Assembly (NCBI GenBank): GCA_001777915.1
Contig: MFFN01000004.1
Coordinates: 413,632-477,631, forward strand
Direction of reading: 5' to 3'
DNA from: Candidatus Edwardsbacteria bacterium RifOxyA12_full_54_48
GTDB lineage: Bacteria; Edwardsbacteria; AC1; EtOH8
Length of the DNA stretch: 64,000 bases
In this document: piece by piece, positions 1 through 64,000 of the stretch
Layout: every line of letters begins with the position of its first letter
How positions within the stretch are numbered: the first letter of the stretch is position 1
The notes under the pieces: model-generated
The model's database searches: none
The model's input: only the letters and a program-made list of their open reading frames with translations
What the model was told of the DNA's origin: nothing
Position numbers and translations under genes: made by a program

Positions 1-1
1 G

Positions 2-286
2 GAGCAGATCATCGCTCAGGCCGAGGCCAAGGCCAATGGGATCATCTCTCAGAACCTTGATGTCACCTTTGAACAGATGACCGCCGCCGAGGCCGCCGCC
101 TACTGCTCCCTGCACCGCCTGCCGGAGGGCGCCCAGGATGTCCGGCTGGTGCGCATCGGCCAAGACGTGATCACCCCCTGCAGCGGCCCGCACGTGGGGA
201 ACACCTCGGAGATCGGCCGCCTGCGCATCCGCACCTGGAACTGGGCCGAGCCCGGCCTAGTGAGGCTGACCTTCGTGGTGGAGTGA
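2..286 (+). CDS. AlaX-like alanyl-tRNA editing protein, 3' end only
   Basis: Partial gene entering from the left edge; the frame is open from base 2 to the TGA at 284-286. The visible 94 residues carry the zinc-binding signature of the threonyl/alanyl-tRNA synthetase second additional domain: a C-x3-H element in ITPCSGPHVGNTSEIG followed by a basic strand. In AlaX and AlaRS editing domains this Cys/His pair completes the zinc site used to hydrolyse mischarged tRNA(Ala). The short tail after the motif suits a free-standing AlaX rather than full AlaRS, which continues into a C-Ala domain. The N-terminal HxxxH half of the site lies outside the window, so the exact family member cannot be fixed. 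Confidence 0.75.
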   Translation, partial: EQIIAQAEAKANGIISQNLDVTFEQMTAAEAAAYCSLHRLPEGAQDVRLVRIGQDVITPCSGPHVGNTSEIGRLRIRTWNWAEPGLVRLTFVVE

Positions 287-291
287 AACAT

Positions 292-452
292 CCGTAAGGG
301 CGGGTTGCTCGTCCGATGGGGCCGTCAACGATGGCGTGGTCGGGCGACCCCTCCCCGGCAGATAACCGTAAGGGCAATTCACGCGTACGACGAAGTTTTA
401 AACGTAGTCGGATGAATTGCCCCAACAGTAAGGGCGGGTTTAAAACCCGCCC
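292..452. repeat. Cluster of REP-like palindromic elements
   Basis: Three copies of a (C)GTAAGGGC core occur at about 295-303, 367-375 and 428-435. The second opens a long hairpin: arm GGGCAATTCA (372-381) pairs with TGAATTGCCC (413-422) around an imperfect inner stem (about 390-410). The third opens a perfect 10-bp stem, GGGCGGGTTT (432-441) with AAACCCGCCC (443-452), ending just before the next gene's ribosome-binding region. No protein-coding signal is seen here. Function unknown; such elements can affect mRNA ends or be mobilised by REP-associated transposases, none of which is in the window. Confidence 0.7.
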
Positions 453-471
453 CCTATCGAGAGATGATCCT

Positions 472-951
472 ATGACCAAATCCAACTGCCCCCACTGCGG
501 GGCCGCTTTCACCGGGCTGATCTGCGATTTCTGCGGGGCCCTGGTGGGCATGACCGACACCGTGGAGCGGCAGCGCCAGGCCCTGGATGAGCTGCACCGG
601 CTGATCGTCAACAGCCCCTGGGAAAAACAGCTGCTGCTGATCAAGAACGGCTACCTGCCGGACGACGCCAACCTGCTGATGGACGCCGGGCTCAAGTGCA
701 TCTCCCTGATCAACGACGCCGAGGTCCGCTCCGGCCGCAGCGATGCCGCCCAGGGAAGGCTGGAGGCGGTGATCACCAAGCTGCAGCTGCGGCCCCGGGA
801 CCAGGAGATATCAAAAGCCCTGCAGCTGTTCCGGGAGCGGCTGGACAAAAGCGCCCGGTCCAAGGCCCGGGATACCCGGCTGGGCCTGGGCCTGTTCGCC
901 GTGATCTTCGCCGCCATCATCGTCCTGGTGATGTATTTTTCCCGCCGGTAG
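472..951 (+). CDS. Zinc-ribbon, single-TM membrane protein of unknown function
   Basis: 159-aa protein. The N-terminus has a compact zinc ribbon (CPHCG ... CDFCG, two CxxC knuckles within about 20 residues). A helical middle of about 90 residues follows, then a C-terminal transmembrane helix (GLGLFAVIFAAIIVLVMYF) with a basic tail. I chose ATG 472 because the open frame upstream runs through the palindromic repeats and encodes no plausible protein; 472 puts the zinc ribbon at the N-terminus, as is usual for this type. The likely topology is cytoplasmic zinc ribbon and helical domain with a C-terminal anchor. No enzymatic motif is seen and no family beyond 'zinc-ribbon domain' is recognised. 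Confidence 0.7.
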   Translation: MTKSNCPHCGAAFTGLICDFCGALVGMTDTVERQRQALDELHRLIVNSPWEKQLLLIKNGYLPDDANLLMDAGLKCISLINDAEVRSGRSDAAQGRLEAVITKLQLRPRDQEISKALQLFRERLDKSARSKARDTRLGLGLFAVIFAAIIVLVMYFSRR

Positions 952-953
952 GC

Positions 954-2378
954 ATGCCATCACACCGGCCACATAACGTTCTACACCGCCATGGTCTCCG
1001 GCGGTTATGGATCGGCGGCGGCCGGGGGCGTTTTTATCCCGCCCAGGTGCATCTGGCCACCATGGATGTCCGTTTCCGCCAGGGCCAGTGGGCCGGGGCC
1101 GAGGAGGTCTGCCGCCAGGGGATCTCCGCCTGCCGGGAGCTGGGCGACGAATATCACCGGGGGCTCTTTCTCAATCAGCTGGGCAACATCCTCTCCTACC
1201 GAGGGGTGCGGCAGGAGGCCCTGGACACCATGAAGGAGGCCCAGCTGGTGCTCTCCAGATGGCCGGACGATATCATCATGATCTCGGTCCTTTACAACAT
1301 GGGTTATGCCTGCGAACACTTCGGAGACCTGGACGGGGCCCTGGAGAACTACCGGGCCGGCCAGGAGCTGGCCCGCCGGGCAGGCGACCTCCGGTCGGAG
1401 AACCGGGCCAACGGCAATATCGGCATCATCTACGCCATGCGGGGGGACTACCGGACGGCCCTGGATTATTTCCACCGCCTGCTGGAATCATCCGCCGGGC
1501 TGGACGACCTGGCCGGGGTGGCCTTGGCCCACGGCAACCTGGGCCTGGCATTCCTGTACTCCGGCGATCCGGAGCAGGCCGAGGTCCACCTCCAGCAGAA
1601 GCAGGAACTATCCCGCAAGATGGGCGACCGGCTGGGGCTCTGCCAGTCCTTCGGCAGCCTGGGAGACCTGCTGGCGGCCCGGGGCGACTATCCGGGCGCC
1701 CTGAAAAGCTATGCCCTGGCCCGTGAACACAGCCTGGCCATGAACAGCCTTAACATGACCGTCACCGCCGACGAGAAGTCGGGCGAGATCCTGGCGCTGA
1801 TGGGGAACCACCTCGAGGCGGAATCCATCCTTATGGGCGCTGTGGAGCTGGCGGATAAGATGGGGTCGCGCCTCTCCCTGCCCTCTCTCTGGCAGAAGAT
1901 AGGCGATTGCCGCCTGGCGCTGGGGCGGCCGGGATCGGCCGAAATAGCCTTCCATAATTCCATCGCCATCGGCCGGGAGAAAAGCCAGGAGCCGTTCTAT
2001 ATGGGAGCCCACCGGGGCCTGGCCGCCCTGGAGCTGGGACGGGGAAAGCTTGACTCCGCCCGGGAGCACTGTAAAAGATTTCTGGAGCTGGCCCAAAAAT
2101 ACCAAGATCAGGAATACGTCCTGGACTGCCGGATACTGGAAGCGCGCATCATGGCGGCCGATGCTCCCGGCCCGGCCGTTGAGGAATTGCTGAAAATAAT
2201 CGACCAGCCCCTGCCGCCGCCCCGCCGGGCCGATGTCCTTTACTGGATATGGAAATTACGCCAAGGACCCCGGGACAGGCTTGACGCCCTGGAGGCCCTC
2301 AAACAGGCCTCTTTGCTGGCCCCCACCGCCGAAAACCGGGAGCGGATTGACGAACTGGACGGCCCTGGGCCGTCTTAG
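954..2378 (+). CDS. Tetratricopeptide repeat protein, N-terminus uncertain
   Basis: About 475 codons, nearly all TPR-like helical pairs of about 40 residues (for example NQLGNILSYRGVRQEALDTM, GNIGIIYAMRGDYRTALDYF, GNLGLAFLYSGDPEQAEVHL). These form the type of superhelix found at the C-termini of large signalling ATPases and cyclases, or in stand-alone scaffolds. Convincing TPR similarity begins only near HLATMD (about 1050). Upstream codons from ATG 954 read as implausible protein and there is no strong Shine-Dalgarno. ATG 1062 is the alternative start. There is no signal peptide. The gene may be a 5'-truncated remnant of a longer protein. It begins 3 bases after the zinc-ribbon gene stops. 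Function unknown. Confidence 0.6.
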   Translation: MPSHRPHNVLHRHGLRRLWIGGGRGRFYPAQVHLATMDVRFRQGQWAGAEEVCRQGISACRELGDEYHRGLFLNQLGNILSYRGVRQEALDTMKEAQLVLSRWPDDIIMISVLYNMGYACEHFGDLDGALENYRAGQELARRAGDLRSENRANGNIGIIYAMRGDYRTALDYFHRLLESSAGLDDLAGVALAHGNLGLAFLYSGDPEQAEVHLQQKQELSRKMGDRLGLCQSFGSLGDLLAARGDYPGALKSYALAREHSLAMNSLNMTVTADEKSGEILALMGNHLEAESILMGAVELADKMGSRLSLPSLWQKIGDCRLALGRPGSAEIAFHNSIAIGREKSQEPFYMGAHRGLAALELGRGKLDSAREHCKRFLELAQKYQDQEYVLDCRILEARIMAADAPGPAVEELLKIIDQPLPPPRRADVLYWIWKLRQGPRDRLDALEALKQASLLAPTAENRERIDELDGPGPS

Positions 2379-2412
2379 ATCCCATAATCAATTAACTTTT
2401 TAGGGAGAGACC

Positions 2413-2712
2413 ATGTTAAAACATCAAAAATACCTCCTGGCCGCCATCCTGTTCGTCGGCCTGGCCACCCTGGCCGGCTGCATCCCCGGCGACGGGCACA
2501 ACACCGTTCAGAGGCCGGCCGGTTTCTTCTGGGGCATCTGGCACGGCTGGGTGGCCCCCATCTCGCTGATCATGAGTATCTTCAAGAAGAACATCCGGCT
2601 TTATGAGGTCTTCAACAACGGCTGGCTGTACGATTTCGGGTTCTACATCGCGGTTATCAGCGGCTTCGGCGGTCTGTCGCTGTTCCGCCGCAAAAAGACG
2701 ACCTGCAAATAA
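2413..2712 (+). CDS. Small lipoprotein with two hydrophobic segments
   Basis: 99 aa. A type II signal peptide ends in a lipobox (LATLAGC), predicting cleavage before the Cys and lipidation. The body has FFWGIWHGWVAP and then YDFGFYIAVISGFGGLSLF followed by KK, so there is a second membrane-inserted stretch with a short basic cytoplasmic end. I know similar short proteins with a W-HGW-PISLI core and an E-NNG-YD-GF element from many bacteria, always as hypothetical proteins. AGGGAGAG at 2402-2409 gives a good ribosome-binding site for ATG 2413. Function unknown. Confidence 0.75.
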   Translation: MLKHQKYLLAAILFVGLATLAGCIPGDGHNTVQRPAGFFWGIWHGWVAPISLIMSIFKKNIRLYEVFNNGWLYDFGFYIAVISGFGGLSLFRRKKTTCK

Positions 2713-3034
2713 ACCACGGTTAAAGCCCTTTCTGTCCGGGCAGACCCCACCCACACTCCCTCCCCGCTGCGGGGAGAGCCTGCACTGAGGAAATCAACTT
2801 GCGTTACGTTTGAAGTGGGACCGGCCGCGTTCAGCGGGGCTCGAATGGCAAGCAGGGACATGGCCGGCCATGTCCCTGCAATAACAACCTCACCCCTACC
2901 CCTCTCCTAAAGCATTAGGAGAGGGATGCCATCAGGCAGGGTGAGGTCAAAAGAACCCCACCGTCCCCTCCTTGATCAAGGAGGGACTATTAAAAGAACC
3001 CCTTCCCTCACGGGGAAGGGGCAGGGGTTAGGTC
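2713..3034. repeat. Intergenic block rich in palindromic REP-like elements
   Basis: Gene-free stretch. It contains several GC-rich palindromes: an 11-bp-stem hairpin at 2900-2925 (CCCTCTCCTAA, loop AGCA, TTAGGAGAGGG), a perfect 20-bp palindrome at 2966-2985, and a 2999-3021 hairpin (CCCCTTCCC / GGGGAAGGGG). They are interleaved with repeated phrases such as GGTGAGGTCAAAAGAACCCC and AAAAGAACCCC. The 2900-2925 element recurs in exact inverted orientation at 9358-9383. No ORF with coding character was found. Confidence 0.7.
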
Positions 3035-3066
3035 AAAGAGGCATGGATACCCATGCCTCTTTTTCT
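3035..3066. terminator. Bidirectional hairpin terminator
   Basis: Twelve-base stem AAAGAGGCATGG (3035-3046) with CCATGCCTCTTT (3051-3062) around a 4-base loop, followed by TTTCTTT on the plus strand. It sits directly 3' of the minus-strand radical SAM gene, so it probably ends that transcript; the A/T-rich flanks allow use from both sides. Confidence 0.65.
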
Positions 3067-4329
3067 TTATCCCAGATAGGGATTGAAATAATCTATCTTC
3101 GTTTTCGGCAATTCCTTTTTGAACAATTTGATCAGCTCCGCGATGCCCCTGGCCCGGCCCCCGGGCCGGGGGATGGTCCGGATGTACCACCAGGGATCGA
3201 TGGACAGATTCCTCATCTGGACCATGTCCACCCTATGCTGGGCAAACAATCTTAAAAGCCCCTCGGCCTCCCGCTCCCTATCGGTGTATCCCGGAAGTAC
3301 CAGCAGGTTGATGCTGACGAACAGCCCGTGGTCCTTGGCGGTCTTGATGCTCCTCAGCACGTCGGAATATCCATAATTGACCGGCCGATAGTAGGCATCA
3401 TAGCATTTTTTGCTGGAGGAATTCAGGCTGATCCGCACCGAGTCCAGCCCGGCCGCCGCCAGGGTCTTGATCCTCTGCGGGCTGTAGCCGTTGGTGTTCA
3501 GGTTGATGGTGCCGCGATCGGTCTGCCTCCGGATCAGTTTGACGGCCTTCCCGATGGTCTCGGCCTGCAACAGCGGCTCCCCCTCGCAGCCCTGGCCGAA
3601 GCTGGCGATGGGCGACGGGGCATTCTGCAGATGGGGAATGGCGATGGCTGATATCTCTTCCGGTGTCGGCACGAATGATAGCCGGTCCTGCGAGGCGCAG
3701 CAGCCCTCTTTTCCGGCCGGCTGCCAGGACAGGCAACCCAGGCACCGGGCGTTGCAGGACGGCGAGGTGGGCAGGGGCAGCTCCCAGCGGCGGTAAAAGG
3801 TGTTCTTTCCGGCAAAGCAGTGATACTCCAAGGCGCAGCGGGCCAGCTGTTTTAACAGCCGGTTGTCCGGCTCCAGTTTCAAACGCTGCTCGACTAATTT
3901 GATCAGCTTCTTGTCCTGCTCCGGGCTGTGCAGTTCGGGATCGGCCTTGGGATTCTTGGCCACCAGCCTGGCCGCCCCGCAGATCTTCCCTTTATGCCAG
4001 GCCACCGCGGTGTAGGACCACAGCGGCAGCAGCGGATCGGACGACCGCTCCAGATAGGCCGGCATCAATGTCCGGGTGTAGCCGGCCGGCATGAAGGCCG
4101 CCACCGGGTAGACCTTTTTGTTGCCCAGCTTCTCCAGATAGACCTGATTGCCGTCGAACTCGGAAACGATGATCCCCTTTTTGATCACGAACAGCTCGCT
4201 GCCCTCCGGCAGGGGGATCATCTCCCCGGCCGGGATGGGGACAAGGTCCCCGCCCGACAGGCCCAGGGCCTGGTGTTGGGGGGAATCGAAGATCCGGCCA
4301 CTGGTATCGGCGTAAAGAAGATTTGGCAT
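3067..4329 (-). CDS. Radical SAM protein with uncharacterised N-terminal domain
   Basis: 420 aa. The radical SAM [4Fe-4S] motif CNARCLGC (Cx3CxxC; Cys192, 196, 199) is followed by GCEGEPLL as the SAM-contacting segment and by TINLNTNGY and VRISLNS barrel strands. The first ~185 residues form a separate domain of mixed strands and helices with no motif I can name; a further Cys pair (GCC near 213) lies just after the cluster motif. The family performs radical chemistry with SAM; the substrate is not evident. The gene stands alone on its strand between a terminator at 3035-3066 and the AT-rich spacer before the 4488 gene. There is no partner peptide or SPASM-type C-terminal Cys cluster. Confidence 0.8.
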   Translation of the reverse strand: MPNLLYADTSGRIFDSPQHQALGLSGGDLVPIPAGEMIPLPEGSELFVIKKGIIVSEFDGNQVYLEKLGNKKVYPVAAFMPAGYTRTLMPAYLERSSDPLLPLWSYTAVAWHKGKICGAARLVAKNPKADPELHSPEQDKKLIKLVEQRLKLEPDNRLLKQLARCALEYHCFAGKNTFYRRWELPLPTSPSCNARCLGCLSWQPAGKEGCCASQDRLSFVPTPEEISAIAIPHLQNAPSPIASFGQGCEGEPLLQAETIGKAVKLIRRQTDRGTINLNTNGYSPQRIKTLAAAGLDSVRISLNSSSKKCYDAYYRPVNYGYSDVLRSIKTAKDHGLFVSINLLVLPGYTDREREAEGLLRLFAQHRVDMVQMRNLSIDPWWYIRTIPRPGGRARGIAELIKLFKKELPKTKIDYFNPYLG

Positions 4330-4420
4330 GCTGTGATTATACGGAATATCCTAGGGTTTGTCAAACCAATTGAACTCAAAGACCAAAACAATATAAGTAG
4401 AAATAATTATAATATACTTA

Positions 4421-4449
4421 TTGACATTAGGTAAATTTTATTGTATACT
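4421..4449 (+). promoter_or_regulatory. Sigma70-type promoter for the 4488 exoprotein
   Basis: TTGACA at 4421-4426 and TATACT at 4444-4449 with an ideal 17-bp spacer, in an AT-rich spacer. The start codon at 4488 is 38 bases downstream and has AGGGAGGA just before it. Confidence 0.75.
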
Positions 4450-4487
4450 GCAAGAAATTATCGTAACACTATATATAGGGAGGAACA

Positions 4488-6152
4488 ATGAAAAAAGTTT
4501 TAGGGGTCCTTTTGGTATTGTTGTGCTCATCTCTTGTATCCCAAGCCGCAAGCCTTTGGCGCTGGACAGCCGACGAAAACATTACCAACTCACCACTTAC
4601 ATCCGATTGGGGATCCCAAATATTGCCATACTGGTTTAGTTATAGCAACAGTCAGCATATGATAGCCGCACCCAGCGCTACCGAATTTCCAATACATGTT
4701 GTATGGGGTAAAAAACCTTTAGACGATTCGGATTATTATCGTTTATACCATAAGAGCAAAACACTATCCGGCTGGTCTGATGAAACGCTACTAACACCGG
4801 CACCGCTACATCTCCACAACCAATTCCCATCCTTTTCTGTTGCAACAAACTCCACGGGAAATTTTGTTTGTGTTGTATGGATAGAGGAATCTAGAAATAT
4901 AAATGGGAACATTTTAGGACAAGTATATACTAAAACATCTAACGATTACGGTCAAAGCTGGTCTGGCCCAGTTCAAATAACAATATTTGAGGTAAACCAT
5001 TTTTGTTATATGCCAGATGTAGCCATTGGAAATGACGGAAATATTTTTTTCACTTGGCACCAAGGTTGGCTTTGGACTAATTATAAGATTGGTTTTGCGC
5101 ATTATCAATATAACGCCGAATTAGACCAGTTAACCCAGATAAAATATTATGATCAGATAGATCCCACATCCGATATTCACGGCGGAATAATTCCAAGCAT
5201 AGCAGTAGATCCAAACGGATATTATGTTCATATAACCTGGCTACAGGAGCTGTCCTCTAATTCCTCCTTAAGAATATTATATAGGAATTATAACATTCAA
5301 TCAGAAAGCTTAGGTTCTATTTCAGAAATTATATCCCAGCCAGGTCTGCAAACGGAACAAATGGATCCGCCAAGCATATCATGTTCCCAAAACGGAACAC
5401 CCTATGTGCACATAATGTGGAGTTATGATGCAACCAATTCGGGTTCTTTCGCAAGAGATATATATTACAAACGCTCAACAGATAATGGATCTACATGGAG
5501 CAATCAAACCTTACTTTCCAGCAATTCATCGGACAATATTGTCAGCGGGTGTCCTACAATATCAGTCAGTGGCGCTAATAGCAACATTATCGATTTATTT
5601 TATAATGAACACGATAAAACAAATATAGATCCAAATTATAATAAACTCTATTGGCGACGTTCAACAAATGCCGGTCTTTCGTGGGGCAACATAACGCTTG
5701 TTCCAACAAGTAGTTATTACAATAATTCGGGCAGTGTTTCCACTGGACATAATAACACAGCAAACTTTATTATACAAAGTACCAGAGATAATAATTTAGA
5801 ACTGTATTATAAAAAATATTATTTAAATAATACCCCCGATTATTCTGATAGAGGGATTAACCAGAATCCCGCCGTTACAAATATTAAATCAAAAATATCG
5901 ATTTCGCCAAACCCCGTTAAATCATTAACAAATATAACTTTATACACGAATAATGGTGAAACTCCTTTTGAAAATATTCAAATATATAACATACAGGGAA
6001 GGCTGGTACGCAACCTGAAAATCAATAATTTAAATAATATTATTTGGGATGGTACTGATAATAACAGTAAAAAACTGCCATCTGGTGTATATATTTTACG
6101 TGCCTCCAATAATGGAATAGAAGTTAGTGCAAGAGTTATGCTTGTTAAATAG
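4488..6152 (+). CDS. Secreted BNR/sialidase-like beta-propeller protein with C-terminal sorting domain
   Basis: 554 aa. The signal peptide (MKKVLGVLLVLLCSSLVSQA) is followed by repeated strands typical of BNR/Asp-box propellers: 'TSNDYGQSWSGPV', 'STDNGSTWSNQTLL', 'STNAGLSWGNITLV' (S/T-x-D-x-G-x-x-W), interspersed with VVWG / ITWLQ / IMWSYD blades. The last ~80 residues form a sorting/FlgD-like domain (ISPNPVKSLTNITLY ... IYNIQGRLVRNL ... LPSGVYILRA ... VMLVK). The predicted role is extracellular, possibly glycan- or surface-binding; catalytic residues of true sialidases are not evident. Codon use is much more AT-rich than in the flanking genes, suggesting later acquisition. It has its own promoter (4421-4449) and terminator (6168-6200). 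Confidence 0.75.
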   Translation: MKKVLGVLLVLLCSSLVSQAASLWRWTADENITNSPLTSDWGSQILPYWFSYSNSQHMIAAPSATEFPIHVVWGKKPLDDSDYYRLYHKSKTLSGWSDETLLTPAPLHLHNQFPSFSVATNSTGNFVCVVWIEESRNINGNILGQVYTKTSNDYGQSWSGPVQITIFEVNHFCYMPDVAIGNDGNIFFTWHQGWLWTNYKIGFAHYQYNAELDQLTQIKYYDQIDPTSDIHGGIIPSIAVDPNGYYVHITWLQELSSNSSLRILYRNYNIQSESLGSISEIISQPGLQTEQMDPPSISCSQNGTPYVHIMWSYDATNSGSFARDIYYKRSTDNGSTWSNQTLLSSNSSDNIVSGCPTISVSGANSNIIDLFYNEHDKTNIDPNYNKLYWRRSTNAGLSWGNITLVPTSSYYNNSGSVSTGHNNTANFIIQSTRDNNLELYYKKYYLNNTPDYSDRGINQNPAVTNIKSKISISPNPVKSLTNITLYTNNGETPFENIQIYNIQGRLVRNLKINNLNNIIWDGTDNNSKKLPSGVYILRASNNGIEVSARVMLVK

Positions 6153-6167
6153 AAATCCAAAGGCAAT

Positions 6168-6200
6168 AAACGCCCTAGCCATTATGGCTGGGGCGTTTGA
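6168..6200 (+). terminator. Intrinsic terminator after the 4488 gene
   Basis: Stem AAACGCCCTAGCC / GGCTGGGGCGTTT with loop ATTAT; the 3' arm runs into TTTGACTTT. Confidence 0.7.
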
Positions 6201-6272
6201 CTTTAATGAATATTGTTCTTGATTTACATATATACTATGATCAACCATACCACCTTATAAATGGAGAGTGCC

Positions 6273-9200
6273 ATGAAAGTAAATCGTTTGTTATTTATCC
6301 TGGTCACTGCCGCCCTGACTGGCTCCCTGGCCCTGGCCGCCACCGCCCCGGGCAAAAGGGCCCCGGCATCCAAGATCATGTCGCAGAAGACCCTCAACGC
6401 CAACGCCTGGACCATCTACACCACCAACTACGGGCCGATGGTCAATCCCGGGACCGGCAGCGGGGGGTTCTGGCGCAACCCGGCCCACGGCTACATTTAC
6501 GGCGCCGGATTGTGGGTGGGCGCCCAGAATTCAACCGGCACCAAGATAGTGGCCGTGGGTTACAACCCCAATAGCGGCGCTTCCGAATTAGGTCCGGTCA
6601 GTCTGGATGACAGTTATGAAAATTATCTGACCGACCAGTTCGCCCGGGTATATCTCTCCACCGATCCCACCGACTACAACGACTGGCCGGTGCTGGACGG
6701 CGGCAAGAAAGTGATCCGGTCAGTTCAGGACAGCTACTGCAAATACAGCGACGAGAATCCCCAGTTCACTACCAGCGGGGACAGCGTTCTTCATGTGGTG
6801 GTGGAGCAGTTCTCCTACGCCTGGAATTACGCCGATAATAACGATATTATCTTTTTCTATTTCAAGGTAAAAAACAAATCTTCCCAGATATTGAACAACG
6901 CCTATCTAGGCCCCTGCGCCGACTGCGATATCGGTGATGAATCTGACGGCTCCCCTAACGACCGGACCCTGTTCGACTACACCCGCAACCTGGCCATGCA
7001 GTTCCAGACCGAGCCCGAACCGGGCTGGGACAAGGTGGGGGTGGTGGGCTTCCGCTATTTCGAGAGCCCGGTCAACAATACCGGAGATACGGTGAATGTG
7101 ATTGATAACCAGTTCTCTCATGCCATCGCCCCCGGTGATCCCTTGGGGATGACCGCCTTCAAGATATTCACCCTGGCCCAGGATCCCAAGACCGATGAGG
7201 AGCGCTACCTGGAGATGTCCGGCGTCAATTATTGGGATCTTGTCAATGATGCCTACGACGAATGGGGTGCTGTTATGCCGGATGACAAGCGGTTCCTGAT
7301 GTCCAGCGGACCGTTCGTGTTAAAGCCCGATTCGGTGGTCACCACCTGCATCGGCATCATCGGGGCCCTGGACACCACGGCCCTAAAAGTAGCCTCGGAT
7401 GTGGCCCAGACCATTTACGACAACGGCTTCGTCATGGCCGATGCTCCGGCCTCCCCCTCCTTCGCCTTGACCGCCACCGCCGGGGATGGCCAAGTCTATT
7501 TAAGCTGGAACAAGGCCCTGGAGAACACCCCCGATCCCTATTGGGCCATGCTGGCGGATGCCAAGATATGGAACCATTACTTCCCCGGCACCTGGAGCAA
7601 ATTGCCGTCCGCCAGCCAGCTGCTGGTGGATTCCTTCGAGATCAAGACCGGCGTTTCCACCTCCGCCAAGATCGCCCGGGGCGAAGCCAATCCCGGAACG
7701 GATACCCTGAATGCTTATTACAACCAAAAAGAACTTTATGAGCCGTATGATCTTCAGGGCTACCTGCTCTACCGGGCCGACGACCTGTCCGGGCTGAACG
7801 ATCCGGTCCAAAGGGTCCCGGTGGGCACCCTCGATTACGGCAGCAGCGGGGCTTTCGGTTATTTTTACGACAAGGCCGACGGGTACCAGATCGTTCTGGA
7901 TATCGACCAATATGCCTACGTCACGCCAGACACCACCTATTACCTGCCGATCTACGACACCCTCGGCACCGACCGGGGGCTGGTCTACGGCCTGGTGGAC
8001 GACGGGCTGACCAACGGCCACTGCTATTATTACGGCATCTCGGCCTACGACTACCAGCCCAACGTTTATTTCACCCGCAAATGCCCCACCACCATGTCCA
8101 GCGATCCGGCGCTTTACGCCCAGGCGGTGACCCCGGCCGCCCAATCCCCCAGCTATGTTCCGCCCAATATCGCCATCCGGGTGGACGGCGGTTCGGACCT
8201 TCGTTACGGCGGAGCATTGGATTATTTCCAGAACCTGTTGGCGGCCGATCCCAAGGCCGTGCCCGACGACAGTTTCAAACTGCACTGGGGCGAGATGGGC
8301 AGGTATTCCAGCGGGGGATACAATTATCCGGTTTATCAGGGGCGGCTCTACAGTTCCGGTGATTCTCTGATGGATTCGCTGACCCTGGTGCCCTCCTATA
8401 GCTTTTCTGGCGCAGACCCCACACCCAGCTTCAACGGGACGCCCTACGACCAGCTGCCGTTCGGCGGCATAGTCTTCCAGCCATTCCTGCATTATCTGCT
8501 AACCCAAGCGGTGGTGGACACGGTGTCGGTCACCGGGGTCTACCCGGCCGACAGCATCTTCGCCCAGGCCTACGGTTCCCTCAACTCCCTGTTCACTGCC
8601 TCTGGCACCGCCTGGCAATGGCGGGGTTCGGACTACGAGATCCGCTGGCGGGACAGCAGCGGAACGGTGGGCACCAATCCGGCCGGCAGCATTTTGTGCG
8701 CCACGGTGTGGGACATCACCAACAACGTGGAGGTGCCGTTGGAGGACGGGGTGACCAAGGTCAATATGACGAAATCCTCCTGGTGCTTCAATCCGGCGTC
8801 CACCGCCGGACGGGCCTACCTGGACAGCGTCAACGCCACAGCGCGGCTGGGGATGTACATCGGCGGCGTGGTGCTGTTCTTCAACCGGGCCAACGGCGCC
8901 ACCCTGCGCAACATCTCCACCCTGTGGAATTTAAGGCCCCACACCGGCGACGTCTGGACGGTAAAATGTTCCGGCCCCACCACTCCCAGCAGCGGGGCCC
9001 TGGCCACTTTCATCATGACCCCGGAGGTCTCGGGCGTGGCCGGCCGGCCGGGGATCGAGGCCCTGAATGTCTTACTGGCCCAGAATGCCCCCAACCCCTT
9101 CGGGCATTCCGGCACCAGCATCAGCTATCAGGTCGGCGGCACCGGCTCCTGCCCGGTCAGCCTGAAGATCTACAACATCACCGGACAGCTGGTAAAAACT

Positions 9201-9350
9201 TTGGTGAGCGAAAACAAGACGCCGGGCCGTTACAATGCAACCTGGAACGGACGATCGGACAAGGGACAAAAGGTATCGGCCGGAATTTACATCTATCGCC
9301 TGCAGGCGGGAGAGAAAACTTTGACCAAAAAAATGGTGCTGGTAAAATAA
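6273..9350 (+). CDS. Giant secreted protein, tandem paralogue A, with C-terminal sorting domain
   Basis: 1025 aa. I chose ATG 6273 over 6261 because GGAGAG (6263-6268) then becomes its ribosome-binding site and a clean signal peptide starts the protein (MKVNRLLFILV...LALA). Residues 51-84 carry NYGPMVNPGTGSGGFW and YIYGAGLWVGA, a beta-rich N-terminal module seen in secreted proteins of candidate phyla. An FN3-like segment starts near 392 (AGDGQVYLSWNK). A long central region contains DTLGTDRGLVYGLVDDGL and an AWQWRGSDYEIRWRDSSG block. Residues ~932-1025 form a FlgD/type-IX-like sorting domain (NAPNPFG ... IYNITGQLVKTL ... SAGIYIYRL). Conserved Cys residues (DSYCKY, TTCIGII, SSWCFNP, KCSGP) suggest a folded exoprotein. 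No catalytic motif seen. First of three tandem copies. Confidence 0.8.
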   Translation: MKVNRLLFILVTAALTGSLALAATAPGKRAPASKIMSQKTLNANAWTIYTTNYGPMVNPGTGSGGFWRNPAHGYIYGAGLWVGAQNSTGTKIVAVGYNPNSGASELGPVSLDDSYENYLTDQFARVYLSTDPTDYNDWPVLDGGKKVIRSVQDSYCKYSDENPQFTTSGDSVLHVVVEQFSYAWNYADNNDIIFFYFKVKNKSSQILNNAYLGPCADCDIGDESDGSPNDRTLFDYTRNLAMQFQTEPEPGWDKVGVVGFRYFESPVNNTGDTVNVIDNQFSHAIAPGDPLGMTAFKIFTLAQDPKTDEERYLEMSGVNYWDLVNDAYDEWGAVMPDDKRFLMSSGPFVLKPDSVVTTCIGIIGALDTTALKVASDVAQTIYDNGFVMADAPASPSFALTATAGDGQVYLSWNKALENTPDPYWAMLADAKIWNHYFPGTWSKLPSASQLLVDSFEIKTGVSTSAKIARGEANPGTDTLNAYYNQKELYEPYDLQGYLLYRADDLSGLNDPVQRVPVGTLDYGSSGAFGYFYDKADGYQIVLDIDQYAYVTPDTTYYLPIYDTLGTDRGLVYGLVDDGLTNGHCYYYGISAYDYQPNVYFTRKCPTTMSSDPALYAQAVTPAAQSPSYVPPNIAIRVDGGSDLRYGGALDYFQNLLAADPKAVPDDSFKLHWGEMGRYSSGGYNYPVYQGRLYSSGDSLMDSLTLVPSYSFSGADPTPSFNGTPYDQLPFGGIVFQPFLHYLLTQAVVDTVSVTGVYPADSIFAQAYGSLNSLFTASGTAWQWRGSDYEIRWRDSSGTVGTNPAGSILCATVWDITNNVEVPLEDGVTKVNMTKSSWCFNPASTAGRAYLDSVNATARLGMYIGGVVLFFNRANGATLRNISTLWNLRPHTGDVWTVKCSGPTTPSSGALATFIMTPEVSGVAGRPGIEALNVLLAQNAPNPFGHSGTSISYQVGGTGSCPVSLKIYNITGQLVKTLVSENKTPGRYNATWNGRSDKGQKVSAGIYIYRLQAGEKTLTKKMVLVK

Positions 9351-9357
9351 ACTTAAA

Positions 9358-9383
9358 CCCTCTCCTAATGCTTTAGGAGAGGG
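9358..9383. repeat. REP-like palindrome, inverted copy of 2900-2925
   Basis: Stem CCCTCTCCTAA / TTAGGAGAGGG with loop TGCT-type centre. Base for base this is the reverse complement of the element at 2900-2925, and it is followed by the same GGGTGAGGTCA flank. Confidence 0.7.
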
Positions 9384-9394
9384 CGGGGTGAGGT

Positions 9395-9425
9395 CAGCCC
9401 CGACCGTCGTCGGGGCTGTTATGTT
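9395..9425 (+). terminator. Terminator hairpin after paralogue A
   Basis: Ten-base stem CAGCCCCGAC (9395-9404) / GTCGGGGCTG (9409-9418), then TTATGTTTATT. It lies between paralogue A and the promoter of paralogue B. Confidence 0.6.
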
Positions 9426-9430
9426 TATTC

Positions 9431-9459
9431 TTGACAAGGGCCATCCCGGGATATATCAT
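9431..9459 (+). promoter_or_regulatory. Promoter for paralogues B and C
   Basis: TTGACA (9431-9436), 17-bp spacer, TATCAT (9454-9459), 44 bases before ATG 9504. The same TTGACA/TATCAT pairing recurs upstream of parA. Confidence 0.7.
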
Positions 9460-9503
9460 AGAGCAATAACAATATTTATTTCCCAAACCAATCGGGAGAT
9501 GCC

Positions 9504-12500
9504 ATGAAGGTTTTTCGCCTGGCCCTGCTTTGCTCGGCGGCAATCATTGCCGCCTTCGGCCCGCTTTATGCCCTCCCCTCGGGCAAAGTCCCGCCCCAAC
9601 CCAAAACCATGTCAAGCCGGGTGCTCAATGCCAACGCCTGGACCATCCACACCTCCAACTACGGGCCGTTTGTAAACCCCGGGACCGGAAGCGGAGGGTT
9701 TTGGCGCAACCCGGCCCACGGCTACATCTACGGCGCCGGGCTGTGGATCGGCGCAATAAAAAATTCACGGGATACCATATTATCTAATGGTTTCAATTTT
9801 GGTGCTTCTGAGTTCAGCCCGGTAAGCCTGGACGACAGCTATGAAAACTACCTGAGCGACCCCGGGGCCAGGGTTTATCTTTCCACCGACCCGGTCGATC
9901 ACAATGACTGGCCGGTTCTGGATGAAGACGGGAAGAAAGTGATCCGGTCCGTTCAGGACAGCTACTGCAAATACAGCGACGAGAACCCGCAGTTCACCAC
10001 CAGCGGGGACAGCATTCTTCATGTGGTGGTGGAGCAGTTCTCTTATGCTTGGGACTACGCTGATAATAATAACGTTGTTTATTTTTATTTTAAAGTGAGG
10101 AATGTCGGCAAAAAAATTCTGAATAATGTATACCTGGGACCGGCCGTTGACTGCGACATCGGCGACGAATCCGGCACCAATGCCAACGACCGGACCATCT
10201 TCGATTACACCCGCAACCTGGTCATCTCGTTCCAGAAAGAGCCGGAGCCGGGCTGGGACCAGGTTGGGGTGGTGGGCTTCCGCTATTTCGAGAGCCCCCT
10301 TAACAATACCGGCGATACGGTGAATGTGATCGACAACCAGTATCCCCACAAGATCGCCCCCGGTGATCCGCTGGGGTTGACCGCCTTTAAATTAGTCACC
10401 CTGGACACTGATCCCGCCGTCGACGAGGAGCGCTACCTGATGATGCAGGGCATTAATTACGCGAACCTGGTCAAAGACGCCTATGACGAGCAGGGGGCCT
10501 TTGCTCCTGATGACAAGCGTTTCCTGATGTCTAGCGGGCCTTTCATTTTAAAACCCGACTCGGTGGTCACCACCTGCATCGGCATCATCGGGGCCCTGGA
10601 CACTGCCGCCCTAAAAGTAGCATCGGATGTGGCCCAAGCCATTTACGACAACGGCTTTGTTTTGGCCCAAGCCCCGGCCGCCCTGGGGTTGACCGTCACC
10701 CCCGGCGACGGGAAGGCTTACCTGAGCTGGGACAAGACCGCCGAGACCACTCCCGATCCGCTGTGGGCCCAGCTGCCGGACAGCTCGGCCTGGCACAGTT
10801 ACTTCAGGGGCACCTGGCAGTACCTGCCGGATTCGGCCAAACTGCTGGTCGATTCCTTCCAGATAAAGACCGGGACGGCAACCTATGCCAAGATCGCCCG
10901 GGGCGATCCCAATCCCGTCGGCGGCACCGACACCAGCTTTGCCTTTTACCGCCAGAAGGACCTTTATCAACCCTATGACTTCCAGGGATACCTGATCTAC
11001 CGGGCAAATAATATTGCAGACCTGAATGATCCTGATAAAAGATGCCCGGTGGGAACCTTTTACCGCAGCAGTCTGGGGGCCGGAGGATATTTTTACGACA
11101 AGAACGACGGCATCCAGATCGTGCTGGACACCCGCCAGGCCTCCTACTTCACCATCGACACCACCTACTACCTGCCGGTCTACGATACTCTCGGCACCGA
11201 CCGGGGGTTGATCTACGGCCTGGTGGATGAGGGTTTGGCCAACGGCCGCACCTATTACTACGGCGTCTCGGCCTACGATTACCAGCCCTACGTCTGCTTC
11301 ACCCGCAAATGCCGGACCAGCTCCCAGGGCGATCCCCGGGACAATGCCCGGGCGGTGGTCCCTTGGAAGGATCCCATCGGCTACCTGCCTCCCAATATCG
11401 CTGTCCGGGTGGACGGCGGCTCCGACAGCCGCTGCGGCGGCACGCTGGATTACCTGGATGGCCTCCGGGTGATATCGCCCGATGCGGTCCGGCGCGACAG
11501 CTTCAAGCTGCGCTGGGGGGCCATGGCCAAATATTTCAGCGGAGGAGTGAATTATCCGGTCTACCGGGGCGATCTTTACAGCTCCGGCGGATGGCTGGTG
11601 GATTCTTTACGCCTGGTCCCATCCTTTGAAATCTATGGCAGCGAGCCTACCGCCAGCTTTATCGGGACCCCCCAGGACCAGCTGCCCTTCGGGGGGCTGG
11701 CCTTCCAGCCGTTTCTGCATTATCTGTACACCGGAGCAGTGGTGGACACGGTGTCGGTCACCGGGGTCTATCCGGCCGACAGCATCTTCGCCCAGGCCTA
11801 CGGGCCCTTTAACACCCTGTTCACCGCCTCGGCCAACGCCTGGCAGTGGCGGGGCTCGGATTTCGAGATCCGGTGGCGGGACAGCGTGGGGACGGTGGGC
11901 ACCAACCCCTCCGGCAGCATTTTGTGCGCCACGGTGTGGGACATCACCAACAACGTGGAGGTGCCCCTGGAGGCCGGAGTGGCCAAGGCCAGCATGACCA
12001 TGTCATCCTGGTGCTTCAACCCGGCGGCCAACGCCGGCCTGGCTTACCTGGACAGCGTCAACGCCACCGCCCGGCTGGGGATGTTCATCGGCGGCGTGGT
12101 GCTGTTCTTCAACCGGGCCAACGGCGGGACTTTGCGCAACATCTCCACCCTGTGGAGCCTGCGTCCCCACACCGGCGATATCTGGACCGTTCACTGTTCC
12201 GGGCCCACCACTCCGTCCGAAGGAGCCGTGGCCACCTTCATCCTGACCCCGGCGGTGCCCGACGACGGCCTGGCCCATCTGCTGCAGAACTTCCCCAACC
12301 CATTCGGAACCTCCGGCACCAAAATTCATTACCAGGTCAGCGGTTCCGGCGCCGAGGTGAACCTCAAGGTCTACAACATAACCGGGCAGCTGGTTAAGGC
12401 CCTGGTCAGCGGATATAGGGCCCCGGGATATTACCAGGCCGTCTGGAACGGCCGGTCCGAGAACGGCCACAGAGTCTCAGCCGGCATATATATCTACCGC

Positions 12501-12551
12501 CTGGAGACGGCGGGAAAGGCCGTCTCCAGAAGAATGATACTGATAAAATAA
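9504..12551 (+). CDS. Giant secreted protein, tandem paralogue B, with C-terminal sorting domain
   Basis: 1015 aa with a signal peptide (MKVFRLALLCSAAIIAAFGPLYA) and CGGGAGAT as ribosome-binding site. It is collinear with paralogue A over its whole length and shares long near-identical stretches (GGFWRNPAHGYIYGAGLW, RSVQDSYCKYSDENPQF, DTVSVTGVYPADSIFAQAYG). DNA is also close to identical over many tens of bases, for example around 8517-8575 versus 11738-11796. The FN3-like segment (PGDGKAYLSWDKTAE) and the C-terminal domain (NFPNPFGTSG ... VYNITGQLVKAL ... SAGIYIYRL) match A in type. It differs mainly in surface-loop stretches such as 9750-9800. Promoter at 9431-9459; paralogue C follows after only 36 bp. 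Confidence 0.8.
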   Translation: MKVFRLALLCSAAIIAAFGPLYALPSGKVPPQPKTMSSRVLNANAWTIHTSNYGPFVNPGTGSGGFWRNPAHGYIYGAGLWIGAIKNSRDTILSNGFNFGASEFSPVSLDDSYENYLSDPGARVYLSTDPVDHNDWPVLDEDGKKVIRSVQDSYCKYSDENPQFTTSGDSILHVVVEQFSYAWDYADNNNVVYFYFKVRNVGKKILNNVYLGPAVDCDIGDESGTNANDRTIFDYTRNLVISFQKEPEPGWDQVGVVGFRYFESPLNNTGDTVNVIDNQYPHKIAPGDPLGLTAFKLVTLDTDPAVDEERYLMMQGINYANLVKDAYDEQGAFAPDDKRFLMSSGPFILKPDSVVTTCIGIIGALDTAALKVASDVAQAIYDNGFVLAQAPAALGLTVTPGDGKAYLSWDKTAETTPDPLWAQLPDSSAWHSYFRGTWQYLPDSAKLLVDSFQIKTGTATYAKIARGDPNPVGGTDTSFAFYRQKDLYQPYDFQGYLIYRANNIADLNDPDKRCPVGTFYRSSLGAGGYFYDKNDGIQIVLDTRQASYFTIDTTYYLPVYDTLGTDRGLIYGLVDEGLANGRTYYYGVSAYDYQPYVCFTRKCRTSSQGDPRDNARAVVPWKDPIGYLPPNIAVRVDGGSDSRCGGTLDYLDGLRVISPDAVRRDSFKLRWGAMAKYFSGGVNYPVYRGDLYSSGGWLVDSLRLVPSFEIYGSEPTASFIGTPQDQLPFGGLAFQPFLHYLYTGAVVDTVSVTGVYPADSIFAQAYGPFNTLFTASANAWQWRGSDFEIRWRDSVGTVGTNPSGSILCATVWDITNNVEVPLEAGVAKASMTMSSWCFNPAANAGLAYLDSVNATARLGMFIGGVVLFFNRANGGTLRNISTLWSLRPHTGDIWTVHCSGPTTPSEGAVATFILTPAVPDDGLAHLLQNFPNPFGTSGTKIHYQVSGSGAEVNLKVYNITGQLVKALVSGYRAPGYYQAVWNGRSENGHRVSAGIYIYRLETAGKAVSRRMILIK

Positions 12552-12587
12552 CCCAGACCCATATACAAAATTTATTGCGAGTCGTCC

Positions 12588-15500
12588 ATGAAAAGATCCA
12601 TTCTTGCCCTCACGCTCTTGGCTCTGCTGCCCGCCGCCCAGGCATCCCTGGCCGCCCTGCCGGCCGGAAAACCACTGCCGGCCGGAAAATCGCTGTCCGC
12701 CCGGGTGCTCGACGCCAACGCCTGGGAGATCTGGACCTCCAACTACGGCCCCTTTGTCAATCCCACCATCGGGCCAGGAGGCTTCTGGCCCAAGGGCTCC
12801 GGACACAGTTATATCTTCGGCGCCGGCCTGTGGGTGGGGGCCATCGATGCCAGCAACAGCAAGGTCGTGTCGGTGGGATACAACACCAGCAGCGGAGGCC
12901 ACGAATTCGGGCCGGAGCCCTGGGAATCCTATCTGACCGACCCCCGGGCCAGGGTCTACCTGTCCACCGACCTGCTCGACCTGGCCGAATGGCCGCTGGT
13001 GGCCGACGGCAAAAAAGTGATCCGCTCGGTCCAGGACAGCTATTGCCGGTACAGCGATCTCAACCCCGCCTTCACCAGCCTGGGCGACAAGCAGCTTAAA
13101 GTGCAGGTCGAGCAGTTCTCCTATTCCTGGAATTACGCCGACAACAACGATATCGTCTTCTTCTACTTCAAGGTCAGGAACCGGAGCGGCACCACCCTCC
13201 GGAATGTCTATCTCGGACCGGCGGTGGATTCCGATATCGGCTATGATCCCTGGGATGACCTGGTGGCCTTCGATTACCTCCGCAACCTGGCCATGCAGTT
13301 CCAGAACCTGCCCCAGCCGGGCTGGGACCAGACCGGGGTGGTGGGTTTCCGCTTTTTGGAAAGCCCCGTCAACAACACCGGGAGCACCGTCAGCGTCATC
13401 GACAACCAGTTCTCCCATTACATCCCCTCCGGCGATCCTTTGGGGATGACGGCCTTTAAAACATTCACCTCGGAGCATGAGCCGACCACGGACGATGAGC
13501 GCTACCTGGAGCTTTGCGGCATCAACTTCTGGGACATGACGGGCGACGCCTACGACGAGCTGACCGATTACTACGGCGACAAGCGCTTCCTGATGTCCAG
13601 CGGGCCCTTCAACCTGGGGCCCGATGCCGTCTGCGCCACCTGCCTCGGGATCATCGCCGCTTCGGACACCCTGGCGGTAAAGATCGCTTCGGACGTGGCC
13701 CAGATGATATATGATAACGACTTTGCCCTGGCCAACACTCCAGCCGCCCCCGTCCTGACGGTCGCCCCGGGCGACAAACACGTGATCATCGGCTGGGACC
13801 GCCGGGCCGAGACCACTCCCGACCCCTACTGGCAGGGCATGCCCGACAGCATGGGCTGGTATGCCTACTTCCCCGGCACCTGGGAGTGGCTGATGCCCTC
13901 CAGCCGGCTGCTGGTGGATTCGTTCAAGGTCAGGCTCAGCGACACCAGTTCGCTTAAAATGCCCCGGGGCGGGGCCAATCCAGGGACCGACACCCTGATG
14001 GCCCGCTACAACCAGAGAAGCCTGTATGTCCGGTACGATTTTCAGGGCTATCTGGTCTATCGGGCCCGCCGCCTGGACGACCTGGCCTATCCCGGCCAGC
14101 GGGAGCCGGTGGGCACATTCTACACCGACCCGGACACCGGCTTGATCGACAGCACCCTGAGCTACGGAGGGGGCGCCGGTTATTGCTACGACAAGGTGGA
14201 CGGAATCAAGATCGTCATCGACCTGGTCCCCAACATCACTTATCTGCCCTGGACTTCTTATACCAGCCCCAGGCTGGACACCCTGGGTACCGACCGCGGC
14301 CTGGTCTACAGCCTGCGGGATGAAAATGTGATCAACGGCTTCGGCTGGTACTACGGGGTGGCGGCCTATGATTATCAGCCCAACGTCTACTTCACCCGCA
14401 AATGCCCCACCACTCTCAGCAGCAGCCCTGTCGAGAACGCCGTCTATGCAGTGGCCCGGAAGCCCTTGGCCGACTACCGGGCCCCGGCGGTCAGCTATAC
14501 CGTCACCGGCGGCTCGGACATCAGGACCGGAGGAACGGTCGATTACGAGTACACCTTGACCCTGGTGCCCAAGAAGGTCAACAACGATACCTTTCGGCTG
14601 GTATGGGGTCCGGTCACCAAGGCCGGCATCGCCGGGATAAACTACCCGGTATATCATGCCGAGCTGTACGACCGGCGCCTGGACAACCTGGGGGTCCCGG
14701 CCGACAGCATACTGCAGTCCATAAACTTCCGGCCAGCCTATGGTGTTCTGGGCAGCGATCCGGCGGCCACCTTTCACGGAAACCTGGGAGACCAGATCCC
14801 CTTCGGTGGGGTGGTGTTCAACGCCAGCTACAAATTCGACCCGGCGCTGGCTAAGGTGGACACGGTATCGGTCACCGGCACCTATCCGGCCGACAGCATC
14901 TGGTGCCAGGTCCAGGGCAGCTCTTTGTTCACCGCCACTGCCAATGCTTGGCAATGGCGGGGAGCGGACTATGAGATCAGATGGAAGGATACCACGGTGG
15001 CCGCCAGGGCCTGCCTGACCGCTTCGGTTTGGGACCTGACCAACAACTGGGAGGTGCCCCTGGAATCCGGCATGACCAAGGCCAGCATGACCCAGTCCTC
15101 CTGGTGTTTCAACGCCACCGCCAACATCTGCACCACTTATGTTGACAGCGCCATGAGCACCGCCTATCACAGCCTCTACCTGGCCGGGATCTCTTTATTC
15201 TTCAACCGCCGCAACGGGGGCACCCTGAGAAGGATGGTTTGGAGCCAGCGGCCGCACACCGGCGATGTCTGGACGGTACACTGCCCCGGGCCCGGCAACC
15301 CGGTTCAGGGCGGAACGGTGACCTTCATCACCACCCAGGCCTCCCAGAAAGCGGTCCTTTCGGCCAGCCTGCTGGACAGCATCAAGGTGGTGCCCAACCC
15401 CTACTTGGTGCGGGCCGGCTGGGATGTCAGCGGCAATTATCCCAAGCTCCATTTCGTCAACCTGCCGGCCAGGTGCACCATCCGGATCTACAACCTGGCC

Positions 15501-15674
15501 GGTGACCTGATCCGGGTGCTCAACCACCAGTCCACCTTTAATGACAACAACGGCACCGAGCGCTGGGATATCCTTTCCACTTACGATGAACGTCCCGCCA
15601 GCGGGGTGTTCATTTACCAGATTGATGCGCCGGGCATCGGCACCAAGCTGGGCAAATTCGCGGTGATCAAGTAG
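12588..15674 (+). CDS. Giant secreted protein, tandem paralogue C, with a different C-terminal sorting domain
   Basis: 1028 aa with a signal peptide (MKRSILALTLLALLPAAQASLA). It is homologous to A and B from the NYGPFVNP module through the WQWRGADYEIRWKD block but more diverged, and it has an insert (DPDTGLIDSTLSYGGGAG). The C-terminus is not the PNPFG/IYNITGQLV type. Instead it reads IKVVPNPYLVRAGWD ... LHFVNLPARCTIRIYNLAGD ... RPASGVFIYQIDAP ... KFAVIK, a second class of sorting/FlgD-like domain. With 36 bp to gene B and no separate promoter seen, it is likely co-transcribed with B. A strong terminator follows at 15683-15715. Confidence 0.8.
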   Translation: MKRSILALTLLALLPAAQASLAALPAGKPLPAGKSLSARVLDANAWEIWTSNYGPFVNPTIGPGGFWPKGSGHSYIFGAGLWVGAIDASNSKVVSVGYNTSSGGHEFGPEPWESYLTDPRARVYLSTDLLDLAEWPLVADGKKVIRSVQDSYCRYSDLNPAFTSLGDKQLKVQVEQFSYSWNYADNNDIVFFYFKVRNRSGTTLRNVYLGPAVDSDIGYDPWDDLVAFDYLRNLAMQFQNLPQPGWDQTGVVGFRFLESPVNNTGSTVSVIDNQFSHYIPSGDPLGMTAFKTFTSEHEPTTDDERYLELCGINFWDMTGDAYDELTDYYGDKRFLMSSGPFNLGPDAVCATCLGIIAASDTLAVKIASDVAQMIYDNDFALANTPAAPVLTVAPGDKHVIIGWDRRAETTPDPYWQGMPDSMGWYAYFPGTWEWLMPSSRLLVDSFKVRLSDTSSLKMPRGGANPGTDTLMARYNQRSLYVRYDFQGYLVYRARRLDDLAYPGQREPVGTFYTDPDTGLIDSTLSYGGGAGYCYDKVDGIKIVIDLVPNITYLPWTSYTSPRLDTLGTDRGLVYSLRDENVINGFGWYYGVAAYDYQPNVYFTRKCPTTLSSSPVENAVYAVARKPLADYRAPAVSYTVTGGSDIRTGGTVDYEYTLTLVPKKVNNDTFRLVWGPVTKAGIAGINYPVYHAELYDRRLDNLGVPADSILQSINFRPAYGVLGSDPAATFHGNLGDQIPFGGVVFNASYKFDPALAKVDTVSVTGTYPADSIWCQVQGSSLFTATANAWQWRGADYEIRWKDTTVAARACLTASVWDLTNNWEVPLESGMTKASMTQSSWCFNATANICTTYVDSAMSTAYHSLYLAGISLFFNRRNGGTLRRMVWSQRPHTGDVWTVHCPGPGNPVQGGTVTFITTQASQKAVLSASLLDSIKVVPNPYLVRAGWDVSGNYPKLHFVNLPARCTIRIYNLAGDLIRVLNHQSTFNDNNGTERWDILSTYDERPASGVFIYQIDAPGIGTKLGKFAVIK

Positions 15675-15682
15675 CGCTCCGA

Positions 15683-15715
15683 AAAAGCCCCGCTTCAACG
15701 GCGGGGCTTTTCATT
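15683..15715 (+). terminator. Intrinsic terminator after paralogue C
   Basis: AAAAGCCCCGC (15683-15693) / GCGGGGCTTTT (15701-15711) with a 7-base loop, followed by CATTT. Confidence 0.8.
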
Positions 15716-15777
15716 TGCATTCGGTCGGCAAAAATGGTATCCTTACTCTCGTTCAAAGATCAAAGGATTTTTAATTT

Positions 15778-16995
15778 ATGTCAGTATTCGAGGTCCTGAA
15801 AGAGCGGGGCTTCATCCAGCAGATGACCCATGAGGATGAGATCCGCCAGCTCCTGGAGAAGGAGAAGGTCACCTTCTACATAGGTTTCGACCCCACCGCC
15901 GACAGCCTGACCGTCGGTCATTTTTTACAGTTGATGGTGATGAGCCATATGCAACGGCACGGCCATAAGCCCATTGCCCTGCTGGGGGGCGGCACCACCA
16001 TGGTGGGCGACCCCTCCGGCAAGAGCGACATGCGGAAAATGCTGGGCAAGGAGGACATCGCCCGCAACGCCGAGTGTTTCAAAAAACAAATGGAGAAATT
16101 CATTGATTTCTCCGGCGGCAAGGCCATCATGGCCAACAACGCCGACTGGTTGCTGGGCCTGAATTATGTGGACTTTTTAAGGGAGATCGGATCCCACTTC
16201 TCGGTCAACCGGATGCTGCAGGCCGAGTGTTTCAAGGCACGATTGGAGCGGGGCCTGACATTCATGGAGTTCAATTACATGGTGATGCAGGGCTATGATT
16301 TCCTGGAGCTGTACCGCAGACATCACTGCACCCTACAGCTGGGCGGGGACGACCAGTGGTCCAACATCATCGCCGGGGTGGAGCTGGTGCGCAAGATCGA
16401 GGCCCGGCCGGTCTTTGGAATGACCTTTACTTTGCTGACCACCAGCGACGGCAAAAAGATGGGCAAGACCGAAAAGGGCGCCGTCTGGCTGGATCCCCAA
16501 AAGACCCCGCCCTACGATTTTTACCAGTACTGGCGCAACGTGGCCGACAGCGAGGTGAAAAGGTGCCTGGCCCTGCTGACCTTTCTGCCCATGGACCAGG
16601 TCAACCGCCTGGGGGATCTGAGGGACCAGGAGATCAACCAAGCCAAAAAGATACTGGCTTACGAACTGACCAAGATGGTGCACGGAGAGGACGAAGCCCA
16701 AAAAGCCCAAAAGGCCGCCGAAACATTGTTCGAGGGCGGGGCCGATCTGCAGGATGTCCCCACCTCGCCCATAGGCCGGGACCTTCTGGGCAAAAGCATC
16801 ATCGAGGTTCTTTTCGCCTGTCAGATCATACCCACCAAGAGCGAGGGCCGCCGGCTCATCGCCCAGGGCGGACTGTATGTGAACTCCGCCAAGGTCGAGA
16901 GCATCGACCTGAAGGTCACCGGCGAATTGTTCCAGGATGGGATGATGATGGTCCGAAAAGGAAAGAAAGGATATCATAAGGTGGTGCTCAAATGA
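15778..16995 (+). CDS. tyrS: Tyrosyl-tRNA synthetase
   Basis: 405 aa. A class I synthetase that charges tRNA(Tyr). The HIGH-like element is TVGH (residues 45-48) after [26 protein letters not shown] is the tyrosine/ATP region; KKMGKT near 226-231 is the KMSKS loop; the last ~65 residues form an S4 RNA-binding domain ([18 protein letters not shown]). AAAGGA lies about 11 bases before ATG 15778. The TGA stop overlaps the start of the next gene (ATGA), so tyrS and the pseudouridine synthase are one operon. I see no T-box leader in the 60-bp spacer. Confidence 0.95.
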
Positions 16996-17741
16996 ACCAG
17001 ACCAAGGCCCGGTTGAACAAATATCTCTCCATGTGCGGCGCGGCCTCCCGCCGCAAGGCCGACGAGATGATATCCCGCGGACAGGTGCGGGTCAACGACA
17101 AAGTGGCCGACCAGCTGGGCACGGTGATAGACATCTACAACGATATCGTCACCGTCGGCGGAAAAACCTTGCGCCTGCCGCAGCGGGTCGGTTACTTCAT
17201 CTTCAACAAACCGGCCGGCTGCCTCTGCTCCAGGGGCGACCCCGAGGGAAGAAAGACCATTTACGACCTGCTCCCCCCTAACCTGAGAAAACTGAAATAC
17301 GTGGGACGGCTGGACAAGGACACCGAGGGGCTGTTGCTGCTGACCGACGACGGGGACATGATAGAGTACCTCACCCACCCCCGCAACGAGATCCCCCGGA
17401 CCTATCAGGCCCTGGTCCGGTGGATCCTGCGGGACAGCGATGTTGAGCCTTTAAGAAAAGGGGTTGATTACCTGGGGGAATCCTACCATCCGGCCCAGGT
17501 TAAGATCCTGTCTATCGACCGGCCCAAGAACAACACCCTGCTGGAGATCACCATCAAGGAGGGGAAGAAGCGCGAGGTGCGGATGATGCTTCGGGCCCTC
17601 AACCTTCATGTGGACCATCTGAAGAGGGTTGCCTTCGGGCCGCTGAGGCTGGACAATACTCCGGTCGGCCAGCACCGGCCCTGCAAGCCCAACGAATTGG
17701 AACGGCTCAGGAAGATCTCCAAGATAAAAGCCCCGCTGTAA
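16992..17741 (+). CDS. rluB: RluB/RsuA-family 23S/16S rRNA pseudouridine synthase
   Basis: 249 aa. The N-terminal S4 domain ([20 protein letters not shown]) is followed by the RsuA-type catalytic core: [14 protein letters not shown], then [14 protein letters not shown], where Asp108 of GRLD is the catalytic aspartate that attacks the uridine, and [14 protein letters not shown] as the C-terminal family motif. Size and S4-first layout fit RluB/RluE/RsuA; RluB is the most likely member but target specificity is inferred. It is translationally coupled to tyrS by a 4-base overlap. Its stop codon sits in the loop of the terminator at 17726-17760. Confidence 0.85.
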
Positions 17742-17760
17742 GGCGGGGCTTTTGCTTTTT
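17726..17760 (+). terminator. Terminator overlapping the rluB stop codon
   Basis: AAAAGCCCCGC (17726-17736) / GCGGGGCTTTT (17743-17753) then GCTTTTTT. The TAA of rluB (17739-17741) lies in the hairpin loop, so the stem encodes the last residues KAPL. Confidence 0.8.
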
Positions 17761-17778
17761 TAAGATCGAGCCGGAGAT

Positions 17779-19635
17779 CTACCGGGCCGGCTGGGCCGCT
17801 GCCAGGGGCGTTATCTCGAAATGGTCGCCGCTGAAATCCTGGCAGTTGACGGGAACCTTGATGCCTTCTTTTCTGGCCTCCTCGGCGAATTCGCGGTAGG
17901 CCTGGCCGCCATCCCCGGCATGCATCGGGAATACCGCCCGGGGCCGCAGTTTCTCCATGGCGTAGAATGCCCCCATCCGCACCGCCACCACATCGCCGAA
18001 GTTACAGCCGGTCACCGGCATGAACATTATGTCGATGGGACGGCCCAGCCCGGCCATAAAATCGATCTCCTCCTTGTATGGTCCGGAAAAATCCCTCTTG
18101 CGGTTGGCATGGTCGCCCGGATGGCAGATGGTGACCCCGTCGACCGTCACCAAAAATCCCTGTCCGCTGTCATTGGATTCGATGGTGGTGATCTCGGCCC
18201 CGCCGATGCTCCGGCTCTCACGGGAGGCCAACTGGGTGAATCCCTCCTTGTCCCGGGGCGCGAATCCCATCACGTAGGTAATGTCGCTCAGGTCCTTTCT
18301 CCAGTCGAATATGGCCGGCATGTAGTGGTCGCCATGAACATGGGAGGCGAAAACAATCACTTTGACCCCTTTTAGTTCTTCCGGCAAAATGGAGCCGTTG
18401 GCCAGACCCGGGCTGTCGGGCAGGCGGCCGTTTTTGAAATAGTCGAACACCAGCAGATGACCGCTGGTCCTGACGGCCCATCCGCTGTGCCCCAGGTACC
18501 AAACCGCTGCCTGGCCGTTTTTCAGCGGCTTGGACATCGGAGCGATCAGGCCCTCTTTCACCGCCTGCTTGCTTCCCTTGGCCCCTTTTGTCTTTAGCAG
18601 CGTTGCGCAGGCGGTCTGGCCGTATTGAATGGCATAATCGAGCGCCGTCTTGCCATCTTTGTCCTTGGCGTTGACCGCCACCCCCTTCTCCATCAGCAGG
18701 CCGGCAACATCGCCGTAGCCTTTGATGACAGCGTAATGGAGCAGGTTCCGCCGCTCGTTCCCATACTGCCCGTCAACGCGCGCACCTGACCCGATGAGCT
18801 CGGCGGCCAGGGCCAGATTCCCGCAGTTGACGGCCATGAACAACGGGGTCTGGCCAGCGGCGGTGACAGCATTGACATCGGCCCCTCGTGCGATCAGTGC
18901 CCGGGCGCCGGCGGTGTTTCCCTGGAGGCAGGCATTGTGGAGCGGGGTCCGGTCGCCGTCGGTCTTCTGGTCGACCGGTACGCCGTGGTCCGCCAGAAAG
19001 TCGATCAGATCCTTGCCGGCTTCCCAGGCTGCCGTGTGCATCAGGGTCCAGCTGGCGGGAAATTGGTTCCGCGGGTTCATCTTGGTTGTTGCTCCAAGTC
19101 GGATCAGTAATTTGACCGCCTCGGGCTGCCGCCGCTCCATAGCCAGCGAAACCACCGTATTCCCCACCCGGCTTAAGGAGTCGTTGACATCCGCTCCCTG
19201 GGAGACCAGAAATTCGACCATAGGCAGTCGTCCCAGGGCTGCAGCGTAATACAAAGGTGTTTCATTGTCGCTTTCCCTGGCATTAAGATCGGCTTTTTGG
19301 GACAACAGAAACTTGGCCACCTCTAGGTGGCCGTTCCCGGCGGCAAAATGAAGCGGCGTCAATTGGTAACTGGTATCGCGTTCAGTTACGGAAGCACCCT
19401 TTTTCATCAAATATTTGACGATATCCAACTTCCCCTCAAAGCAGGCTGTATGAAGGGGCAGGCGGCCTCGGGCATTGGGAACCTTTATGGCGGTTTTATC
19501 TTTTTCCACGATCTTCTTCACCGCCGTCAGGTCGCCGGCCTGTATTGCGGCATGAATATCGGTTTCAAGCGCCATCGTTGTCGCTATAGTTTGTATCAGC
19601 AGCAGCCAGAGCAGGGAAAAAATAGCTTTTTTCAT
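17779..19635 (-). CDS. Secreted ankyrin-repeat / metallo-beta-lactamase-fold fusion protein
   Basis: 618 aa. The signal peptide (MKKAIFSLLWLLLIQTIATTMA) is followed by about nine ankyrin repeats (residues ~27-350; GRLPLHTACFEGKLDIVKYL, TPLHFAAGNGHLEVAKFLLS, TPLHNACLQGNTAGARALIA). From ~375 there is an UlaG/L-ascorbate-lactonase-like metallo-hydrolase fold: WYLGHSGWAVRT, then the metal motif HVHGDH (432-437), CHPGDH (504-509) and a late His in MHAGDGGQ. The Zn ligands therefore look complete. Both domain types are common but this order in an exported protein is unusual. Substrate unknown; hydrolase of a small cyclic or phosphorylated metabolite is possible. AGGAGATC before ATG supports the start. 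It ends the long minus-strand run. Confidence 0.8.
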   Translation of the reverse strand: MKKAIFSLLWLLLIQTIATTMALETDIHAAIQAGDLTAVKKIVEKDKTAIKVPNARGRLPLHTACFEGKLDIVKYLMKKGASVTERDTSYQLTPLHFAAGNGHLEVAKFLLSQKADLNARESDNETPLYYAAALGRLPMVEFLVSQGADVNDSLSRVGNTVVSLAMERRQPEAVKLLIRLGATTKMNPRNQFPASWTLMHTAAWEAGKDLIDFLADHGVPVDQKTDGDRTPLHNACLQGNTAGARALIARGADVNAVTAAGQTPLFMAVNCGNLALAAELIGSGARVDGQYGNERRNLLHYAVIKGYGDVAGLLMEKGVAVNAKDKDGKTALDYAIQYGQTACATLLKTKGAKGSKQAVKEGLIAPMSKPLKNGQAAVWYLGHSGWAVRTSGHLLVFDYFKNGRLPDSPGLANGSILPEELKGVKVIVFASHVHGDHYMPAIFDWRKDLSDITYVMGFAPRDKEGFTQLASRESRSIGGAEITTIESNDSGQGFLVTVDGVTICHPGDHANRKRDFSGPYKEEIDFMAGLGRPIDIMFMPVTGCNFGDVVAVRMGAFYAMEKLRPRAVFPMHAGDGGQAYREFAEEARKEGIKVPVNCQDFSGDHFEITPLAAAQPAR

Positions 19636-19712
19636 TTCCGATCTCCTAATGGTTTAAATGATGTATGGGATGAGTTCTCAAATCCCCCGGACAATCGCTC
19701 TGCGCCCTTCCG

Positions 19713-21026
19713 CTAGCTTTTGGTGGTGACCGAGACCCCTTCGCAAAGCAGTGGCGGGACCCGGGCCCCTTCAAAAGACGGATAAAGCGTATCCCCCACC
19801 TCCAGCACGTTGGCCAGCGTTTCGTAGATGTTGCCGGCCGCCATGGCATTCTTGACCCGGCCCACTATCTGGCCGTTCTCCACGTAAAGGCCGGGGCTGA
19901 TGCCGATGGAGTAGTCCCCGTTGGGAATGTTGCCGCTGTGGGCGCCCATCGCCCCTTCGATGATGATGCCGCGGTCCATCTGGGAGATAAGTTTTGCCAG
20001 GGACGCGGTCCCCGGCTTTATAAATAGGTGCCCCAGGAACGGTCCGGGCCTGGTGGTCACAGGGTCACCCCCCCAGATGTCGCCCCGGTAACCGTGGCCG
20101 GTTGGGGTGGCGCCGGTTTTTTCCGCATACTTGAGGTCGTAGAAAAAGTCCTTCAGCACCCCCTGTTCGATCAGGGAAAGTTTCTTGCAGGGCACTCCTT
20201 CGTCGTCCCAAGACCGGGCGCCGGGGTAGGCATCGTTGAGCGGATCATCGAAGATGCTCAGCTTCGGGCTGAATATTTTCTGCTCCAGCTTCCCGGCAAT
20301 AGGCGAGATTTTTTCGTAAAGACTGCGGCCGCTTAAGCCGCTGGCGATGCGCCACAACAGGGTGATCATGCTGTCCGGCATGAACAGCACCTTCATCCGG
20401 CCGCCCCTCGGTTGAACGGTCTTTTGCCCCTTCCCGAACAGGTCCGTCATCTCGGCTATCAGGGAATCCGGCATTTTCCCAATTGACCGGCTCCTGACCT
20501 CCCGGCTTATCCCGCTGCCCGAACCGGGGAAGATTATGGAACTGTATGAGCCGGCCGTGGAATTCCGCTGGCCCAGATCGGCGCCCTTGCTGTTCAGTAT
20601 CCGCAGGTAATCCACGCTGACATAAGCGCCGGCCATTATCTCTCCGGCGGCTTTGGCCTTAAGGATCTCGCAGACCCGTTTGGCCTCGTCCACCAGTTGT
20701 TCATTGGTCAGCTTGGCGGCCGCTGGATCACACGTGCCCAGGTCCTTGCCTTCCTTGGTATCCGGCAGGTCGTAATGCGCTTCCACCCCTCCCCGGAGCG
20801 AGTCCAGGGCGTTGTCCAGCAGACCCTGCCGGTCGTTAAGGTTGCGGGTATAGGCAAACCCCAGTTTGCCGTCCTTGATGATCCGCAGCGAGACCCCCGA
20901 CAGGAAGCTGGTCCTTATGTCGTACAGCTTGGCATCCTGAAATGACACCGACCTTGCGGTCTGCTCGGCGGAAAACACCTCGGCCTGATCGGCAGCCCTG
21001 CCGGCCATTTCCAAAAGCTTTTCCAT
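19713..21026 (-). CDS. tldE: TldE/PmbA-family protein (partner of TldD)
   Basis: 437 aa. Matches the TldD/PmbA family: SVSFQDAKLYDIRTSFLSG and VSLRIIKDGKLGFAYT at the N-terminus, then a Gly-rich C-terminal half (EGAMGAHSGNIPNGDYSIGI, GRVKNAMAAGNIYE). There is no HExxxH, as expected of the non-metal-binding TldE/PmbA partner that forms a heterodimeric peptidase with TldD. Its ATG overlaps the tldD stop by one base (TGATG), so translation is coupled. The TldDE pair degrades unfolded peptides and matures some modified peptides; no such precursor gene is visible nearby. Confidence 0.88.
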   Translation of the reverse strand: MEKLLEMAGRAADQAEVFSAEQTARSVSFQDAKLYDIRTSFLSGVSLRIIKDGKLGFAYTRNLNDRQGLLDNALDSLRGGVEAHYDLPDTKEGKDLGTCDPAAAKLTNEQLVDEAKRVCEILKAKAAGEIMAGAYVSVDYLRILNSKGADLGQRNSTAGSYSSIIFPGSGSGISREVRSRSIGKMPDSLIAEMTDLFGKGQKTVQPRGGRMKVLFMPDSMITLLWRIASGLSGRSLYEKISPIAGKLEQKIFSPKLSIFDDPLNDAYPGARSWDDEGVPCKKLSLIEQGVLKDFFYDLKYAEKTGATPTGHGYRGDIWGGDPVTTRPGPFLGHLFIKPGTASLAKLISQMDRGIIIEGAMGAHSGNIPNGDYSIGISPGLYVENGQIVGRVKNAMAAGNIYETLANVLEVGDTLYPSFEGARVPPLLCEGVSVTTKS

Positions 21027-22390
21027 CAGATGCCCCCCACTATCAGGTTATCGATTATTATATGAGGCCCCCCGTTGCAGGAACGGATGTTGCTCTGCCC
21101 CTTGCCGCAGCCGCCGATCTTGGAAAGCTCCAGATCGCTGCCCACGGCGCTGATATCCATCAGCGTCTGATACAGGTTGCCGGAGATGTTTATGTCCCGG
21201 ACCATCCGGCCGATCTTGCCCTGCCTGACCTCGTAACCGTAGTTGGCTCCGAAGGTGAAGTTCTCGCCGGATGTCTGGCCGCCCTTGGCGTCCAAAAGGT
21301 AAAGCCCGTCCCCCATTTCCTGGAGCAGTTCCTCGAACCCTTTCCCCCCGGGCTGGATGTAGATGGTGCCCATCCGGACTATCGGCGCATACCGGTAATC
21401 CTCGGCCACGCAATGGCCGCTCACGGGTTCCCCGAACTCGGCCGCGGTCCTCCGCGAATGAAGCCGGCCGGCCAGCACCCCGTTCTTGATCAGCTGGACC
21501 GGGCGCACCGCCACCCCCTCGTCATCGTATTTATAGAACCCGAGCTGTCCGGGACGGGTGGCGTCGTCGATGATGTTGAGCGTCCTGTTCCCCAGCTCGG
21601 CCCCCAGTGTCATTCTTTCCCTCATGGCCGGCAGTGTTTCCACGATGTCGGCCTCCGAGAAATGGCCGAAGGCTTCGTGGGCAAAGACCCCGGCCAGGCT
21701 GGGATTTAGGATACAGCTGTAGGATCCGCTTTTCACCGGCTCGGCCGACAGCAGGTCCAGAACCAATTTGGTCTTTTCTTCAAAATGTCTTTCCTGCCCC
21801 CTGATGGCGCCGAAGCCGTCGCTGCCTCCTATCCCCACCCTGATGTTCTGGGTCAGGCTGCCCTCCCGGGCGGTGATCAGGCCCCGTATGCTGGTGGTCA
21901 CCAGGTCTTCCTGGATCCGGCTCCCCTCGCTGTTCAGGTAGAACTTTTTCCGGTAGACCTCGCTGTAGGCAATGCTGGTGTTCACCACCTTGGGCTGGGC
22001 CAGCGGGATGTTGTTGTACCTTCGCATCAACTCCAGCTTTTCCGCCATCGGGATCTGCCGGGGGTCTTCCCCCAGCTTTGGGGAAAAAACATCCCGGACC
22101 GCTTCGGCTTTGGCCATCCGGACCGGTTTTGCCATGTTCCGGCAGAACAATGCTGCGTTCTCCGCCGCCGTTCTGACCGCGGCTTCGGCCTCCTCCGGCC
22201 GGGTGAAGGCCACCGAGGCCATGCCGCCATGGTCCAGGGCCCGGACCACATATCCGTCGCCGGAATTGGCCGACAGGGTGGTCAGCTCCTTTCCGCTGAA
22301 GCCGATGGCGGTCTCCTTCACCTCTTCGTAGCGGATGTCAACATAGTCAGCCTTGGCTCCGGCCAGCATCTTCTCCAATTTATCGAACAT
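21026..22390 (-). CDS. tldD: TldD metalloprotease subunit
   Basis: 454 aa. Carries the zinc-binding HEAFGH (His238-His243, HExxxH) in GVFAHEAFGHFSEAD, typical for TldD, followed by RTLNIIDDATRPGQLGFYKY and the Cys/Gly-rich C-terminus (GGCGKGQSNIRSCNGGPHI). N-terminal YVDIRYEEVKETAIGFSGKE is the conserved first strand-helix pair. Upstream gene of the tldD-tldE operon. GGAGATAC just 5' of ATG 22390 is a good ribosome-binding site. Confidence 0.9.
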   Translation of the reverse strand: MFDKLEKMLAGAKADYVDIRYEEVKETAIGFSGKELTTLSANSGDGYVVRALDHGGMASVAFTRPEEAEAAVRTAAENAALFCRNMAKPVRMAKAEAVRDVFSPKLGEDPRQIPMAEKLELMRRYNNIPLAQPKVVNTSIAYSEVYRKKFYLNSEGSRIQEDLVTTSIRGLITAREGSLTQNIRVGIGGSDGFGAIRGQERHFEEKTKLVLDLLSAEPVKSGSYSCILNPSLAGVFAHEAFGHFSEADIVETLPAMRERMTLGAELGNRTLNIIDDATRPGQLGFYKYDDEGVAVRPVQLIKNGVLAGRLHSRRTAAEFGEPVSGHCVAEDYRYAPIVRMGTIYIQPGGKGFEELLQEMGDGLYLLDAKGGQTSGENFTFGANYGYEVRQGKIGRMVRDINISGNLYQTLMDISAVGSDLELSKIGGCGKGQSNIRSCNGGPHIIIDNLIVGGI

Positions 22391-22442
22391 CGTATCTCCA
22401 GTTTAAATGATTAATGATAAAATATTCCTGGCGCTTTGAAAA

Positions 22443-24647
22443 TTAGAAATACAGCAGGTATCTGGCTTTAATGGCTCCAATGATATACCTCTGGGTCATT
22501 TCGCCGTCGGGATTTGAACCGTAATCAAGTGAATTGTAATCGTTCAAAGCCACGTACAGCCAACTTTTTGGGGAGAAGTTCCAGGAATATAAAAGCCCAA
22601 AACGATCCGAATAAAGACGGGTCTTTTCGAAATTGCTTTCCGGGGTGGTGCCTACCATCTCGTTGAATACCGAAAGCGTCATTTTGGCGGTTATCCGGTA
22701 ATCCATCCTGGGGCGGAATATAGGAGTCATGGCTACGATCTCTTTGCCGGGATCCCATTCGACCCATAACATAGAAGTCAGGGTGGTGCTTAAGGGCGAG
22801 ATGATGGAATAACTGAATGTCAGCCAGTTCGACCCCTGGTATGCCAGGTAGTTCCTGGCGTAATTGTAACTGTAATTGTAATCGCAGCCCCCGTTGATGT
22901 TGTTCCCCATCAAAAAGCCCCAGAAATTGAAACTCATGTCGCGGCTGATATAGTTTATGCATTCTTCCCTGCCAACAAAGGGATTGTAGATCAATTCGTA
23001 ATTTCTTCCATAATTCAACTCAAGATTTGCCCCCCAGTTATTCCTCCAGTTTGGATTGATGGAAAAATAACCGGCGGTGGACCATTCGGGACAGCCCGGC
23101 TCCCGCACCCGGGCGATGCCCGGCGCGATGTAAAGATTACGCAGCGATGCTTGCCGGAACGTCCAAAAAGGTCCTCCGATGAACAACGCCCTCTGTCTGC
23201 CGGTCCAGGGGACGTAGCCGATACCCTCTACGGAGAATGAGTCATCCACCGCCTCATATGCCGACATGATCAAGAACTTGTCGATGAATCCGCGGAAGCC
23301 GGTGCTTACCGCCATCCCCTTTTTACCCGACTCGTCGCTGTAGGCACCCTGCAGGATCAACTGGTTTGGTCCTTTGCGCAAAGAGGCATCCAGCCCTGCG
23401 GCGTAGTTGTATTCGTCCGCATTGGCAGACATGCCGCTAAACAGCAATCCTATATCAGAGTTGTTTAATACCCTTCTGGTCGCCCTCAAAACTCCGAATT
23501 TCCTTTCCGGCTCTGTCAGCGGCAGACCCCGATAGGAATAATCATATTTCTCGGTATACGCCGCCAGAGCCCCAATATTCCAGCCTTCGGTTTTGTGGGT
23601 CACCTTCAATCCTCCGATGATCGGCACCGCACCGCCGTCGATGGACTTCCCCACCCGGCGGGAATAAAAAATATTGAGCGGCTGAAAGAAACCGCTGCCC
23701 TGGAATTCCGAAAAGCGGAATATCTCCCGCCCCTCCACAAAGAACGGCCGTTGCTCCTGCAGATAGGTGGGATAGCGGGAAAGGTTGACCGAGGACGGGT
23801 CCGATTCTATCTGGGCAAAATCGGGGTAGGCCGTGGCATTGATGCTGGTCTGCGGGGTCAGGTCCCATTTGGCGGTCAGGCTGCCGTTTACCTTCCTGGC
23901 AGTTGTTCTTCCCTTAAAATCCTCATAGCGTAAAAACCCTTCGGGATACAGCTCGAAATAATATCCCGAAGACCGGGGGTTGATGTTCTGGGCCACCCCC
24001 CATCGAGACACCAGATCGTCGTCCTTTTGGGTAACCTCGGTCCAGTAATCATCCTCGCGATTGGTGGCGATGTGCCGGGCGAACTGAACGCCCCAATTCA
24101 TCAAGCCCTTTTTATAGCGCAATGTCTTGAAGGGGATCTTCATCTCCACCTCCATCCGGTCGGGATACATCTTAACCGAGTTGTACCAGACCCCCTCCCA
24201 GGAAAGGTCCTGGCTGCGTCCGTCGTCCATGATCAGCCCGTCCCAGAAAAGGCCGCTGCCGAAAACCAAAAAGAAATACCCGCCGGTCCGGCTGCCGAAA
24301 GGATCTATCTTGATGGTCACATAGTCCTCATCCTTGGTGAAGCAGGCCACCGGGGGATTTTTGTCTGCATGGCAGCGAAAGGCCACATATAGATTTTCGG
24401 CATCCTGAAGCAGGTAGACCACCGTCCGCTCGGTCGGAGCGGTCTTTTCATATGGGGTATGCTGGATGAAATTGATTGCTGAATCGCCCGATAGCCAAAG
24501 ATCCTCAATTATGCCATCGATTTTCGGCTCAATATCCGTTTGGGTAATATTGACGCTTTTTTGTGGTCTGTTTTCTTCCTCTTGGGCCCGAGCGGCCATG
24601 GATGATATTACTAGGAAGAAAAACAGTAAAAAAACATGCTTTTTCAT
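22443..24647 (-). CDS. CBM9-like domain + DUF5916 outer-membrane beta-barrel protein
   Basis: 734 aa. Signal peptide (MKKHVFLLFFFLVISSMAARA), then a carbohydrate-binding family 9-like domain (KIDGIIEDLWLSGDSAINFI, TVVYLLQDAENLYVAFRCHA). From ~230 comes a long run of alternating amphipathic strands ending ...IIGAIKARYLLYF, with a terminal aromatic as in outer-membrane barrels. This is the known CBM9/DUF5916 architecture of FCB-type bacteria, where the barrel carries a conserved SRYPTYLQEQRPFFVEGRE segment, present here. Role unknown; probably surface sugar or polymer interaction. Located between tldD and a retropepsin-like gene. A possible promoter lies at 24700-24728. Confidence 0.85.
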   Translation of the reverse strand: MKKHVFLLFFFLVISSMAARAQEEENRPQKSVNITQTDIEPKIDGIIEDLWLSGDSAINFIQHTPYEKTAPTERTVVYLLQDAENLYVAFRCHADKNPPVACFTKDEDYVTIKIDPFGSRTGGYFFLVFGSGLFWDGLIMDDGRSQDLSWEGVWYNSVKMYPDRMEVEMKIPFKTLRYKKGLMNWGVQFARHIATNREDDYWTEVTQKDDDLVSRWGVAQNINPRSSGYYFELYPEGFLRYEDFKGRTTARKVNGSLTAKWDLTPQTSINATAYPDFAQIESDPSSVNLSRYPTYLQEQRPFFVEGREIFRFSEFQGSGFFQPLNIFYSRRVGKSIDGGAVPIIGGLKVTHKTEGWNIGALAAYTEKYDYSYRGLPLTEPERKFGVLRATRRVLNNSDIGLLFSGMSANADEYNYAAGLDASLRKGPNQLILQGAYSDESGKKGMAVSTGFRGFIDKFLIMSAYEAVDDSFSVEGIGYVPWTGRQRALFIGGPFWTFRQASLRNLYIAPGIARVREPGCPEWSTAGYFSINPNWRNNWGANLELNYGRNYELIYNPFVGREECINYISRDMSFNFWGFLMGNNINGGCDYNYSYNYARNYLAYQGSNWLTFSYSIISPLSTTLTSMLWVEWDPGKEIVAMTPIFRPRMDYRITAKMTLSVFNEMVGTTPESNFEKTRLYSDRFGLLYSWNFSPKSWLYVALNDYNSLDYGSNPDGEMTQRYIIGAIKARYLLYF

Positions 24648-24699
24648 GATTGCTCCATAATGTAATATTATTGAATATACGCAAACTACTTAAAATTAA

Positions 24700-24728
24700 G
24701 CTATAATGTTTCAATAAAGAAGGGTCAA
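24700..24728 (-). promoter_or_regulatory. Possible promoter for the DUF5916 gene
   Basis: Read on the minus strand: TTGACC, 17 bp, TATAGC, about 53 bases before ATG 24647. The -35 has one mismatch to consensus and the -10 has two; it sits in an AT-rich spacer. Confidence 0.4.
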
Positions 24729-24775
24729 TAACTGCTTGTTTACATGATATTTAACAACATTACACCTTTTAAATA

Positions 24776-26020
24776 TTATTTTTTCTTTTCCAGAAATATT
24801 TTCATGGAATCAAAGTTAAAAGTTAGACGATATGGCCGAAAAAACCCATGGGAAATGATCCCCCCTATCAGAAACCCAAACCGGCTCTCAAAACCTGGCG
24901 GAAGCGCTCCGAACAAACCGCGAACATCCCTTTCCTCGATATTTCCCAAAGTCAGCCGATCCACCGTAAAGGGGCGTACCTGTACTTCTCCTCCGCCCCC
25001 CATGCCCTCTTTGGCTTCGCCCAGCTTGATACCGGCCGTTTTAATGGTGGCCTCGGTAGCAGTGAAACCCCCTCCGGCCAGTCCGGTGTCGATGAAAAAA
25101 AGCTGGGGTTGGCCGCTGTTGACTGTCCCCCAAGCCACCATTATATGGTCTCCGGCCATCCAAAAAGGCAGGCCTCCGCTAATAGACACTGCCGTGGCTT
25201 CTCCGGAGTTGCGACGGGCTAGGACCAGTTTTCCTCCCGGATAATCCAAGGTAAAATTGAAATGGTATAGGAAACATGTACCCACTACCCCCCGAACAGG
25301 TTGTTGAAACATCTGGGCTGCCCGTTTGGGGGCCTGGCTAATGTTAATGGGAACATTGCGAACGATAAATGATCCAGCTTTGACGCTATCCAGTATCCCA
25401 TGATAGGTAGCAGCGGTTTTCCCACCTGCAAACGTAGCGGTCTGCGTACCCAGGAATTTTATTCCAAGGTCTTTCGCTAATTCTTCATCTATGCTCAGTT
25501 CCCAGCCGCCGGTGTCGATCAGGAACATCGTCTCTCTGCCGTTGACCGTGAGCATAATCAAAGGCAGGGGATCAGTCTGGACGAACGGCAGTTCGGTCAC
25601 TATGGCCGCACTTTCGATGAGGTACGGCGTTCTATCTTTGAATGCCTGCAGTTTGTCGGCTTTGGCCATCTGGCCGGCCTCGGCGAATAGCGACCCGGCT
25701 TCGGCGAAGCGGTCCTGGCGGTAATAGGTTTCCGATAGCAGGCCGATGGTCTTGACACGAACAGAACTGTCTGTCAGGGCTTTCTTTAAATGCGTCTCTG
25801 CCTTGCTGAAACGGTTGCCGTAAAGGGCAATCTGTCCTAGCATTAGGTTGGCATAGACATTGTTCGAATCCTTTTTCAGTATCCGGTTATAATATGCCTC
25901 AGCTTCAGGGAATAACCCTTGATAAAATAAATTATCCGCTTTTCCCATTGCATCTTCGGCTTTTCCGTTGTTAGCCAAACCAAGTATGGCTATCATAAAT
26001 ACGATGATTGTATATTTCAT
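24776..26020 (-). CDS. Secreted TPR / retropepsin-like aspartyl protease
   Basis: 414 aa. Signal peptide (MKYTIIVFMIAILGLANNGKA), then about two and a half TPRs (residues ~24-125). From ~155 there are two aspartyl-protease half-domains, each with its own catalytic-loop motif: FLIDTGG (Asp169) and FFIDTGLAG (Asp311). Hydrophobic-hydrophobic-Gly elements (GVVGTCFL, FLIGGIISHGFF) follow in each half. The duplicated DTG within one chain suggests an intramolecular pepsin-like pair rather than a retropepsin homodimer. Likely a periplasmic or secreted peptidase. GAGGT precedes ATG. The S41 peptidase gene lies immediately upstream on the same strand, so the two peptidases may be co-expressed. Confidence 0.8.
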   Translation of the reverse strand: MKYTIIVFMIAILGLANNGKAEDAMGKADNLFYQGLFPEAEAYYNRILKKDSNNVYANLMLGQIALYGNRFSKAETHLKKALTDSSVRVKTIGLLSETYYRQDRFAEAGSLFAEAGQMAKADKLQAFKDRTPYLIESAAIVTELPFVQTDPLPLIMLTVNGRETMFLIDTGGWELSIDEELAKDLGIKFLGTQTATFAGGKTAATYHGILDSVKAGSFIVRNVPINISQAPKRAAQMFQQPVRGVVGTCFLYHFNFTLDYPGGKLVLARRNSGEATAVSISGGLPFWMAGDHIMVAWGTVNSGQPQLFFIDTGLAGGGFTATEATIKTAGIKLGEAKEGMGGGGEVQVRPFTVDRLTLGNIEERDVRGLFGALPPGFESRFGFLIGGIISHGFFRPYRLTFNFDSMKIFLEKKK

Positions 26021-26079
26021 GCTAACCTCACTTGTTTGAGTTTAAAATTGACGGGATCCTCCTATACAGCCAGTGCTCG

Positions 26080-27399
26080 CTATTTCCGCAGACACCGCAC
26101 AGTGTCTCCGACGGAACGGATCAGGGTGAACCCGTCGACCCTGCCGTCCAGGCCGGTGGTGAAGCTGACCGAGCTGCCAGTCTGTTCGATCACGAAGCTC
26201 CGGTCAGAGGCTGGTACCAGACGCATCTTGGGGCCGTTCTCGCGCTGGAAGAATAGTTGCCCCCCGTCAGCGGAGATGACCCGGATGCCATACTTTCCGG
26301 GATACGAGTCAAGCATGGCGGAGGATGGTTTGAGGTTTCGCGCTTCTGCCCGCTTGACCGCTGCCAGGTTGTCGTATTCAAAGCGTTCGGCGGATGATGG
26401 TGCAGTCCGGGCCAGGGTGTCTAGGGCCATCAGATAAGCGACCTCTAAAGCGCTGTCGGCCGGCACTGGGACATGAGGCTGAACCCCGGTTCCCTCCCAG
26501 TTCTTTTTGGATATTGGATTGATGGCCCGGCCGATCGACACTTTGAGAACGAAATGATCGTTAAGTATCTTGAAGTCGACCGGATGAGCGCCACCGCCGG
26601 TGGTCTGGCCGACGATGGTGGCCCGCTTCAGCTCCCGCAGGTTGTTGGAGAACTCCTCGGCTCCCGAGAAAGTATAATCACTGGTCAGAATGTAGACCGG
26701 CACTTTGGCCAAACGAGGCCCTGGAACCCAGGGCAGTATCCAATACTGCTGGGTAAGATTGGTGGGCCGGGTGTATAAGTCGTTCAGGTGGGCCTCACCC
26801 TCGAACAGGTAGGTGCTTATCAGCTGGATCATCTCGGGGTGGCCCCCGCCGTTTCGGCGCAGATCGAAGATGACCGCCTGGGCATTGGCCATAAAATTCA
26901 TGGCCGACACCGCAGCCGCACCGGCTCCCGGCAGCTGGGGATTATCGAACATCCTGAAATCTATGTATCCAACGTTCCCCGGCATAAGTTCGACCTTTCG
27001 AAATCCGAAATTATCGCGCTGATGGGACCGAATGACCTCCGGGAGGCTTTCACCATCCATGGTGTCGCAACGCATTTGGGCAATACGCTGCGGTCCGTAT
27101 ATCACCGCCAGATGGCGGTCCTTGGTTACCGACCGCAGATCGTTGGTGAGTCGCGCGGCGAAATCCTCCGGGTTGGATAATCGATCGTAAGTGCCGGCAT
27201 TAAGGTTCTTCCGCAGCAGTGCCGACATGGCCTTGGCCTTGTCGGGAAATACATAGTTATTCGCCAGCAGTTTGGAAACCGAGTCGACCACCGATTTTCT
27301 GATGGCCTTGTCAATAGCTGTCTGTGTTGCCGGCAGGGCCGGGGCCAGCACCGGGAATATTAAAGCGATCAAAATGGGGAAAAATATTTTTCGCATCAT
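26080..27399 (-). CDS. Secreted S41-family (IRBP/tail-specific-like) serine peptidase
   Basis: 439 aa with a signal peptide (two adjacent ATGs; MMRKIFFPILIALIFPVLAPALA-like). The N-terminal helical part (residues ~28-95) resembles the IRBP-like S41 N-domain (LANNYVFPDKAKAMSALLRK, TKDRHLAVIY). The catalytic domain shows GNVGYIDFRMF, AVIFDLRRNGGG and VPVYILTSDYTFSGAEEFSN, where Ser245 is the predicted nucleophile, followed by TTGGGAHP. There is no PDZ domain between the N-domain and the core, which points to the IRBP-like branch rather than CtpA/Prc. AAGGAG precedes the start. Extracytoplasmic peptidase; substrate unknown. Confidence 0.85.
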   Translation of the reverse strand: MMRKIFFPILIALIFPVLAPALPATQTAIDKAIRKSVVDSVSKLLANNYVFPDKAKAMSALLRKNLNAGTYDRLSNPEDFAARLTNDLRSVTKDRHLAVIYGPQRIAQMRCDTMDGESLPEVIRSHQRDNFGFRKVELMPGNVGYIDFRMFDNPQLPGAGAAAVSAMNFMANAQAVIFDLRRNGGGHPEMIQLISTYLFEGEAHLNDLYTRPTNLTQQYWILPWVPGPRLAKVPVYILTSDYTFSGAEEFSNNLRELKRATIVGQTTGGGAHPVDFKILNDHFVLKVSIGRAINPISKKNWEGTGVQPHVPVPADSALEVAYLMALDTLARTAPSSAERFEYDNLAAVKRAEARNLKPSSAMLDSYPGKYGIRVISADGGQLFFQRENGPKMRLVPASDRSFVIEQTGSSVSFTTGLDGRVDGFTLIRSVGDTVRCLRK

Positions 27400-27422
27400 G
27401 TTTGTTGCTCCTTCGATTGTGA

Positions 27423-28376
27423 TTATTTTAGGGTGAGGGTCAATACGATCGTTGACCGCTGATAGTCGCCACTATGGTCGTTTCCGGAATATTTGAAGCC
27501 CAGGCTGCGGTACAGCCGATTAGCCGAGTCCAATCTGGGATTTGTCCGGACCAGCAATATTTTTGCCTTTAGGGCCGTAGATTCTTTGATCGCGGCCAAG
27601 ACCAGTTTTTTGCCCACCATTCTTCCCCGGAATTCCGGGGCTACCGCCAATTTGGCCAGCTCGTATTTACCTTTTCCTTTATTTATAAGGGCCACGGTGC
27701 CAATTGCTTTTCCGCCAATGACGGCAAACAATATTTTTCCTCCGGGCTTGATGATATTGGCCTCTGGGTGCAACAACATCCTTTCATCAGCCGGCTCAAC
27801 GGTGAAGTATTCCTCCAACCATTGCTTGTTCAACTGGTAAAATGGTTCTTTAAATTTTTTTTTGAATTCAACGATATCGACCTCCTTATACTGGCGGCTT
27901 TTTATTTTATTCGCCACCCGTTGATACATGCTTTTATCTTCCAAGGCATCCTCTATCTGGCCGATCATTTGCAGAAAATTACAATCCAGTTCGCCCAGCA
28001 ATTCAGAGGTGCTTGTTTCAATGACCTTCCACAACGGTTTTATAGATGGCATCAGGGCCCGGCCTTTTTCGGTTAAGGATATCAGTCTTTTCCTCTTGTC
28101 CTTTGGGTCGCTTTTCGAATCAACCAGTCCCGACCCGGCCATCTCGGCCGCCAGCTGGTTTACCGCCGGATAGGTGATCCCAACCGCTTTGGCCAGTTCG
28201 GTGACCGACATGGCCTTCTGTTGCGAGAGCTGGAAGAATATCAGGAACCATTTGGGTTCGAAGTCAAACCCCTGTTCCTTATATATCCGTCCCACATCTT
28301 GCATCAGGCTTTCACTCAGCCTTTTTATTCGGCTGGCAGTCGCCAGCTCCCCCAGTTTTCTGATAAGCTCGGTCAT
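27423..28376 (-). CDS. MarR-type regulator fused to a GNAT acetyltransferase
   Basis: 317 aa from ATG 28376 (TTGAGGGG just upstream); an ATG at 28400 would add eight residues. Residues ~1-140 are a winged helix-turn-helix of MarR type (MSVTELAKAVGITYPAVNQLAAEM as recognition region, DPKDKRKRLISLTEKGR as the wing). Residues ~165-317 are a GNAT domain (AIGTVALINKG, LAKLAVAPEFRGRMVGKKLV as acetyl-CoA P-loop, ANRLYRSLGF). This fusion is known in other bacteria; it couples DNA binding to N-acetylation, with targets unknown here. An inverted repeat TGTAAG-TG-CTTACA at 28405-28418 upstream suggests autoregulation. Confidence 0.85.
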   Translation of the reverse strand: MTELIRKLGELATASRIKRLSESLMQDVGRIYKEQGFDFEPKWFLIFFQLSQQKAMSVTELAKAVGITYPAVNQLAAEMAGSGLVDSKSDPKDKRKRLISLTEKGRALMPSIKPLWKVIETSTSELLGELDCNFLQMIGQIEDALEDKSMYQRVANKIKSRQYKEVDIVEFKKKFKEPFYQLNKQWLEEYFTVEPADERMLLHPEANIIKPGGKILFAVIGGKAIGTVALINKGKGKYELAKLAVAPEFRGRMVGKKLVLAAIKESTALKAKILLVRTNPRLDSANRLYRSLGFKYSGNDHSGDYQRSTIVLTLTLK

Positions 28377-28404
28377 ATTCCCCTCAATAAAAAGTAACAT
28401 AATG

Positions 28405-28418
28405 TGTAAGTGCTTACA
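28405..28418. promoter_or_regulatory. Putative operator of the MarR-GNAT gene
   Basis: Inverted repeat TGTAAG (28405-28410), 2 bp, CTTACA (28413-28418), lying 29 bases upstream of ATG 28376 in an AT-rich spacer. The position and size suit a MarR-family dimer; binding is inferred. Confidence 0.5.
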
Positions 28419-28457
28419 TAAATATATATAAAAAAATTGCTTTTGTCAAGAGAAAAA

Positions 28458-29187
28458 TTAAAATCTTTTATATGCCGGATTACCAAAATCCAAGTATCGT
28501 TTAAGATATTGCCTGTATTCCTCTATCGAGAACCAGCCTGCCCTTCCATTCTCGGCCCTGCCCTTTTCCAGATGAAATTGCTGGGCCGGCATAAAGCTGT
28601 AACCTATAAGATAGAGCCGCCCCCCCCCTACCATCACGGCAAACATCCATCACCACCGAAACATGGCCCACCCCGCCGGTTTGATTTTGCACCAGCATGT
28701 CCCCTGGCCGCAAATCTTTCTCCTCAACCGATCGGCAACCCTTTTTCAACGAATAGGAATTTGCGTTGTCCATGGTCCATTTTAGAAATCCCTTATATGG
28801 CTGGCCGCTATCCCGGTAATAACGGCGCTTTCCGTTATAATCAAAAAGATAGAGCTGTTCCAGCCTTCCGGTCTGTTTAAAATACTCCGCCCGGAACCTG
28901 AAGCACCAGTCTGCGCACTGCTCCAGGTCCCGGCTGAACAGCATTGGCATATCAACCACTGCCAGAACGCTGTAACGAGGCGAAATGACCGGCTTCCCGT
29001 CGCACCCCAATATAACATTATCATCTTTTATCGGAAGCCTCTGGATCCAGCCAGAATACGAGCTGTCGGCATATTCCACCCGCGCATATCCGGAGGGAAT
29101 TGGTATATCTTTTAGGACCCTTGCTTGGCAGATAGCGGGCACTATAAGCAACGCCCCCATTTTTATCGCGTATTTTAAACTTTTCAT
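28458..29187 (-). pseudogene. DUF4846-like secreted protein, frame broken at a G9 tract
   Basis: Starts at ATG 29187 with a signal peptide (MKSLKYAIKMGALLIVPAICQA). The body matches what I know of DUF4846: SGWIQRLPIKDDNVI, DMPMLFSRDLEQCADWCFRFRAEYFKQ, GDMLVQN and GHVSVVMDV. In the starting frame the protein then turns into implausible sequence and stops at 28501. The expected ending (RLYLIGYSFMPAQQFHLEKG ... GWFSIEEYRQYLKRYL) is in another frame that ends at 28458. The switch falls exactly at a run of nine C on the plus strand (28620-28628, G9 in the mRNA); eight G would restore one 242-residue frame. Either a real mutation, a phase-variable tract, or a sequencing error. Confidence 0.75.
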
Positions 29188-29204
29188 ATATCGATCATTG
29201 TTAT

Positions 29205-29235
29205 AAATCAAGAGCGAAGACCTTGCGGTCTTCGC
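29205..29235 (-). terminator. Terminator downstream of ilvE
   Basis: Perfect 9-bp stem GCGAAGACC (29214-29222) / GGTCTTCGC (29227-29235), loop TTGC. On the minus strand it is followed by TCTTGATTT. Confidence 0.7.
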
Positions 29236-29255
29236 CCGTTTTGTGGCTTATTCAA

Positions 29256-30326
29256 TTACTTTACCCTGTAAACCCAACCGTATTTATCCTCTTTCTCTCC
29301 ATATTGTATTCCGGTCATGGTATCGAAGATTTTTTTTGCCCACGGCCCTGTCTCTTGTGAGATGACATATTCCTTGTCTTTATAATTGATCCTGCCCACC
29401 GGGCTTATCACCGCCGCGGTGCCGGCGCCAAAAGCCTCGGTGACTTTTTTACTATTGATGCCATCCATCAGCTCATCGATCGGGATCTGCCTTTCCTCGG
29501 GAACGATCCCCAGGTCTTCAGCTATCTGAAGCACCGATTTGCGGGTGATGCCCTGCAGGATGCTTCCGGAGAGTTTTGGAGTTACCAGCTTGTTGTCGAT
29601 TACGAAAAAAATATTCATGGCCCCCACTTCTTCGATATATTTGTGCTCCACAGCGTCCAGCCACAGTACCTGGCTGCAACCCTTGTCCTTGGCAATTTTG
29701 GAAGCCAGCAGGGTGCCGGCATAATTCCCGCCGGTCTTGGCCTCGCCGGTACCCCCCTGGGCTGCCCTGGTGTAGCTGTCGCTGACCCACAGCCCCACCG
29801 GGTTGAAACCCTCCTGAAAATATGGCCCCACCGGAGAAAGGATGATGAAGAAAAGATACCGGTCGGCGGGCTTCACCCCCAAAGCGGCCTCGGTGCCGAT
29901 GACAGCCGGGCGGATATATAAAGAGGCCCCCACGGCCTTGGGGATCCACCGTTCCTCAAGCCTGAGCAGCTCGCCTTCGGCCTGCAGAAAAATCTCCTCT
30001 GGGATTTCCGGCATGCACATTCTTTTAAGGGAGTGGTTAATGCGCCGGGCGTTTTCCTGTGGTCGAAACAATAGAATCTCATCCTTGGGGGACTTATAGG
30101 CCTTTTGTCCTTCGAAAACCTCCTGGCTATAGTGAAGAACATTGGCGGCGGGATCAAGCAGCAAGGGCTGATAGGGTTTTATCTCGGCATTGTGCCAGCC
30201 CTTATCAACAGTATGTTCCATGGTGAACATGTAATCGGTGAAATTTCTTCCGAAAACCAGTTTTAGAGGATCTTGAAATAAGGGTTTCAGCTTATCTACC
30301 GATAACAGCGTCTTTTTGATATCCAT
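29256..30326 (-). CDS. ilvE: Branched-chain amino acid aminotransferase
   Basis: 356 aa, fold-type IV PLP enzyme interconverting Leu/Ile/Val and their 2-oxo acids with glutamate/2-oxoglutarate. The family motifs are all present: VLHYSQEVFEGQKAY, the region around the PLP lysine (EAKTGGNYAG), LWLDAVEHKYIEEVGAMNIF, and TRKSVLQIAEDLG. Length and motifs match the BCAT class II type. GGGAGCGGGCG precedes ATG 30326. No other branched-chain biosynthesis gene is nearby. Ends at the hairpin 29205-29235. Confidence 0.92.
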   Translation of the reverse strand: MDIKKTLLSVDKLKPLFQDPLKLVFGRNFTDYMFTMEHTVDKGWHNAEIKPYQPLLLDPAANVLHYSQEVFEGQKAYKSPKDEILLFRPQENARRINHSLKRMCMPEIPEEIFLQAEGELLRLEERWIPKAVGASLYIRPAVIGTEAALGVKPADRYLFFIILSPVGPYFQEGFNPVGLWVSDSYTRAAQGGTGEAKTGGNYAGTLLASKIAKDKGCSQVLWLDAVEHKYIEEVGAMNIFFVIDNKLVTPKLSGSILQGITRKSVLQIAEDLGIVPEERQIPIDELMDGINSKKVTEAFGAGTAAVISPVGRINYKDKEYVISQETGPWAKKIFDTMTGIQYGEKEDKYGWVYRVK

Positions 30327-30428
30327 CGCCCGCTCCCGTTTAATTAATGCATTAGGTACATATCATAGATTACCAGATGATGAAAAAAATTTCAAGTAAA
30401 TAATTTGGTGATATCTTTAAAAACAATG

Positions 30429-30965
30429 CTATTGTTTTGCAACGAACTCAATGCCGCCAAAGACCACCGCTGCATGGATCAGCAGGTGCTTCTCTGCACT
30501 TTTGAAATTCTCTGTTTTATATGTGTATTGCCCGAAGGCCACCACATTGCCGTCCGGCAGGTGGGCCCCGCCAAAGGCCGAACTGGCGACGATCTTGGTG
30601 GGAATGGCGGGATCGATCTTAATTACCGACCCGCCGAAGATGGTGTTGATATCCACCCTAACATTCTGATCCTTAAGCTCTATGCCAGAAAGATCGATCT
30701 CTCCCTTGCCAAAGACCACATCATACTTATCCGCGGCCGTGATAACTTCGATGGCCTTTTCCTCGAATACCGCCGATTTTTTGCTTTTGCTCCAAAAGGA
30801 GATCCCGGTCAGCATCTGAATGCCCAGATAGATCAGGGACAGGGCAAATATGGTCCTGAAGATGGGTATCTTTATCCCGAACACCACATTGATTATCACG
30901 CCCAAACCTATCAGGATAAGAACCACCCCCCAAAAGACGCCGGTAAAAATAAACCCCATTCTCAT
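30429..30965 (-). CDS. LiaF-like membrane protein
   Basis: 178 aa. Two N-terminal transmembrane helices (FIFTGVFWGVVLILIGLGVIINVVFG; FRTIFALSLIYLGIQMLTGI) are followed by a soluble beta-rich domain (YDVVFGKGEIDLSG ... VDINTIFGGSVIKIDP ... IVASSAFGGAHLP) like the C-terminal LiaF/DUF2154 domain, which contains repeated 'FGG' turns. In Bacillus LiaF controls a cell-envelope stress two-component system; no sensor kinase is adjacent here, so a role in envelope sensing is only inferred. AAGGAGGAGGTT is a very strong ribosome-binding site. Confidence 0.75.
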   Translation of the reverse strand: MRMGFIFTGVFWGVVLILIGLGVIINVVFGIKIPIFRTIFALSLIYLGIQMLTGISFWSKSKKSAVFEEKAIEVITAADKYDVVFGKGEIDLSGIELKDQNVRVDINTIFGGSVIKIDPAIPTKIVASSAFGGAHLPDGNVVAFGQYTYKTENFKSAEKHLLIHAAVVFGGIEFVAKQ

Positions 30966-31148
30966 AACCTCCTCCTTATATTTAATAGATTATTTTTTTG
31001 ATGCACGGCAACCCTACCGGAATTGTAAATCTCTTGCTGAAAAAAGTCAACGATAAAATATTTGGGGAATATCACCGTAAGCTGGGCAAATTTGCAACTG
31101 TTTTATAACTATTAAAAAATAGTATTTGACGGGATTTGGGTTTGGGGC

Positions 31149-31164
31149 TGTTTCACGTGAAACA
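31149..31164. promoter_or_regulatory. parS: parS centromere site 1
   Basis: Perfect 16-bp palindrome TGTTTCACGTGAAACA, matching the conserved bacterial parS consensus bound by ParB/Spo0J. parB is at 48385 in this window. Paired with the site at 31229. Confidence 0.92.
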
Positions 31165-31166
31165 AT

Positions 31167-31198
31167 AACTCCCCTGCGGCCTCGACCGCAGGGGAGTT
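31167..31198. other. Hairpin between the two parS sites
   Basis: Perfect 13-bp stem AACTCCCCTGCGG (31167-31179) / CCGCAGGGGAGTT (31186-31198) with a 6-base loop. It could terminate the minus-strand 31265 gene (tail ATTGTTTC is only weakly U-rich), or be a structural part of the partition locus. Confidence 0.6.
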
Positions 31199-31228
31199 AA
31201 ACGGCAATGATTTGTGTTGTCTGGGGAA

Positions 31229-31244
31229 TGTTTCACGTGAAACA
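31229..31244. promoter_or_regulatory. parS: parS centromere site 2
   Basis: Second perfect TGTTTCACGTGAAACA. The palindrome extends to 24 bp (31225-31248, flanks GGAA/TTCC). Centre-to-centre distance to site 1 is 80 bp. Immediately 3' of the 31265 gene, in a non-coding spacer. Confidence 0.92.
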
Positions 31245-31264
31245 TTCCGTATTGGGGGGCCGGT

Positions 31265-31462
31265 TTATCTCTGCTCCGGGTTTTGCTCCCTTATGGCATA
31301 CGCCAACTGTTGTCGGTTAATGCACCCCATCTCCACCAAGCACTCGCCGATCTTTTTTGAAGAATCGTTGATTTGTTTATATCTGGCCCGGATTATGTGT
31401 TCCACCGAGATGAATCCATGGGTCATCATTATTTCACCCAGCAGTTTTTTGTTCCTTTTCAT
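31265..31462 (-). CDS. Orphan MshEN/GspE-N-like small domain protein
   Basis: 65 aa. Reads as a single N-terminal domain of type II secretion / type IV pilus ATPases (MshEN-like): LGEIMMTHGFISVEHIIRARYKQ then KIGECLVEMGCINRQQLAYA, i.e. two copies of a 'LGE-L---G-I----L--A---Q' helix pair. In PilB/MshE proteins this fold can bind c-di-GMP. No ATPase domain follows; the ORF stops after AIREQNPEQR. AAAGGA precedes ATG. Possibly a stand-alone ligand-binding or adaptor module. Its 3' end abuts the parS pair. Confidence 0.65.
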   Translation of the reverse strand: MKRNKKLLGEIMMTHGFISVEHIIRARYKQINDSSKKIGECLVEMGCINRQQLAYAIREQNPEQR

Positions 31463-31474
31463 GGCTGCGTCCTT

Positions 31475-32590
31475 TTAAAAATTATAATTAATCCCAGCAT
31501 ATGCCAGGAGTTTTTTATAATTATAAAGCTCATCATTGGATGAATTATTGACATAATTAATCCCCGCCCCCAAATCTATGCCGTTGGGGCCATCTGACAA
31601 CGGAGCGGTGTAGTCTATTCCCAAAACAGTCTCTCGGTCCAGCCGGACGGTCCCCAAACTTTGTCTGGTTAATATGCTGGCATTGTCCGCTGCCGGAAGG
31701 CTATAGGCATCAAGCTTGTCATAGCTTCTGCTGATATAATTGGCCCATAAGGCCATCTTCCCGGCGGGTTCAAGTATTAAAGTTACTTTTGCCCCCACCT
31801 GGCCGCCGGAATAATCAAAATATTCGTTCACCTCGCTCAGTAAAGTGTCGGGCATATAATAAGGATCGGCGGTGGTCACCTGGTTTGTTAAATACGAGCA
31901 TTCCAGGGAAAGGCCGATATTTGATCCAAGCCCCTGGCTTACCCGGCAACCCGGAGACAGGTTTGTAATATTCACTGGAACCTGGCTGTCGGCAGGCAAG
32001 GGAGAGAAATCGTACTTTTTATATCCTGCTAAAATTGTCAAACCGCTCCGGGTAGGAAGAAATATATTTATGGATAGGTTTGCTATTGATTGATCAAAGT
32101 CATATTTTGGTAAATTCTTATATTGATATCTCCCCAGGGCCCCGTCCGCTTTTAACAGCACCGGTTGAGCAATATATATTTTTGTCTCGCCGATAACTTT
32201 AAAATTATTGGTATCATAAGCCGAGCGGTCCGCAGCATTGAATTGAAAGCTATAAGCGCCACCCAAACCAACGAAACCATCTTTTCCCAAATTCCGCCAC
32301 AGGATCATTTTCAGCAAATGGTCGTTTTGATTGATGCCCAAATAACTGAGGTAGGCGCTGTAGCTGCCGGAATAATCAGCTCCCAAAATCATCCCGGCCA
32401 ATTTTAAGTCAATGTCGGTGTTAAGATCCAACCGGGCGGTTCCGACCACGCTGCCTCCGCCGTAGGAATCGTTATAGGCATTGCTGTCGTATTCGCCGCT
32501 CACCCCGATGCTTCCTTTGATCTGGGCAAATAAGGTTCCTGATAAAACTATTGTGATTATCCCGGTAATATAGAATTTTAAATTCCTCAT
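31475..32590 (-). CDS. Predicted outer-membrane beta-barrel protein
   Basis: 371 aa. Signal peptide (MRNLKFYITGIITIVLSGTLFAQ) followed by alternating-hydrophobicity strands with Gly/Tyr/Asn-rich turns throughout (GSIGVSGEYDSNAY, LLKADGALGRYQYKN, LDLGAGINYVNNSS) and a C-terminal YAGINYNF, ending on Phe as barrel proteins do. No named family recognised. Twelve bases separate it from the MshEN-like gene, so they are likely co-transcribed. A hairpin at 32628-32657 separates it from the upstream repeat protein. Confidence 0.7.
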   Translation of the reverse strand: MRNLKFYITGIITIVLSGTLFAQIKGSIGVSGEYDSNAYNDSYGGGSVVGTARLDLNTDIDLKLAGMILGADYSGSYSAYLSYLGINQNDHLLKMILWRNLGKDGFVGLGGAYSFQFNAADRSAYDTNNFKVIGETKIYIAQPVLLKADGALGRYQYKNLPKYDFDQSIANLSINIFLPTRSGLTILAGYKKYDFSPLPADSQVPVNITNLSPGCRVSQGLGSNIGLSLECSYLTNQVTTADPYYMPDTLLSEVNEYFDYSGGQVGAKVTLILEPAGKMALWANYISRSYDKLDAYSLPAADNASILTRQSLGTVRLDRETVLGIDYTAPLSDGPNGIDLGAGINYVNNSSNDELYNYKKLLAYAGINYNF

Positions 32591-32627
32591 GGTTGGTCTT
32601 CCTTAAAGATGATGTCACAAAGCAAGA

Positions 32628-32657
32628 GAAGCGCAGGTAAATAAGGTCCTGCGCTTC
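32628..32657 (-). terminator. Terminator after the repeat protein
   Basis: Stem GAAGCGCAGG (32628-32637) / CCTGCGCTTC (32648-32657) with a 10-base loop; on the minus strand followed by TCTTGCTTTG. Confidence 0.65.
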
Positions 32658-32673
32658 ATTATTAAGTGCCTAT

Positions 32674-33180
32674 CTATCGGCCCCGCCCGGTGGTTGTGCT
32701 GCCGCCCTTCTTGCCATTGGCTCCGCCTTTGGGCGTCATATCATCATCCTTTCCGTCCTTTTTACGGGTACGGGTTCTGGTCTGCTCCTTGGTCTGGGTG
32801 GAATCGGATATACCATCTCCATCCTCGTCCCGATATCTGGTCTGGGTCATTTCGCCCTGGCCCTTGTCGCCTTCCTCGGTGCGAGTGCGGATCTTCTGGT
32901 CCTGGCCTTTATTCTGGGTGCGGACCTTGTTTTGTTCCTTTACCTTAGCAGAGTCGCTCTCCGTCAATTTCTTCTCTTCCCTGGTTCTGGTCTGGGCCAT
33001 CTCGCCTTGTCCATTTTGGCCCTCTTCAGTTCGAACCCTCAATTGGGTCTCCTCGCCCTGATTTTTAGTTTTGATCTCATTTTTCATTTTCAGACTGTCG
33101 CCCTCTTCAGCCAGGGCCACTGTGGTCAAGGCTAGAGAAAAAATTAAGACCGGCAGCAAAAGCATGATGAATTTCTTCAT
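32674..33180 (-). CDS. Secreted, charged, repeat-containing low-complexity protein
   Basis: 168 aa. Signal peptide (MKKFIMLLLPVLIFSLALTTVALA), then an almost entirely hydrophilic body rich in Lys, Arg, Glu, Gln and Thr. Two imperfect ~38-residue repeats are visible: 'KTKNQGEETQLRVRTEEGQN' continuing GQGEMAQTRTREE, and 'RTQNKGQDQKIRTRTEEGDK' continuing GQGEMTQTRYRDE. A DEDGDGISDS segment resembles a thrombospondin type 3 calcium loop. The C-terminus is Gly/Lys-rich. Probably disordered and exported; function unknown. A very strong AAGGAGG site precedes ATG. First gene of the minus-strand run, divergent from mnmG. Confidence 0.7.
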   Translation of the reverse strand: MKKFIMLLLPVLIFSLALTTVALAEEGDSLKMKNEIKTKNQGEETQLRVRTEEGQNGQGEMAQTRTREEKKLTESDSAKVKEQNKVRTQNKGQDQKIRTRTEEGDKGQGEMTQTRYRDEDGDGISDSTQTKEQTRTRTRKKDGKDDDMTPKGGANGKKGGSTTTGRGR

Positions 33181-33397
33181 TTTATGAACCTCCTTATAAA
33201 TTGCGGTTTGATGGCCAGTTTCTGTTTTGTCATATTACATTAGAGTTGCCCATTATTAATAAGGTTCCCAAACATAATTATAACATTAATATTGATATTA
33301 GACAATCAATATGATATCATGGCTTAGGTGTAGTTAATATGTTTTTTGAGTATCTCTAACTAATTGTATCGCATTGTATTATAAATATTATTAGTTT
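33181..33397. other. AT-rich divergent spacer upstream of mnmG, weak origin candidate
   Basis: 217 bp, markedly AT-rich, between a minus-strand gene run and plus-strand mnmG, about 2 kb from two parS sites. The region upstream of mnmG is the origin in some bacteria. I see no TTATCCACA-like DnaA box here, so this may just hold two divergent promoters. Confidence 0.25.
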
Positions 33398-35323
33398 ATG
33401 AACAAAACATTCGATATCATAATCATTGGCGGGGGCCATGCCGGCATAGAGGCATCGGTAGTTTGTACCGGCATGGGGCTGAATACTGCTCTATTCAGCA
33501 TCACCCTGGACCGTATCGGCTGGATGTCATGCAATCCGTCAATCGGCGGATTGGCTAAAAGCCATCTGGTAAAAGAGATCGATGCTCTGGGCGGAGCCAT
33601 GGGCCGGTTGGCCGATTTGTCGGGGATACAGTTCCGAATGCTGAACAAAGGCAAAGGGCCTGCGGTCTGGTCTCTCAGGGCTCAATGTGACCGCCCGCTT
33701 TATTCGGCCGAAGCCAAGCATCTTCTGGAGAACCTGCCTAATTTAGAGCTGCGGCAGGCCTTGGTTGATGACATTATATTAGAGGAGCGGTCCGGCAAAA
33801 AGTGTGCGACCGGCGTGAGGACCGAAAGCGGCCAGGAGTTTTTTGCCCAGGCCGTGATCGTGGCCACCGGCACTTTTCTTAACGGTCTGATCCATATCGG
33901 AGACCGGTCCTTTCCGGCCGGCCGGGCCGGGGAATTCCCGGCCCGAAAATTATCAGATTCTCTAAAATTATCCGGGCTGAAGATGGGCCGGCTGAAGACC
34001 GGAACCCCGGCCCGGGTTAATTCTCAAAGCGTAGACTTTTCTGCAATGTCCGAACAGCCCGGCGACCCCGACCCGCTCCCCTTCTCCCGGCAGACCAGGA
34101 TTTACGAGGTCATCAATCAGCGCACCGATCAGAAAAGAAGGGTCTGGCCGGCGCTGCTTCAGATTCCCTGCTACCTTACCTACACCAACCCCGTAACCCA
34201 CCAGATCATCCGAGACAATCTTTCCCGCTCGGCCCTTTATTCCGGCCGGATAACAGGCATCGGCCCCAGATATTGCCCCTCTATCGAGGACAAGGTGGTT
34301 CGCTTCTCCGAGCGACAGGGACATCAGGTTTTTATCGAGCCCGAGGGCCTCAATACCAATGAGCTGTATCTTAACGGCATCTCTTCCTCCCTGCCCGAGG
34401 AAGTTCAGGAGAAGATGATCCGCTCCATAAAAGGCCTGGAGAATGCTAAAATAACCAGGTCGGGCTACGCCATAGAATATGATTTTGTTTTTCCCACCCA
34501 GTTGTTTCCCACCCTTGAGGCCAAACTGGTATCCGGGCTGTACCTCGCCGGGCAGATCAACGGCACTTCGGGATATGAGGAGGCCGCGGCCCAGGGGCTG
34601 ATGGCCGGGATCAATGCTGCTCAAAAGATTTTAGGGAACGATCCCTTCATTCTGCGAAGAGACCAGGCCTATATCGGAGTTTTGATAGATGACCTGGTCA
34701 CCAAGGGAACCGAGGAGCCATACCGGATGTTCACCTCCCGGGCCGAATACCGGCTGTTGCTGCGTCAGGACAACGCCGAGCAAAGGCTTCTGGCTTATGG
34801 TTATGGCCTGGGTCTTATCGCCGAGGATAGGTGGGTCGATTTCCAAAGGACCCAAGGCAGAGTGGAGTCTGAAATCCAGCGTCTTCGTCTGGAAAAAGCC
34901 CTGCCGCCGGATGCCAATGGTATTCTTGAGAGACTGGGAACCTCGCCCATCAGCCAGCCAGCCAGCCTGGCCGAATTATTGAAACGTCCCGAGGTGACTT
35001 ACGATGATCTACTGCCCTTGGACCAGTACCGCCCGGATTACGACCGGACGGTTTTTGAAAAGGTGGAGTTGGAGCTTAAATACGGCGGATATGCCAAACG
35101 CCAGCAGGATGAGGCCCTGAGGATGAGGGGGCTGGAAAATATGGTGCTGTCGAACGACTTCGATTACGATCTGGTTTATGGCCTTTCCTCCGAAGCCCGC
35201 CAGAAACTGCAGAAACTTAAACCCCTCAGCCTGGGCCAGGCCTCGAGAATATCGGGCGTGTCCCCGGCAGATATTAGTATGCTGCTGATTCACCTGAAGA
35301 AGGCAAAACCTGCTGCCCATTAA
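33398..35323 (+). CDS. mnmG: tRNA uridine-5-carboxymethylaminomethyl modification enzyme MnmG (GidA)
   Basis: 641 aa. FAD-dependent partner of MnmE that modifies U34 of certain tRNAs. N-terminal dinucleotide-binding motif [14 protein letters not shown], then [32 protein letters not shown], and [12 protein letters not shown], all hallmark MnmG segments. The C-terminal helical domain that binds MnmE/tRNA is intact ([36 protein letters not shown]-type end). No obvious Shine-Dalgarno precedes ATG 33398. mnmE is not adjacent. First plus-strand gene after the long minus run. Confidence 0.96.
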
Positions 35324-35399
35324 TTTCAACTTGATATCTGGGGCATTTTCTTGTAATATGGTTGTGTTCGTTTTCAGTTATAATTTGGAGGAGATGGTC

Positions 35400-37367
35400 A
35401 TGAAAAAAATAATTATGTCGGCACTGGTCCTGATTTCTTTCTGCCTGTCCTGGGGGCAGGCCATTAAATTCGAATTCTCCAACATCCAGTTCCGCACCGG
35501 ACGGGCCAGCATAGACCCCAAAACCTATCCGGCCCTTGATTCCCTGGCGGAATTTTTAAAGAACTCCGGAGCCAAGATAGAAGTTGCCGGACATACCGAC
35601 AATGTTGGGGGATCCAGAGCCAATCAGCGGTTGTCCCAGCAACGGGCCGAAGCAGCCAGGCGTTACCTGATCTCCCGGCATCGTATTCCGGCATCGCAAC
35701 TGGTTGCCAAGGGCTACGGGGACCTTTTTTCCCTGGTTCCCAACCTGACCGCCGAATACCGGGCTCGGAACCGCCGGGTGGAGATCACCATACTTTCCAA
35801 GATCAGGACCGCCCGGCTTTCATACATCCAGGGCAATGTCTTCACGCGCAAACAAGGCATCAGCAGCTGGCAACCGGCGGTGCTGGACCAGGTGCTTACC
35901 ATACAGGACGAGGTGGTGACCGATTCGCTGGGCCGGGCCGAGATCACCTTTGACAACGGCACCAGGATCAAGGTGCTTCCCAGATCGGATGTTGTGATCA
36001 CCAAGCAGTCCTGGAGCGAAAAGGAGGGGGCCGGAGATACCGAGCTAAAGCTTTTGACCGGGCGCACCCTTTCTAGAGTGTCCAAACTCCGGAACAGCCG
36101 GGAGCGCTTTTTGGTGACCACCCCCACCGCAGTGGCCGGCAGCCGTGGCGCGGAATTCATCGTGGAACAAAAGCCCGACCGGACCGCCCTGCTCTCGGTC
36201 TGGGAAAGCAATGTATCCTGGCAGTGGCCGGCAGCCGGCTCCATGGAGAGGGAGGTCCCTTCGGGCAAGGGGTGCCTTTGCCGTTACGGACAGCAGCCGG
36301 AACCCCCGGTGGACCTGCCGGCTCCGCCGTTCCCAAAATCCCCGGCGGCCAATGATACTTTCTTTTATAATCCGGACCGGACCCGTTCCATCACTTATCA
36401 TTGGAGCAAGCCGGCTGATATTAAGGCCCACCTCCTGGTCTGGCAAGATGCTGATCAGAACGAGGTACTGGTTGACGCAGTTGTGTCCAACGACAGCTTT
36501 AAAATGGCTCCTCCAAAGGCCGACAAGATCTACTGGTCATTGACGGCGGTAGATTCTGTAGGATTTGAGGGACAACCCTGGCCCAGCCGGGTGTTATATC
36601 TATCCCGGAAGCTGGATAATCCGCAACTGGAGATAATAAACCCGCGGCCCGATCAGAAAATTCCATCTGCTGCCACACTAGTCGCCGGCCTGAGCGAATA
36701 TAAAGCAGTAGTTACCATCAACGGGCAGACATTATCAACCCAAAATGACGGCGGGTTTTCTCAACCCCTAAAACTGACCCCGGGAATAAATAACATAATA
36801 GTTACTTCTACCGATCGGGCCGGCAATACCGCCTCGATGTCTTTCAGTGTGGTCTCTTCGCCTCTCAAGCGTTATGAGCTGCAGCCCTTTGGTGCCGGCA
36901 TCAAGCTGCTGGGGGGGGATCTTGACGACAGTGAGATCGGATTCCTGGCTGGCCTGAAGGTGGGATACAATCTGTCCGAAAAGATCGGGATAGGCGTCCT
37001 GAGCGGGTATGGGCAGGCTGGAGCCAAAAATGTCGGAGCTCCTTCCCAGGAGTACCTTACGGCCATTATGGCTGCCGGAGCCTGGGGGAAATATACCTTT
37101 GCCCCGGAAGCCGCAGTCACTCCTTATTTGACAGCCGAGGCCGGAGCCATCCTGTGGAAGAACCAGTATAACGATGCCACAATTTATGAATCGAACAGCC
37201 CGTTCGTCGTCATCGGGCCGGGAGTGAGGTTCAATCTGAACCCCGGCATCGGACTGCAGGTCGAAGGGAAGGGCGGATTCATGGCCAACAATGATCCCAA
37301 CTCCGGACCGCTGGATGCCAACAACCTGTTCCTCGTAGGATCGTTCGCTGTCTGCTTTGGCTTTTAA
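35400..37367 (+). CDS. OmpA-like / FecR-like / beta-barrel multidomain envelope protein
   Basis: 655 aa from ATG 35400, chosen because GGAGGAG (35387-35393) is spaced 6 bases away and a signal peptide follows (MKKIIMSALVLISFCLSWGQA); a TATAAT lies at 35379-35384. Residues ~25-130 form an OmpA-type peptidoglycan-binding domain (IEVAGHTDNVGGSRANQRLS, RRVEITI). Residues ~140-290 resemble a FecR domain (GNVFTRKQG, DSLGRAEITFDNGTRIKVLP, PTAVAGSRGAEFIVEQ). Then a bacterial Ig-like segment and a ~150-residue C-terminal outer-membrane barrel (GLKVGYNLSEKIGIGVLSGY ... FAVCFGF). OmpA at the N-terminus and barrel at the C-terminus reverses the usual order. Confidence 0.8.
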   Translation: MKKIIMSALVLISFCLSWGQAIKFEFSNIQFRTGRASIDPKTYPALDSLAEFLKNSGAKIEVAGHTDNVGGSRANQRLSQQRAEAARRYLISRHRIPASQLVAKGYGDLFSLVPNLTAEYRARNRRVEITILSKIRTARLSYIQGNVFTRKQGISSWQPAVLDQVLTIQDEVVTDSLGRAEITFDNGTRIKVLPRSDVVITKQSWSEKEGAGDTELKLLTGRTLSRVSKLRNSRERFLVTTPTAVAGSRGAEFIVEQKPDRTALLSVWESNVSWQWPAAGSMEREVPSGKGCLCRYGQQPEPPVDLPAPPFPKSPAANDTFFYNPDRTRSITYHWSKPADIKAHLLVWQDADQNEVLVDAVVSNDSFKMAPPKADKIYWSLTAVDSVGFEGQPWPSRVLYLSRKLDNPQLEIINPRPDQKIPSAATLVAGLSEYKAVVTINGQTLSTQNDGGFSQPLKLTPGINNIIVTSTDRAGNTASMSFSVVSSPLKRYELQPFGAGIKLLGGDLDDSEIGFLAGLKVGYNLSEKIGIGVLSGYGQAGAKNVGAPSQEYLTAIMAAGAWGKYTFAPEAAVTPYLTAEAGAILWKNQYNDATIYESNSPFVVIGPGVRFNLNPGIGLQVEGKGGFMANNDPNSGPLDANNLFLVGSFAVCFGF

Positions 37368-37391
37368 ATAACCGTTGGTCTCAAAAATGAT

Positions 37392-37422
37392 AAAAGGGCC
37401 TTCCTGCAGGAAGGCCCTTTTT
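37392..37422. terminator. Bidirectional terminator between convergent genes
   Basis: AAAAGGGCCTTCC (37392-37404) / GGAAGGCCCTTTT (37409-37421), loop TGCA, T-rich on both strands. Serves the plus-strand OmpA-FecR gene and the minus-strand gene ending at 37436. Confidence 0.85.
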
Positions 37423-37435
37423 CAGTAATGATGCA

Positions 37436-38122
37436 TCAAACATTGGGGTCGGCAATTATCTTCTTCCGGCACCTTATCCATCCGGCCAGCAGCCCCAGGA
37501 AGAAAAGCAGCAGGGCCAGAACGGCAGAGAGCAACCCCAGCAGATATTTATCCCGGGGACTGGTTTGTCCGGGGTTATTATCATAGCCCCTTTCCTTGAC
37601 GGTCACATATATCAAGGCCTGGGTGCTGTCCAGCTGAGCAGAGCTCCTCAGCTGGCTCTCCAGCGATTCTATCTGCTGGGTCAGCAGCTTGACGATCTCC
37701 GGTTCCGGCTTTTCGGAGGAGATCGCCCTCTCCAGATATTTTTTGAATATGCCCAGCTTCTGCCGCAGGCTCTCCGAATCGTAATAATTCTGATACTCGC
37801 TATAGCTTTTGGACTGGACATCGCCCAGTTCGGCGAAAGATCCCATAAGGGCCAGGGCCTTCTCCTTGGCGACCTGAAGGTTGATGTTTATGGAGCGTTT
37901 CTTGGTCTGATTATTGGTGTATTCGTTGAAGTTCTTGACCATGGGGTTGAATTCGGCATTGATCCGGTCGATCTTTTGGGTAACGCCTTTCATGCTCCCG
38001 ACCTCTATGACCAGGTTGCCGTTTCCGGCCCCGCCGGCCGATCCGATCCTGGCGGCGACACTTTCGGCACCAGCCATTCCCCACATCAGCAAAGCAAACC
38101 AGCACAAAATATTTCGTGCCAT
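37436..38122 (-). CDS. DUF4349-like membrane-anchored coiled-coil protein
   Basis: 228 aa. Signal peptide (MARNILCWFALLMWGMAGA), then an extracytoplasmic domain with the DUF4349 pattern: NLVIEVGSMKGVTQKIDRIN, SININLQVAKEKALALMGSF, ELGDVQSKSYSEYQNYYD, followed by a coiled coil (RQKLGIFKKYLERAISSEKP, LLTQQIESLESQLRSS). A C-terminal transmembrane helix (LLGLLSAVLALLLFFLGLLAGWI) with a basic end follows. The 'ELGDV-S-S--------D' element and coiled coil are why I choose DUF4349. Function unknown. AGGAGAGA precedes ATG. Confidence 0.6.
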   Translation of the reverse strand: MARNILCWFALLMWGMAGAESVAARIGSAGGAGNGNLVIEVGSMKGVTQKIDRINAEFNPMVKNFNEYTNNQTKKRSININLQVAKEKALALMGSFAELGDVQSKSYSEYQNYYDSESLRQKLGIFKKYLERAISSEKPEPEIVKLLTQQIESLESQLRSSAQLDSTQALIYVTVKERGYDNNPGQTSPRDKYLLGLLSAVLALLLFFLGLLAGWIRCRKKIIADPNV

Positions 38123-38213
38123 TCATCTCTCCTTAAAATATTAACGTTGCGGTCACAAAGCATCGTATATACCAGTATAATGCCGGTGATATTCCCGGTC
38201 AAGAGAATATTTA

Positions 38214-39083
38214 TCAGGTTTCGGCCAGCACCACCCCGCCGATCAGGATCATCCCCCCGATGACCAGTCCGGCGGTCAAATTTTCCCCCAACAGGAAGAT
38301 GCCAGACAACACGGTCACCAGTGGTATCAAGTATACCACCGCTCCCAGCCGGGCGGCCTCGGTATGTTTTAAGGCCCAGGACCAGACCAGGAACCCGAAG
38401 ATGGTGCACACCAAGGTCAGAAAAGCCAGCGCCCACCAGGCCGGAGCCGGCAACTGGGCCAGGTTGCCCGGAATGAAAAAAACCAGCGGCAGGCTGCCCC
38501 ACAATATGGCCGACATGGTTATCAGGCTGGGATCCTCCCGGCTCATCATGGGCTTTCCCACGATGGTGTAAATTGCCCAGGATATCGGCGCACCCAGCGT
38601 GATCAGCACCCCCCACAGGTAGTTGAAGTTGATGGGGTCACTGGTCCCCCAGCGCACCACCGCAAACAGGCCGGCGAAGGAGACGATTATCCCCAGCAGT
38701 TTTCTGGCGGTGATCTTTTCCCTCAAAGCCAGCCTGGAGGCGATCAGGGTGAAGATGGGGGAGAGGCCGACCATCAGGCTGGCGGTTCCGGCTGCAATTC
38801 TGGTCTCGCCGAAGTTGAGGGCCAGATTATATCCCAGGACGCCGGTAATTCCGTACAGCAAGATGCCCCGCCACTCTTTGCCCCAGGCCACCAGCATTTT
38901 TTTGGGGCCATAGAAGACCAGCATCACAGCCAGGACGATCGCCGCCGCCGGAACATACCGCAGAGCGGTAAGCCCCATGGCTGAAAACTTCTGAACCTCC
39001 AGCAGATATTTGATGGCCACAAAAGCAATCCCCCAAGAGAGAACCACCAGCAGCATCAAGAAAAGCAGCAATATTTTTTTCAT
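38214..39083 (-). CDS. EamA/DMT-family transporter
   Basis: 289 aa with ten predicted transmembrane helices in two EamA repeats: LLLFLMLLVVLSWGIAFVAI, LTALRYVPAAAIVL, AGTASLMVGLSPIFTLIASR in the first half; GVLITLGAPISWAIYTIVG and LIPLVTVLSGIFLLGE in the second. Drug/metabolite exporters of this class export small metabolites; the substrate cannot be deduced. Twelve bases downstream of another EamA gene; the two may form a duplicated pair or a heterodimer. Confidence 0.88.
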   Translation of the reverse strand: MKKILLLFLMLLVVLSWGIAFVAIKYLLEVQKFSAMGLTALRYVPAAAIVLAVMLVFYGPKKMLVAWGKEWRGILLYGITGVLGYNLALNFGETRIAAGTASLMVGLSPIFTLIASRLALREKITARKLLGIIVSFAGLFAVVRWGTSDPINFNYLWGVLITLGAPISWAIYTIVGKPMMSREDPSLITMSAILWGSLPLVFFIPGNLAQLPAPAWWALAFLTLVCTIFGFLVWSWALKHTEAARLGAVVYLIPLVTVLSGIFLLGENLTAGLVIGGMILIGGVVLAET

Positions 39084-39095
39084 ATATTTCCCGGA

Positions 39096-39947
39096 TTATT
39101 TTCCCAATTCGGCGGTGAGGGTCCCCGCCAGTATCATGCCCGCCCCCAGCCATCCCGCCATCGGCAGCCTCTCGCCGAAAAGCACAAAGGCAAAACCCGC
39201 CGCAAACAGGGGCTCCATGGTATAGATGATGGCGGCCCTGGTGGCGGTGGTCCTTCTCTGCCAGTAGAACTGGATGACCAGCGCCCCGGCGGTGGCCAGC
39301 AGGCTGGTGACGGCCAGGTCCAGCAGTAGGCTTTGTGACCAATGCCAATGCGGTTTTTCCAAGATGCCGACGAACATGGCCGAAAGAACAATGGTGGTTA
39401 TTATTTGGACCATTATCATGTCCAGGGGAGGATGTTTTTGGGTGAATTTCTGCACCAGCACCACCTCCACTGCGAAGCTGACTGCGCAGAGGGCGGTCAG
39501 CAGGTCTCCCTTGTTGAAACCTCCGGCCTCGGGACGGGAGAGGAAGTACAGCCCCGCGGCGGCCATGATCACCCCCAGTATCTGCCAGCCGTCACTTTTG
39601 GTCTTCAACATGACGACCGAGAGCGATGGCACCAGCACCACGCACATTCCGGTGATAAAGGCCGATCGGGTGGCGGTGGTGTGAACCAATCCCACGGTCT
39701 GAAAGGCAAATCCGGCGAACAAAAAAACCCCTATCAGCATTCCGTCGCGCCAGCCCTCCCGGGAAAGTTTTTTCAATCCCTTATAACAGAAAGGCAGCAA
39801 CACCAACCCGGCCAGCAGGAATCGCACCCCCAAAAAGATCAGGGGAGAGGCATACAGCATGGCGTCCTTGACCGCCACAAAGGTGACGCCCCAAAAAAAG
39901 GTGGCCAGCAACAGCCACATATCGGCTTTAAAATGTCTGTTCGGCAT
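39096..39947 (-). CDS. EamA/DMT-family transporter
   Basis: 283 aa, ten predicted helices, two EamA repeats: MWLLLATFFWGVTFVAVKDA, LIFLGVRFLLAGLVLLPFCY, TRSAFITGMCVVLVPSLSVV; AIIYTMEPLFAAGFAFVLFGE, LGAGMILAGTLTAEL. It is upstream of and close to the 38214 gene, but the two are diverged at sequence level, so duplication is not recent. Confidence 0.88.
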   Translation of the reverse strand: MPNRHFKADMWLLLATFFWGVTFVAVKDAMLYASPLIFLGVRFLLAGLVLLPFCYKGLKKLSREGWRDGMLIGVFLFAGFAFQTVGLVHTTATRSAFITGMCVVLVPSLSVVMLKTKSDGWQILGVIMAAAGLYFLSRPEAGGFNKGDLLTALCAVSFAVEVVLVQKFTQKHPPLDMIMVQIITTIVLSAMFVGILEKPHWHWSQSLLLDLAVTSLLATAGALVIQFYWQRRTTATRAAIIYTMEPLFAAGFAFVLFGERLPMAGWLGAGMILAGTLTAELGK

Positions 39948-40014
39948 AGGCAGATATTATATCATAAAAGCCGGGAGTTTTAATATGCTCCGGCCCCGGT
40001 GAAGGAAAGAGTAT

Positions 40015-40986
40015 TTATATCGCCAGGCTTCGTTCTCTTTCGGAACTATTTTTATTTCCCATCATTCCCTCGATGCCGTTCAATATCTGCCGGATCTCGC
40101 TCCGGGTGGGTGGATAGTAGCGGTCGGCGGAACCAAGGGTGGGGTCCCGGTATAATTTGATCAGCTTGCCGCGGCTCTCCCGGGCGATGATGGTTGACAG
40201 CTTCTCGCCCGGCATGAATTTGGCCTGATCCTGATTCCGGAAGGAGGGATTTATCATCAGCAGGGAGAGGGCCTGTTTGCGGTACAGGGAGGCCGCCCGG
40301 ATGGTCTCCCGGTAGGCCGGCTCATCGAAGATGTCGGGGCAATGGGCGGTCAGGGGCTCGGGATAGCCGTCGCTGAGCAGGATGACCAGGTTGGTGGAGC
40401 CGGGCTTGCGGAATTTCTCCAGCCGGACCATGGCCAGGGCTTTTAGCAGGCCGTCGGCCAGCGGGCTCTCCCCCTGGACCTTGAGGCCCATCAGCCCCTT
40501 GGTGATCACCCGGTAGTTGTGGGTAGGATGGTTGAGTATCTTGGCCTGCATGCCCTGCAGGGAGATCAGGCCGATGCGGTCCTGATGCAGCTTGAAGTAG
40601 CCGGTCAGGGAATCCAGTATCTCGGCGAAGATCTTGATGAAGGGGAAGGTGGATCGGCTGACGTCCACCAGCAGCACCAGGGTCATGCTCTGGCGCTCCA
40701 GCTTCTCCCAGCCCACAAAATCGCCGGGGCCGATGCTGAATTCCTTCCGGGACAGCGAATATTTGCCGCCTATCAAGGAGCCGACCACCGTCTGCAGCGG
40801 GGCCAGGGTGTTCTCGCCGGCCCGAAAGCGGACGGCCTTGATGTTGCGTCCGGACCGGTCGCTGATGACCGACCGGCGTTTCTTGCTGCCGCGGACAGTC
40901 CTGGACTTTAAGCGGCTTATTTTGTTGAGGAATTTGAAGAAGGCTTTTTTTAGCTGGCTGAAGGTGCCGGGCGGCTCCTGGAACAA
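40015..40986 (-). CDS. VWA-domain protein, ChlD/CobT-like half of a chelatase-type AAA+/VWA pair
   Basis: VWA (integrin I) domain with a complete MIDAS: LLVDVSRSTF (DxSxS), the Thr/Ser region of GESPLADGL, and LLSDGYPEP. It resembles the C-terminal domain of Mg/Co-chelatase D subunits. No ATG opens this frame; the coordinate given is a TTG with no good ribosome-binding site, and the frame stays open upstream through 41103, into the 3' end of the AAA+ gene. Basic linker KKILTFRKKKRP and a Gln/Pro stretch occupy 40987-41090. The best explanation is a -1 frameshift from the preceding gene (A9 tract at 41104-41112) yielding an AAA-linker-VWA protein of about 730 residues; independent initiation from a rare codon is the alternative. 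Confidence 0.75.
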   Translation of the reverse strand: MFQEPPGTFSQLKKAFFKFLNKISRLKSRTVRGSKKRRSVISDRSGRNIKAVRFRAGENTLAPLQTVVGSLIGGKYSLSRKEFSIGPGDFVGWEKLERQSMTLVLLVDVSRSTFPFIKIFAEILDSLTGYFKLHQDRIGLISLQGMQAKILNHPTHNYRVITKGLMGLKVQGESPLADGLLKALAMVRLEKFRKPGSTNLVILLSDGYPEPLTAHCPDIFDEPAYRETIRAASLYRKQALSLLMINPSFRNQDQAKFMPGEKLSTIIARESRGKLIKLYRDPTLGSADRYYPPTRSEIRQILNGIEGMMGNKNSSERERSLAI

Positions 40987-41090
40987 AACCGGGGCCGCCT
41001 GGTCCTGAGCCTGGGGGCGGAGAAGGATGACCGGTCTTTTCTTTTTCCTGAAAGTTAGTATCTTTTTGGAGAGATCCAGAAATTTTTCAG

Positions 41091-42212
41091 CTAGGGATTG
41101 CCGTTTTTTTTTACCCCTGGCTGGTCGGAGGGAACGGCAACCTGGATCTTCTGCTTGGCAGTTGTTTTTTGGATCGGCTCTTTGTCCCTGGGCAGATTTT
41201 TATTGAAATTATCCATTATTTCATCGGTGGTTGGCGGCTCCAGCAGTCCGCCGTCCCGGGTGCGGTGGACCAGGGTCAGCTCGGAGGCCAGAAGGATATC
41301 GCCGGAAAAAACTTCGCTGCGCCCGTTGAGGGCGGCCAGGGTCATGGCGGTCTTGATTATCACGATATCGGGCCGCTGGCCGTCCACTTTCAGGGCGGCG
41401 CAGGAGACGGCCACCGAATCTATCAGCGACGGATCGATGGTCACCCGGGGCAGCAGCTCCCGGGCGGAGAGGATCTGCTTTCCAGTCTCCGCCTCCTGTC
41501 CGGCGAACTTTTTGTGGAAGGCCTCCCGGTCATTCTCGAACAGCAGGTTGCTCTGCACCACCTGGGAGCGGATGGCGGGATCCTTGATGGTCTCGATCTT
41601 CACGCACAGCGGGAAGCGGTCCAGGATCTGGGGACGGAGATCGCCCTCTTCGGGATTCATGGTGCCCACCAGGACAAAATCGGCCGGATGGGAGACCGAG
41701 ATGCCCTCGCGCTCGATGGTGTTCCAGTGGGTGGAGGCGGCATCCAGGATGTCGTCCACCAGATGGTCCGGCAGCAGGTTGACCTCGTCCACGTAGAGGA
41801 TGTTGCCGTTGGCCTGGCCCAGGATGCCCGGCAGGATCACCTTCTGGCCGGTCTTCAAGAGCTTTTCGATGTCGATGCTTCCGATCAGCCGGTCCTCGGT
41901 GCAGCTTAGGGGAAGGTTGATTATCCTCATCTTCCGGGTGACAGCCTGATGGTCCGGCCTTTGGCGGCACAGCGAGCAGAGATCCTGGGGTTTTGCCGGA
42001 TGGCAGTTGAAAATGCAGCCGTCGACCGCCTGGCCCTCCGGCAGGATGGACTCCACCGAATGGACGATGGTGCTTTTTCCCGTGCCCTTGGGCCCGCTGA
42101 TCAGCAGCCCGCCTATCCGGGGATTGACGATGTTGGCCAGATAGGCATATTTCAGCTTATCCTGGCCCAGAATGGCGGAAAAAAGAAAACGTCTGTTTTG
42201 AGAGATATTCAT
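41091..42212 (-). CDS. ChlI/BchI-like AAA+ ATPase (Mg/Co-chelatase type)
   Basis: 373 aa from ATG 42212 (four bases after the Dabb stop; AAGG upstream). Walker A GPKGTGKST (40-48), Walker B ILYVDEVN (138-145), sensor-1 VGTMNPEEGDLRPQILDRF, all in the chelatase I-subunit style. An insert with four Cys (66, 70, 79, 82; CIFNC ... CSLC) sits after the first helix and may bind zinc or iron-sulfur. The C-terminal tail is low-complexity and ends GVKKNGNP-stop right after an A9 run containing A_AAA_AAC in register. Chelatase AAA+ rings work with a VWA D-subunit (next ORF) and a large H/N subunit, which is not in the window. Confidence 0.85.
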   Translation of the reverse strand: MNISQNRRFLFSAILGQDKLKYAYLANIVNPRIGGLLISGPKGTGKSTIVHSVESILPEGQAVDGCIFNCHPAKPQDLCSLCRQRPDHQAVTRKMRIINLPLSCTEDRLIGSIDIEKLLKTGQKVILPGILGQANGNILYVDEVNLLPDHLVDDILDAASTHWNTIEREGISVSHPADFVLVGTMNPEEGDLRPQILDRFPLCVKIETIKDPAIRSQVVQSNLLFENDREAFHKKFAGQEAETGKQILSARELLPRVTIDPSLIDSVAVSCAALKVDGQRPDIVIIKTAMTLAALNGRSEVFSGDILLASELTLVHRTRDGGLLEPPTTDEIMDNFNKNLPRDKEPIQKTTAKQKIQVAVPSDQPGVKKNGNP

Positions 42213-42216
42213 ATTT

Positions 42217-42519
42217 TCAAACCTTATAATCAACCACCACCCGCTGATGGCGGACCTTTCCCAAAAAGCCCACGGCCTTAAGGTGCTCGGGATGCTTTTG
42301 ATAGATATCCAGCCCGGCCTGGTCGTCGAATTCCGAATATAGCGCCAGGTCGTAGGCCGCTTCGGAGGGGTTGATGTTATGCCCGATCTCCAAAAAGCGC
42401 ACAGTGTCGATCTTGTCCTTGAGCCCAGCCAGCATCTGGGTGGCCAGCTTTAGATTTTCGTCCTTGCCCCGGCCGTCGGCATGATCCTTGAAGGTCCACA
42501 TTACGATATGTTTTATCAT
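42217..42519 (-). CDS. Dabb (stress-responsive A/B barrel) domain protein
   Basis: 100 aa from ATG 42519 (the 54 upstream bases of open frame start at a non-ATG and look non-coding). MIKHIVMWTFKDHADG, MLAGLKDKIDTVRFLEIGHN, YDLALYSEFDDQAGLDIYQK and HPEHLKAVGFL are the standard Dabb signature of a small dimeric ferredoxin-like alpha/beta barrel. Biochemical role unknown in most bacteria. It leads the operon with the ChlI-like and VWA genes (4-base gap). Confidence 0.88.
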   Translation of the reverse strand: MIKHIVMWTFKDHADGRGKDENLKLATQMLAGLKDKIDTVRFLEIGHNINPSEAAYDLALYSEFDDQAGLDIYQKHPEHLKAVGFLGKVRHQRVVVDYKV

Positions 42520-42582
42520 TTTATTATCTCTTGATTTCAGAATAAGAATACAACTTGACGGTGCTAAAATCAAGATAATTTA

Positions 42583-42613
42583 TTGATAATTTATCGATAA
42601 AGTTTGGTATAAT
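42583..42613 (+). promoter_or_regulatory. Extended -10 promoter upstream of rsmG
   Basis: TGG-TATAAT (TATAAT at 42608-42613 with TGn in front) and TTGATA at 42583-42588, spacer 19 bp. The extended -10 can compensate for the long spacer. Confidence 0.55.
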
Positions 42614-42631
42614 GAATAGGGTTATATTTCA

Positions 42632-42717
42632 GGTCATTCTGAAAACGGCGTCTTGCCTTGCCCTTGAAGAATCCGAGATCCTTCCTTAGAAAAGTATCGG
42701 GTCTATTTCAGGATGAC
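42632..42717. repeat. Degenerate GTCATTCTGA-type inverted repeat
   Basis: GTCATTCTGA at about 42633-42642 faces TCAGGATGAC at 42708-42717 (one mismatch in the arms), each preceded by ATTTCAGG-like sequence, enclosing GAAGAATCC and GAGATCCTTCC words. This resembles widespread REP-like 'GTCATTCTGA...GAAGAATCC' elements. It lies in the rsmG 5' region. Confidence 0.45.
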
Positions 42718-42798
42718 GGAGAATAGTGATATTCATCCTTGAAACCGACCCTTAATAATAACCGGAGAATAATTATTAATAATCCTGAATTTCAAAAG

Positions 42799-43440
42799 AT
42801 GGGCCGGGCCGTCCAGGCTTTGGGCGTGACGCTGAGCCAGGAGCAGATAGAGAAGTTGTTCCAGTTTCAGGTCCTGGTAAAGGAATGGAATGCCAAAGTA
42901 AATTTGATCTCGCGGCGGGACATTGACAACCTGCTGGCCAATCATCTTCTGGACTCGCTGACCGCCCTGCCGGCATTGTCGGCGAAGGCCTCGGCCGAAG
43001 TGATGGACCTGGGCCCGGGCGGCGGCTTCCCCGGGATCCCGCTGAAGATCTGCCTGCCGGAGATAAAACTGACCTGCCTGGAGGCCACCCAGAAAAAGGC
43101 CCGCTTCTTGGAGCTGGCCGCCAATGAGCTGGGGTTGTCAGACGTGCTGGTTATAGCCCAGCATTCCCAGGCGGTCCAAAAGGATATAACTCTTTTGAAT
43201 CGGTATGATTTCGTCACCGCCCGGGCGGTGGCGGAACTAAAGGAGCTGGTGAAGATATCCTTTCCGTTCCTGAAGGTGGGGGGAAAACTGCTGGCCTACA
43301 AATCCAGCAAGGCCGGCCAGGAGATCGAGGCAGCCGGGGAAATCATAAATAAACTGGGGGGAACCCTGGAGGGTAAATTGCGCCAGGAGCCGGGAGCGGG
43401 CGACAAGGACCGAAAAATAATTATAATAAGGAAAGAATAA
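42799..43440 (+). CDS. rsmG: 16S rRNA (guanine527-N7)-methyltransferase RsmG (GidB)
   Basis: About 213 aa. SAM-dependent methyltransferase for G527 of 16S rRNA. EWNAKVNLISRRDIDNLLANHLLDSL, MDLGPGGGFPGIPLKI (motif I, SAM binding), LEATQKKARFLE and YDFVTARAVAELKELV are RsmG hallmarks. The start is uncertain: ATG 42799 gives a normal RsmG N-terminus (MGRAVQALGVTLSQEQIEKL) but has no Shine-Dalgarno, while GGAGAA at 42764-42769 would serve a rare ATT near 42775; a TTG at 42739 is also in frame. No overlap with mnmG, which lies 7.5 kb away, so the classic gidA-gidB linkage is interrupted. Confidence 0.92.
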   Translation: MGRAVQALGVTLSQEQIEKLFQFQVLVKEWNAKVNLISRRDIDNLLANHLLDSLTALPALSAKASAEVMDLGPGGGFPGIPLKICLPEIKLTCLEATQKKARFLELAANELGLSDVLVIAQHSQAVQKDITLLNRYDFVTARAVAELKELVKISFPFLKVGGKLLAYKSSKAGQEIEAAGEIINKLGGTLEGKLRQEPGAGDKDRKIIIIRKE

Positions 43441-43471
43441 ATAAACCCCAGTTGTAAACATAAGCGTTCTT

Positions 43472-44182
43472 ATGAAAAAAACATTTTTAATATTATTACT
43501 ATTAGCATCCCTTGTTTCATCTCTGTTGGCGCAGGATAAGGTCACCGGGATTGCCACCGATATCCCCATATTGATGCACCGATCAACTTCAAATCCCGGC
43601 GCGTTTCCTCTGCCTTGGCGACGGAGCATCGTTATGTACGAATACGTTGATAAAAATATCAGTTGGTCTTTTGGGTGGGGCAGAGGCCTTGAAACCGAGT
43701 TTGGCTGGCAAGAACATTACTCATCGCCCGAGTATTTATTTACCATAAGATGGAAAACACCCTTCAGGGGTGCCCTGCGAAACGGAACTTTTATTGAATT
43801 CCATAATCGCACATTAAACGAAAGCAATTCCAACAAACTTACTATAGGTTATTTATTCAATAAAAACCAAAATCTTTCTTTTACTCCAACGATATCCCTG
43901 GGTGGGCGTGTGGCTATAACCCCGGCAATTGAGGCCGGATGGACGCCGTTTAGTCATCTGGCTGTTTCTTTGGGAACCGGATACGCTTTTGCTAATAACT
44001 CTCAAAAACTATGGGAATCAAGCTTAGGTTTAAAACTGCGAATCTGGAAAGGAATTTTTCACCAATGGAAAATCAGCAGCACCTACGAGTCTCAAACATA
44101 TTATGAGGAAAGTACTGACAGAAACTGGACTAATTGCACTATCTCTATTAAACAATACCAATATCTGGGCATAATGTTCTGA
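43472..44182 (+). CDS. Predicted outer-membrane protein of unknown family
   Basis: 236 aa. Signal peptide (MKKTFLILLLLASLVSSLLAQ). The rest alternates polar and hydrophobic residues in strands with aromatic girdle residues (WSFGWGRGLETEFGW, NKLTIGYLFNKNQNLSFTPT, LAVSLGTGYAFANN), consistent with a ~10-12-strand barrel ending YQYLGIMF. AT-richer than rsmG. Its TGA overlaps the ATG of the HAD gene by one base (TGATG), suggesting coupled translation despite the different cell compartments. Confidence 0.65.
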   Translation: MKKTFLILLLLASLVSSLLAQDKVTGIATDIPILMHRSTSNPGAFPLPWRRSIVMYEYVDKNISWSFGWGRGLETEFGWQEHYSSPEYLFTIRWKTPFRGALRNGTFIEFHNRTLNESNSNKLTIGYLFNKNQNLSFTPTISLGGRVAITPAIEAGWTPFSHLAVSLGTGYAFANNSQKLWESSLGLKLRIWKGIFHQWKISSTYESQTYYEESTDRNWTNCTISIKQYQYLGIMF

Positions 44183-44868
44183 TGAAATACACCCACTTGG
44201 TCCTTTTCGACATAGACGGCACCCTGGTGCATTGCGGGCCCACCCCCAAAAGGGTCTTCAAGCAGGGCCTGATCGATACCTTCGGCACCGCCGGACCGAT
44301 AGACGGCTGGATATTCGACGGCAAGACCGATCCCATGATCGTCCGGGAATTGATGGCCGAGGCTGGTGTGTCCTGCACTGATGAATTGGTGAAAAAGGCC
44401 CTTGATATTTATGCCCAAGGAATAAAGAGAGAGCTTCCCGGAGAGGCAAACAAAAAGATCTATCCCGGAGTCATCAATTTATTGGAGGGGCTGGCCAAGC
44501 AGCCGGTTCTGTTGGGACTGCTGACCGGCAACATACAAAAGGGGGCCCGGGCGAAGCTGGGATCGCTGGACCTGTGGCGGTATTTCTCCTTCGGGGCCTT
44601 TGCCGACGATTCCTCGGTCCGCAAAGAACTGGCCGATATTGCGGTGCAGAGAGCTTATGAAATGACCGGACAGCAATTCTCCGGGAAGCAGATCGTCATT
44701 ATCGGCGACACCGAACACGATATAAGATGCGGCCGGCACTTGGGAGCCAAGGCCATTGGGGTGGGCACTGCCCGAAGCACGGCCAAAGAACTGCTGGCCC
44801 ACGGAGCGGATCACGCCTTTGATGATCTTTCGGACCATGAACGGGTTCTTCGGGCAATTTTGGAATAA
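44182..44868 (+). CDS. HAD-superfamily hydrolase (phosphoglycolate-phosphatase-like)
   Basis: 228 aa. Motif I LFDIDGTLVH (Asp nucleophile and acid/base Asp), a helical cap insert (residues ~15-95), motif II LLTGN, and motifs III/IV (GKQIVIIGDTEHDIRCGRH). Layout fits the Gph/PgpB-type subfamily IA phosphatases acting on small phosphorylated metabolites. True substrate unknown. Coupled to the upstream barrel gene; terminator follows at 44883-44908. Confidence 0.85.
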   Translation: MKYTHLVLFDIDGTLVHCGPTPKRVFKQGLIDTFGTAGPIDGWIFDGKTDPMIVRELMAEAGVSCTDELVKKALDIYAQGIKRELPGEANKKIYPGVINLLEGLAKQPVLLGLLTGNIQKGARAKLGSLDLWRYFSFGAFADDSSVRKELADIAVQRAYEMTGQQFSGKQIVIIGDTEHDIRCGRHLGAKAIGVGTARSTAKELLAHGADHAFDDLSDHERVLRAILE

Positions 44869-44882
44869 TTACTGGCAAGCAT

Positions 44883-44908
44883 AAAGCCCCGGCTTTTGCC
44901 GGGGCTTT
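44883..44908. terminator. Bidirectional terminator
   Basis: AAAGCCCCGGC (44883-44893), loop TTTT, GCCGGGGCTTT (44898-44908). It lies between the convergent HAD gene and the minus-strand barrel gene. Confidence 0.8.
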
Positions 44909-44923
44909 ATTGATAGATGCAGA

Positions 44924-45469
44924 TTATGACTGCAACCCGATCATAATAGAGAATACGGAATGTTTGATGTCGTCATTATATTCTTTAAATATTTTACGAA
45001 GCCCCATTGTGTACCTAACATCTAAAGATATTTTTAAGGGTGTTTTTATTTCAGTACCCAAAACAAGTCCCAAATCAGGGCTGTTAACATCCTGGCTGAA
45101 ATCAAAATCTTCGATTTTGGCGTTAGCCAATAAACTTACCGCTGGCCCTAAATACGGGCTGATCCTGAATTTTTGGGACAATGGTATTTTTATTAAAACA
45201 GGGATTTCAAAATAATTATATCTGCAACCAATATTATATTTCCACCCTTTTTGGGAAAACAATACTTCGGGTTGGATGCTGAAAGAGACAAAATCAAAAT
45301 CACAAAAAGCTCCGCCGATAAAGCCAAACCTGGAATCGGGCCTATCGCATTCGATGCCGTAAATATTAGATATATTCATTCCGCCCTTCAGCCCGAAGGA
45401 GGTCGTTTGTGCCAAACACAAACCAGAGAACGATGTAAGTATCAAAATTACCAAGAGGCGTCTTTTCAT
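44924..45469 (-). CDS. PorT/OMP_b-brl_2-like outer-membrane beta-barrel, paralogue 1
   Basis: 181 aa. Signal peptide (MKRRLLVILILTSFSGLCLAQ) then the small-barrel signature FGLKGGMNISNIYG, FSIQPEVLFSQKGWKYN, YFEIPVLIKIPLSQKF, SPYLGPAVSLLANA, LGLVLGTEI. This pattern defines the PorT-like family of FCB bacteria. It shares each of these blocks with the next gene (45536), so the pair arose by duplication. Function unknown; some relatives are linked to envelope or type IX secretion biology. Confidence 0.82.
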   Translation of the reverse strand: MKRRLLVILILTSFSGLCLAQTTSFGLKGGMNISNIYGIECDRPDSRFGFIGGAFCDFDFVSFSIQPEVLFSQKGWKYNIGCRYNYFEIPVLIKIPLSQKFRISPYLGPAVSLLANAKIEDFDFSQDVNSPDLGLVLGTEIKTPLKISLDVRYTMGLRKIFKEYNDDIKHSVFSIMIGLQS

Positions 45470-45495
45470 GGTTAACTCCTGGTTACGGGTTGTTA

Positions 45496-45522
45496 AAAGC
45501 CCCGGCGCTAAGCCGGGGCTTT
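45496..45522 (-). terminator. Terminator downstream of PorT-like paralogue 2
   Basis: AAAGCCCCGGC (45496-45506) / GCCGGGGCTTT (45512-45522) with a 5-base loop. It shares its stem sequence with the terminator at 44883-44908. Confidence 0.7.
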
Positions 45523-45535
45523 AGTGTTCCCTGTT

Positions 45536-46135
45536 TTAGAAAAGGGCGTAACCAACCATCAAAGATATCGTCGAATTTTTAACATCTGGGTTATAGGTCA
45601 CGCCCAAAAACTCGAACTCTTTTGCCGTTGTCATAAGGCCTAAATTATACCGGGCATCAACCGTAAGTTTAATCGGGGTTTTCACATCCACTCCAAAAAC
45701 CAATCCGAGGTCACTGCTCATCACCGCATCTTTTACGTCAACGCCTTCCACATCGGCGCTCATAAGCATCCCAAAGGACGGCCCGGCATATATACTGGGA
45801 ACCACGATCTTGCCCAGGGGAAATTTAATAAGCACCGGGATCTCAACGTAATTAAGATTCTGGTCTATAGAAAGGCCTAAAATCTCATAGGTGGCCCCCT
45901 TTTGTGAAAAAAGCACCTCGGGCTGGATATTAACGAACATCAGATCAATGGTGGCATAGGCTCCGCCCACCAACCCGGTCTTCATGCTGTTGGTTCCGGC
46001 ATCCGCCCCGGTGAACTTGGCCATGTTCACCCCGCCCTTGATCCCCAAGGATAGCCCCTGGGCGGAACAGTATTGGGGAAGGCCGAAAACCAGGGCCGTG
46101 ATCAGAGCCAACAGGACAATGGTTGTCTTTCTCAT
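45536..46135 (-). CDS. PorT/OMP_b-brl_2-like outer-membrane beta-barrel, paralogue 2
   Basis: 199 aa from ATG 46135, preferred over the upstream open frame because AAAGGAAAG precedes it and a signal peptide follows (MRKTTIVLLALITALVFGLPQYCSA). LSLGIKGGVNMAKFTGAD, VNIQPEVLFSQKGATYE, YVEIPVLIKFPLGK, SIYAGPSFGMLMSA and LGLVFGVDVKTPIKLTVDARYN parallel paralogue 1 block by block. Each copy has its own terminator, so the two are probably separately transcribed. Confidence 0.82.
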   Translation of the reverse strand: MRKTTIVLLALITALVFGLPQYCSAQGLSLGIKGGVNMAKFTGADAGTNSMKTGLVGGAYATIDLMFVNIQPEVLFSQKGATYEILGLSIDQNLNYVEIPVLIKFPLGKIVVPSIYAGPSFGMLMSADVEGVDVKDAVMSSDLGLVFGVDVKTPIKLTVDARYNLGLMTTAKEFEFLGVTYNPDVKNSTISLMVGYALF

Positions 46136-46264
46136 GATCTTTCCTTTCTTATTATTAGATGCTGGGCTTTCGCTGGGATATATGCTATAATAATTGCGGT
46201 CATAAGTCAATACTTTATTTGAGGTTTAACGATTTTTTGAAGCCTTGCGGCTTTTCGGTTTTCC

Positions 46265-46294
46265 TTGACAAAGGCCGGCAGGCTATATTATCAT
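46265..46294 (+). promoter_or_regulatory. Promoter for parA
   Basis: TTGACA (46265-46270), 18-bp spacer, TATCAT (46289-46294), 59 bases before ATG 46353. Confidence 0.6.
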
Positions 46295-46352
46295 ATCAGT
46301 TTGCCAGCCAACTTATCGGCATCCCCAATCAGGCTATTTTAGGAGCGTTTCA

Positions 46353-47123
46353 ATGTCGCGCATCATCGCCCTGGTCAACCAAAAAGGAGGCGTGGGAAAG
46401 ACCACCTCGTCCATCAACCTGGCGGCCTCGCTGGCCGTGCTGGAGAAGCCCACTCTGTTGGTGGACATCGACCCCCAGGCCAACGCCACCAGCGGGCTGG
46501 GCATAGACAAAAGCACGGTGGAAAGCGGCATCTACGACGTGCTGTTGAACGAGGTGCCCATCAATGACATAATTGTCCGGACCCAGCTGGACAAGCTGCA
46601 TCTGGCGCCGTCCCAGATAGACCTGGCCGGGGCCGAGGTGGAGATGGTGGGAATGGAGGGCCGGGAGAATCTCTTGAAGCCCCACCTGGAAGCCTTGCGC
46701 GACAGGTACAAATACATCCTGATAGACTGCCCGCCCTCGCTGGGCCTGCTGACCATCAACGCCCTGACCGCGGCCGATTCGGTGCTGATACCCATTCAGG
46801 CCGAATACTACGCCCTGGAGGGCCTGGGCCAGCTGCTGAACACCATCGACCTGGTGAAGAACAGCCTCAATCCGGAATTGGACATCGAGGGCATCCTGCT
46901 GACCATGTTCGATTCCCGCCTCAACCTGGCCCAGCAGGTGGCCGGGGAGATAAAAAAGCACTTTCCGGAAAAGGTCTACGAGAACTTCATCGCCCGCAGC
47001 GTCCGGATAGCCGAGGCTCCGTCCCACGGCAAGCCGATCATATTATATGACGTCAACTCCAACGGCGCCCAGAGCTACCTAGCCCTGGCCAAAGAGGTGG
47101 CCGCCCGGAGGGGCGCGAAATGA
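46353..47123 (+). CDS. parA: Chromosome partitioning ATPase ParA (Soj)
   Basis: 256 aa. Deviant Walker A ALVNQKGGVGKTTSSINLAA (KGGVGKTT at 11-18), LLVDIDPQANATSGLG (A'), and YILIDCPPSLGLLTINAL (Walker B). Chromosomal Soj-like ParA without the N-terminal DNA-binding helix of plasmid type Ia. It forms an ATP-dependent DNA-bound gradient that moves ParB-parS complexes. AGGAG precedes ATG. The next gene starts 22 bases on; parB follows two genes later. Confidence 0.95.
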   Translation: MSRIIALVNQKGGVGKTTSSINLAASLAVLEKPTLLVDIDPQANATSGLGIDKSTVESGIYDVLLNEVPINDIIVRTQLDKLHLAPSQIDLAGAEVEMVGMEGRENLLKPHLEALRDRYKYILIDCPPSLGLLTINALTAADSVLIPIQAEYYALEGLGQLLNTIDLVKNSLNPELDIEGILLTMFDSRLNLAQQVAGEIKKHFPEKVYENFIARSVRIAEAPSHGKPIILYDVNSNGAQSYLALAKEVAARRGAK

Positions 47124-47145
47124 TCATTTTACAGAGGAAACCCCG

Positions 47146-47781
47146 ATGAATAAAAGACCCTTTTCCGGCCTTCGTTCAATAGCCGCAATGATGGCCCTGG
47201 CGGTCATCATCCCGGGATGCGCCACATTGACCCAGATGGCTGGGGCGCTGTCCAACCTGCAGCGCCTGAAGTTCAAGGTGGCCGGGGTGGCCGACTTCAC
47301 GGTGTCGGGCATCGCCATCGCCGGCAAGCAGAAGATCGGTGATTTCACCCTGCTGGACGGGATCAACCTGATGGCGGCCTACCGCAGCAGGAAACTGCCG
47401 GCCGGGTTCACCCTCAACATCGAGGCGATCAATCCCAACGACGGCACCGGGGGCTCGCCCCAGACCAGCTCCACCCTGACCAGCTTCGAATGGCGCCTGC
47501 TGATAGACGACAAGCCCACCGTCTCCGGCAATATTGCGAGGCCCATCGAGATCCCCGGCACCGGACAGTCGGCGGCCATCCCGCTGCAGATAAGCCTGAA
47601 CCTGGTGGAGTTCTTCGGGGAGAAGGGATACAACGACCTGCTGAACCTGGCCCTGGCCTTGGGCGGGGCCCAAAGCGACATCAGCCGTCTGGCCATAGAC
47701 GCCCAGCCCCGGGTCAGCACCCCGCTGGGCGAGATCACCTATCCCGGGCGGATCACCATAGTATCCCAGGAATACAGATAA
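47146..47781 (+). CDS. Lipoprotein with LEA-type-2-like fold, between parA and parB
   Basis: 211 aa. Lipoprotein signal ends MALAVIIPGC, so the mature protein is lipid-anchored. The body reads as Ig/LEA-2-like strands: LKFKVAGVADFTVSGIAIAG, INLMAAYRSRKLPAGFTLNI, EAINPNDG, with an amphipathic helix NLVEFFGEKGYNDLLNLALA. Water-stress/LEA-2-like lipoproteins with an 'AxNPN' element are my best analogy; function unknown. Its position inside the par operon (22 and 10 bp gaps) is odd for an envelope protein. Confidence 0.6.
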   Translation: MNKRPFSGLRSIAAMMALAVIIPGCATLTQMAGALSNLQRLKFKVAGVADFTVSGIAIAGKQKIGDFTLLDGINLMAAYRSRKLPAGFTLNIEAINPNDGTGGSPQTSSTLTSFEWRLLIDDKPTVSGNIARPIEIPGTGQSAAIPLQISLNLVEFFGEKGYNDLLNLALALGGAQSDISRLAIDAQPRVSTPLGEITYPGRITIVSQEYR

Positions 47782-47791
47782 AGGAGCATCA

Positions 47792-48355
47792 ATGAACGTA
47801 AAGGGAACCGCACTGGCGGTGCTGCCGATCTTCATCGAAAGCAAATTCGGCAAAGAAGGACTTAACAAATGGCTGGAATCGCTGAACACCGAGGCGGTGG
47901 CCTTGTACCAGGAGGCCAACACCATCAAGCTCAACCAGTGGTACCCTTTAAAGGAAAGCTACCTGGAGCCCACTGCGGCCCTGTGCGAGCTTTTTTATGA
48001 CAACGATCCCAAAGGAGCCTGGGAGGTGGGCCGGTTCAGCGCCGACTATGCCCTTAAAGGCGTATACAAAGCCTTCGTCAAAATGACCTCGGTCAGCTTC
48101 TTCATCAAACGGGCCAGCCTGCTGATGACCACCTACTACCAGCCCAGCACCATGGAGCTCAAATCGTCCACCTACAGCCAGGCGGTCCTGCACATGACCG
48201 AATTTCCCGAGGCCCACCACCTGATAGAATCGCGCATCGGCGGCTGGATCCAACGCTCCCTGGAGATCCACGGCTGCAAGGAGGTGGCGGTGGAGACTAC
48301 CAAATCCCTGGCCGACGACGATCCCCACACCGAATTCATTTTAAGCTGGAAATAA
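47792..48355 (+). CDS. DUF2378/TIGR02265-like (V4R-fold-like) protein, between parA and parB
   Basis: 187 aa, soluble, no signal peptide. The pattern VKGTALAVLPIFIESKFGKE, NQWYPLKESYLEPTAAL, WEVGRFSADYALKGVYKAF, followed by a 'YYQPS' segment and LEIHGCKEVAVE, recalls the TIGR02265/DUF2378 family known mostly from myxobacteria, which is distantly like haem-NO-binding/V4R sensors. No ligand residue can be assigned. AAGGAG precedes ATG and the gene is tightly packed in the par operon. Identification is tentative. Confidence 0.45.
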   Translation: MNVKGTALAVLPIFIESKFGKEGLNKWLESLNTEAVALYQEANTIKLNQWYPLKESYLEPTAALCELFYDNDPKGAWEVGRFSADYALKGVYKAFVKMTSVSFFIKRASLLMTTYYQPSTMELKSSTYSQAVLHMTEFPEAHHLIESRIGGWIQRSLEIHGCKEVAVETTKSLADDDPHTEFILSWK

Positions 48356-48384
48356 TCCCGACACATCAGAATATTGGAGACCCC

Positions 48385-49263
48385 ATGACCGCACAGAAAA
48401 GAGGCCTGGGAAAGGGCCTGTCGGCCCTGATCCCGGCCAAGAAGACAGCCGCACCGGTGACCCCGCATCCCGAGGGCATCGAGCGCTTTTTAAAGCTGTC
48501 CGAGATCAAGCCCAACCGCTTCCAACCCCGCCGCTCTTTCCGGGAGGCCGAGCTGGCCGAACTGATGGACTCCATCAGGGAGAAGGGGATCATCGAGCCG
48601 GTGATCGTCCGCCGCAGCGGCTCCGGATACGAGCTGATCGCCGGGGAGCGGCGCCTTAGGGCCTGCCAGAAGCTGGGCCAGGAGAAGATCCCGGCCATCA
48701 TCCGCCAGGCCGGCGACCAGGAGGCCCTGGAGATAGCGCTGATAGAGAACATCCAGCGGGAGAACCTCAATCCCATCGAGGAGTCCCGGGGCTACGAGCG
48801 GCTGGCCAGGGAGTTCAGCCTGACCCAGGAGGCTTTGGCCAGGAAGGTGGGCAAGGAAAGATCCACCGTGGCCAACAGCCTGCGGTTGCTGGCCCTGCCG
48901 GAAGAGATCCAAAAAATGCTGGAGGACGATAAGTTGACCGCCGGGCACGCCCGGGCCCTGCTGACGGTCAGCGACAGGCGAAAACAGCTGTCCCTGGCCC
49001 AGACCATAATCTCAAAGGGCCTGTCGGTCAGGGAGGCCGAAGTTCTGGCTAAGGGGGAGCCGGTCAAATCGTCCCTCACTTCTCCCAAAACACCCCGGCA
49101 ATTGGACCAGCACCTGACCAACATCCAGAACGAGATCCAGCGGGCCTTGGGCACCAGGGTGCGGATAGTGTCCCAGGGAAAGAACAAGGGAAAGATCGAG
49201 GTGGAGTATTATTCGGCCGATGATTTCGAGAGGATCCTGCAGAAGCTCAGTATCAAGCTATAA
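48385..49263 (+). CDS. parB: Chromosome partitioning CTPase/DNA-binding protein ParB (Spo0J)
   Basis: 292 aa. N-terminal [12 protein letters not shown] is the standard ParA-stimulating peptide. The ParB/Srx CTPase core has [19 protein letters not shown] and [12 protein letters not shown] (GERR motif) with [13 protein letters not shown]. The central HTH ([20 protein letters not shown]) binds parS; the C-terminal dimerisation region follows. The target sites TGTTTCACGTGAAACA are in this window at 31149 and 31229. Confidence 0.95.
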
Positions 49264-49315
49264 CATTTTGGCACGGCAAGGGACCGTGCTATATTTTTAT
49301 CCAAAAGGAGCCCCA

Positions 49316-49798
49316 ATGGAAACAAAACTGGTTGCCATCAAAAAGCCCGAGGATATCAATTTCATCCTGGGCCAGTCGCATTTTATCAAAACAGTGGAGG
49401 ATCTCTACGAGATACTGGTCTCCTCTGTGCCGGGAATAAAATTCGGGCTGGCCTTCTGCGAGGCCTCCGGCGCCTGCCTGATCAGACATGAGGGAACGGA
49501 CGATGAGATGGTCAGGCTGGCTAGCGAAAACGCCAAGGCGATCGGGGCCGGCCACAGCTTCATCATCTTTTTAAGGGACGCCTATCCCATCAACGTGCTC
49601 AATGCCGTAAAAAACTGCCCCGAGGTCTGCCGCATATTCTGCGCCACCGCCAATCCCTGCCAGGTGATCATCGCCGAAAGCGAACAGGGGCGGGGGATTA
49701 TGGGGGTGATAGACGGCTCTGCTCCAAAAGGGGTGGAAGATGAGGCGGGAATCAAGTGGAGAAAAGAGCTTCTGCGCCAGATCGGGTATAAGCGATAG
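49316..49798 (+). CDS. Adenosine-specific-kinase family protein
   Basis: 160 aa from ATG 49316 (AAAAGGAG just upstream; the longer frame overlaps parB and lacks a site). [100 protein letters not shown] and [10 protein letters not shown] make up the full PF04008 'adenosine specific kinase' signature. The name comes from structural and binding work; the physiological reaction is not well established. Likely co-transcribed with parB (52-bp gap). Confidence 0.85.
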
Positions 49799-49829
49799 TC
49801 AAATAAGTTGAAATTCATGGAGCAAAAAG

Positions 49830-51590
49830 ATGAATACTTTATTTAAATTTGTGTTTTGGGCTGGCGCGACATCTTGGCTTTTAGTTTCATCCGTCAACGC
49901 CCAGCCGCCGGCAACCGGCCGCCCGGCACCGGTATTAGAGAACACCCCGGCTCAGACAACGATAGCGGTGCTGGTGTTCTTTTACGACAAGGGATTTTCC
50001 ACCAAGGACGAATTAAGAAGCGCTTTGGATCGGCGCGGCCGGCAATTCTCCCAGCGGGCTCTCAAGCGCCGGGCTAAAGTGGGCCGGCAGGAGATGACCT
50101 TTGAAGACCTTCCGGTAAACGCCGATTACGTTCATCGGATCGCGGCCCTGGGCGCAAGGCACCGTCAGTCGCTAAACTGGTTCAACGCCGCCAGCTTCGA
50201 GATGACCGAATCCCAAGTTAGGCTCTGCCAAAACCTGAGTTTTGTAAAAACCATCGGCCTGCTTCCGGCCGGCAGTAAAAGGATCCTGCCGGAACTTGAA
50301 GATACCGACCGGAAGCCGCCGGAGACCCAAAATCCCAAGGCCCATCTGCTGAACTACGGCCCGTCATTCACCCAGGACAGCCTGATCAACGCCGTGATCT
50401 GCCACGACTCCGGATATTCCGGGGCCGGTGTGCTGGTGGCCATGCTCGACAACGGGTTCCGCAAGGGCCACCAGGCTTTTGATTCGATACGGGTTGGCGG
50501 CCGTTTGGTGGACGAATGGGACTTCTGCACCAACCTGCCCTTGGTCGACAGCGCATCCCACGGCACCGGCACCTGGTCGGAGGCCGGCGGCTACGTTCCC
50601 GGAAAACTGATCGGCCCGGCATATAAAGCCTTGTGGGCCATCTATCACACCGAGGACAATTATCAGGAGATGCCGGTCGAGGAGGACCACTGGGCTGCCG
50701 CCCTGCAGAGGGCCGATTCCATCGGCGCAGAGGTGGTCTCCAGTTCGCTGGGTTACCGGGATTTCGATTCGTCCCAATATTCGTATTCATACCAAGACCT
50801 GGACGGCAACACCGCCATCAGCACACTGGCCGCCAGGCATGCGGCGGCGCTGGGCATCATCGTCTGCAACGCCATGGCCAACTCCGGCCCGTCTCTGGGG
50901 AGCCTGGCCGCCCCAGCCGATGCCGATTCCATCCTCTCGGTGGGAGCTGTCAATTCATCGGGGATCATCGCTAGTTTTAGTTCTCGCGGCCCGACCTATG
51001 ATGCCCGACCCAAACCAGAGGTCTGTGCGCAAGGAGTTAGTGACTATTGGGCAAACTGGAGTGATATTGATTCATTCAGTTATGCTTCCGGCACCTCCTG
51101 CGCCACGCCGCTGGTGGCCGGGGCCTGTGCCCTGATCCTTGAGGCCCACCCGGACTGGACGCCGATGCAGGTGCGGGAGGCCCTGATGATGACCGCCAGC
51201 CGGAGTACCAACCCCGACAGCACCACTTACGGCTGGGGAATTATCGACACCTGGGCGGCCATGCATTATTCGCCCAGCGGGGCAGCCGAGGAAAAACCGG
51301 GGCCATCAGTCGGGCCGGGACTGGCGCTTTCCTGCCGGCCGAATCCGATGCGGTCGGGTGCTGTCATAAGTTTTGCCATGCCCGGATCGGGCAGCGCAAT
51401 GCTGGCGGTCTATGACATAACCGGCCGGCTGGTTTATCAAACAGCGACAATCTATGCTGCACCCGGAACAAATCATTTCTCCTGGAACGGTCATGACCGC
51501 TCTGGCCGCTTATTGGGTAACGGGGTTTATTTCTGCCGGGTGAACGGCGGGGGCCGGGCAGGAACAATAAAGATCACCATCATCCGCTGA
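49830..51590 (+). CDS. Subtilisin-like (S8) exoprotease with C-terminal sorting domain
   Basis: 586 aa. Signal peptide (MNTLFKFVFWAGATSWLLVSSVNA), then a propeptide-like region to ~180 including QRALKRRAK. Catalytic triad: Asp207 in VAMLDNGF, His244 in SHGTGT, Ser423 in SGTSCATPLVAG; Asn351 in NAMANSGPS is the oxyanion residue. The last ~80 residues form a FlgD/type-IX-like sorting domain (CRPNPMRSGAVISFAMP, VYDITGRLVYQT, LLGNGVYFCRV). It is an intact secreted serine protease whose CTD class matches paralogues A and B at 6-12 kb. GGAG precedes ATG. Confidence 0.9.
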   Translation: MNTLFKFVFWAGATSWLLVSSVNAQPPATGRPAPVLENTPAQTTIAVLVFFYDKGFSTKDELRSALDRRGRQFSQRALKRRAKVGRQEMTFEDLPVNADYVHRIAALGARHRQSLNWFNAASFEMTESQVRLCQNLSFVKTIGLLPAGSKRILPELEDTDRKPPETQNPKAHLLNYGPSFTQDSLINAVICHDSGYSGAGVLVAMLDNGFRKGHQAFDSIRVGGRLVDEWDFCTNLPLVDSASHGTGTWSEAGGYVPGKLIGPAYKALWAIYHTEDNYQEMPVEEDHWAAALQRADSIGAEVVSSSLGYRDFDSSQYSYSYQDLDGNTAISTLAARHAAALGIIVCNAMANSGPSLGSLAAPADADSILSVGAVNSSGIIASFSSRGPTYDARPKPEVCAQGVSDYWANWSDIDSFSYASGTSCATPLVAGACALILEAHPDWTPMQVREALMMTASRSTNPDSTTYGWGIIDTWAAMHYSPSGAAEEKPGPSVGPGLALSCRPNPMRSGAVISFAMPGSGSAMLAVYDITGRLVYQTATIYAAPGTNHFSWNGHDRSGRLLGNGVYFCRVNGGGRAGTIKITIIR

Positions 51591-51610
51591 ACTTGCTAAG
51601 AGGATCAATT

Positions 51611-54064
51611 TTGCATATCAAAGATTTTAAAAAGGCCGCCCTGATCTACCGGGGCCGGGAGATATCCTACGCCGAGACCATCTCCCTGGTGAACCGCTTT
51701 GCTTCCTGCTATCGGTTAAATGAGGGAGACCGGACGGCGGTCTTCGCCGAGAACCGGCCGGAATGGATCTACGCCTATTTGTCGGTGTGGCGTAACGGCG
51801 GGATCTCGGTGCCCATCGATTACCTGGCTCCGGCCGACGAGGTGTCCTATATCCTGAACGATTGCCGGCCTTCGGTGGTCTTTTGCTCGCATAAGACCAA
51901 AGAGGTGTTGACCGAAGCGGTTAACTCCCTGAAAGGAGACTACCGCCCGGAGATCCTGATATTCGAGGAGCTTTCCCTGCCGGAGAATGCGCCGGACAAA
52001 ATAGTCGCCGAACCGGACAAGCATGAGACCGCCACCATCATCTACACCTCCGGCACCACCGGCAGCCCCAAGGGGGTGATGCTGACCCACGACAATATTA
52101 TGGCCAATATCGAGGACGTGGTGGACCACACCAAAATATTCACCGCCGATGACCGGCTGCTGGCCATTCTGCCCTTCCACCACATCTTCCCGCTGATGGG
52201 GACCATCATGGCCACCCTGTATTGCGGGGCCACCCTGGTGATCCTGGAGAAGATATCCTCCGAGGAGATCCTGGGCGCCCTGAAGCAATACGGCATCACC
52301 ATCATCATCGGGGTTCCCCGGCTGTACCGGCTGTTCCACAAGGGGATGATCGACAAGATCAATGCCAGCCCGGCCGCCAAAGTATTGCTGAAAATCTCCC
52401 GGGCCCTGAAGCAGCCGGCCCTGGGCCGCCTGATCTTCAAAAAAGCCCAGCAGGCCTTCGGGGGGCACATCAAATACTTCATCTCCGGCGGGGCCAAGCT
52501 GGACGAAAGGGTGGGCGGTGACCTTTACGCCATGGGTTTCGAGGTGCTGGAGGGCTTCGGCATGACCGAGGCCGCCCCGATGATAACCTTCACCAAGCCC
52601 GGTCAGGTGAGGATCGGCTCGCCCGGCACCCCCACCAGCCAGACCGAGGTCAGGATCGAAGACGGTGAAATACTGGCCCGGGGCCGCAATATAATGAAGG
52701 GCTATTACAACAAGCCGGAGGACACCGCCGCCATCTTGAAGGACGGCTGGCTGCATACCGGCGACCAGGGCTACCTGGACAAAAAGAACCGGCTGTTCAT
52801 CACCGGGCGCAAGAAGGAGATCATCGTCCTGTCCAGCGGGAAGAACATCAACCCCGAGGAGATCGAGAACCGCATCCTGTCGCTCTCCCCGCTGATCAAG
52901 GAGATAGGGGTCTATCCCCGGGAGGAGAAGCTGGGGGCGGTGATCCACCCCGACTTCCTGGCGGTCAAGAAACAGCAGGTGGTCAACTTGCGGGAGACCA
53001 TCAAGTGGCTGGTGCTGGACAAGTTCAACCTGACGGTGCCCGGCTACAAGAAGATCCATCATTTCACCCTGGTCAACGACGAGCTGCCCAAGACCCGGCT
53101 GGGGAAATTAAAAAGATTCCTGCTGCCCCAGATGGACGCCAGAACCGCCGAGACCCATCGCCTGAGGCCCGACCCCGACACCCAGGAGTACCGGGCATTG
53201 AAGACCTACCTGGAGAAGGCCCTGGACCAGAAGGTCTATCCCGATCAGCACCTGGAGTACGACCTGGGGCTGGATTCTTTAGGCAAGATAGAGCTGGACC
53301 TGTTCCTGGAAAAGAACTACGGGATCAAACTGGAGGACCAGGAGTCGGTGGCCCACCACACGGTGGAGGCCCTGAGCCTCTTGATGGCCGAACAGAAAAA
53401 GACCGGCCCGGCTGAGACATCGGATTGGCACAGCACCCTGCAGGAGAAGGCTGAGTTTACCATGCCCCAAAGCCGGTTCATGCAGTGCACTATGAAATTG
53501 GCAACCGCGCCTCTATTTAAACTATACTTCCACCTGCAAGGACAAGGGCAACAGAACCTGCCGCCTGGGCCGTTCATACTGGCTCCAAACCACCAGAGCT
53601 TTCTTGACGGGATATTCCTGTCCATTCTGCTGCCCAATCGGATTTTAAAGGACACCTTTTTCCTGGCCGCCGGAAAACATATTAAAACACCTATCAATCG
53701 TTTCTACGCCAACCACAGCAACCTGCTGGTGATGGACATCAACCGAGATCTAAAGAGCACCCTGCAGCAGGCGGCGGCGGCCATCCGGCAGGGGAAAAAT
53801 TTGGCCATCTTCCCCGAGGGAGCCCGCAGCCGGGACGGCCATCTTTCGGAGTTCAAAAAGACCTTCGCCATCCTGAGCCGGGAACTGCAGGTGCCGGTGG
53901 TGCCGGTGGCCATCTCCGGGGCCTATGCCTCGGTCCCCATCGGACGCAAACTTCCCAAGCCCGGCAAGGTGTCGTTAAAATTCCTCCCGGCCATTTATCC
54001 CGGACAGATGGACTACGACCAGATCACCAGCCAGACCAGACAGGCCATTGCGGAGAATATTTAA
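51611..54064 (+). CDS. Acyl-AMP ligase - ACP - PlsC acyltransferase fusion (Aas-like)
   Basis: About 817 aa. I place the start at TTG 51611, eight bases after AGAGGA, giving M-HIKDFKKAALIYRGREISY; no ATG is suitably placed. Domains: AMP-binding enzyme (~1-515; YTSGTTGSPKGVML, GFGMTEAAP, DGWLHTGDQGY, TGRKKEIIVLSSGKNINPEE), acyl-carrier domain (DLGLDSLGKIEL; phosphopantetheine Ser about residue 556), and a PlsC acyltransferase (NHQSFLDG, HX4D; FPEGARS). It probably activates a fatty acid, loads it on the built-in carrier and transfers it to a lyso-acceptor such as lysophospholipid. The fused ACP makes it longer than E. coli Aas. Confidence 0.85.
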   Translation: MHIKDFKKAALIYRGREISYAETISLVNRFASCYRLNEGDRTAVFAENRPEWIYAYLSVWRNGGISVPIDYLAPADEVSYILNDCRPSVVFCSHKTKEVLTEAVNSLKGDYRPEILIFEELSLPENAPDKIVAEPDKHETATIIYTSGTTGSPKGVMLTHDNIMANIEDVVDHTKIFTADDRLLAILPFHHIFPLMGTIMATLYCGATLVILEKISSEEILGALKQYGITIIIGVPRLYRLFHKGMIDKINASPAAKVLLKISRALKQPALGRLIFKKAQQAFGGHIKYFISGGAKLDERVGGDLYAMGFEVLEGFGMTEAAPMITFTKPGQVRIGSPGTPTSQTEVRIEDGEILARGRNIMKGYYNKPEDTAAILKDGWLHTGDQGYLDKKNRLFITGRKKEIIVLSSGKNINPEEIENRILSLSPLIKEIGVYPREEKLGAVIHPDFLAVKKQQVVNLRETIKWLVLDKFNLTVPGYKKIHHFTLVNDELPKTRLGKLKRFLLPQMDARTAETHRLRPDPDTQEYRALKTYLEKALDQKVYPDQHLEYDLGLDSLGKIELDLFLEKNYGIKLEDQESVAHHTVEALSLLMAEQKKTGPAETSDWHSTLQEKAEFTMPQSRFMQCTMKLATAPLFKLYFHLQGQGQQNLPPGPFILAPNHQSFLDGIFLSILLPNRILKDTFFLAAGKHIKTPINRFYANHSNLLVMDINRDLKSTLQQAAAAIRQGKNLAIFPEGARSRDGHLSEFKKTFAILSRELQVPVVPVAISGAYASVPIGRKLPKPGKVSLKFLPAIYPGQMDYDQITSQTRQAIAENI

Positions 54065-54091
54065 CTTTAACTAATATTTACAATCAAACTT

Positions 54092-54676
54092 ATGTCGCTT
54101 TCTAACATAAATACCGCCATCTATCACAATATCGCTTTGATATTGTTCATACTATATGGTCTATATATATTATTTGATACACTAATGATAACATTATTTA
54201 AATACCATTTTTATAGACTTGGCCTTAAATTACTGACCTTTTCTGAGGTTGTAAATTATAATTTTGCCGAGATTGAAAAAAACAATAAATATGAAACCCA
54301 AGATGGTAAATTTATGCTAATATCAAGCGATAAGTGTATTTTTCGAACAAAATATCTTTTTAAACCTTTAGAATGGAACCCTTTTAATAATGGTGTTCCC
54401 ACAACCGGCTTTATACACATAAAAGATGGCATTTTTACCACAGAAATTCGGTTAAGTCTTGGCATAACGATATTTATTGTCGTTTGGATAATAGGTTTCA
54501 CCTCAGGGGTTATTTGGGAGGTTATTTTATCATTCTTAAAGGGAGAAAATATATATGAATCTATTGTTTTTCTGGCTGTATTGATCATCGTGATTCTTTT
54601 ATTTTTAGAATTTAAAAAAATTATGTTAAATAAATCATTAGCCATATATGAACAAATTAAAATTCATATTTCATAG
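54092..54676 (+). CDS. AT-rich membrane protein of unknown function
   Basis: 194 aa. Three hydrophobic segments: NIALILFILYGLYILFDTLM near the N-terminus, ITIFIVVWIIGFTSGVIWEV, and ESIVFLAVLIIVILLFLEF. A soluble middle (~50-125) is predicted outside or inside the membrane. Base composition is far more AT-rich than both neighbours, with many TTA/ATA/AAA codons, a sign of different origin. No Shine-Dalgarno is evident. No family recognised. Confidence 0.6.
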   Translation: MSLSNINTAIYHNIALILFILYGLYILFDTLMITLFKYHFYRLGLKLLTFSEVVNYNFAEIEKNNKYETQDGKFMLISSDKCIFRTKYLFKPLEWNPFNNGVPTTGFIHIKDGIFTTEIRLSLGITIFIVVWIIGFTSGVIWEVILSFLKGENIYESIVFLAVLIIVILLFLEFKKIMLNKSLAIYEQIKIHIS

Positions 54677-54713
54677 TATATCTTTTGTCCTTTTTAATTT
54701 TTAATATTAACCT

Positions 54714-57395
54714 ATGCCCCTCTACAATCAAACCATAGAACAATCCCTGGCCGAGCTGGGCTCCGATCACTACTCCGGCCTTTCGGAGCAGCAGGTCGCC
54801 GAACGCTTGGCCAAGTATGGTCCCAACAAGCTGGCCGAGGGCAAGCGGGCCGGACCGCTGAAGATATTTTTCGACCAGTTCAAGAATATCATGGTGCTGG
54901 TCCTGCTGATCGCGGCGGTGATCTCCGGGCTGACCCACGACCTGACCGATTCCTTCGTCATTCTGGCCATCGCCCTGATCAATGCCGTCATCGGCTTCCT
55001 CCAGGAATACCGGGCCGACCAGGCCATGGCCGCCCTGAAAAAACTTTCCCAGCCGCTGGCCAAGGTGGTAAGGGCCGGGAAGGTGCTGGAGATCCCCTCG
55101 GAAAACCTGGTGCCGGGGGACATCATATTGATCGAGGCCGGATCCCGGATCCCGGCCGACGCCCGGATACTGGAGGCCGCTTCGCTCAAGATAGAGGAAT
55201 CCTCCCTTACCGGCGAGTCCCTGCCGGTGGAGAAATCTTCTCTCCCCATTGAAAGCGAAGTTCCCCTGGCCGACCGGAACAACATGGCCTTTTTGGGCAC
55301 CATCTGCGTCTACGGCCGGGGAAGGGCGGTGGTGGCCTCCACCGGGATGAACACCGAATTGGGCAGGATAGCCCAGTCCATCCAGACCCTCCGGCAGGGC
55401 CAGACCCCGCTGCAGAAAAGGCTGGCCGGGCTGGCCCGGATCCTGGCCCTGGCCACGGTGATCCTGTGCGCCGTGATATTTCTGGCCGGATGGCTGCACG
55501 GCATTCCGGTCTCGGTGATGCTGCTGACCGCCATCTCGCTGGCGGTGGCGGCCATCCCGGAGAGCCTGCCGGCGGTGATCACCATCGTCCTGTCATTCGG
55601 CGTTCAGAAGATGGTCAAAAAGAACGCCCTGGTAAAAAAACTGCCGGCGGTGGAGACCCTGGGCTCGGTCTCGGTGATCTGCTCGGACAAGACCGGCACC
55701 CTGACCCAGAACCAGATGACGGTCAAAAAGGTATTCTGCAACGGCGTGCTTTATGATGTCCGGGGAGGCGGCTACCAGCCCATGGGAGAGATCCTGTCCC
55801 AGGACGGGAAAAAAGCCGACGACCCCCTGTTCCAGAAATTACTGAACGCCTCCTGCCTGTGCAACGATGCCACCCTGTTCCAGGAGAAGGCCGACGGCTC
55901 CGATGCCTGGAAAATAGCCGGGGATCCCACCGAGGGGGCCCTGCTGACCTTAGCCGCCAAGGCCGGGCTGTGGCGCGATTCTTTGGAGAAGGACCTGCCC
56001 CGGGTGGGCGAACTGCCATTCGATTCCGAACGCAAGATGATGACCACCATCCACCGGATGGGCGATGGAAAGTACATCTGCTATGTCAAGGGCGCTCTGG
56101 ATAATCTGGAGCATAAGTGTCCGGATTTTCCCGCCCAGGCTTTGGAGATCAACCGATCCCTGGCCGAAGGCGGGCACCGGGTGCTGGCCCTGGCCTATAA
56201 GATCATCGAAGCCCTGCCGGAGAAGCTGGAGATAGATCAGATCGAGAGGGGCCTGATCTTTCTGGGGCTGGCGGCCATGATCGACCCGCCCCGGGAGGAG
56301 GTCCGGGCCGCGGTGGAGCAGTGCCGCAGCGCCGGCATCCGGCCGGTGATGATCACCGGCGACCATCCGGCCACCGCCCTGGCCATCGCCCGGGAGCTGG
56401 GCATTTACTCGCCCGGCGATCTGCATCTGACCGGAATGGAGCTCAAGGCCCTGAGCGTGGAGGAGCTGGCGGAAAAGATAGAGAGAATATCCCTCTTCGC
56501 CCGGGTCTCGCCGGAGGACAAGATCAAGATAGTCCAGGCCCTGCAAAGCAAGGGGCGCATCGTGGCCATGACCGGCGACGGGGTCAACGACGCTCCGGCC
56601 TTAAGGGGGGCCGATATCGGCATCGCCATGGGCATCACCGGGAGCGACGTCTCCAAGGAAGCCTCGGACGTGGTGTTGCTGGACGACAACTTCGCCACCA
56701 TCGTGGCGGCGGTGGCCGAGGGCCGGAAAATATATGACAACATCCGCAAGTTCGTGCGCTATATGCTGGGCACCAACCTGGGCGAGGTGCTGACCATGTT
56801 CGGCGGCATCATGCTGAACCTGCCCCTGCCCCTGCTGCCGATCCAGATATTGTGGATCAACCTGGTGACCGATTCCCTGCCGGCCCTGGCCCTGAGCAAC
56901 GAGCCGCCTGAGGCCGACATCATGAAGCGGGCACCCCGCCCCCCGGCCGAGAGTCTTTTCGCCCGGGGCTTGTGGGCCCAGGTGCTTTTCTCGGGGCTGC
57001 TGATGGCGGCCGGCTGCCTGCTGATGTTCCATTGGGCCATCGGCCGGCACATCGAGATGGGTCAGACCAGGGAAACCGCTGAAATTATGGCCCGGACCAT
57101 GGTCTTCATGACCATGTCGTTCTACCAGCTGTTCAACGCCCTGGCCATCCGCTCCGACAAAAGATCGTTCTTTGCCCTGGCCCCCTCCGGAAACTGGTAC
57201 CTCTACGGCGCAGTGCTGATCACCGCCCTGCTGCAGTTGGGCGCGGTCTATCTGCCGGTCCTGCAGCCGGTCTTCAAGACCGCCCCGGTCGGCGGGCTGG
57301 ACCTGCTGGCCTGCATAGTCGTTTCTTCGTCCATCCTGGTCGCGGTGGAGCTGGAGAAACTTATCCGCCAAAATATTTTTCGCAGAGCCTCTTGA
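54714..57395 (+). CDS. Cation-transporting P-type ATPase, Ca2+-type (P2)
   Basis: 893 aa. N-terminal cation-ATPase segment, actuator motif SSLTGESLPV, phosphorylation site CSDKTGTLTQNQ (Asp325), FDSERKMMTTI and CYVKGALDNL in the nucleotide domain, MITGDHPATALAIA, and MTGDGVNDAPALRGADIGIAM. Ten helices predicted. The M4 ion-site motif reads AAIPESLPAVITI, as in bacterial Ca2+ (PMCA/SERCA-like) pumps. An exporter of Ca2+ (perhaps Mn2+) is inferred. The promoter of the next small ORF overlaps its stop codon. Confidence 0.9.
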   Translation: MPLYNQTIEQSLAELGSDHYSGLSEQQVAERLAKYGPNKLAEGKRAGPLKIFFDQFKNIMVLVLLIAAVISGLTHDLTDSFVILAIALINAVIGFLQEYRADQAMAALKKLSQPLAKVVRAGKVLEIPSENLVPGDIILIEAGSRIPADARILEAASLKIEESSLTGESLPVEKSSLPIESEVPLADRNNMAFLGTICVYGRGRAVVASTGMNTELGRIAQSIQTLRQGQTPLQKRLAGLARILALATVILCAVIFLAGWLHGIPVSVMLLTAISLAVAAIPESLPAVITIVLSFGVQKMVKKNALVKKLPAVETLGSVSVICSDKTGTLTQNQMTVKKVFCNGVLYDVRGGGYQPMGEILSQDGKKADDPLFQKLLNASCLCNDATLFQEKADGSDAWKIAGDPTEGALLTLAAKAGLWRDSLEKDLPRVGELPFDSERKMMTTIHRMGDGKYICYVKGALDNLEHKCPDFPAQALEINRSLAEGGHRVLALAYKIIEALPEKLEIDQIERGLIFLGLAAMIDPPREEVRAAVEQCRSAGIRPVMITGDHPATALAIARELGIYSPGDLHLTGMELKALSVEELAEKIERISLFARVSPEDKIKIVQALQSKGRIVAMTGDGVNDAPALRGADIGIAMGITGSDVSKEASDVVLLDDNFATIVAAVAEGRKIYDNIRKFVRYMLGTNLGEVLTMFGGIMLNLPLPLLPIQILWINLVTDSLPALALSNEPPEADIMKRAPRPPAESLFARGLWAQVLFSGLLMAAGCLLMFHWAIGRHIEMGQTRETAEIMARTMVFMTMSFYQLFNALAIRSDKRSFFALAPSGNWYLYGAVLITALLQLGAVYLPVLQPVFKTAPVGGLDLLACIVVSSSILVAVELEKLIRQNIFRRAS

Positions 57396-57420
57396 CAAAA
57401 CCATAATTCGGGCATAGAAT
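57392..57420 (+). promoter_or_regulatory. Sigma70-type promoter overlapping the P-ATPase stop
   Basis: TTGACA (57392-57397), 17 bp, TAGAAT (57415-57420). It drives the short ORF at 57444 and/or the GNAT gene. Confidence 0.7.
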
Positions 57421-57443
57421 GAAAACCGTAAGGAGGACAGTCT

Positions 57444-57605
57444 ATGCCCGGCTGTATCTTTATGCACACCTGCCTGTTTCCGGAAAACAGACCGGACCAT
57501 GACCCCCGCTGTTATATGGCCCCGGGGATTATAGTAGATAAAGCCGCCTTCCAACAGGCGGCTTTATGCGTTCATCCCAAAAGGCCGCGGAGAGTTCCGG
57601 TATGA
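57444..57605 (+). CDS. Short Cys-containing ORF, possible leader or small protein
   Basis: 53 codons opening MPGCIFMHTCLFPENRPDHD with a strong AAGGAGGA ribosome-binding site 8 bases upstream and a consensus promoter before that. It has four Cys (4, 10, 23, 42). The stop TGA (57603-57605) overlaps the ATG of the GNAT gene (ATGA), suggesting translational coupling. Residues 33-42 are encoded across a perfect terminator-like hairpin (57539-57566), so the C-terminal half may be a by-product and the locus could be an attenuator-type leader. No homologue is known to me. Confidence 0.45.
   Translation: MPGCIFMHTCLFPENRPDHDPRCYMAPGIIVDKAAFQQAALCVHPKRPRRVPV
57539..57566 (+). terminator. Terminator-like hairpin inside the short ORF
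   Basis: AAAGCCGCC / GGCGGCTTT stem with loop TTCCAACA. No T-run follows (ATGCG), so termination would be weak or conditional. Confidence 0.5.
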
Positions 57606-58162
57606 TATCCCTACCGAAAAAAGCCAAAGAAGACAAGGGCCGCCTCAGGCTGGCCGAGCCCTCCATGGAGCTCGAGGAGGCTTTCCTGGAACTGGCGGCC
57701 GATTACCGGGCGGCCGGGGAGCAGCGCTATACCGACCTGTACGAGGTCCATGGCATGGCCTTTGACCGTTACATCAAGGGCCTGCAGCGGGAATGCCTGG
57801 AGCGGGACCTGTCGGACGGACGGGTGCCCTGCAGCACCTTTTGGATGCTGTCGGACCAAGGGACCATCTGCGGAATCAGCCGGCTGCGGCATTACCTGAC
57901 ACCGGAGATGGAGATGGAGGGGGGCCACATCCTGCTGGAGGTGCCGCCATCGCTGCGCCGCCGGGGGCACGGATCGATCCTTTTGGAAATGACCCTGGAA
58001 CGGGCGGTGGAGCTGAAGATCACCAAAGCCCTGCTTACCTGCGACTGGGACAACTTCGGGGCCATCCGGGTCATCAAGAACAACGGAGGGATGCTGGAGA
58101 ACACCATACTGTCAACCGGTGCCGGAAAAAAAGTGATGCGTTTCTGGATCGATCTGACATAA
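57602..58162 (+). CDS. GNAT-family N-acetyltransferase
   Basis: 186 aa from ATG 57602 (GGAGAG upstream; an ATG at 57566 lies in the hairpin). FLELAADYRAAGEQRYTDLY, STFWMLSDQGTICGISRLRH, HILLEVPPSLRRRGHGSILL (acetyl-CoA P-loop, RRRGHG) and GAIRVIKNNGGMLEN form a GNAT fold of the predicted-acetyltransferase type with an N-terminal 'YRA---' helix. Substrate unknown. Ends before a strong terminator (58192-58224). Confidence 0.85.
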   Translation: MISLPKKAKEDKGRLRLAEPSMELEEAFLELAADYRAAGEQRYTDLYEVHGMAFDRYIKGLQRECLERDLSDGRVPCSTFWMLSDQGTICGISRLRHYLTPEMEMEGGHILLEVPPSLRRRGHGSILLEMTLERAVELKITKALLTCDWDNFGAIRVIKNNGGMLENTILSTGAGKKVMRFWIDLT

Positions 58163-58191
58163 CCCTCTCTTTAGATACGCCCCTTGTCTTC

Positions 58192-58224
58192 CCGACAGCC
58201 AAAAGGCTTTCGGTTTTTTTATTT
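58192..58224 (+). terminator. Intrinsic terminator after the GNAT gene
   Basis: CCGACAGCC (58192-58200), loop AAAA, GGCTTTCGG (58205-58213; one mismatch), then seven T followed by ATTTT. Confidence 0.8.
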
Positions 58225-58319
58225 TAAAAAACGTTTTTTATCATTGTATTCAACCTGAAAATGATATAAAATAAATATTTAACGGCCGGGTCTTTCACCT
58301 CTTTTTTTGGGAGGGACCG

Positions 58320-59156
58320 ATGCGGGTCTGCTTGGTCTATTTTTCACAGACCGGTAACACCCAAAAGATAGCCCAGGCCATCCAGGAACAGATGGCCGAA
58401 GCGGCCGGAGATTGCGCCATGCTGCGCCTGGAGGAGGCCGACCCGGCCATCTTCTCCAATTACGATCTGGTCGGATGCGGGTTGCCGGCTTTCTATTTCA
58501 GGGAGCCCATTAACGTAAATCATTTCTTTAATGATATGCCCGGTCAGGGCACCGCCGGCCGGCCAAAACCATTCTTCTTTTTTGTCACCCACGGCGGCAC
58601 CCCCGGCGATGTGTATTCCCGGATCGACCGGCTGGCCGCCTCCCGGGGCCTGGAGACCTTGGGATTTTTCCAATGCCTGGGGGTCGACACCTATCCGCCG
58701 TTTGCCGACAGAAAGCCCTTGACCGCCCAGGGACATCCCGATCAAAAGGATCTATTTCAGGCCAGGACCTTTGCCAAAGATATCATTCATAGAGCCGGAG
58801 TTTATCTTGATCGGGGCGAATTGAAAAGGCCCAAGATCCCCGGGAATTGGATATCCCGGACCGTGGCCGGCCTATTCAGCGAACGTAAAATTCGCCTGCG
58901 GATGAGGCAGCATCTGCTTCCGGCAAAAAAGATCCGTCAAAACAAATGCACCCTCTGCGGCCTGTGCTTAGAGAGCTGTCCCCAGGGCATCATCAGCCTG
59001 AATCCTTATCCGGTCATCGACCAATCAAACTGCATCGCCTGCTACCACTGCCAGCGGATCTGCCCGGCCGGCGCCATAGAATGCGACTGGCGGATCTTTA
59101 AGCTGATGACCGGCGAATATTTCCGGCCGGGCAAAAAAGGCACCTCCCTCGATTAG
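58320..59156 (+). CDS. Flavodoxin-ferredoxin fusion (EFR1 family)
   Basis: 278 aa. N-terminal flavodoxin domain with FMN phosphate loop YFSQTGNTQKIA and FFFFVTHGGTPGDVYS. From ~200 a basic linker, then two 4Fe-4S clusters: CTLCGLCLESCPQG and CIACYHCQRICPAG. This is the 'EFR1 family ferrodoxin' architecture: FMN and two [4Fe-4S] in one soluble electron carrier. Redox partner unknown; the genes following are peptidases. GGGAGGGA precedes ATG. Confidence 0.88.
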   Translation: MRVCLVYFSQTGNTQKIAQAIQEQMAEAAGDCAMLRLEEADPAIFSNYDLVGCGLPAFYFREPINVNHFFNDMPGQGTAGRPKPFFFFVTHGGTPGDVYSRIDRLAASRGLETLGFFQCLGVDTYPPFADRKPLTAQGHPDQKDLFQARTFAKDIIHRAGVYLDRGELKRPKIPGNWISRTVAGLFSERKIRLRMRQHLLPAKKIRQNKCTLCGLCLESCPQGIISLNPYPVIDQSNCIACYHCQRICPAGAIECDWRIFKLMTGEYFRPGKKGTSLD

Positions 59157-59180
59157 ATACATTACATTTAGGAGCAGATA

Positions 59181-60308
59181 ATGTCCCGCAAAAAAACATC
59201 CCTAGAAAAAAACGTCCCGGACCAGGCCGGGGAGAATTCCACGTTAAAGCTGATCGAACGCTTGACCGCGGCTCCCGGGCCATCGGGCTACGAGACCCGG
59301 GCCGCCTTGGCCGCCGGTGAGGAGCTGGCCCCCTTCGCCACCAAGGTCAAGGTGGACAAGATGGGCAGCGTGGTGGCCTTCAAAAAGGGGCTGTCCCGGG
59401 ACGGCAAAAAGATCCTGCTGGCGGCCCATCTGGACGAGATCGGCCTGCTGATCACCGGCATCGAGCCGGGGGGATTCCTGCGCTTCACCCAGGTGGGCGG
59501 ACTCGACGCCCGGGTGCTGCTGGGACAGGAGGTGCTGCTGCATCCGGTCGGCCGGTACGGCCCGGACACCCGGATCGCCCTGCCGGGCATCATCGGAGCC
59601 AAGCCGCCGCATTTCCAGACCCCGGAGGAATCGAGCCAGGTGATCCCCCTGGAGGACCTGTATATCGACCTGGGGCTGGACGAGGCGGCAGCCAAAGCCA
59701 GGGTCTCCATCGGCGATCTGGCCACCCCGAGAATGCCCCTTACCAATCTCAAGAACGACCGGGCGGCCGGAAAGGCCATGGACAACCGGGCCTGCATCGC
59801 CATCATGGTCCAGGCCCTGGAGATACTCAGCAAATGCCATCATAGCTGGGATGTTTATGCGGTGGCCACCGTCCAGGAGGAGGTGTCCGGCCTGGGGGCG
59901 CTGACCTCGGCTTTCGAGATCCATCCCGACATCGGAATAGCCATAGACGTCACCCACGGCGACATGCCGGGGGTGCCCGACAGCGACACCTTCGCCATCG
60001 GCAAGGGGCCCACCATCACCGTCGGGCCCAACATCCACCCGGCCATCGCCGACAAATTGAAGAAGGTGGCCAAGCGCGAGGAGATCCCCTTTCAGATAGA
60101 GCCCTGCGCCGGACTAACCGGGACCGATGCGGTGGATATTCAGATATCCCAAGAGGGCATCCCCACCGGCCTGCTGGGCCTGCCCCTGCGCTACATGCAC
60201 ACCCCGGTGGAGACCCTGGCGGCAGTGGACGTGGAGCGCTCGGCCAGATTGCTGGCCCGCTTCATCCAAGACCTGGACGATATAAACTTGGAATGGAAAG
60301 ACGACTAA
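59181..60308 (+). CDS. M42-family aminopeptidase, paralogue 1
   Basis: 375 aa. Dinuclear metallopeptidase of the TET/FrvX/YsdC family. Metal and catalytic residues: AAHLDEIGLLI (His ligand and Asp), AMDNRACIAIMV (bridging Asp), TVQEEVSGLGA (Glu pair), IAIDVTHGD (Asp ligand), RYMHTPVETL (His ligand). It has an ~20-residue basic/polar N-terminal extension compared with the other two copies. Family members form hollow dodecamers that trim peptides from their N-termini. AGGAG precedes ATG. Confidence 0.9.
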   Translation: MSRKKTSLEKNVPDQAGENSTLKLIERLTAAPGPSGYETRAALAAGEELAPFATKVKVDKMGSVVAFKKGLSRDGKKILLAAHLDEIGLLITGIEPGGFLRFTQVGGLDARVLLGQEVLLHPVGRYGPDTRIALPGIIGAKPPHFQTPEESSQVIPLEDLYIDLGLDEAAAKARVSIGDLATPRMPLTNLKNDRAAGKAMDNRACIAIMVQALEILSKCHHSWDVYAVATVQEEVSGLGALTSAFEIHPDIGIAIDVTHGDMPGVPDSDTFAIGKGPTITVGPNIHPAIADKLKKVAKREEIPFQIEPCAGLTGTDAVDIQISQEGIPTGLLGLPLRYMHTPVETLAAVDVERSARLLARFIQDLDDINLEWKDD

Positions 60309-60349
60309 AAGACCTGAACAAAAAATAAAACAGTTAGGCTTAAAACTAA

Positions 60350-60730
60350 ATGCTTACTCAAGGTATTGATATAATTTTAGAAAACGAAAAGGAAGGTTGG
60401 TTTCCACTCGCTCCCAGCAGCGGCCTTCGTGGAAAAGTTATCCGCACTATACCGGTTGATCCACCACAAGTGCCATTTTACTTGATACAACTTAATTCCC
60501 CTCTAGAAATTCAAGAACCCGCAAAAGACACACCATCTGGTCTTCGCCTTCAACTTTACAGCCATCTTGTTGTGCGCTCACGTTGGGTGGGGATACCGCT
60601 TGGCTCAAAACCGTCGATATCGGCACAGGTATTTCTTGTTCCCATTAATGCAACTTTGCCATCAACACCTTTAGAACTTAAGGATCATAATCCAGATATT
60701 TGGGCCTCATGCTCAATCGCGTCCCAATGA
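60350..60730 (+). CDS. Hypothetical 126-aa protein between two M42 genes
   Basis: 126 aa, no signal peptide or membrane segment. The sequence (LRGKVIRTIPVDPPQVPFYL, LRLQLYSHLVVRSRWVGIPL) suggests a small all-beta fold. Less GC-rich than its neighbours and without a clear Shine-Dalgarno, so it may be a recent insertion. Not recognised. The M42 copy 2 starts 51 bases after its stop; the open frame upstream of that gene overlaps this ORF but is not its start. Confidence 0.55.
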   Translation: MLTQGIDIILENEKEGWFPLAPSSGLRGKVIRTIPVDPPQVPFYLIQLNSPLEIQEPAKDTPSGLRLQLYSHLVVRSRWVGIPLGSKPSISAQVFLVPINATLPSTPLELKDHNPDIWASCSIASQ

Positions 60731-60780
60731 GAGGAGAGGCTCAAAGAAATCAGAATAATAATTTTAATACGGAACAAAAA

Positions 60781-61821
60781 ATGATAGACCTTAAACTGAT
60801 AGCAGAGATCACCAACGCTTTCGGGGTCAGCGGCTGCGAAGGCGAGATCCGCAACATCGTCCGCCAGCACATCACCAAGAACGTGGATGACATCCGGGTG
60901 GACGCCCTGGGAAACCTGATAGCCTACAAAAAAGCCAAGGGGGCAAAATCAGTCCCAAAGAGAACCAAGGTGATGCTGGCCGCCCACATGGACGAGGTGG
61001 GATTGATGGTCACATCCATCGATAAATCGGGTTTTCTGCAGTTCGACAAGGTGGGGGGGATTGACAATCGGGTGCTGCTGGCCAAGAAGGTGCTGGTGGG
61101 AAAGGACCAGATCCCCGGGGTGATCGGCTCCAAGGCTATCCATCTCATTGCTCGTAAAGGAGAACTTAAAAAAGTTTCTCCTTACAGCGATCTCTCCATA
61201 GACATCGGGGCCAGCAGCCAAGAGGACGCCCAGAAGTTCGTCTCCCCGGGCGATTATGTGATGTTCAACACCAGGTTCGAGGACTGGGGAAGGACCCTCA
61301 AGGCCAAGGCCTTTGACGATCGGATCGGCTGTTACCTGATAATCGAACTGCTGAAAGGTAAATACCCCTTTGACATCTACGCCGCCTTTACCACCCAGGA
61401 GGAGGTCGGCTTGCGGGGCGGCCGGGTGGCGGCCTATAAGGACGAGCCGGACATGGCCTTCATCCTGGAGGGCACCGGGGCCGGGGACATGCCCCAGCCC
61501 AAGGAGCGGGACGAAAGCCTGGTGCCGGGACTGGGCCTGGGGCCGGTGATCACAATCATGGACCGCTCGGTGTTCTGCGACCAGGGCTTGGTGAAACTGC
61601 TGACCGACACCGCCCGGGCCAATCGGATCCCCCATCAGATCAAACGGCCCGGAATAGGCGGCACCGATGCCGGACGGATCCACCTGAGCAAGGGCGGCGT
61701 CCCCTCGGTGGTGCTGGCCATCCCCTCGCGCTACATCCACTCGCCGGTGTGCCTGTCCAGCAAAAAGGACATCCAGAACGCCCTGCGGCTGATGCAGCTG
61801 GCCCTGAAGAGGGTCAAATAA
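60781..61821 (+). CDS. M42-family aminopeptidase, paralogue 2
   Basis: 346 aa from ATG 60781 (the longer open frame overlaps the 60350 ORF). Motifs: AAHMDEVGLMV, FDDRIGCYLIIEL, TTQEEVGLRGG, then FILEGTGAGD where Glu replaces the Asp metal ligand of paralogues 1 and 3, and RYIHSPVCLSS. The Glu/Asp exchange is a known subtype difference within M42, often linked to substrate class, so the enzyme is probably active. It lies head-to-tail with paralogue 1 and is convergent with the CheY-like gene. Confidence 0.9.
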   Translation: MIDLKLIAEITNAFGVSGCEGEIRNIVRQHITKNVDDIRVDALGNLIAYKKAKGAKSVPKRTKVMLAAHMDEVGLMVTSIDKSGFLQFDKVGGIDNRVLLAKKVLVGKDQIPGVIGSKAIHLIARKGELKKVSPYSDLSIDIGASSQEDAQKFVSPGDYVMFNTRFEDWGRTLKAKAFDDRIGCYLIIELLKGKYPFDIYAAFTTQEEVGLRGGRVAAYKDEPDMAFILEGTGAGDMPQPKERDESLVPGLGLGPVITIMDRSVFCDQGLVKLLTDTARANRIPHQIKRPGIGGTDAGRIHLSKGGVPSVVLAIPSRYIHSPVCLSSKKDIQNALRLMQLALKRVK

Positions 61822-61841
61822 AAAAAGAGAGCCGGGGGCTC
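61820..61841 (-). terminator. Terminator for the CheY-like gene
   Basis: On the minus strand: GAGCC CCC GGCTC then TC and a seven-base U-rich run (plus-strand A run at 61820-61826), positioned just 3' of the response regulator and over the 3' end of M42 paralogue 2. Confidence 0.7.
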
Positions 61842-61879
61842 CCATTAAAGATCGTCGTTTATTGAATATCGGCGGCTGT

Positions 61880-62236
61880 TCATACCGCCGCAGCTATCTG
61901 CTCCAGAAGTTTTAGGGTGTCGAAAGGCTTGGAGACCACGTCTATCACGTTGAACTTTCCGGCCCGGGCCCGCAGCTCGGGGCTGCCGAAGGCGGTGATG
62001 ATGATCACCGGAAGCTCCGGCCAGCGGTGACGGACCTCGCACAGCACCTCGATGCCGTCCATGCCGGGCAGCATGTAGTCCAGCAGCAGCAGGTCGGCCG
62101 CTTTTTTGCCCATCTGCTCCAAGCCGCCCGGGCCGTCGTAGGCCACCATGGCCTCGTACCCCTCGGACTCCAGCAGGGTGGTCATCATCTCCCCCACTGC
62201 CGGCTCGTCGTCGATGATCATTATTTTCTTGTTCAT
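61880..62236 (-). CDS. Single-domain response regulator (CheY-like)
   Basis: 118 aa receiver only. Acidic pair IIDDEP, phospho-acceptor LLLLDYMLPGMDG (Asp52), Thr in IIITAFG and Lys in VVSKPFD. No output domain, so it acts by protein-protein contact or phosphorelay. No histidine kinase in the window. A consensus-like promoter precedes it (62289-62318). Confidence 0.9.
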   Translation of the reverse strand: MNKKIMIIDDEPAVGEMMTTLLESEGYEAMVAYDGPGGLEQMGKKAADLLLLDYMLPGMDGIEVLCEVRHRWPELPVIIITAFGSPELRARAGKFNVIDVVSKPFDTLKLLEQIAAAV

Positions 62237-62288
62237 CCGCTCTCCAGAAATGATACTGTCGGGGCTGCCGCCCCTTAACTGACCAATC

Positions 62289-62318
62289 AGTATATAACAA
62301 TTTTTTTTACAAAGTCAA
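62289..62318 (-). promoter_or_regulatory. Promoter for the CheY-like gene
   Basis: Minus strand: TTGACT (62318-62313), 18 bp containing an A8 tract, TATACT (62294-62289), 53 bases before ATG 62236. Confidence 0.65.
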
Positions 62319-62490
62319 GCTTTTTCTGATCCGGCCAATACCCGCCGGGAACTTCTGCCGGATGATGTTGCGCCCCAAGCCCAGGATTTTATCATTGACA
62401 GAGGGGACAAAAAGCCATAATATTAACCGTTGCCCCTCGGTTTAACAGCTATTTATAAAAAAAAGACAACCCTTTATAAGGAAATATTTA

Positions 62491-63495
62491 ATGAAAGACA
62501 TCATCAAAAGACTCACCGAGACCTACGGCCCGTCCGGCAGCGAAAGGCAGATCCGGGAGCAGATCAAAAAAGAGATCCGGGGGCTGGCCGACCAGGTCAG
62601 CACCGATGTGCTGGGCAACCTGATAGCGATCAAGAAGGGCAAGGGCTCCCGGGTGATGGTGGCGGCCCATATGGACGAGATCGGGTTCATCGTTACCCAT
62701 ATAGACAAGAACGGCTTCCTGCGCTTCTCCAACATCGGCGGGATCTACCCCTATAATATCATCGCCCAGCGGGTGATATTCGAGAACGGCCTTATCGGCA
62801 CCATCAACGAGGAGCGTTCGGAGAAACCGGCCGATCCCCGGCGGCTGGACCGGATGTATATCGACATCGGCGTCAAGGATCATAAACAGGCCTCTGCCAG
62901 GGTATCGGTGGGCGACGTGGCCGGGTTTCACCGGAGCTGCGAATTCCTGGGCGACCGGGTCGTCGCCAAATCAATGGATGACCGGATCGGCTGCGCCATC
63001 ATGATCGAGGCCATGAAACAGCTTAAGAAAAGCCCCAACCAGATATATTTCGTTTTCACCACCCAGGAGGAGGTGGGGCTGCGGGGGGCCACCACCGCCG
63101 CTTTCGGGGTGGCCCCGGACCTGGGGATAGCGGTGGATATCACCGGAGCCTTCGATACTCCCGAGGAGAAGCCCAAGCTGCCTTCGGTGCTGGGAAAGGG
63201 GACCGCCATCAAGATCAAGGATGCCGGGATGCTGGCCCATCCGGGGGTGAAAAAACTGCTGGTGGATACCGCCCGGGCCGGCCGGATCCCCTACCAGTTT
63301 GACATCCTGGAGGGCGGGACCACCGACGGATCGGTGATCAACAAGACCAAGTCCGGCATTCCCACCGGGGTGCTGTCAGTACCCACCAGGTATGCCCACT
63401 CGGCCTCGGAGATGGTGGATATGATTGACGTTAAAGCCACGGTGGACCTGCTGGTCAAAGTGCTCTCATCGAACCTCAGGGCCAAGGGATTCTAA
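62491..63495 (+). CDS. M42-family aminopeptidase, paralogue 3
   Basis: 334 aa. Motifs: AAHMDEIGFIVTH, MDDRIGCAIMIEAM, TTQEEVGLRGATTAAF, IAVDITGAFD (Asp ligand), TRYAHSASEMVDMID. It is the shortest of the three copies and closest to the YsdC/FrvX type. AAGGAAAT lies before ATG. Separated from paralogue 2 by the opposing CheY-like gene, so it has its own transcription unit. Confidence 0.9.
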   Translation: MKDIIKRLTETYGPSGSERQIREQIKKEIRGLADQVSTDVLGNLIAIKKGKGSRVMVAAHMDEIGFIVTHIDKNGFLRFSNIGGIYPYNIIAQRVIFENGLIGTINEERSEKPADPRRLDRMYIDIGVKDHKQASARVSVGDVAGFHRSCEFLGDRVVAKSMDDRIGCAIMIEAMKQLKKSPNQIYFVFTTQEEVGLRGATTAAFGVAPDLGIAVDITGAFDTPEEKPKLPSVLGKGTAIKIKDAGMLAHPGVKKLLVDTARAGRIPYQFDILEGGTTDGSVINKTKSGIPTGVLSVPTRYAHSASEMVDMIDVKATVDLLVKVLSSNLRAKGF

Positions 63496-63534
63496 TCCCA
63501 AATTTTTTAATTCCAAGGTTGATATTGTATAAAA

Positions 63535-64000
63535 ATGAAGAAACGGGAACGGTACATATCGTTGATCATTGCGCCGCATCATAAGGCCCAGCCCTGGCAG
63601 ATGGATATCTCTTACACTAATCTGAAGCGCATCGCTGTTCTGCTGTCGGTGTTGTTGCTGGTGGCGGTATTTTTCGTCTTCAATTACGGCCATATTTTCT
63701 GGCGAGCCAGCCAGTACGAGATCATGAAAAAAAGGACCCGGGAGGTGGAGGAAAAATTCAGCGAGATCCAGGCCCTGAAAAGTGAGCTCTCCTCCCTAAA
63801 AAGGACCGAAGCAAAGTTACAGCACATGCTGGGCATCTCCCAGCAGCCGGTCCTGCTTTCCCTGGACGACATTACCCGGAATACCTCTTTAAATGCCTCG
63901 GTTTCCGGAGACCCGGCTCTTTTGAGCAACTCCGAAGATACGTTATCGGTGAGCCTCGAACGTTCGACCCCCAGCATCATGCCGGTCAAGGGATGGGTCT
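63535..64000 (+). CDS. M23-type (LytM) peptidase, 5' part only
   Basis: Open from ATG 63535 to the window edge (155 codons). N-terminus MKKRERYISLIIAPHHKAQP, a transmembrane helix (IAVLLSVLLLVAVFFVFNYG), a coiled coil (REVEEKFSEIQALKSELSSL), and finally SIMPVKGWV, the element that directly precedes the LytM/M23 catalytic domain in this family ('PV-GWI-S-FG'). The catalytic residues lie outside. Predicted to be an inner-membrane-anchored murein endopeptidase or its regulator. Weak ribosome-binding site. Confidence 0.75.
   Translation, partial: MKKRERYISLIIAPHHKAQPWQMDISYTNLKRIAVLLSVLLLVAVFFVFNYGHIFWRASQYEIMKKRTREVEEKFSEIQALKSELSSLKRTEAKLQHMLGISQQPVLLSLDDITRNTSLNASVSGDPALLSNSEDTLSVSLERSTPSIMPVKGWV

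What the first reader, a model, noticed from the sequence alone, without database searches (positions are those of the whole stretch)
40015..42212. Candidate programmed -1 frameshift fusing a ChlI-like AAA+ ATPase to a VWA domain
The ChlI-like ORF ends ...GTA AAA AAA AAC GGC AAT CCC TAG (minus strand, 41114-41091). The last bases contain A_AAA_AAC in the exact X_XXY_YYZ register, inside a nine-A run (41104-41112), with AGGGG a few bases upstream as a possible Shine-Dalgarno-like stimulator. A -1 shift there enters the VWA frame directly (CGG CAA TCC CTA...), giving an AAA-linker-VWA protein of about 730 residues like a chelatase D subunit. The VWA ORF has no ATG, only a TTG without a ribosome-binding site, and its frame is open back into the AAA+ gene. 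I recall reports of frameshifting in chlD-type genes producing both small and medium chelatase subunits; this would be such a case in a poorly studied lineage, without a large subunit gene in the window.
Basis: partly seen in the sequence, partly recalled or inferred. Interest (0 to 1): 0.85.

Follow-up and report, generated by a model that had tools for sequence, protein, structure and literature searches.

The report
Slippery A-run joins chelatase-like proteins
One gene of an uncultured bacterium (Candidatus Edwardsbacteria) probably makes two related motor proteins by slipping on a run of nine As, a trick already known for this gene family but shown here to be kept in at least six phylum-level groups, all apparently without the enzyme's usual third subunit.

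Summary
A ChlI-like AAA+ ORF (373 aa, 42212-41091, minus strand) ends just after a nine-A run. The -1 frame leads straight into a ChlD-like VWA ORF with no start codon for 117 nt past the run. It is neither a sequencing error nor phase variation. All eight Edwardsbacteria genomes that hold the gene (four genera), and relatives in five further phylum-level groups, keep the same -1 junction at an A-run. Of 29 junctions read, 26 have A9 or A10. The other three (one genus) have A7 with a hairpin 3-7 nt downstream and an SD-like stretch upstream. CobN/BchH is absent from the window genome, all ten Edwardsbacteria and the other gene-bearing genomes tested.

This is a new member of a published kind, the fs-chlD genes (Antonov 2013; Kuznetsov 2022), including its variant without a large subunit. 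Whether polymerase or ribosome slips is undecided. Run length (always 9 or more without a hairpin, in all three phases) leans towards transcriptional slippage, with a later switch to ribosomal frameshifting in one genus. What the complex does without a large subunit is unknown.

The parts
41091..42212 (-). 0-frame ORF: ChlI-like AAA+ ATPase, 373 aa (small product)
   Evidence: TIGR02030 337 bits (cut-off 467), TIGR02442 420 bits, PDB ChlI 6l8d E 3e-86; Walker A GPKGTGKST and Walker B ILYVDEVN read directly
41104..41112 (-). nine-A slippery run; -1 transition site
   Evidence: A9 or A10 in 26 of 29 genomes read, A7 with hairpin in 3
41103..41109 (-). A_AAA_AAC heptamer in 0-frame register (A_AAA_AAA overlaps it)
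41091..41093 (-). 0-frame stop TAG that ends the small product
   Evidence: in relatives the stop lies 0-33 nt after the run
40015..41199 (-). -1 frame open region; after the run it encodes the linker and VWA domain of the long product (732 aa fused)
   Evidence: no ATG/GTG/TTG between the run and 40986
40366..40680 (-). VWA domain (PF13519) with MIDAS-like residues DVSRS, ESPLADG and SDGYPEP
   Evidence: family profile hits PDB 2x31 (BchD) E 9e-7
41114..41118 (-).
40984..40986 (-). first possible VWA start (TTG), inside the conserved region, no clear ribosome-binding site
42217..42519 (-). upstream neighbour, Dabb (A/B barrel) gene; not seen beside the gene in other phyla

Best explanation
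This is one gene with two protein products. Ordinary reading gives a 373-aa ChlI-like AAA+ ATPase. A fraction of expression events slips into the -1 frame at the nine-A run and continues through a basic linker and a VWA domain, giving a 732-aa ChlD-like protein. [quoted passage not shown] Shown by sequence: the junction, its conservation, the absence of a VWA start, the domain identities and the absence of the large subunit. Inferred: that both products are made, the ratio, the assembly, and the level at which slippage occurs. I lean (about 55:45) towards RNA polymerase slippage on A9, adding one A, over ribosomal -1 frameshifting. The confidence given is for the two-product reading, whichever machine slips.
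For: All 29 junctions read are -1 at an A-run; none is fused by run length. The gene is in 8 of 10 Edwardsbacteria, in all four genera. Lys-Lys pairs elsewhere in these genes are AAA-AAA in 58 of 148 cases, against all junctions (Fisher p 7e-11; one per lineage p 8e-4). GC-rich G007 uses AAG for every other lysine counted yet keeps A9. The fused protein aligns end to end with TIGR02442 (488 bits) and TIGR02031. Where no slip site exists, relatives encode an in-frame AAA-VWA fusion or, in G033, tandem small and fused genes. In E. coli reporters with published Mg-chelatase fs-genes, A11, A9 and A7 cassettes gave 63, 40 and 10 % frameshifting (PMC3711429). Large subunit PF02514 is absent. For slippage by the polymerase: 26 of 26 junctions outside the hairpin genus have exactly 9 or 10 As whatever the codon phase, although the heptamer needs only 6-8; 9 is the known threshold (PMC1088944). 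The only A7 junctions carry a hairpin of 7 to 10 bp, 3-7 nt downstream.
Against: There are no transcripts, ribosome profiles or proteomes. A longer A-run also gives ribosomes more chances to slip, so run length does not settle the level. Under-representation of long A-runs in this genome's ORFs is weak (3 seen, about 5 expected at A9 or longer). An A9 occurs inside an intact gene in the same window. In AT-rich relatives the synonymous-codon test is not significant one by one.
Confidence: 0.88

Rival explanations
1. The same two products, made by -1 ribosomal frameshifting at A_AAA_AAC or A_AAA_AAA without transcriptional slippage.
For: A heptamer is in register in every genome; in 17 of 26 A9/A10 junctions the run ends in AAC or AAG (phase 2). 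One genus has A7, an SD-like stretch about 10 nt upstream and a hairpin, which closely resembles E. coli dnaX. Published authors call fs-chlD recoding ribosomal (PMC9227772).
Against: No conserved stimulator in the window's clade: downstream z only -0.55 and AGGGG not conserved. A_AAA_AAC is a weak site in E. coli (PMC5009743). It does not explain why the run is never shorter than 9 outside the hairpin genus, in three phases.
Confidence: 0.4
2. The VWA ORF is translated separately by re-initiation or its own weak start, and the frames overlap by accident.
For: A TTG lies 117 nt after the run; L012 has an ATG at the junction.
Against: The first possible start varies from 8 to 276 nt after the run and is not conserved; sister genomes of L012 have ATA or ATT in place of its ATG. 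The A-run is kept instead.
Confidence: 0.04
3. Phase variation: the A-run changes length in the DNA and switches the VWA domain on and off.
For: A9 and A10 runs are mutable in principle.
Against: All 29 genomes read are in the same -1 state; none is in the fused state through run length.
Confidence: 0.02
4. Assembly or homopolymer error in a continuous gene.
For: Homopolymers are error-prone and these are metagenome assemblies.
Against: The same off-frame state in 29 genomes from independent projects, with 0-frame stops of varied sequence 0-33 nt after the run.
Confidence: 0.01

Closest known systems
fs-chlD / magnesium chelatase fs-genes (Antonov 2013, PMC3711429; Kuznetsov 2022, PMC9227772)
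   Same: ChlI-like AAA+ ORF, -1 transition at an A-rich site, ChlD VWA in the second frame; some members (Spirochaeta thermophila, Brevefilum) also lack the large subunit
   Different: Lineages not among those named in the passages read; in the window's clade the run is 9-10 As with no detectable downstream structure; full-length scores are below the NCBIfam cut-offs
Mg-chelatase ChlI/ChlD (BchI/BchD)
   Same: Domain order and end-to-end alignment; AAA part close to ChlI structures, VWA part to BchD 2x31
   Different: One gene for both; no ChlH/BchH; scores below the equivalog cut-offs
TIGR02442 putative cobaltochelatase subunit (AAA-VWA)
   Same: Best full-length profile match, 488 bits
   Different: Cut-off 779 not reached; CobN absent; the VWA part matches weakly (66 bits)
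dnaX of Thermus thermophilus (transcriptional slippage on A9) and of E. coli (SD + A_AAA_AAG + stem-loop)
   Same: Two nested products from one gene; the two junction classes here (A9/A10 bare, A7 with hairpin) mirror the two dnaX mechanisms
   Different: Unrelated gene; here the long product, not the short one, needs the frame change

Membership tests
fs-chlD recoded genes | AAA+ ChlI-like 0-frame ORF and VWA ChlD-like second ORF | tested here: met
fs-chlD recoded genes | conserved slippery site at the -1 junction | tested here: met
fs-chlD recoded genes | downstream stimulatory RNA structure (described as usual, not as universal, so not defining) | tested here: not met
   window z -0.55; clearly met only in genus g34
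fs-chlD recoded genes | both products made in cells | not testable with these tools
   no expression data
Mg- or Co-chelatase (three-subunit enzyme) | large subunit CobN/BchH (PF02514) encoded | tested here: not met
Mg- or Co-chelatase (three-subunit enzyme) | full-length score above curated cut-off (TIGR02442, TIGR02031, TIGR02030) | tested here: not met
   488/779, 249/500, 335/467
Programmed ribosomal frameshifting | shift occurs during translation | not testable with these tools
   run-length pattern leans the other way
Programmed transcriptional slippage | A-run of 9 or more and mRNA length heterogeneity | tested here: inconclusive
   length met; heterogeneity needs RNA data

The most novel reading that the evidence does not exclude
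In this deep clade of large-subunit-free ChlI/ChlD-like genes, spread over at least six phylum-level groups, the ancestral frame transition is transcriptional slippage on a strictly maintained A9/A10 run. One genus replaced it with a dnaX-like ribosomal frameshift signal (A7, SD-like stretch, hairpin), keeping the two-product output while changing the level of recoding.
Probability: 0.4. Interest if true: 0.6.

Novelty: new member of a known kind. Interest (0 to 1): 0.42.

Why it matters
It extends recoded chlD genes to uncultured phyla and supplies a broad natural series with the large subunit absent. Kuznetsov et al. state that the function of ChlI plus ChlD without a large subunit is unexplored; this clade, with no conserved neighbours and no CobN/BchH, suggests that the two-protein unit stands alone over long evolutionary spans. 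The A9/A10 versus A7-plus-hairpin split gives a direct test of whether polymerase or ribosome slips.

Tried and rejected
AGGGG as SD-like stimulator: rejected (not conserved, too close). Downstream structure in the window's clade: none beyond chance. Conserved gene neighbours as a functional clue: none across phyla, only within Edwardsbacteria (EamA transporters). Viral relatives: none. The Antonov 2020 paper (DOI 10.1093/molbev/msaa081) is not held and is known to me only from memory and from citations. In one search the row for L012 picked an upstream A7 by mistake; its true junction is. One search read minus-strand loci in the wrong orientation and was redone. Phase variation, sequencing error and separate initiation: rejected on the conservation of the off-frame state. 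No structure prediction was run, because the sequence matches to ChlI and BchD structures were clear enough.

Full report
Observation. The sequence is as described. On the minus strand the ChlI-like ORF (ATG 42212, 373 aa) ends GTA AAA AAA AAC GGC AAT CCC TAG (41114-41091), with nine As at 41112-41104. The -1 frame is open from 41199 to 40015 and has no ATG, GTG or TTG between the run and the TTG at 40986. A shift gives a 732-aa protein.

Identity. The AAA part matches ChlI (TIGR02030, 337 bits; PDB 6l8d, E 3e-86). The second part holds a VWA domain (PF13519), and a profile of its relatives matches the BchD structure 2x31 (E 9e-7). The fused protein aligns with TIGR02442 over nearly its whole length, 488 bits against a cut-off of 779, and with TIGR02031, 249 against 500. 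It is therefore built like ChlI/ChlD but passes no curated cut-off for a chelatase subunit.

Origin. The window lies in a 2.74-Mb, 9-contig genome. Its relatives in the same genus and family are named Candidatus Edwardsbacteria.

Conservation. The gene is in 8 of the 10 Edwardsbacteria genomes held, in all four genera, and missing in G004 and G009. Every copy has the -1 junction at an A-run: xTA AAA AAA AAC in the window's genus; GTA AAA AAA AAC AAA TAA in g4; GTA AAA AAA AAC TGA in g2 (cut by a contig end, VWA on another contig); GAA AAA AAA AAG ACA ACA TAG in g3. A scan of the 84,980-species collection found relatives labelled WOR-3, Zixibacteria, CSSED10-310, Cloacimonadota, Oligoflexia and Latescibacterota, and searches of those groups added more. 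The genome tool places the WOR-3 bin1061, Cloacimonadota and Latescibacterota genomes in one phylum set, so I count six phylum-level groups. All 29 junctions are -1 at an A-run. Run length is 9 in 17, 10 in 9, and 7 in 3. The first possible VWA start ranges from 8 to 276 nt after the run (one ATG at the junction in L012 aside) and is not conserved.

Selection on the run. In these genes Lys-Lys pairs outside the junction are AAA-AAA in 58 of 148 cases, against all junctions (p 7e-11; one per lineage, p 8e-4). In the GC-rich G007 no other counted lysine codon is AAA, yet the A9 is kept. In AT-rich genomes the test has little power one by one. In 361 sampled ORFs of the window's genome, A6 and A7 are commoner than synonymous shuffling predicts (262 against 172, 76 against 53), A8 is not (12 against 14), and three A9 runs are seen. 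One of the other two lies in an intact MarR-GNAT gene at 27855-27863, so an A9 run is not proof of use by itself.

Level of slippage. Junctions outside the hairpin genus always have 9 or 10 As, with the run ending in codon phase 2 (17), 0 (6) or 1 (3). A ribosomal heptamer would need only 6, 7 or 8 As for those phases. Nine is the length at which bacterial coding regions show selection against slippage, and A9 serves Thermus dnaX (PMC1088944; PMC5009743). The three A7 junctions belong to one genus (L012, L057, L058). They carry a stem of 7 to 10 bp starting 3-7 nt after the run (core GGTGGG...CCCACC; z -2.5, -3.7, -5.7) and an AGGAGG or GGGG-containing stretch about 10 nt upstream, much like E. 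coli dnaX. On the tree this genus is nested among A9/A10 lineages (100/100 for the genus), and L059 of the same family but another genus has A9; L059 has a weaker hairpin of its own (z -2.9). The g34 hairpin codes for a conserved peptide (VGIxKPT), so part of its conservation may come from the protein. I take this as a lean, not proof, towards transcriptional slippage in the window's clade with a later switch in one genus.

No large subunit. PF02514 is absent from the window's genome, from all ten Edwardsbacteria, and from ten genomes of other phyla with the gene, while the control genomes ring as expected. Several of these genomes are incomplete. No neighbouring gene is conserved across phyla.

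Comparison. Antonov et al. 2013 described this gene type with -1 recoding and measured 63, 40 and 10 % frameshifting in E. coli for A11, A9 and A7 cassettes. Kuznetsov et al. 2022 described fs-chlD genes without a large subunit in Spirochaeta thermophila and Brevefilum fermentans and call their function unclear. The finding is thus a new member of a known kind. What I have not seen published, within the papers held, is the phylum spread reported here and the run-length/hairpin split.

Noticed in passing
window 27855-27863 (-): A second A9 run, in frame inside an intact MarR-GNAT fusion gene (27423-28400); possible slippage or simply tolerated.
   Followed up: partly
L012, L057, L058 just upstream of the A7 run: AGGAG-GAAGA-CTCCT in L058 could form a small upstream hairpin that competes with SD pairing.
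   Followed up: no
L014/L021 (genome G033): Tandem arrangement: a ChlI-only gene followed directly by an in-frame AAA-VWA fusion gene, a duplication solution to the same two-product need.
   Followed up: partly
L066 (genome G204): A much more divergent AAA/VWA pair also shows -1 at an A9 run, suggesting the signal is older than this VWA subfamily.
   Followed up: partly
L092:7282-8385 (+): Third A9 run in the sampled ORFs, near the ORF start (2 %); may mark a wrong start or another slippage site.
   Followed up: no
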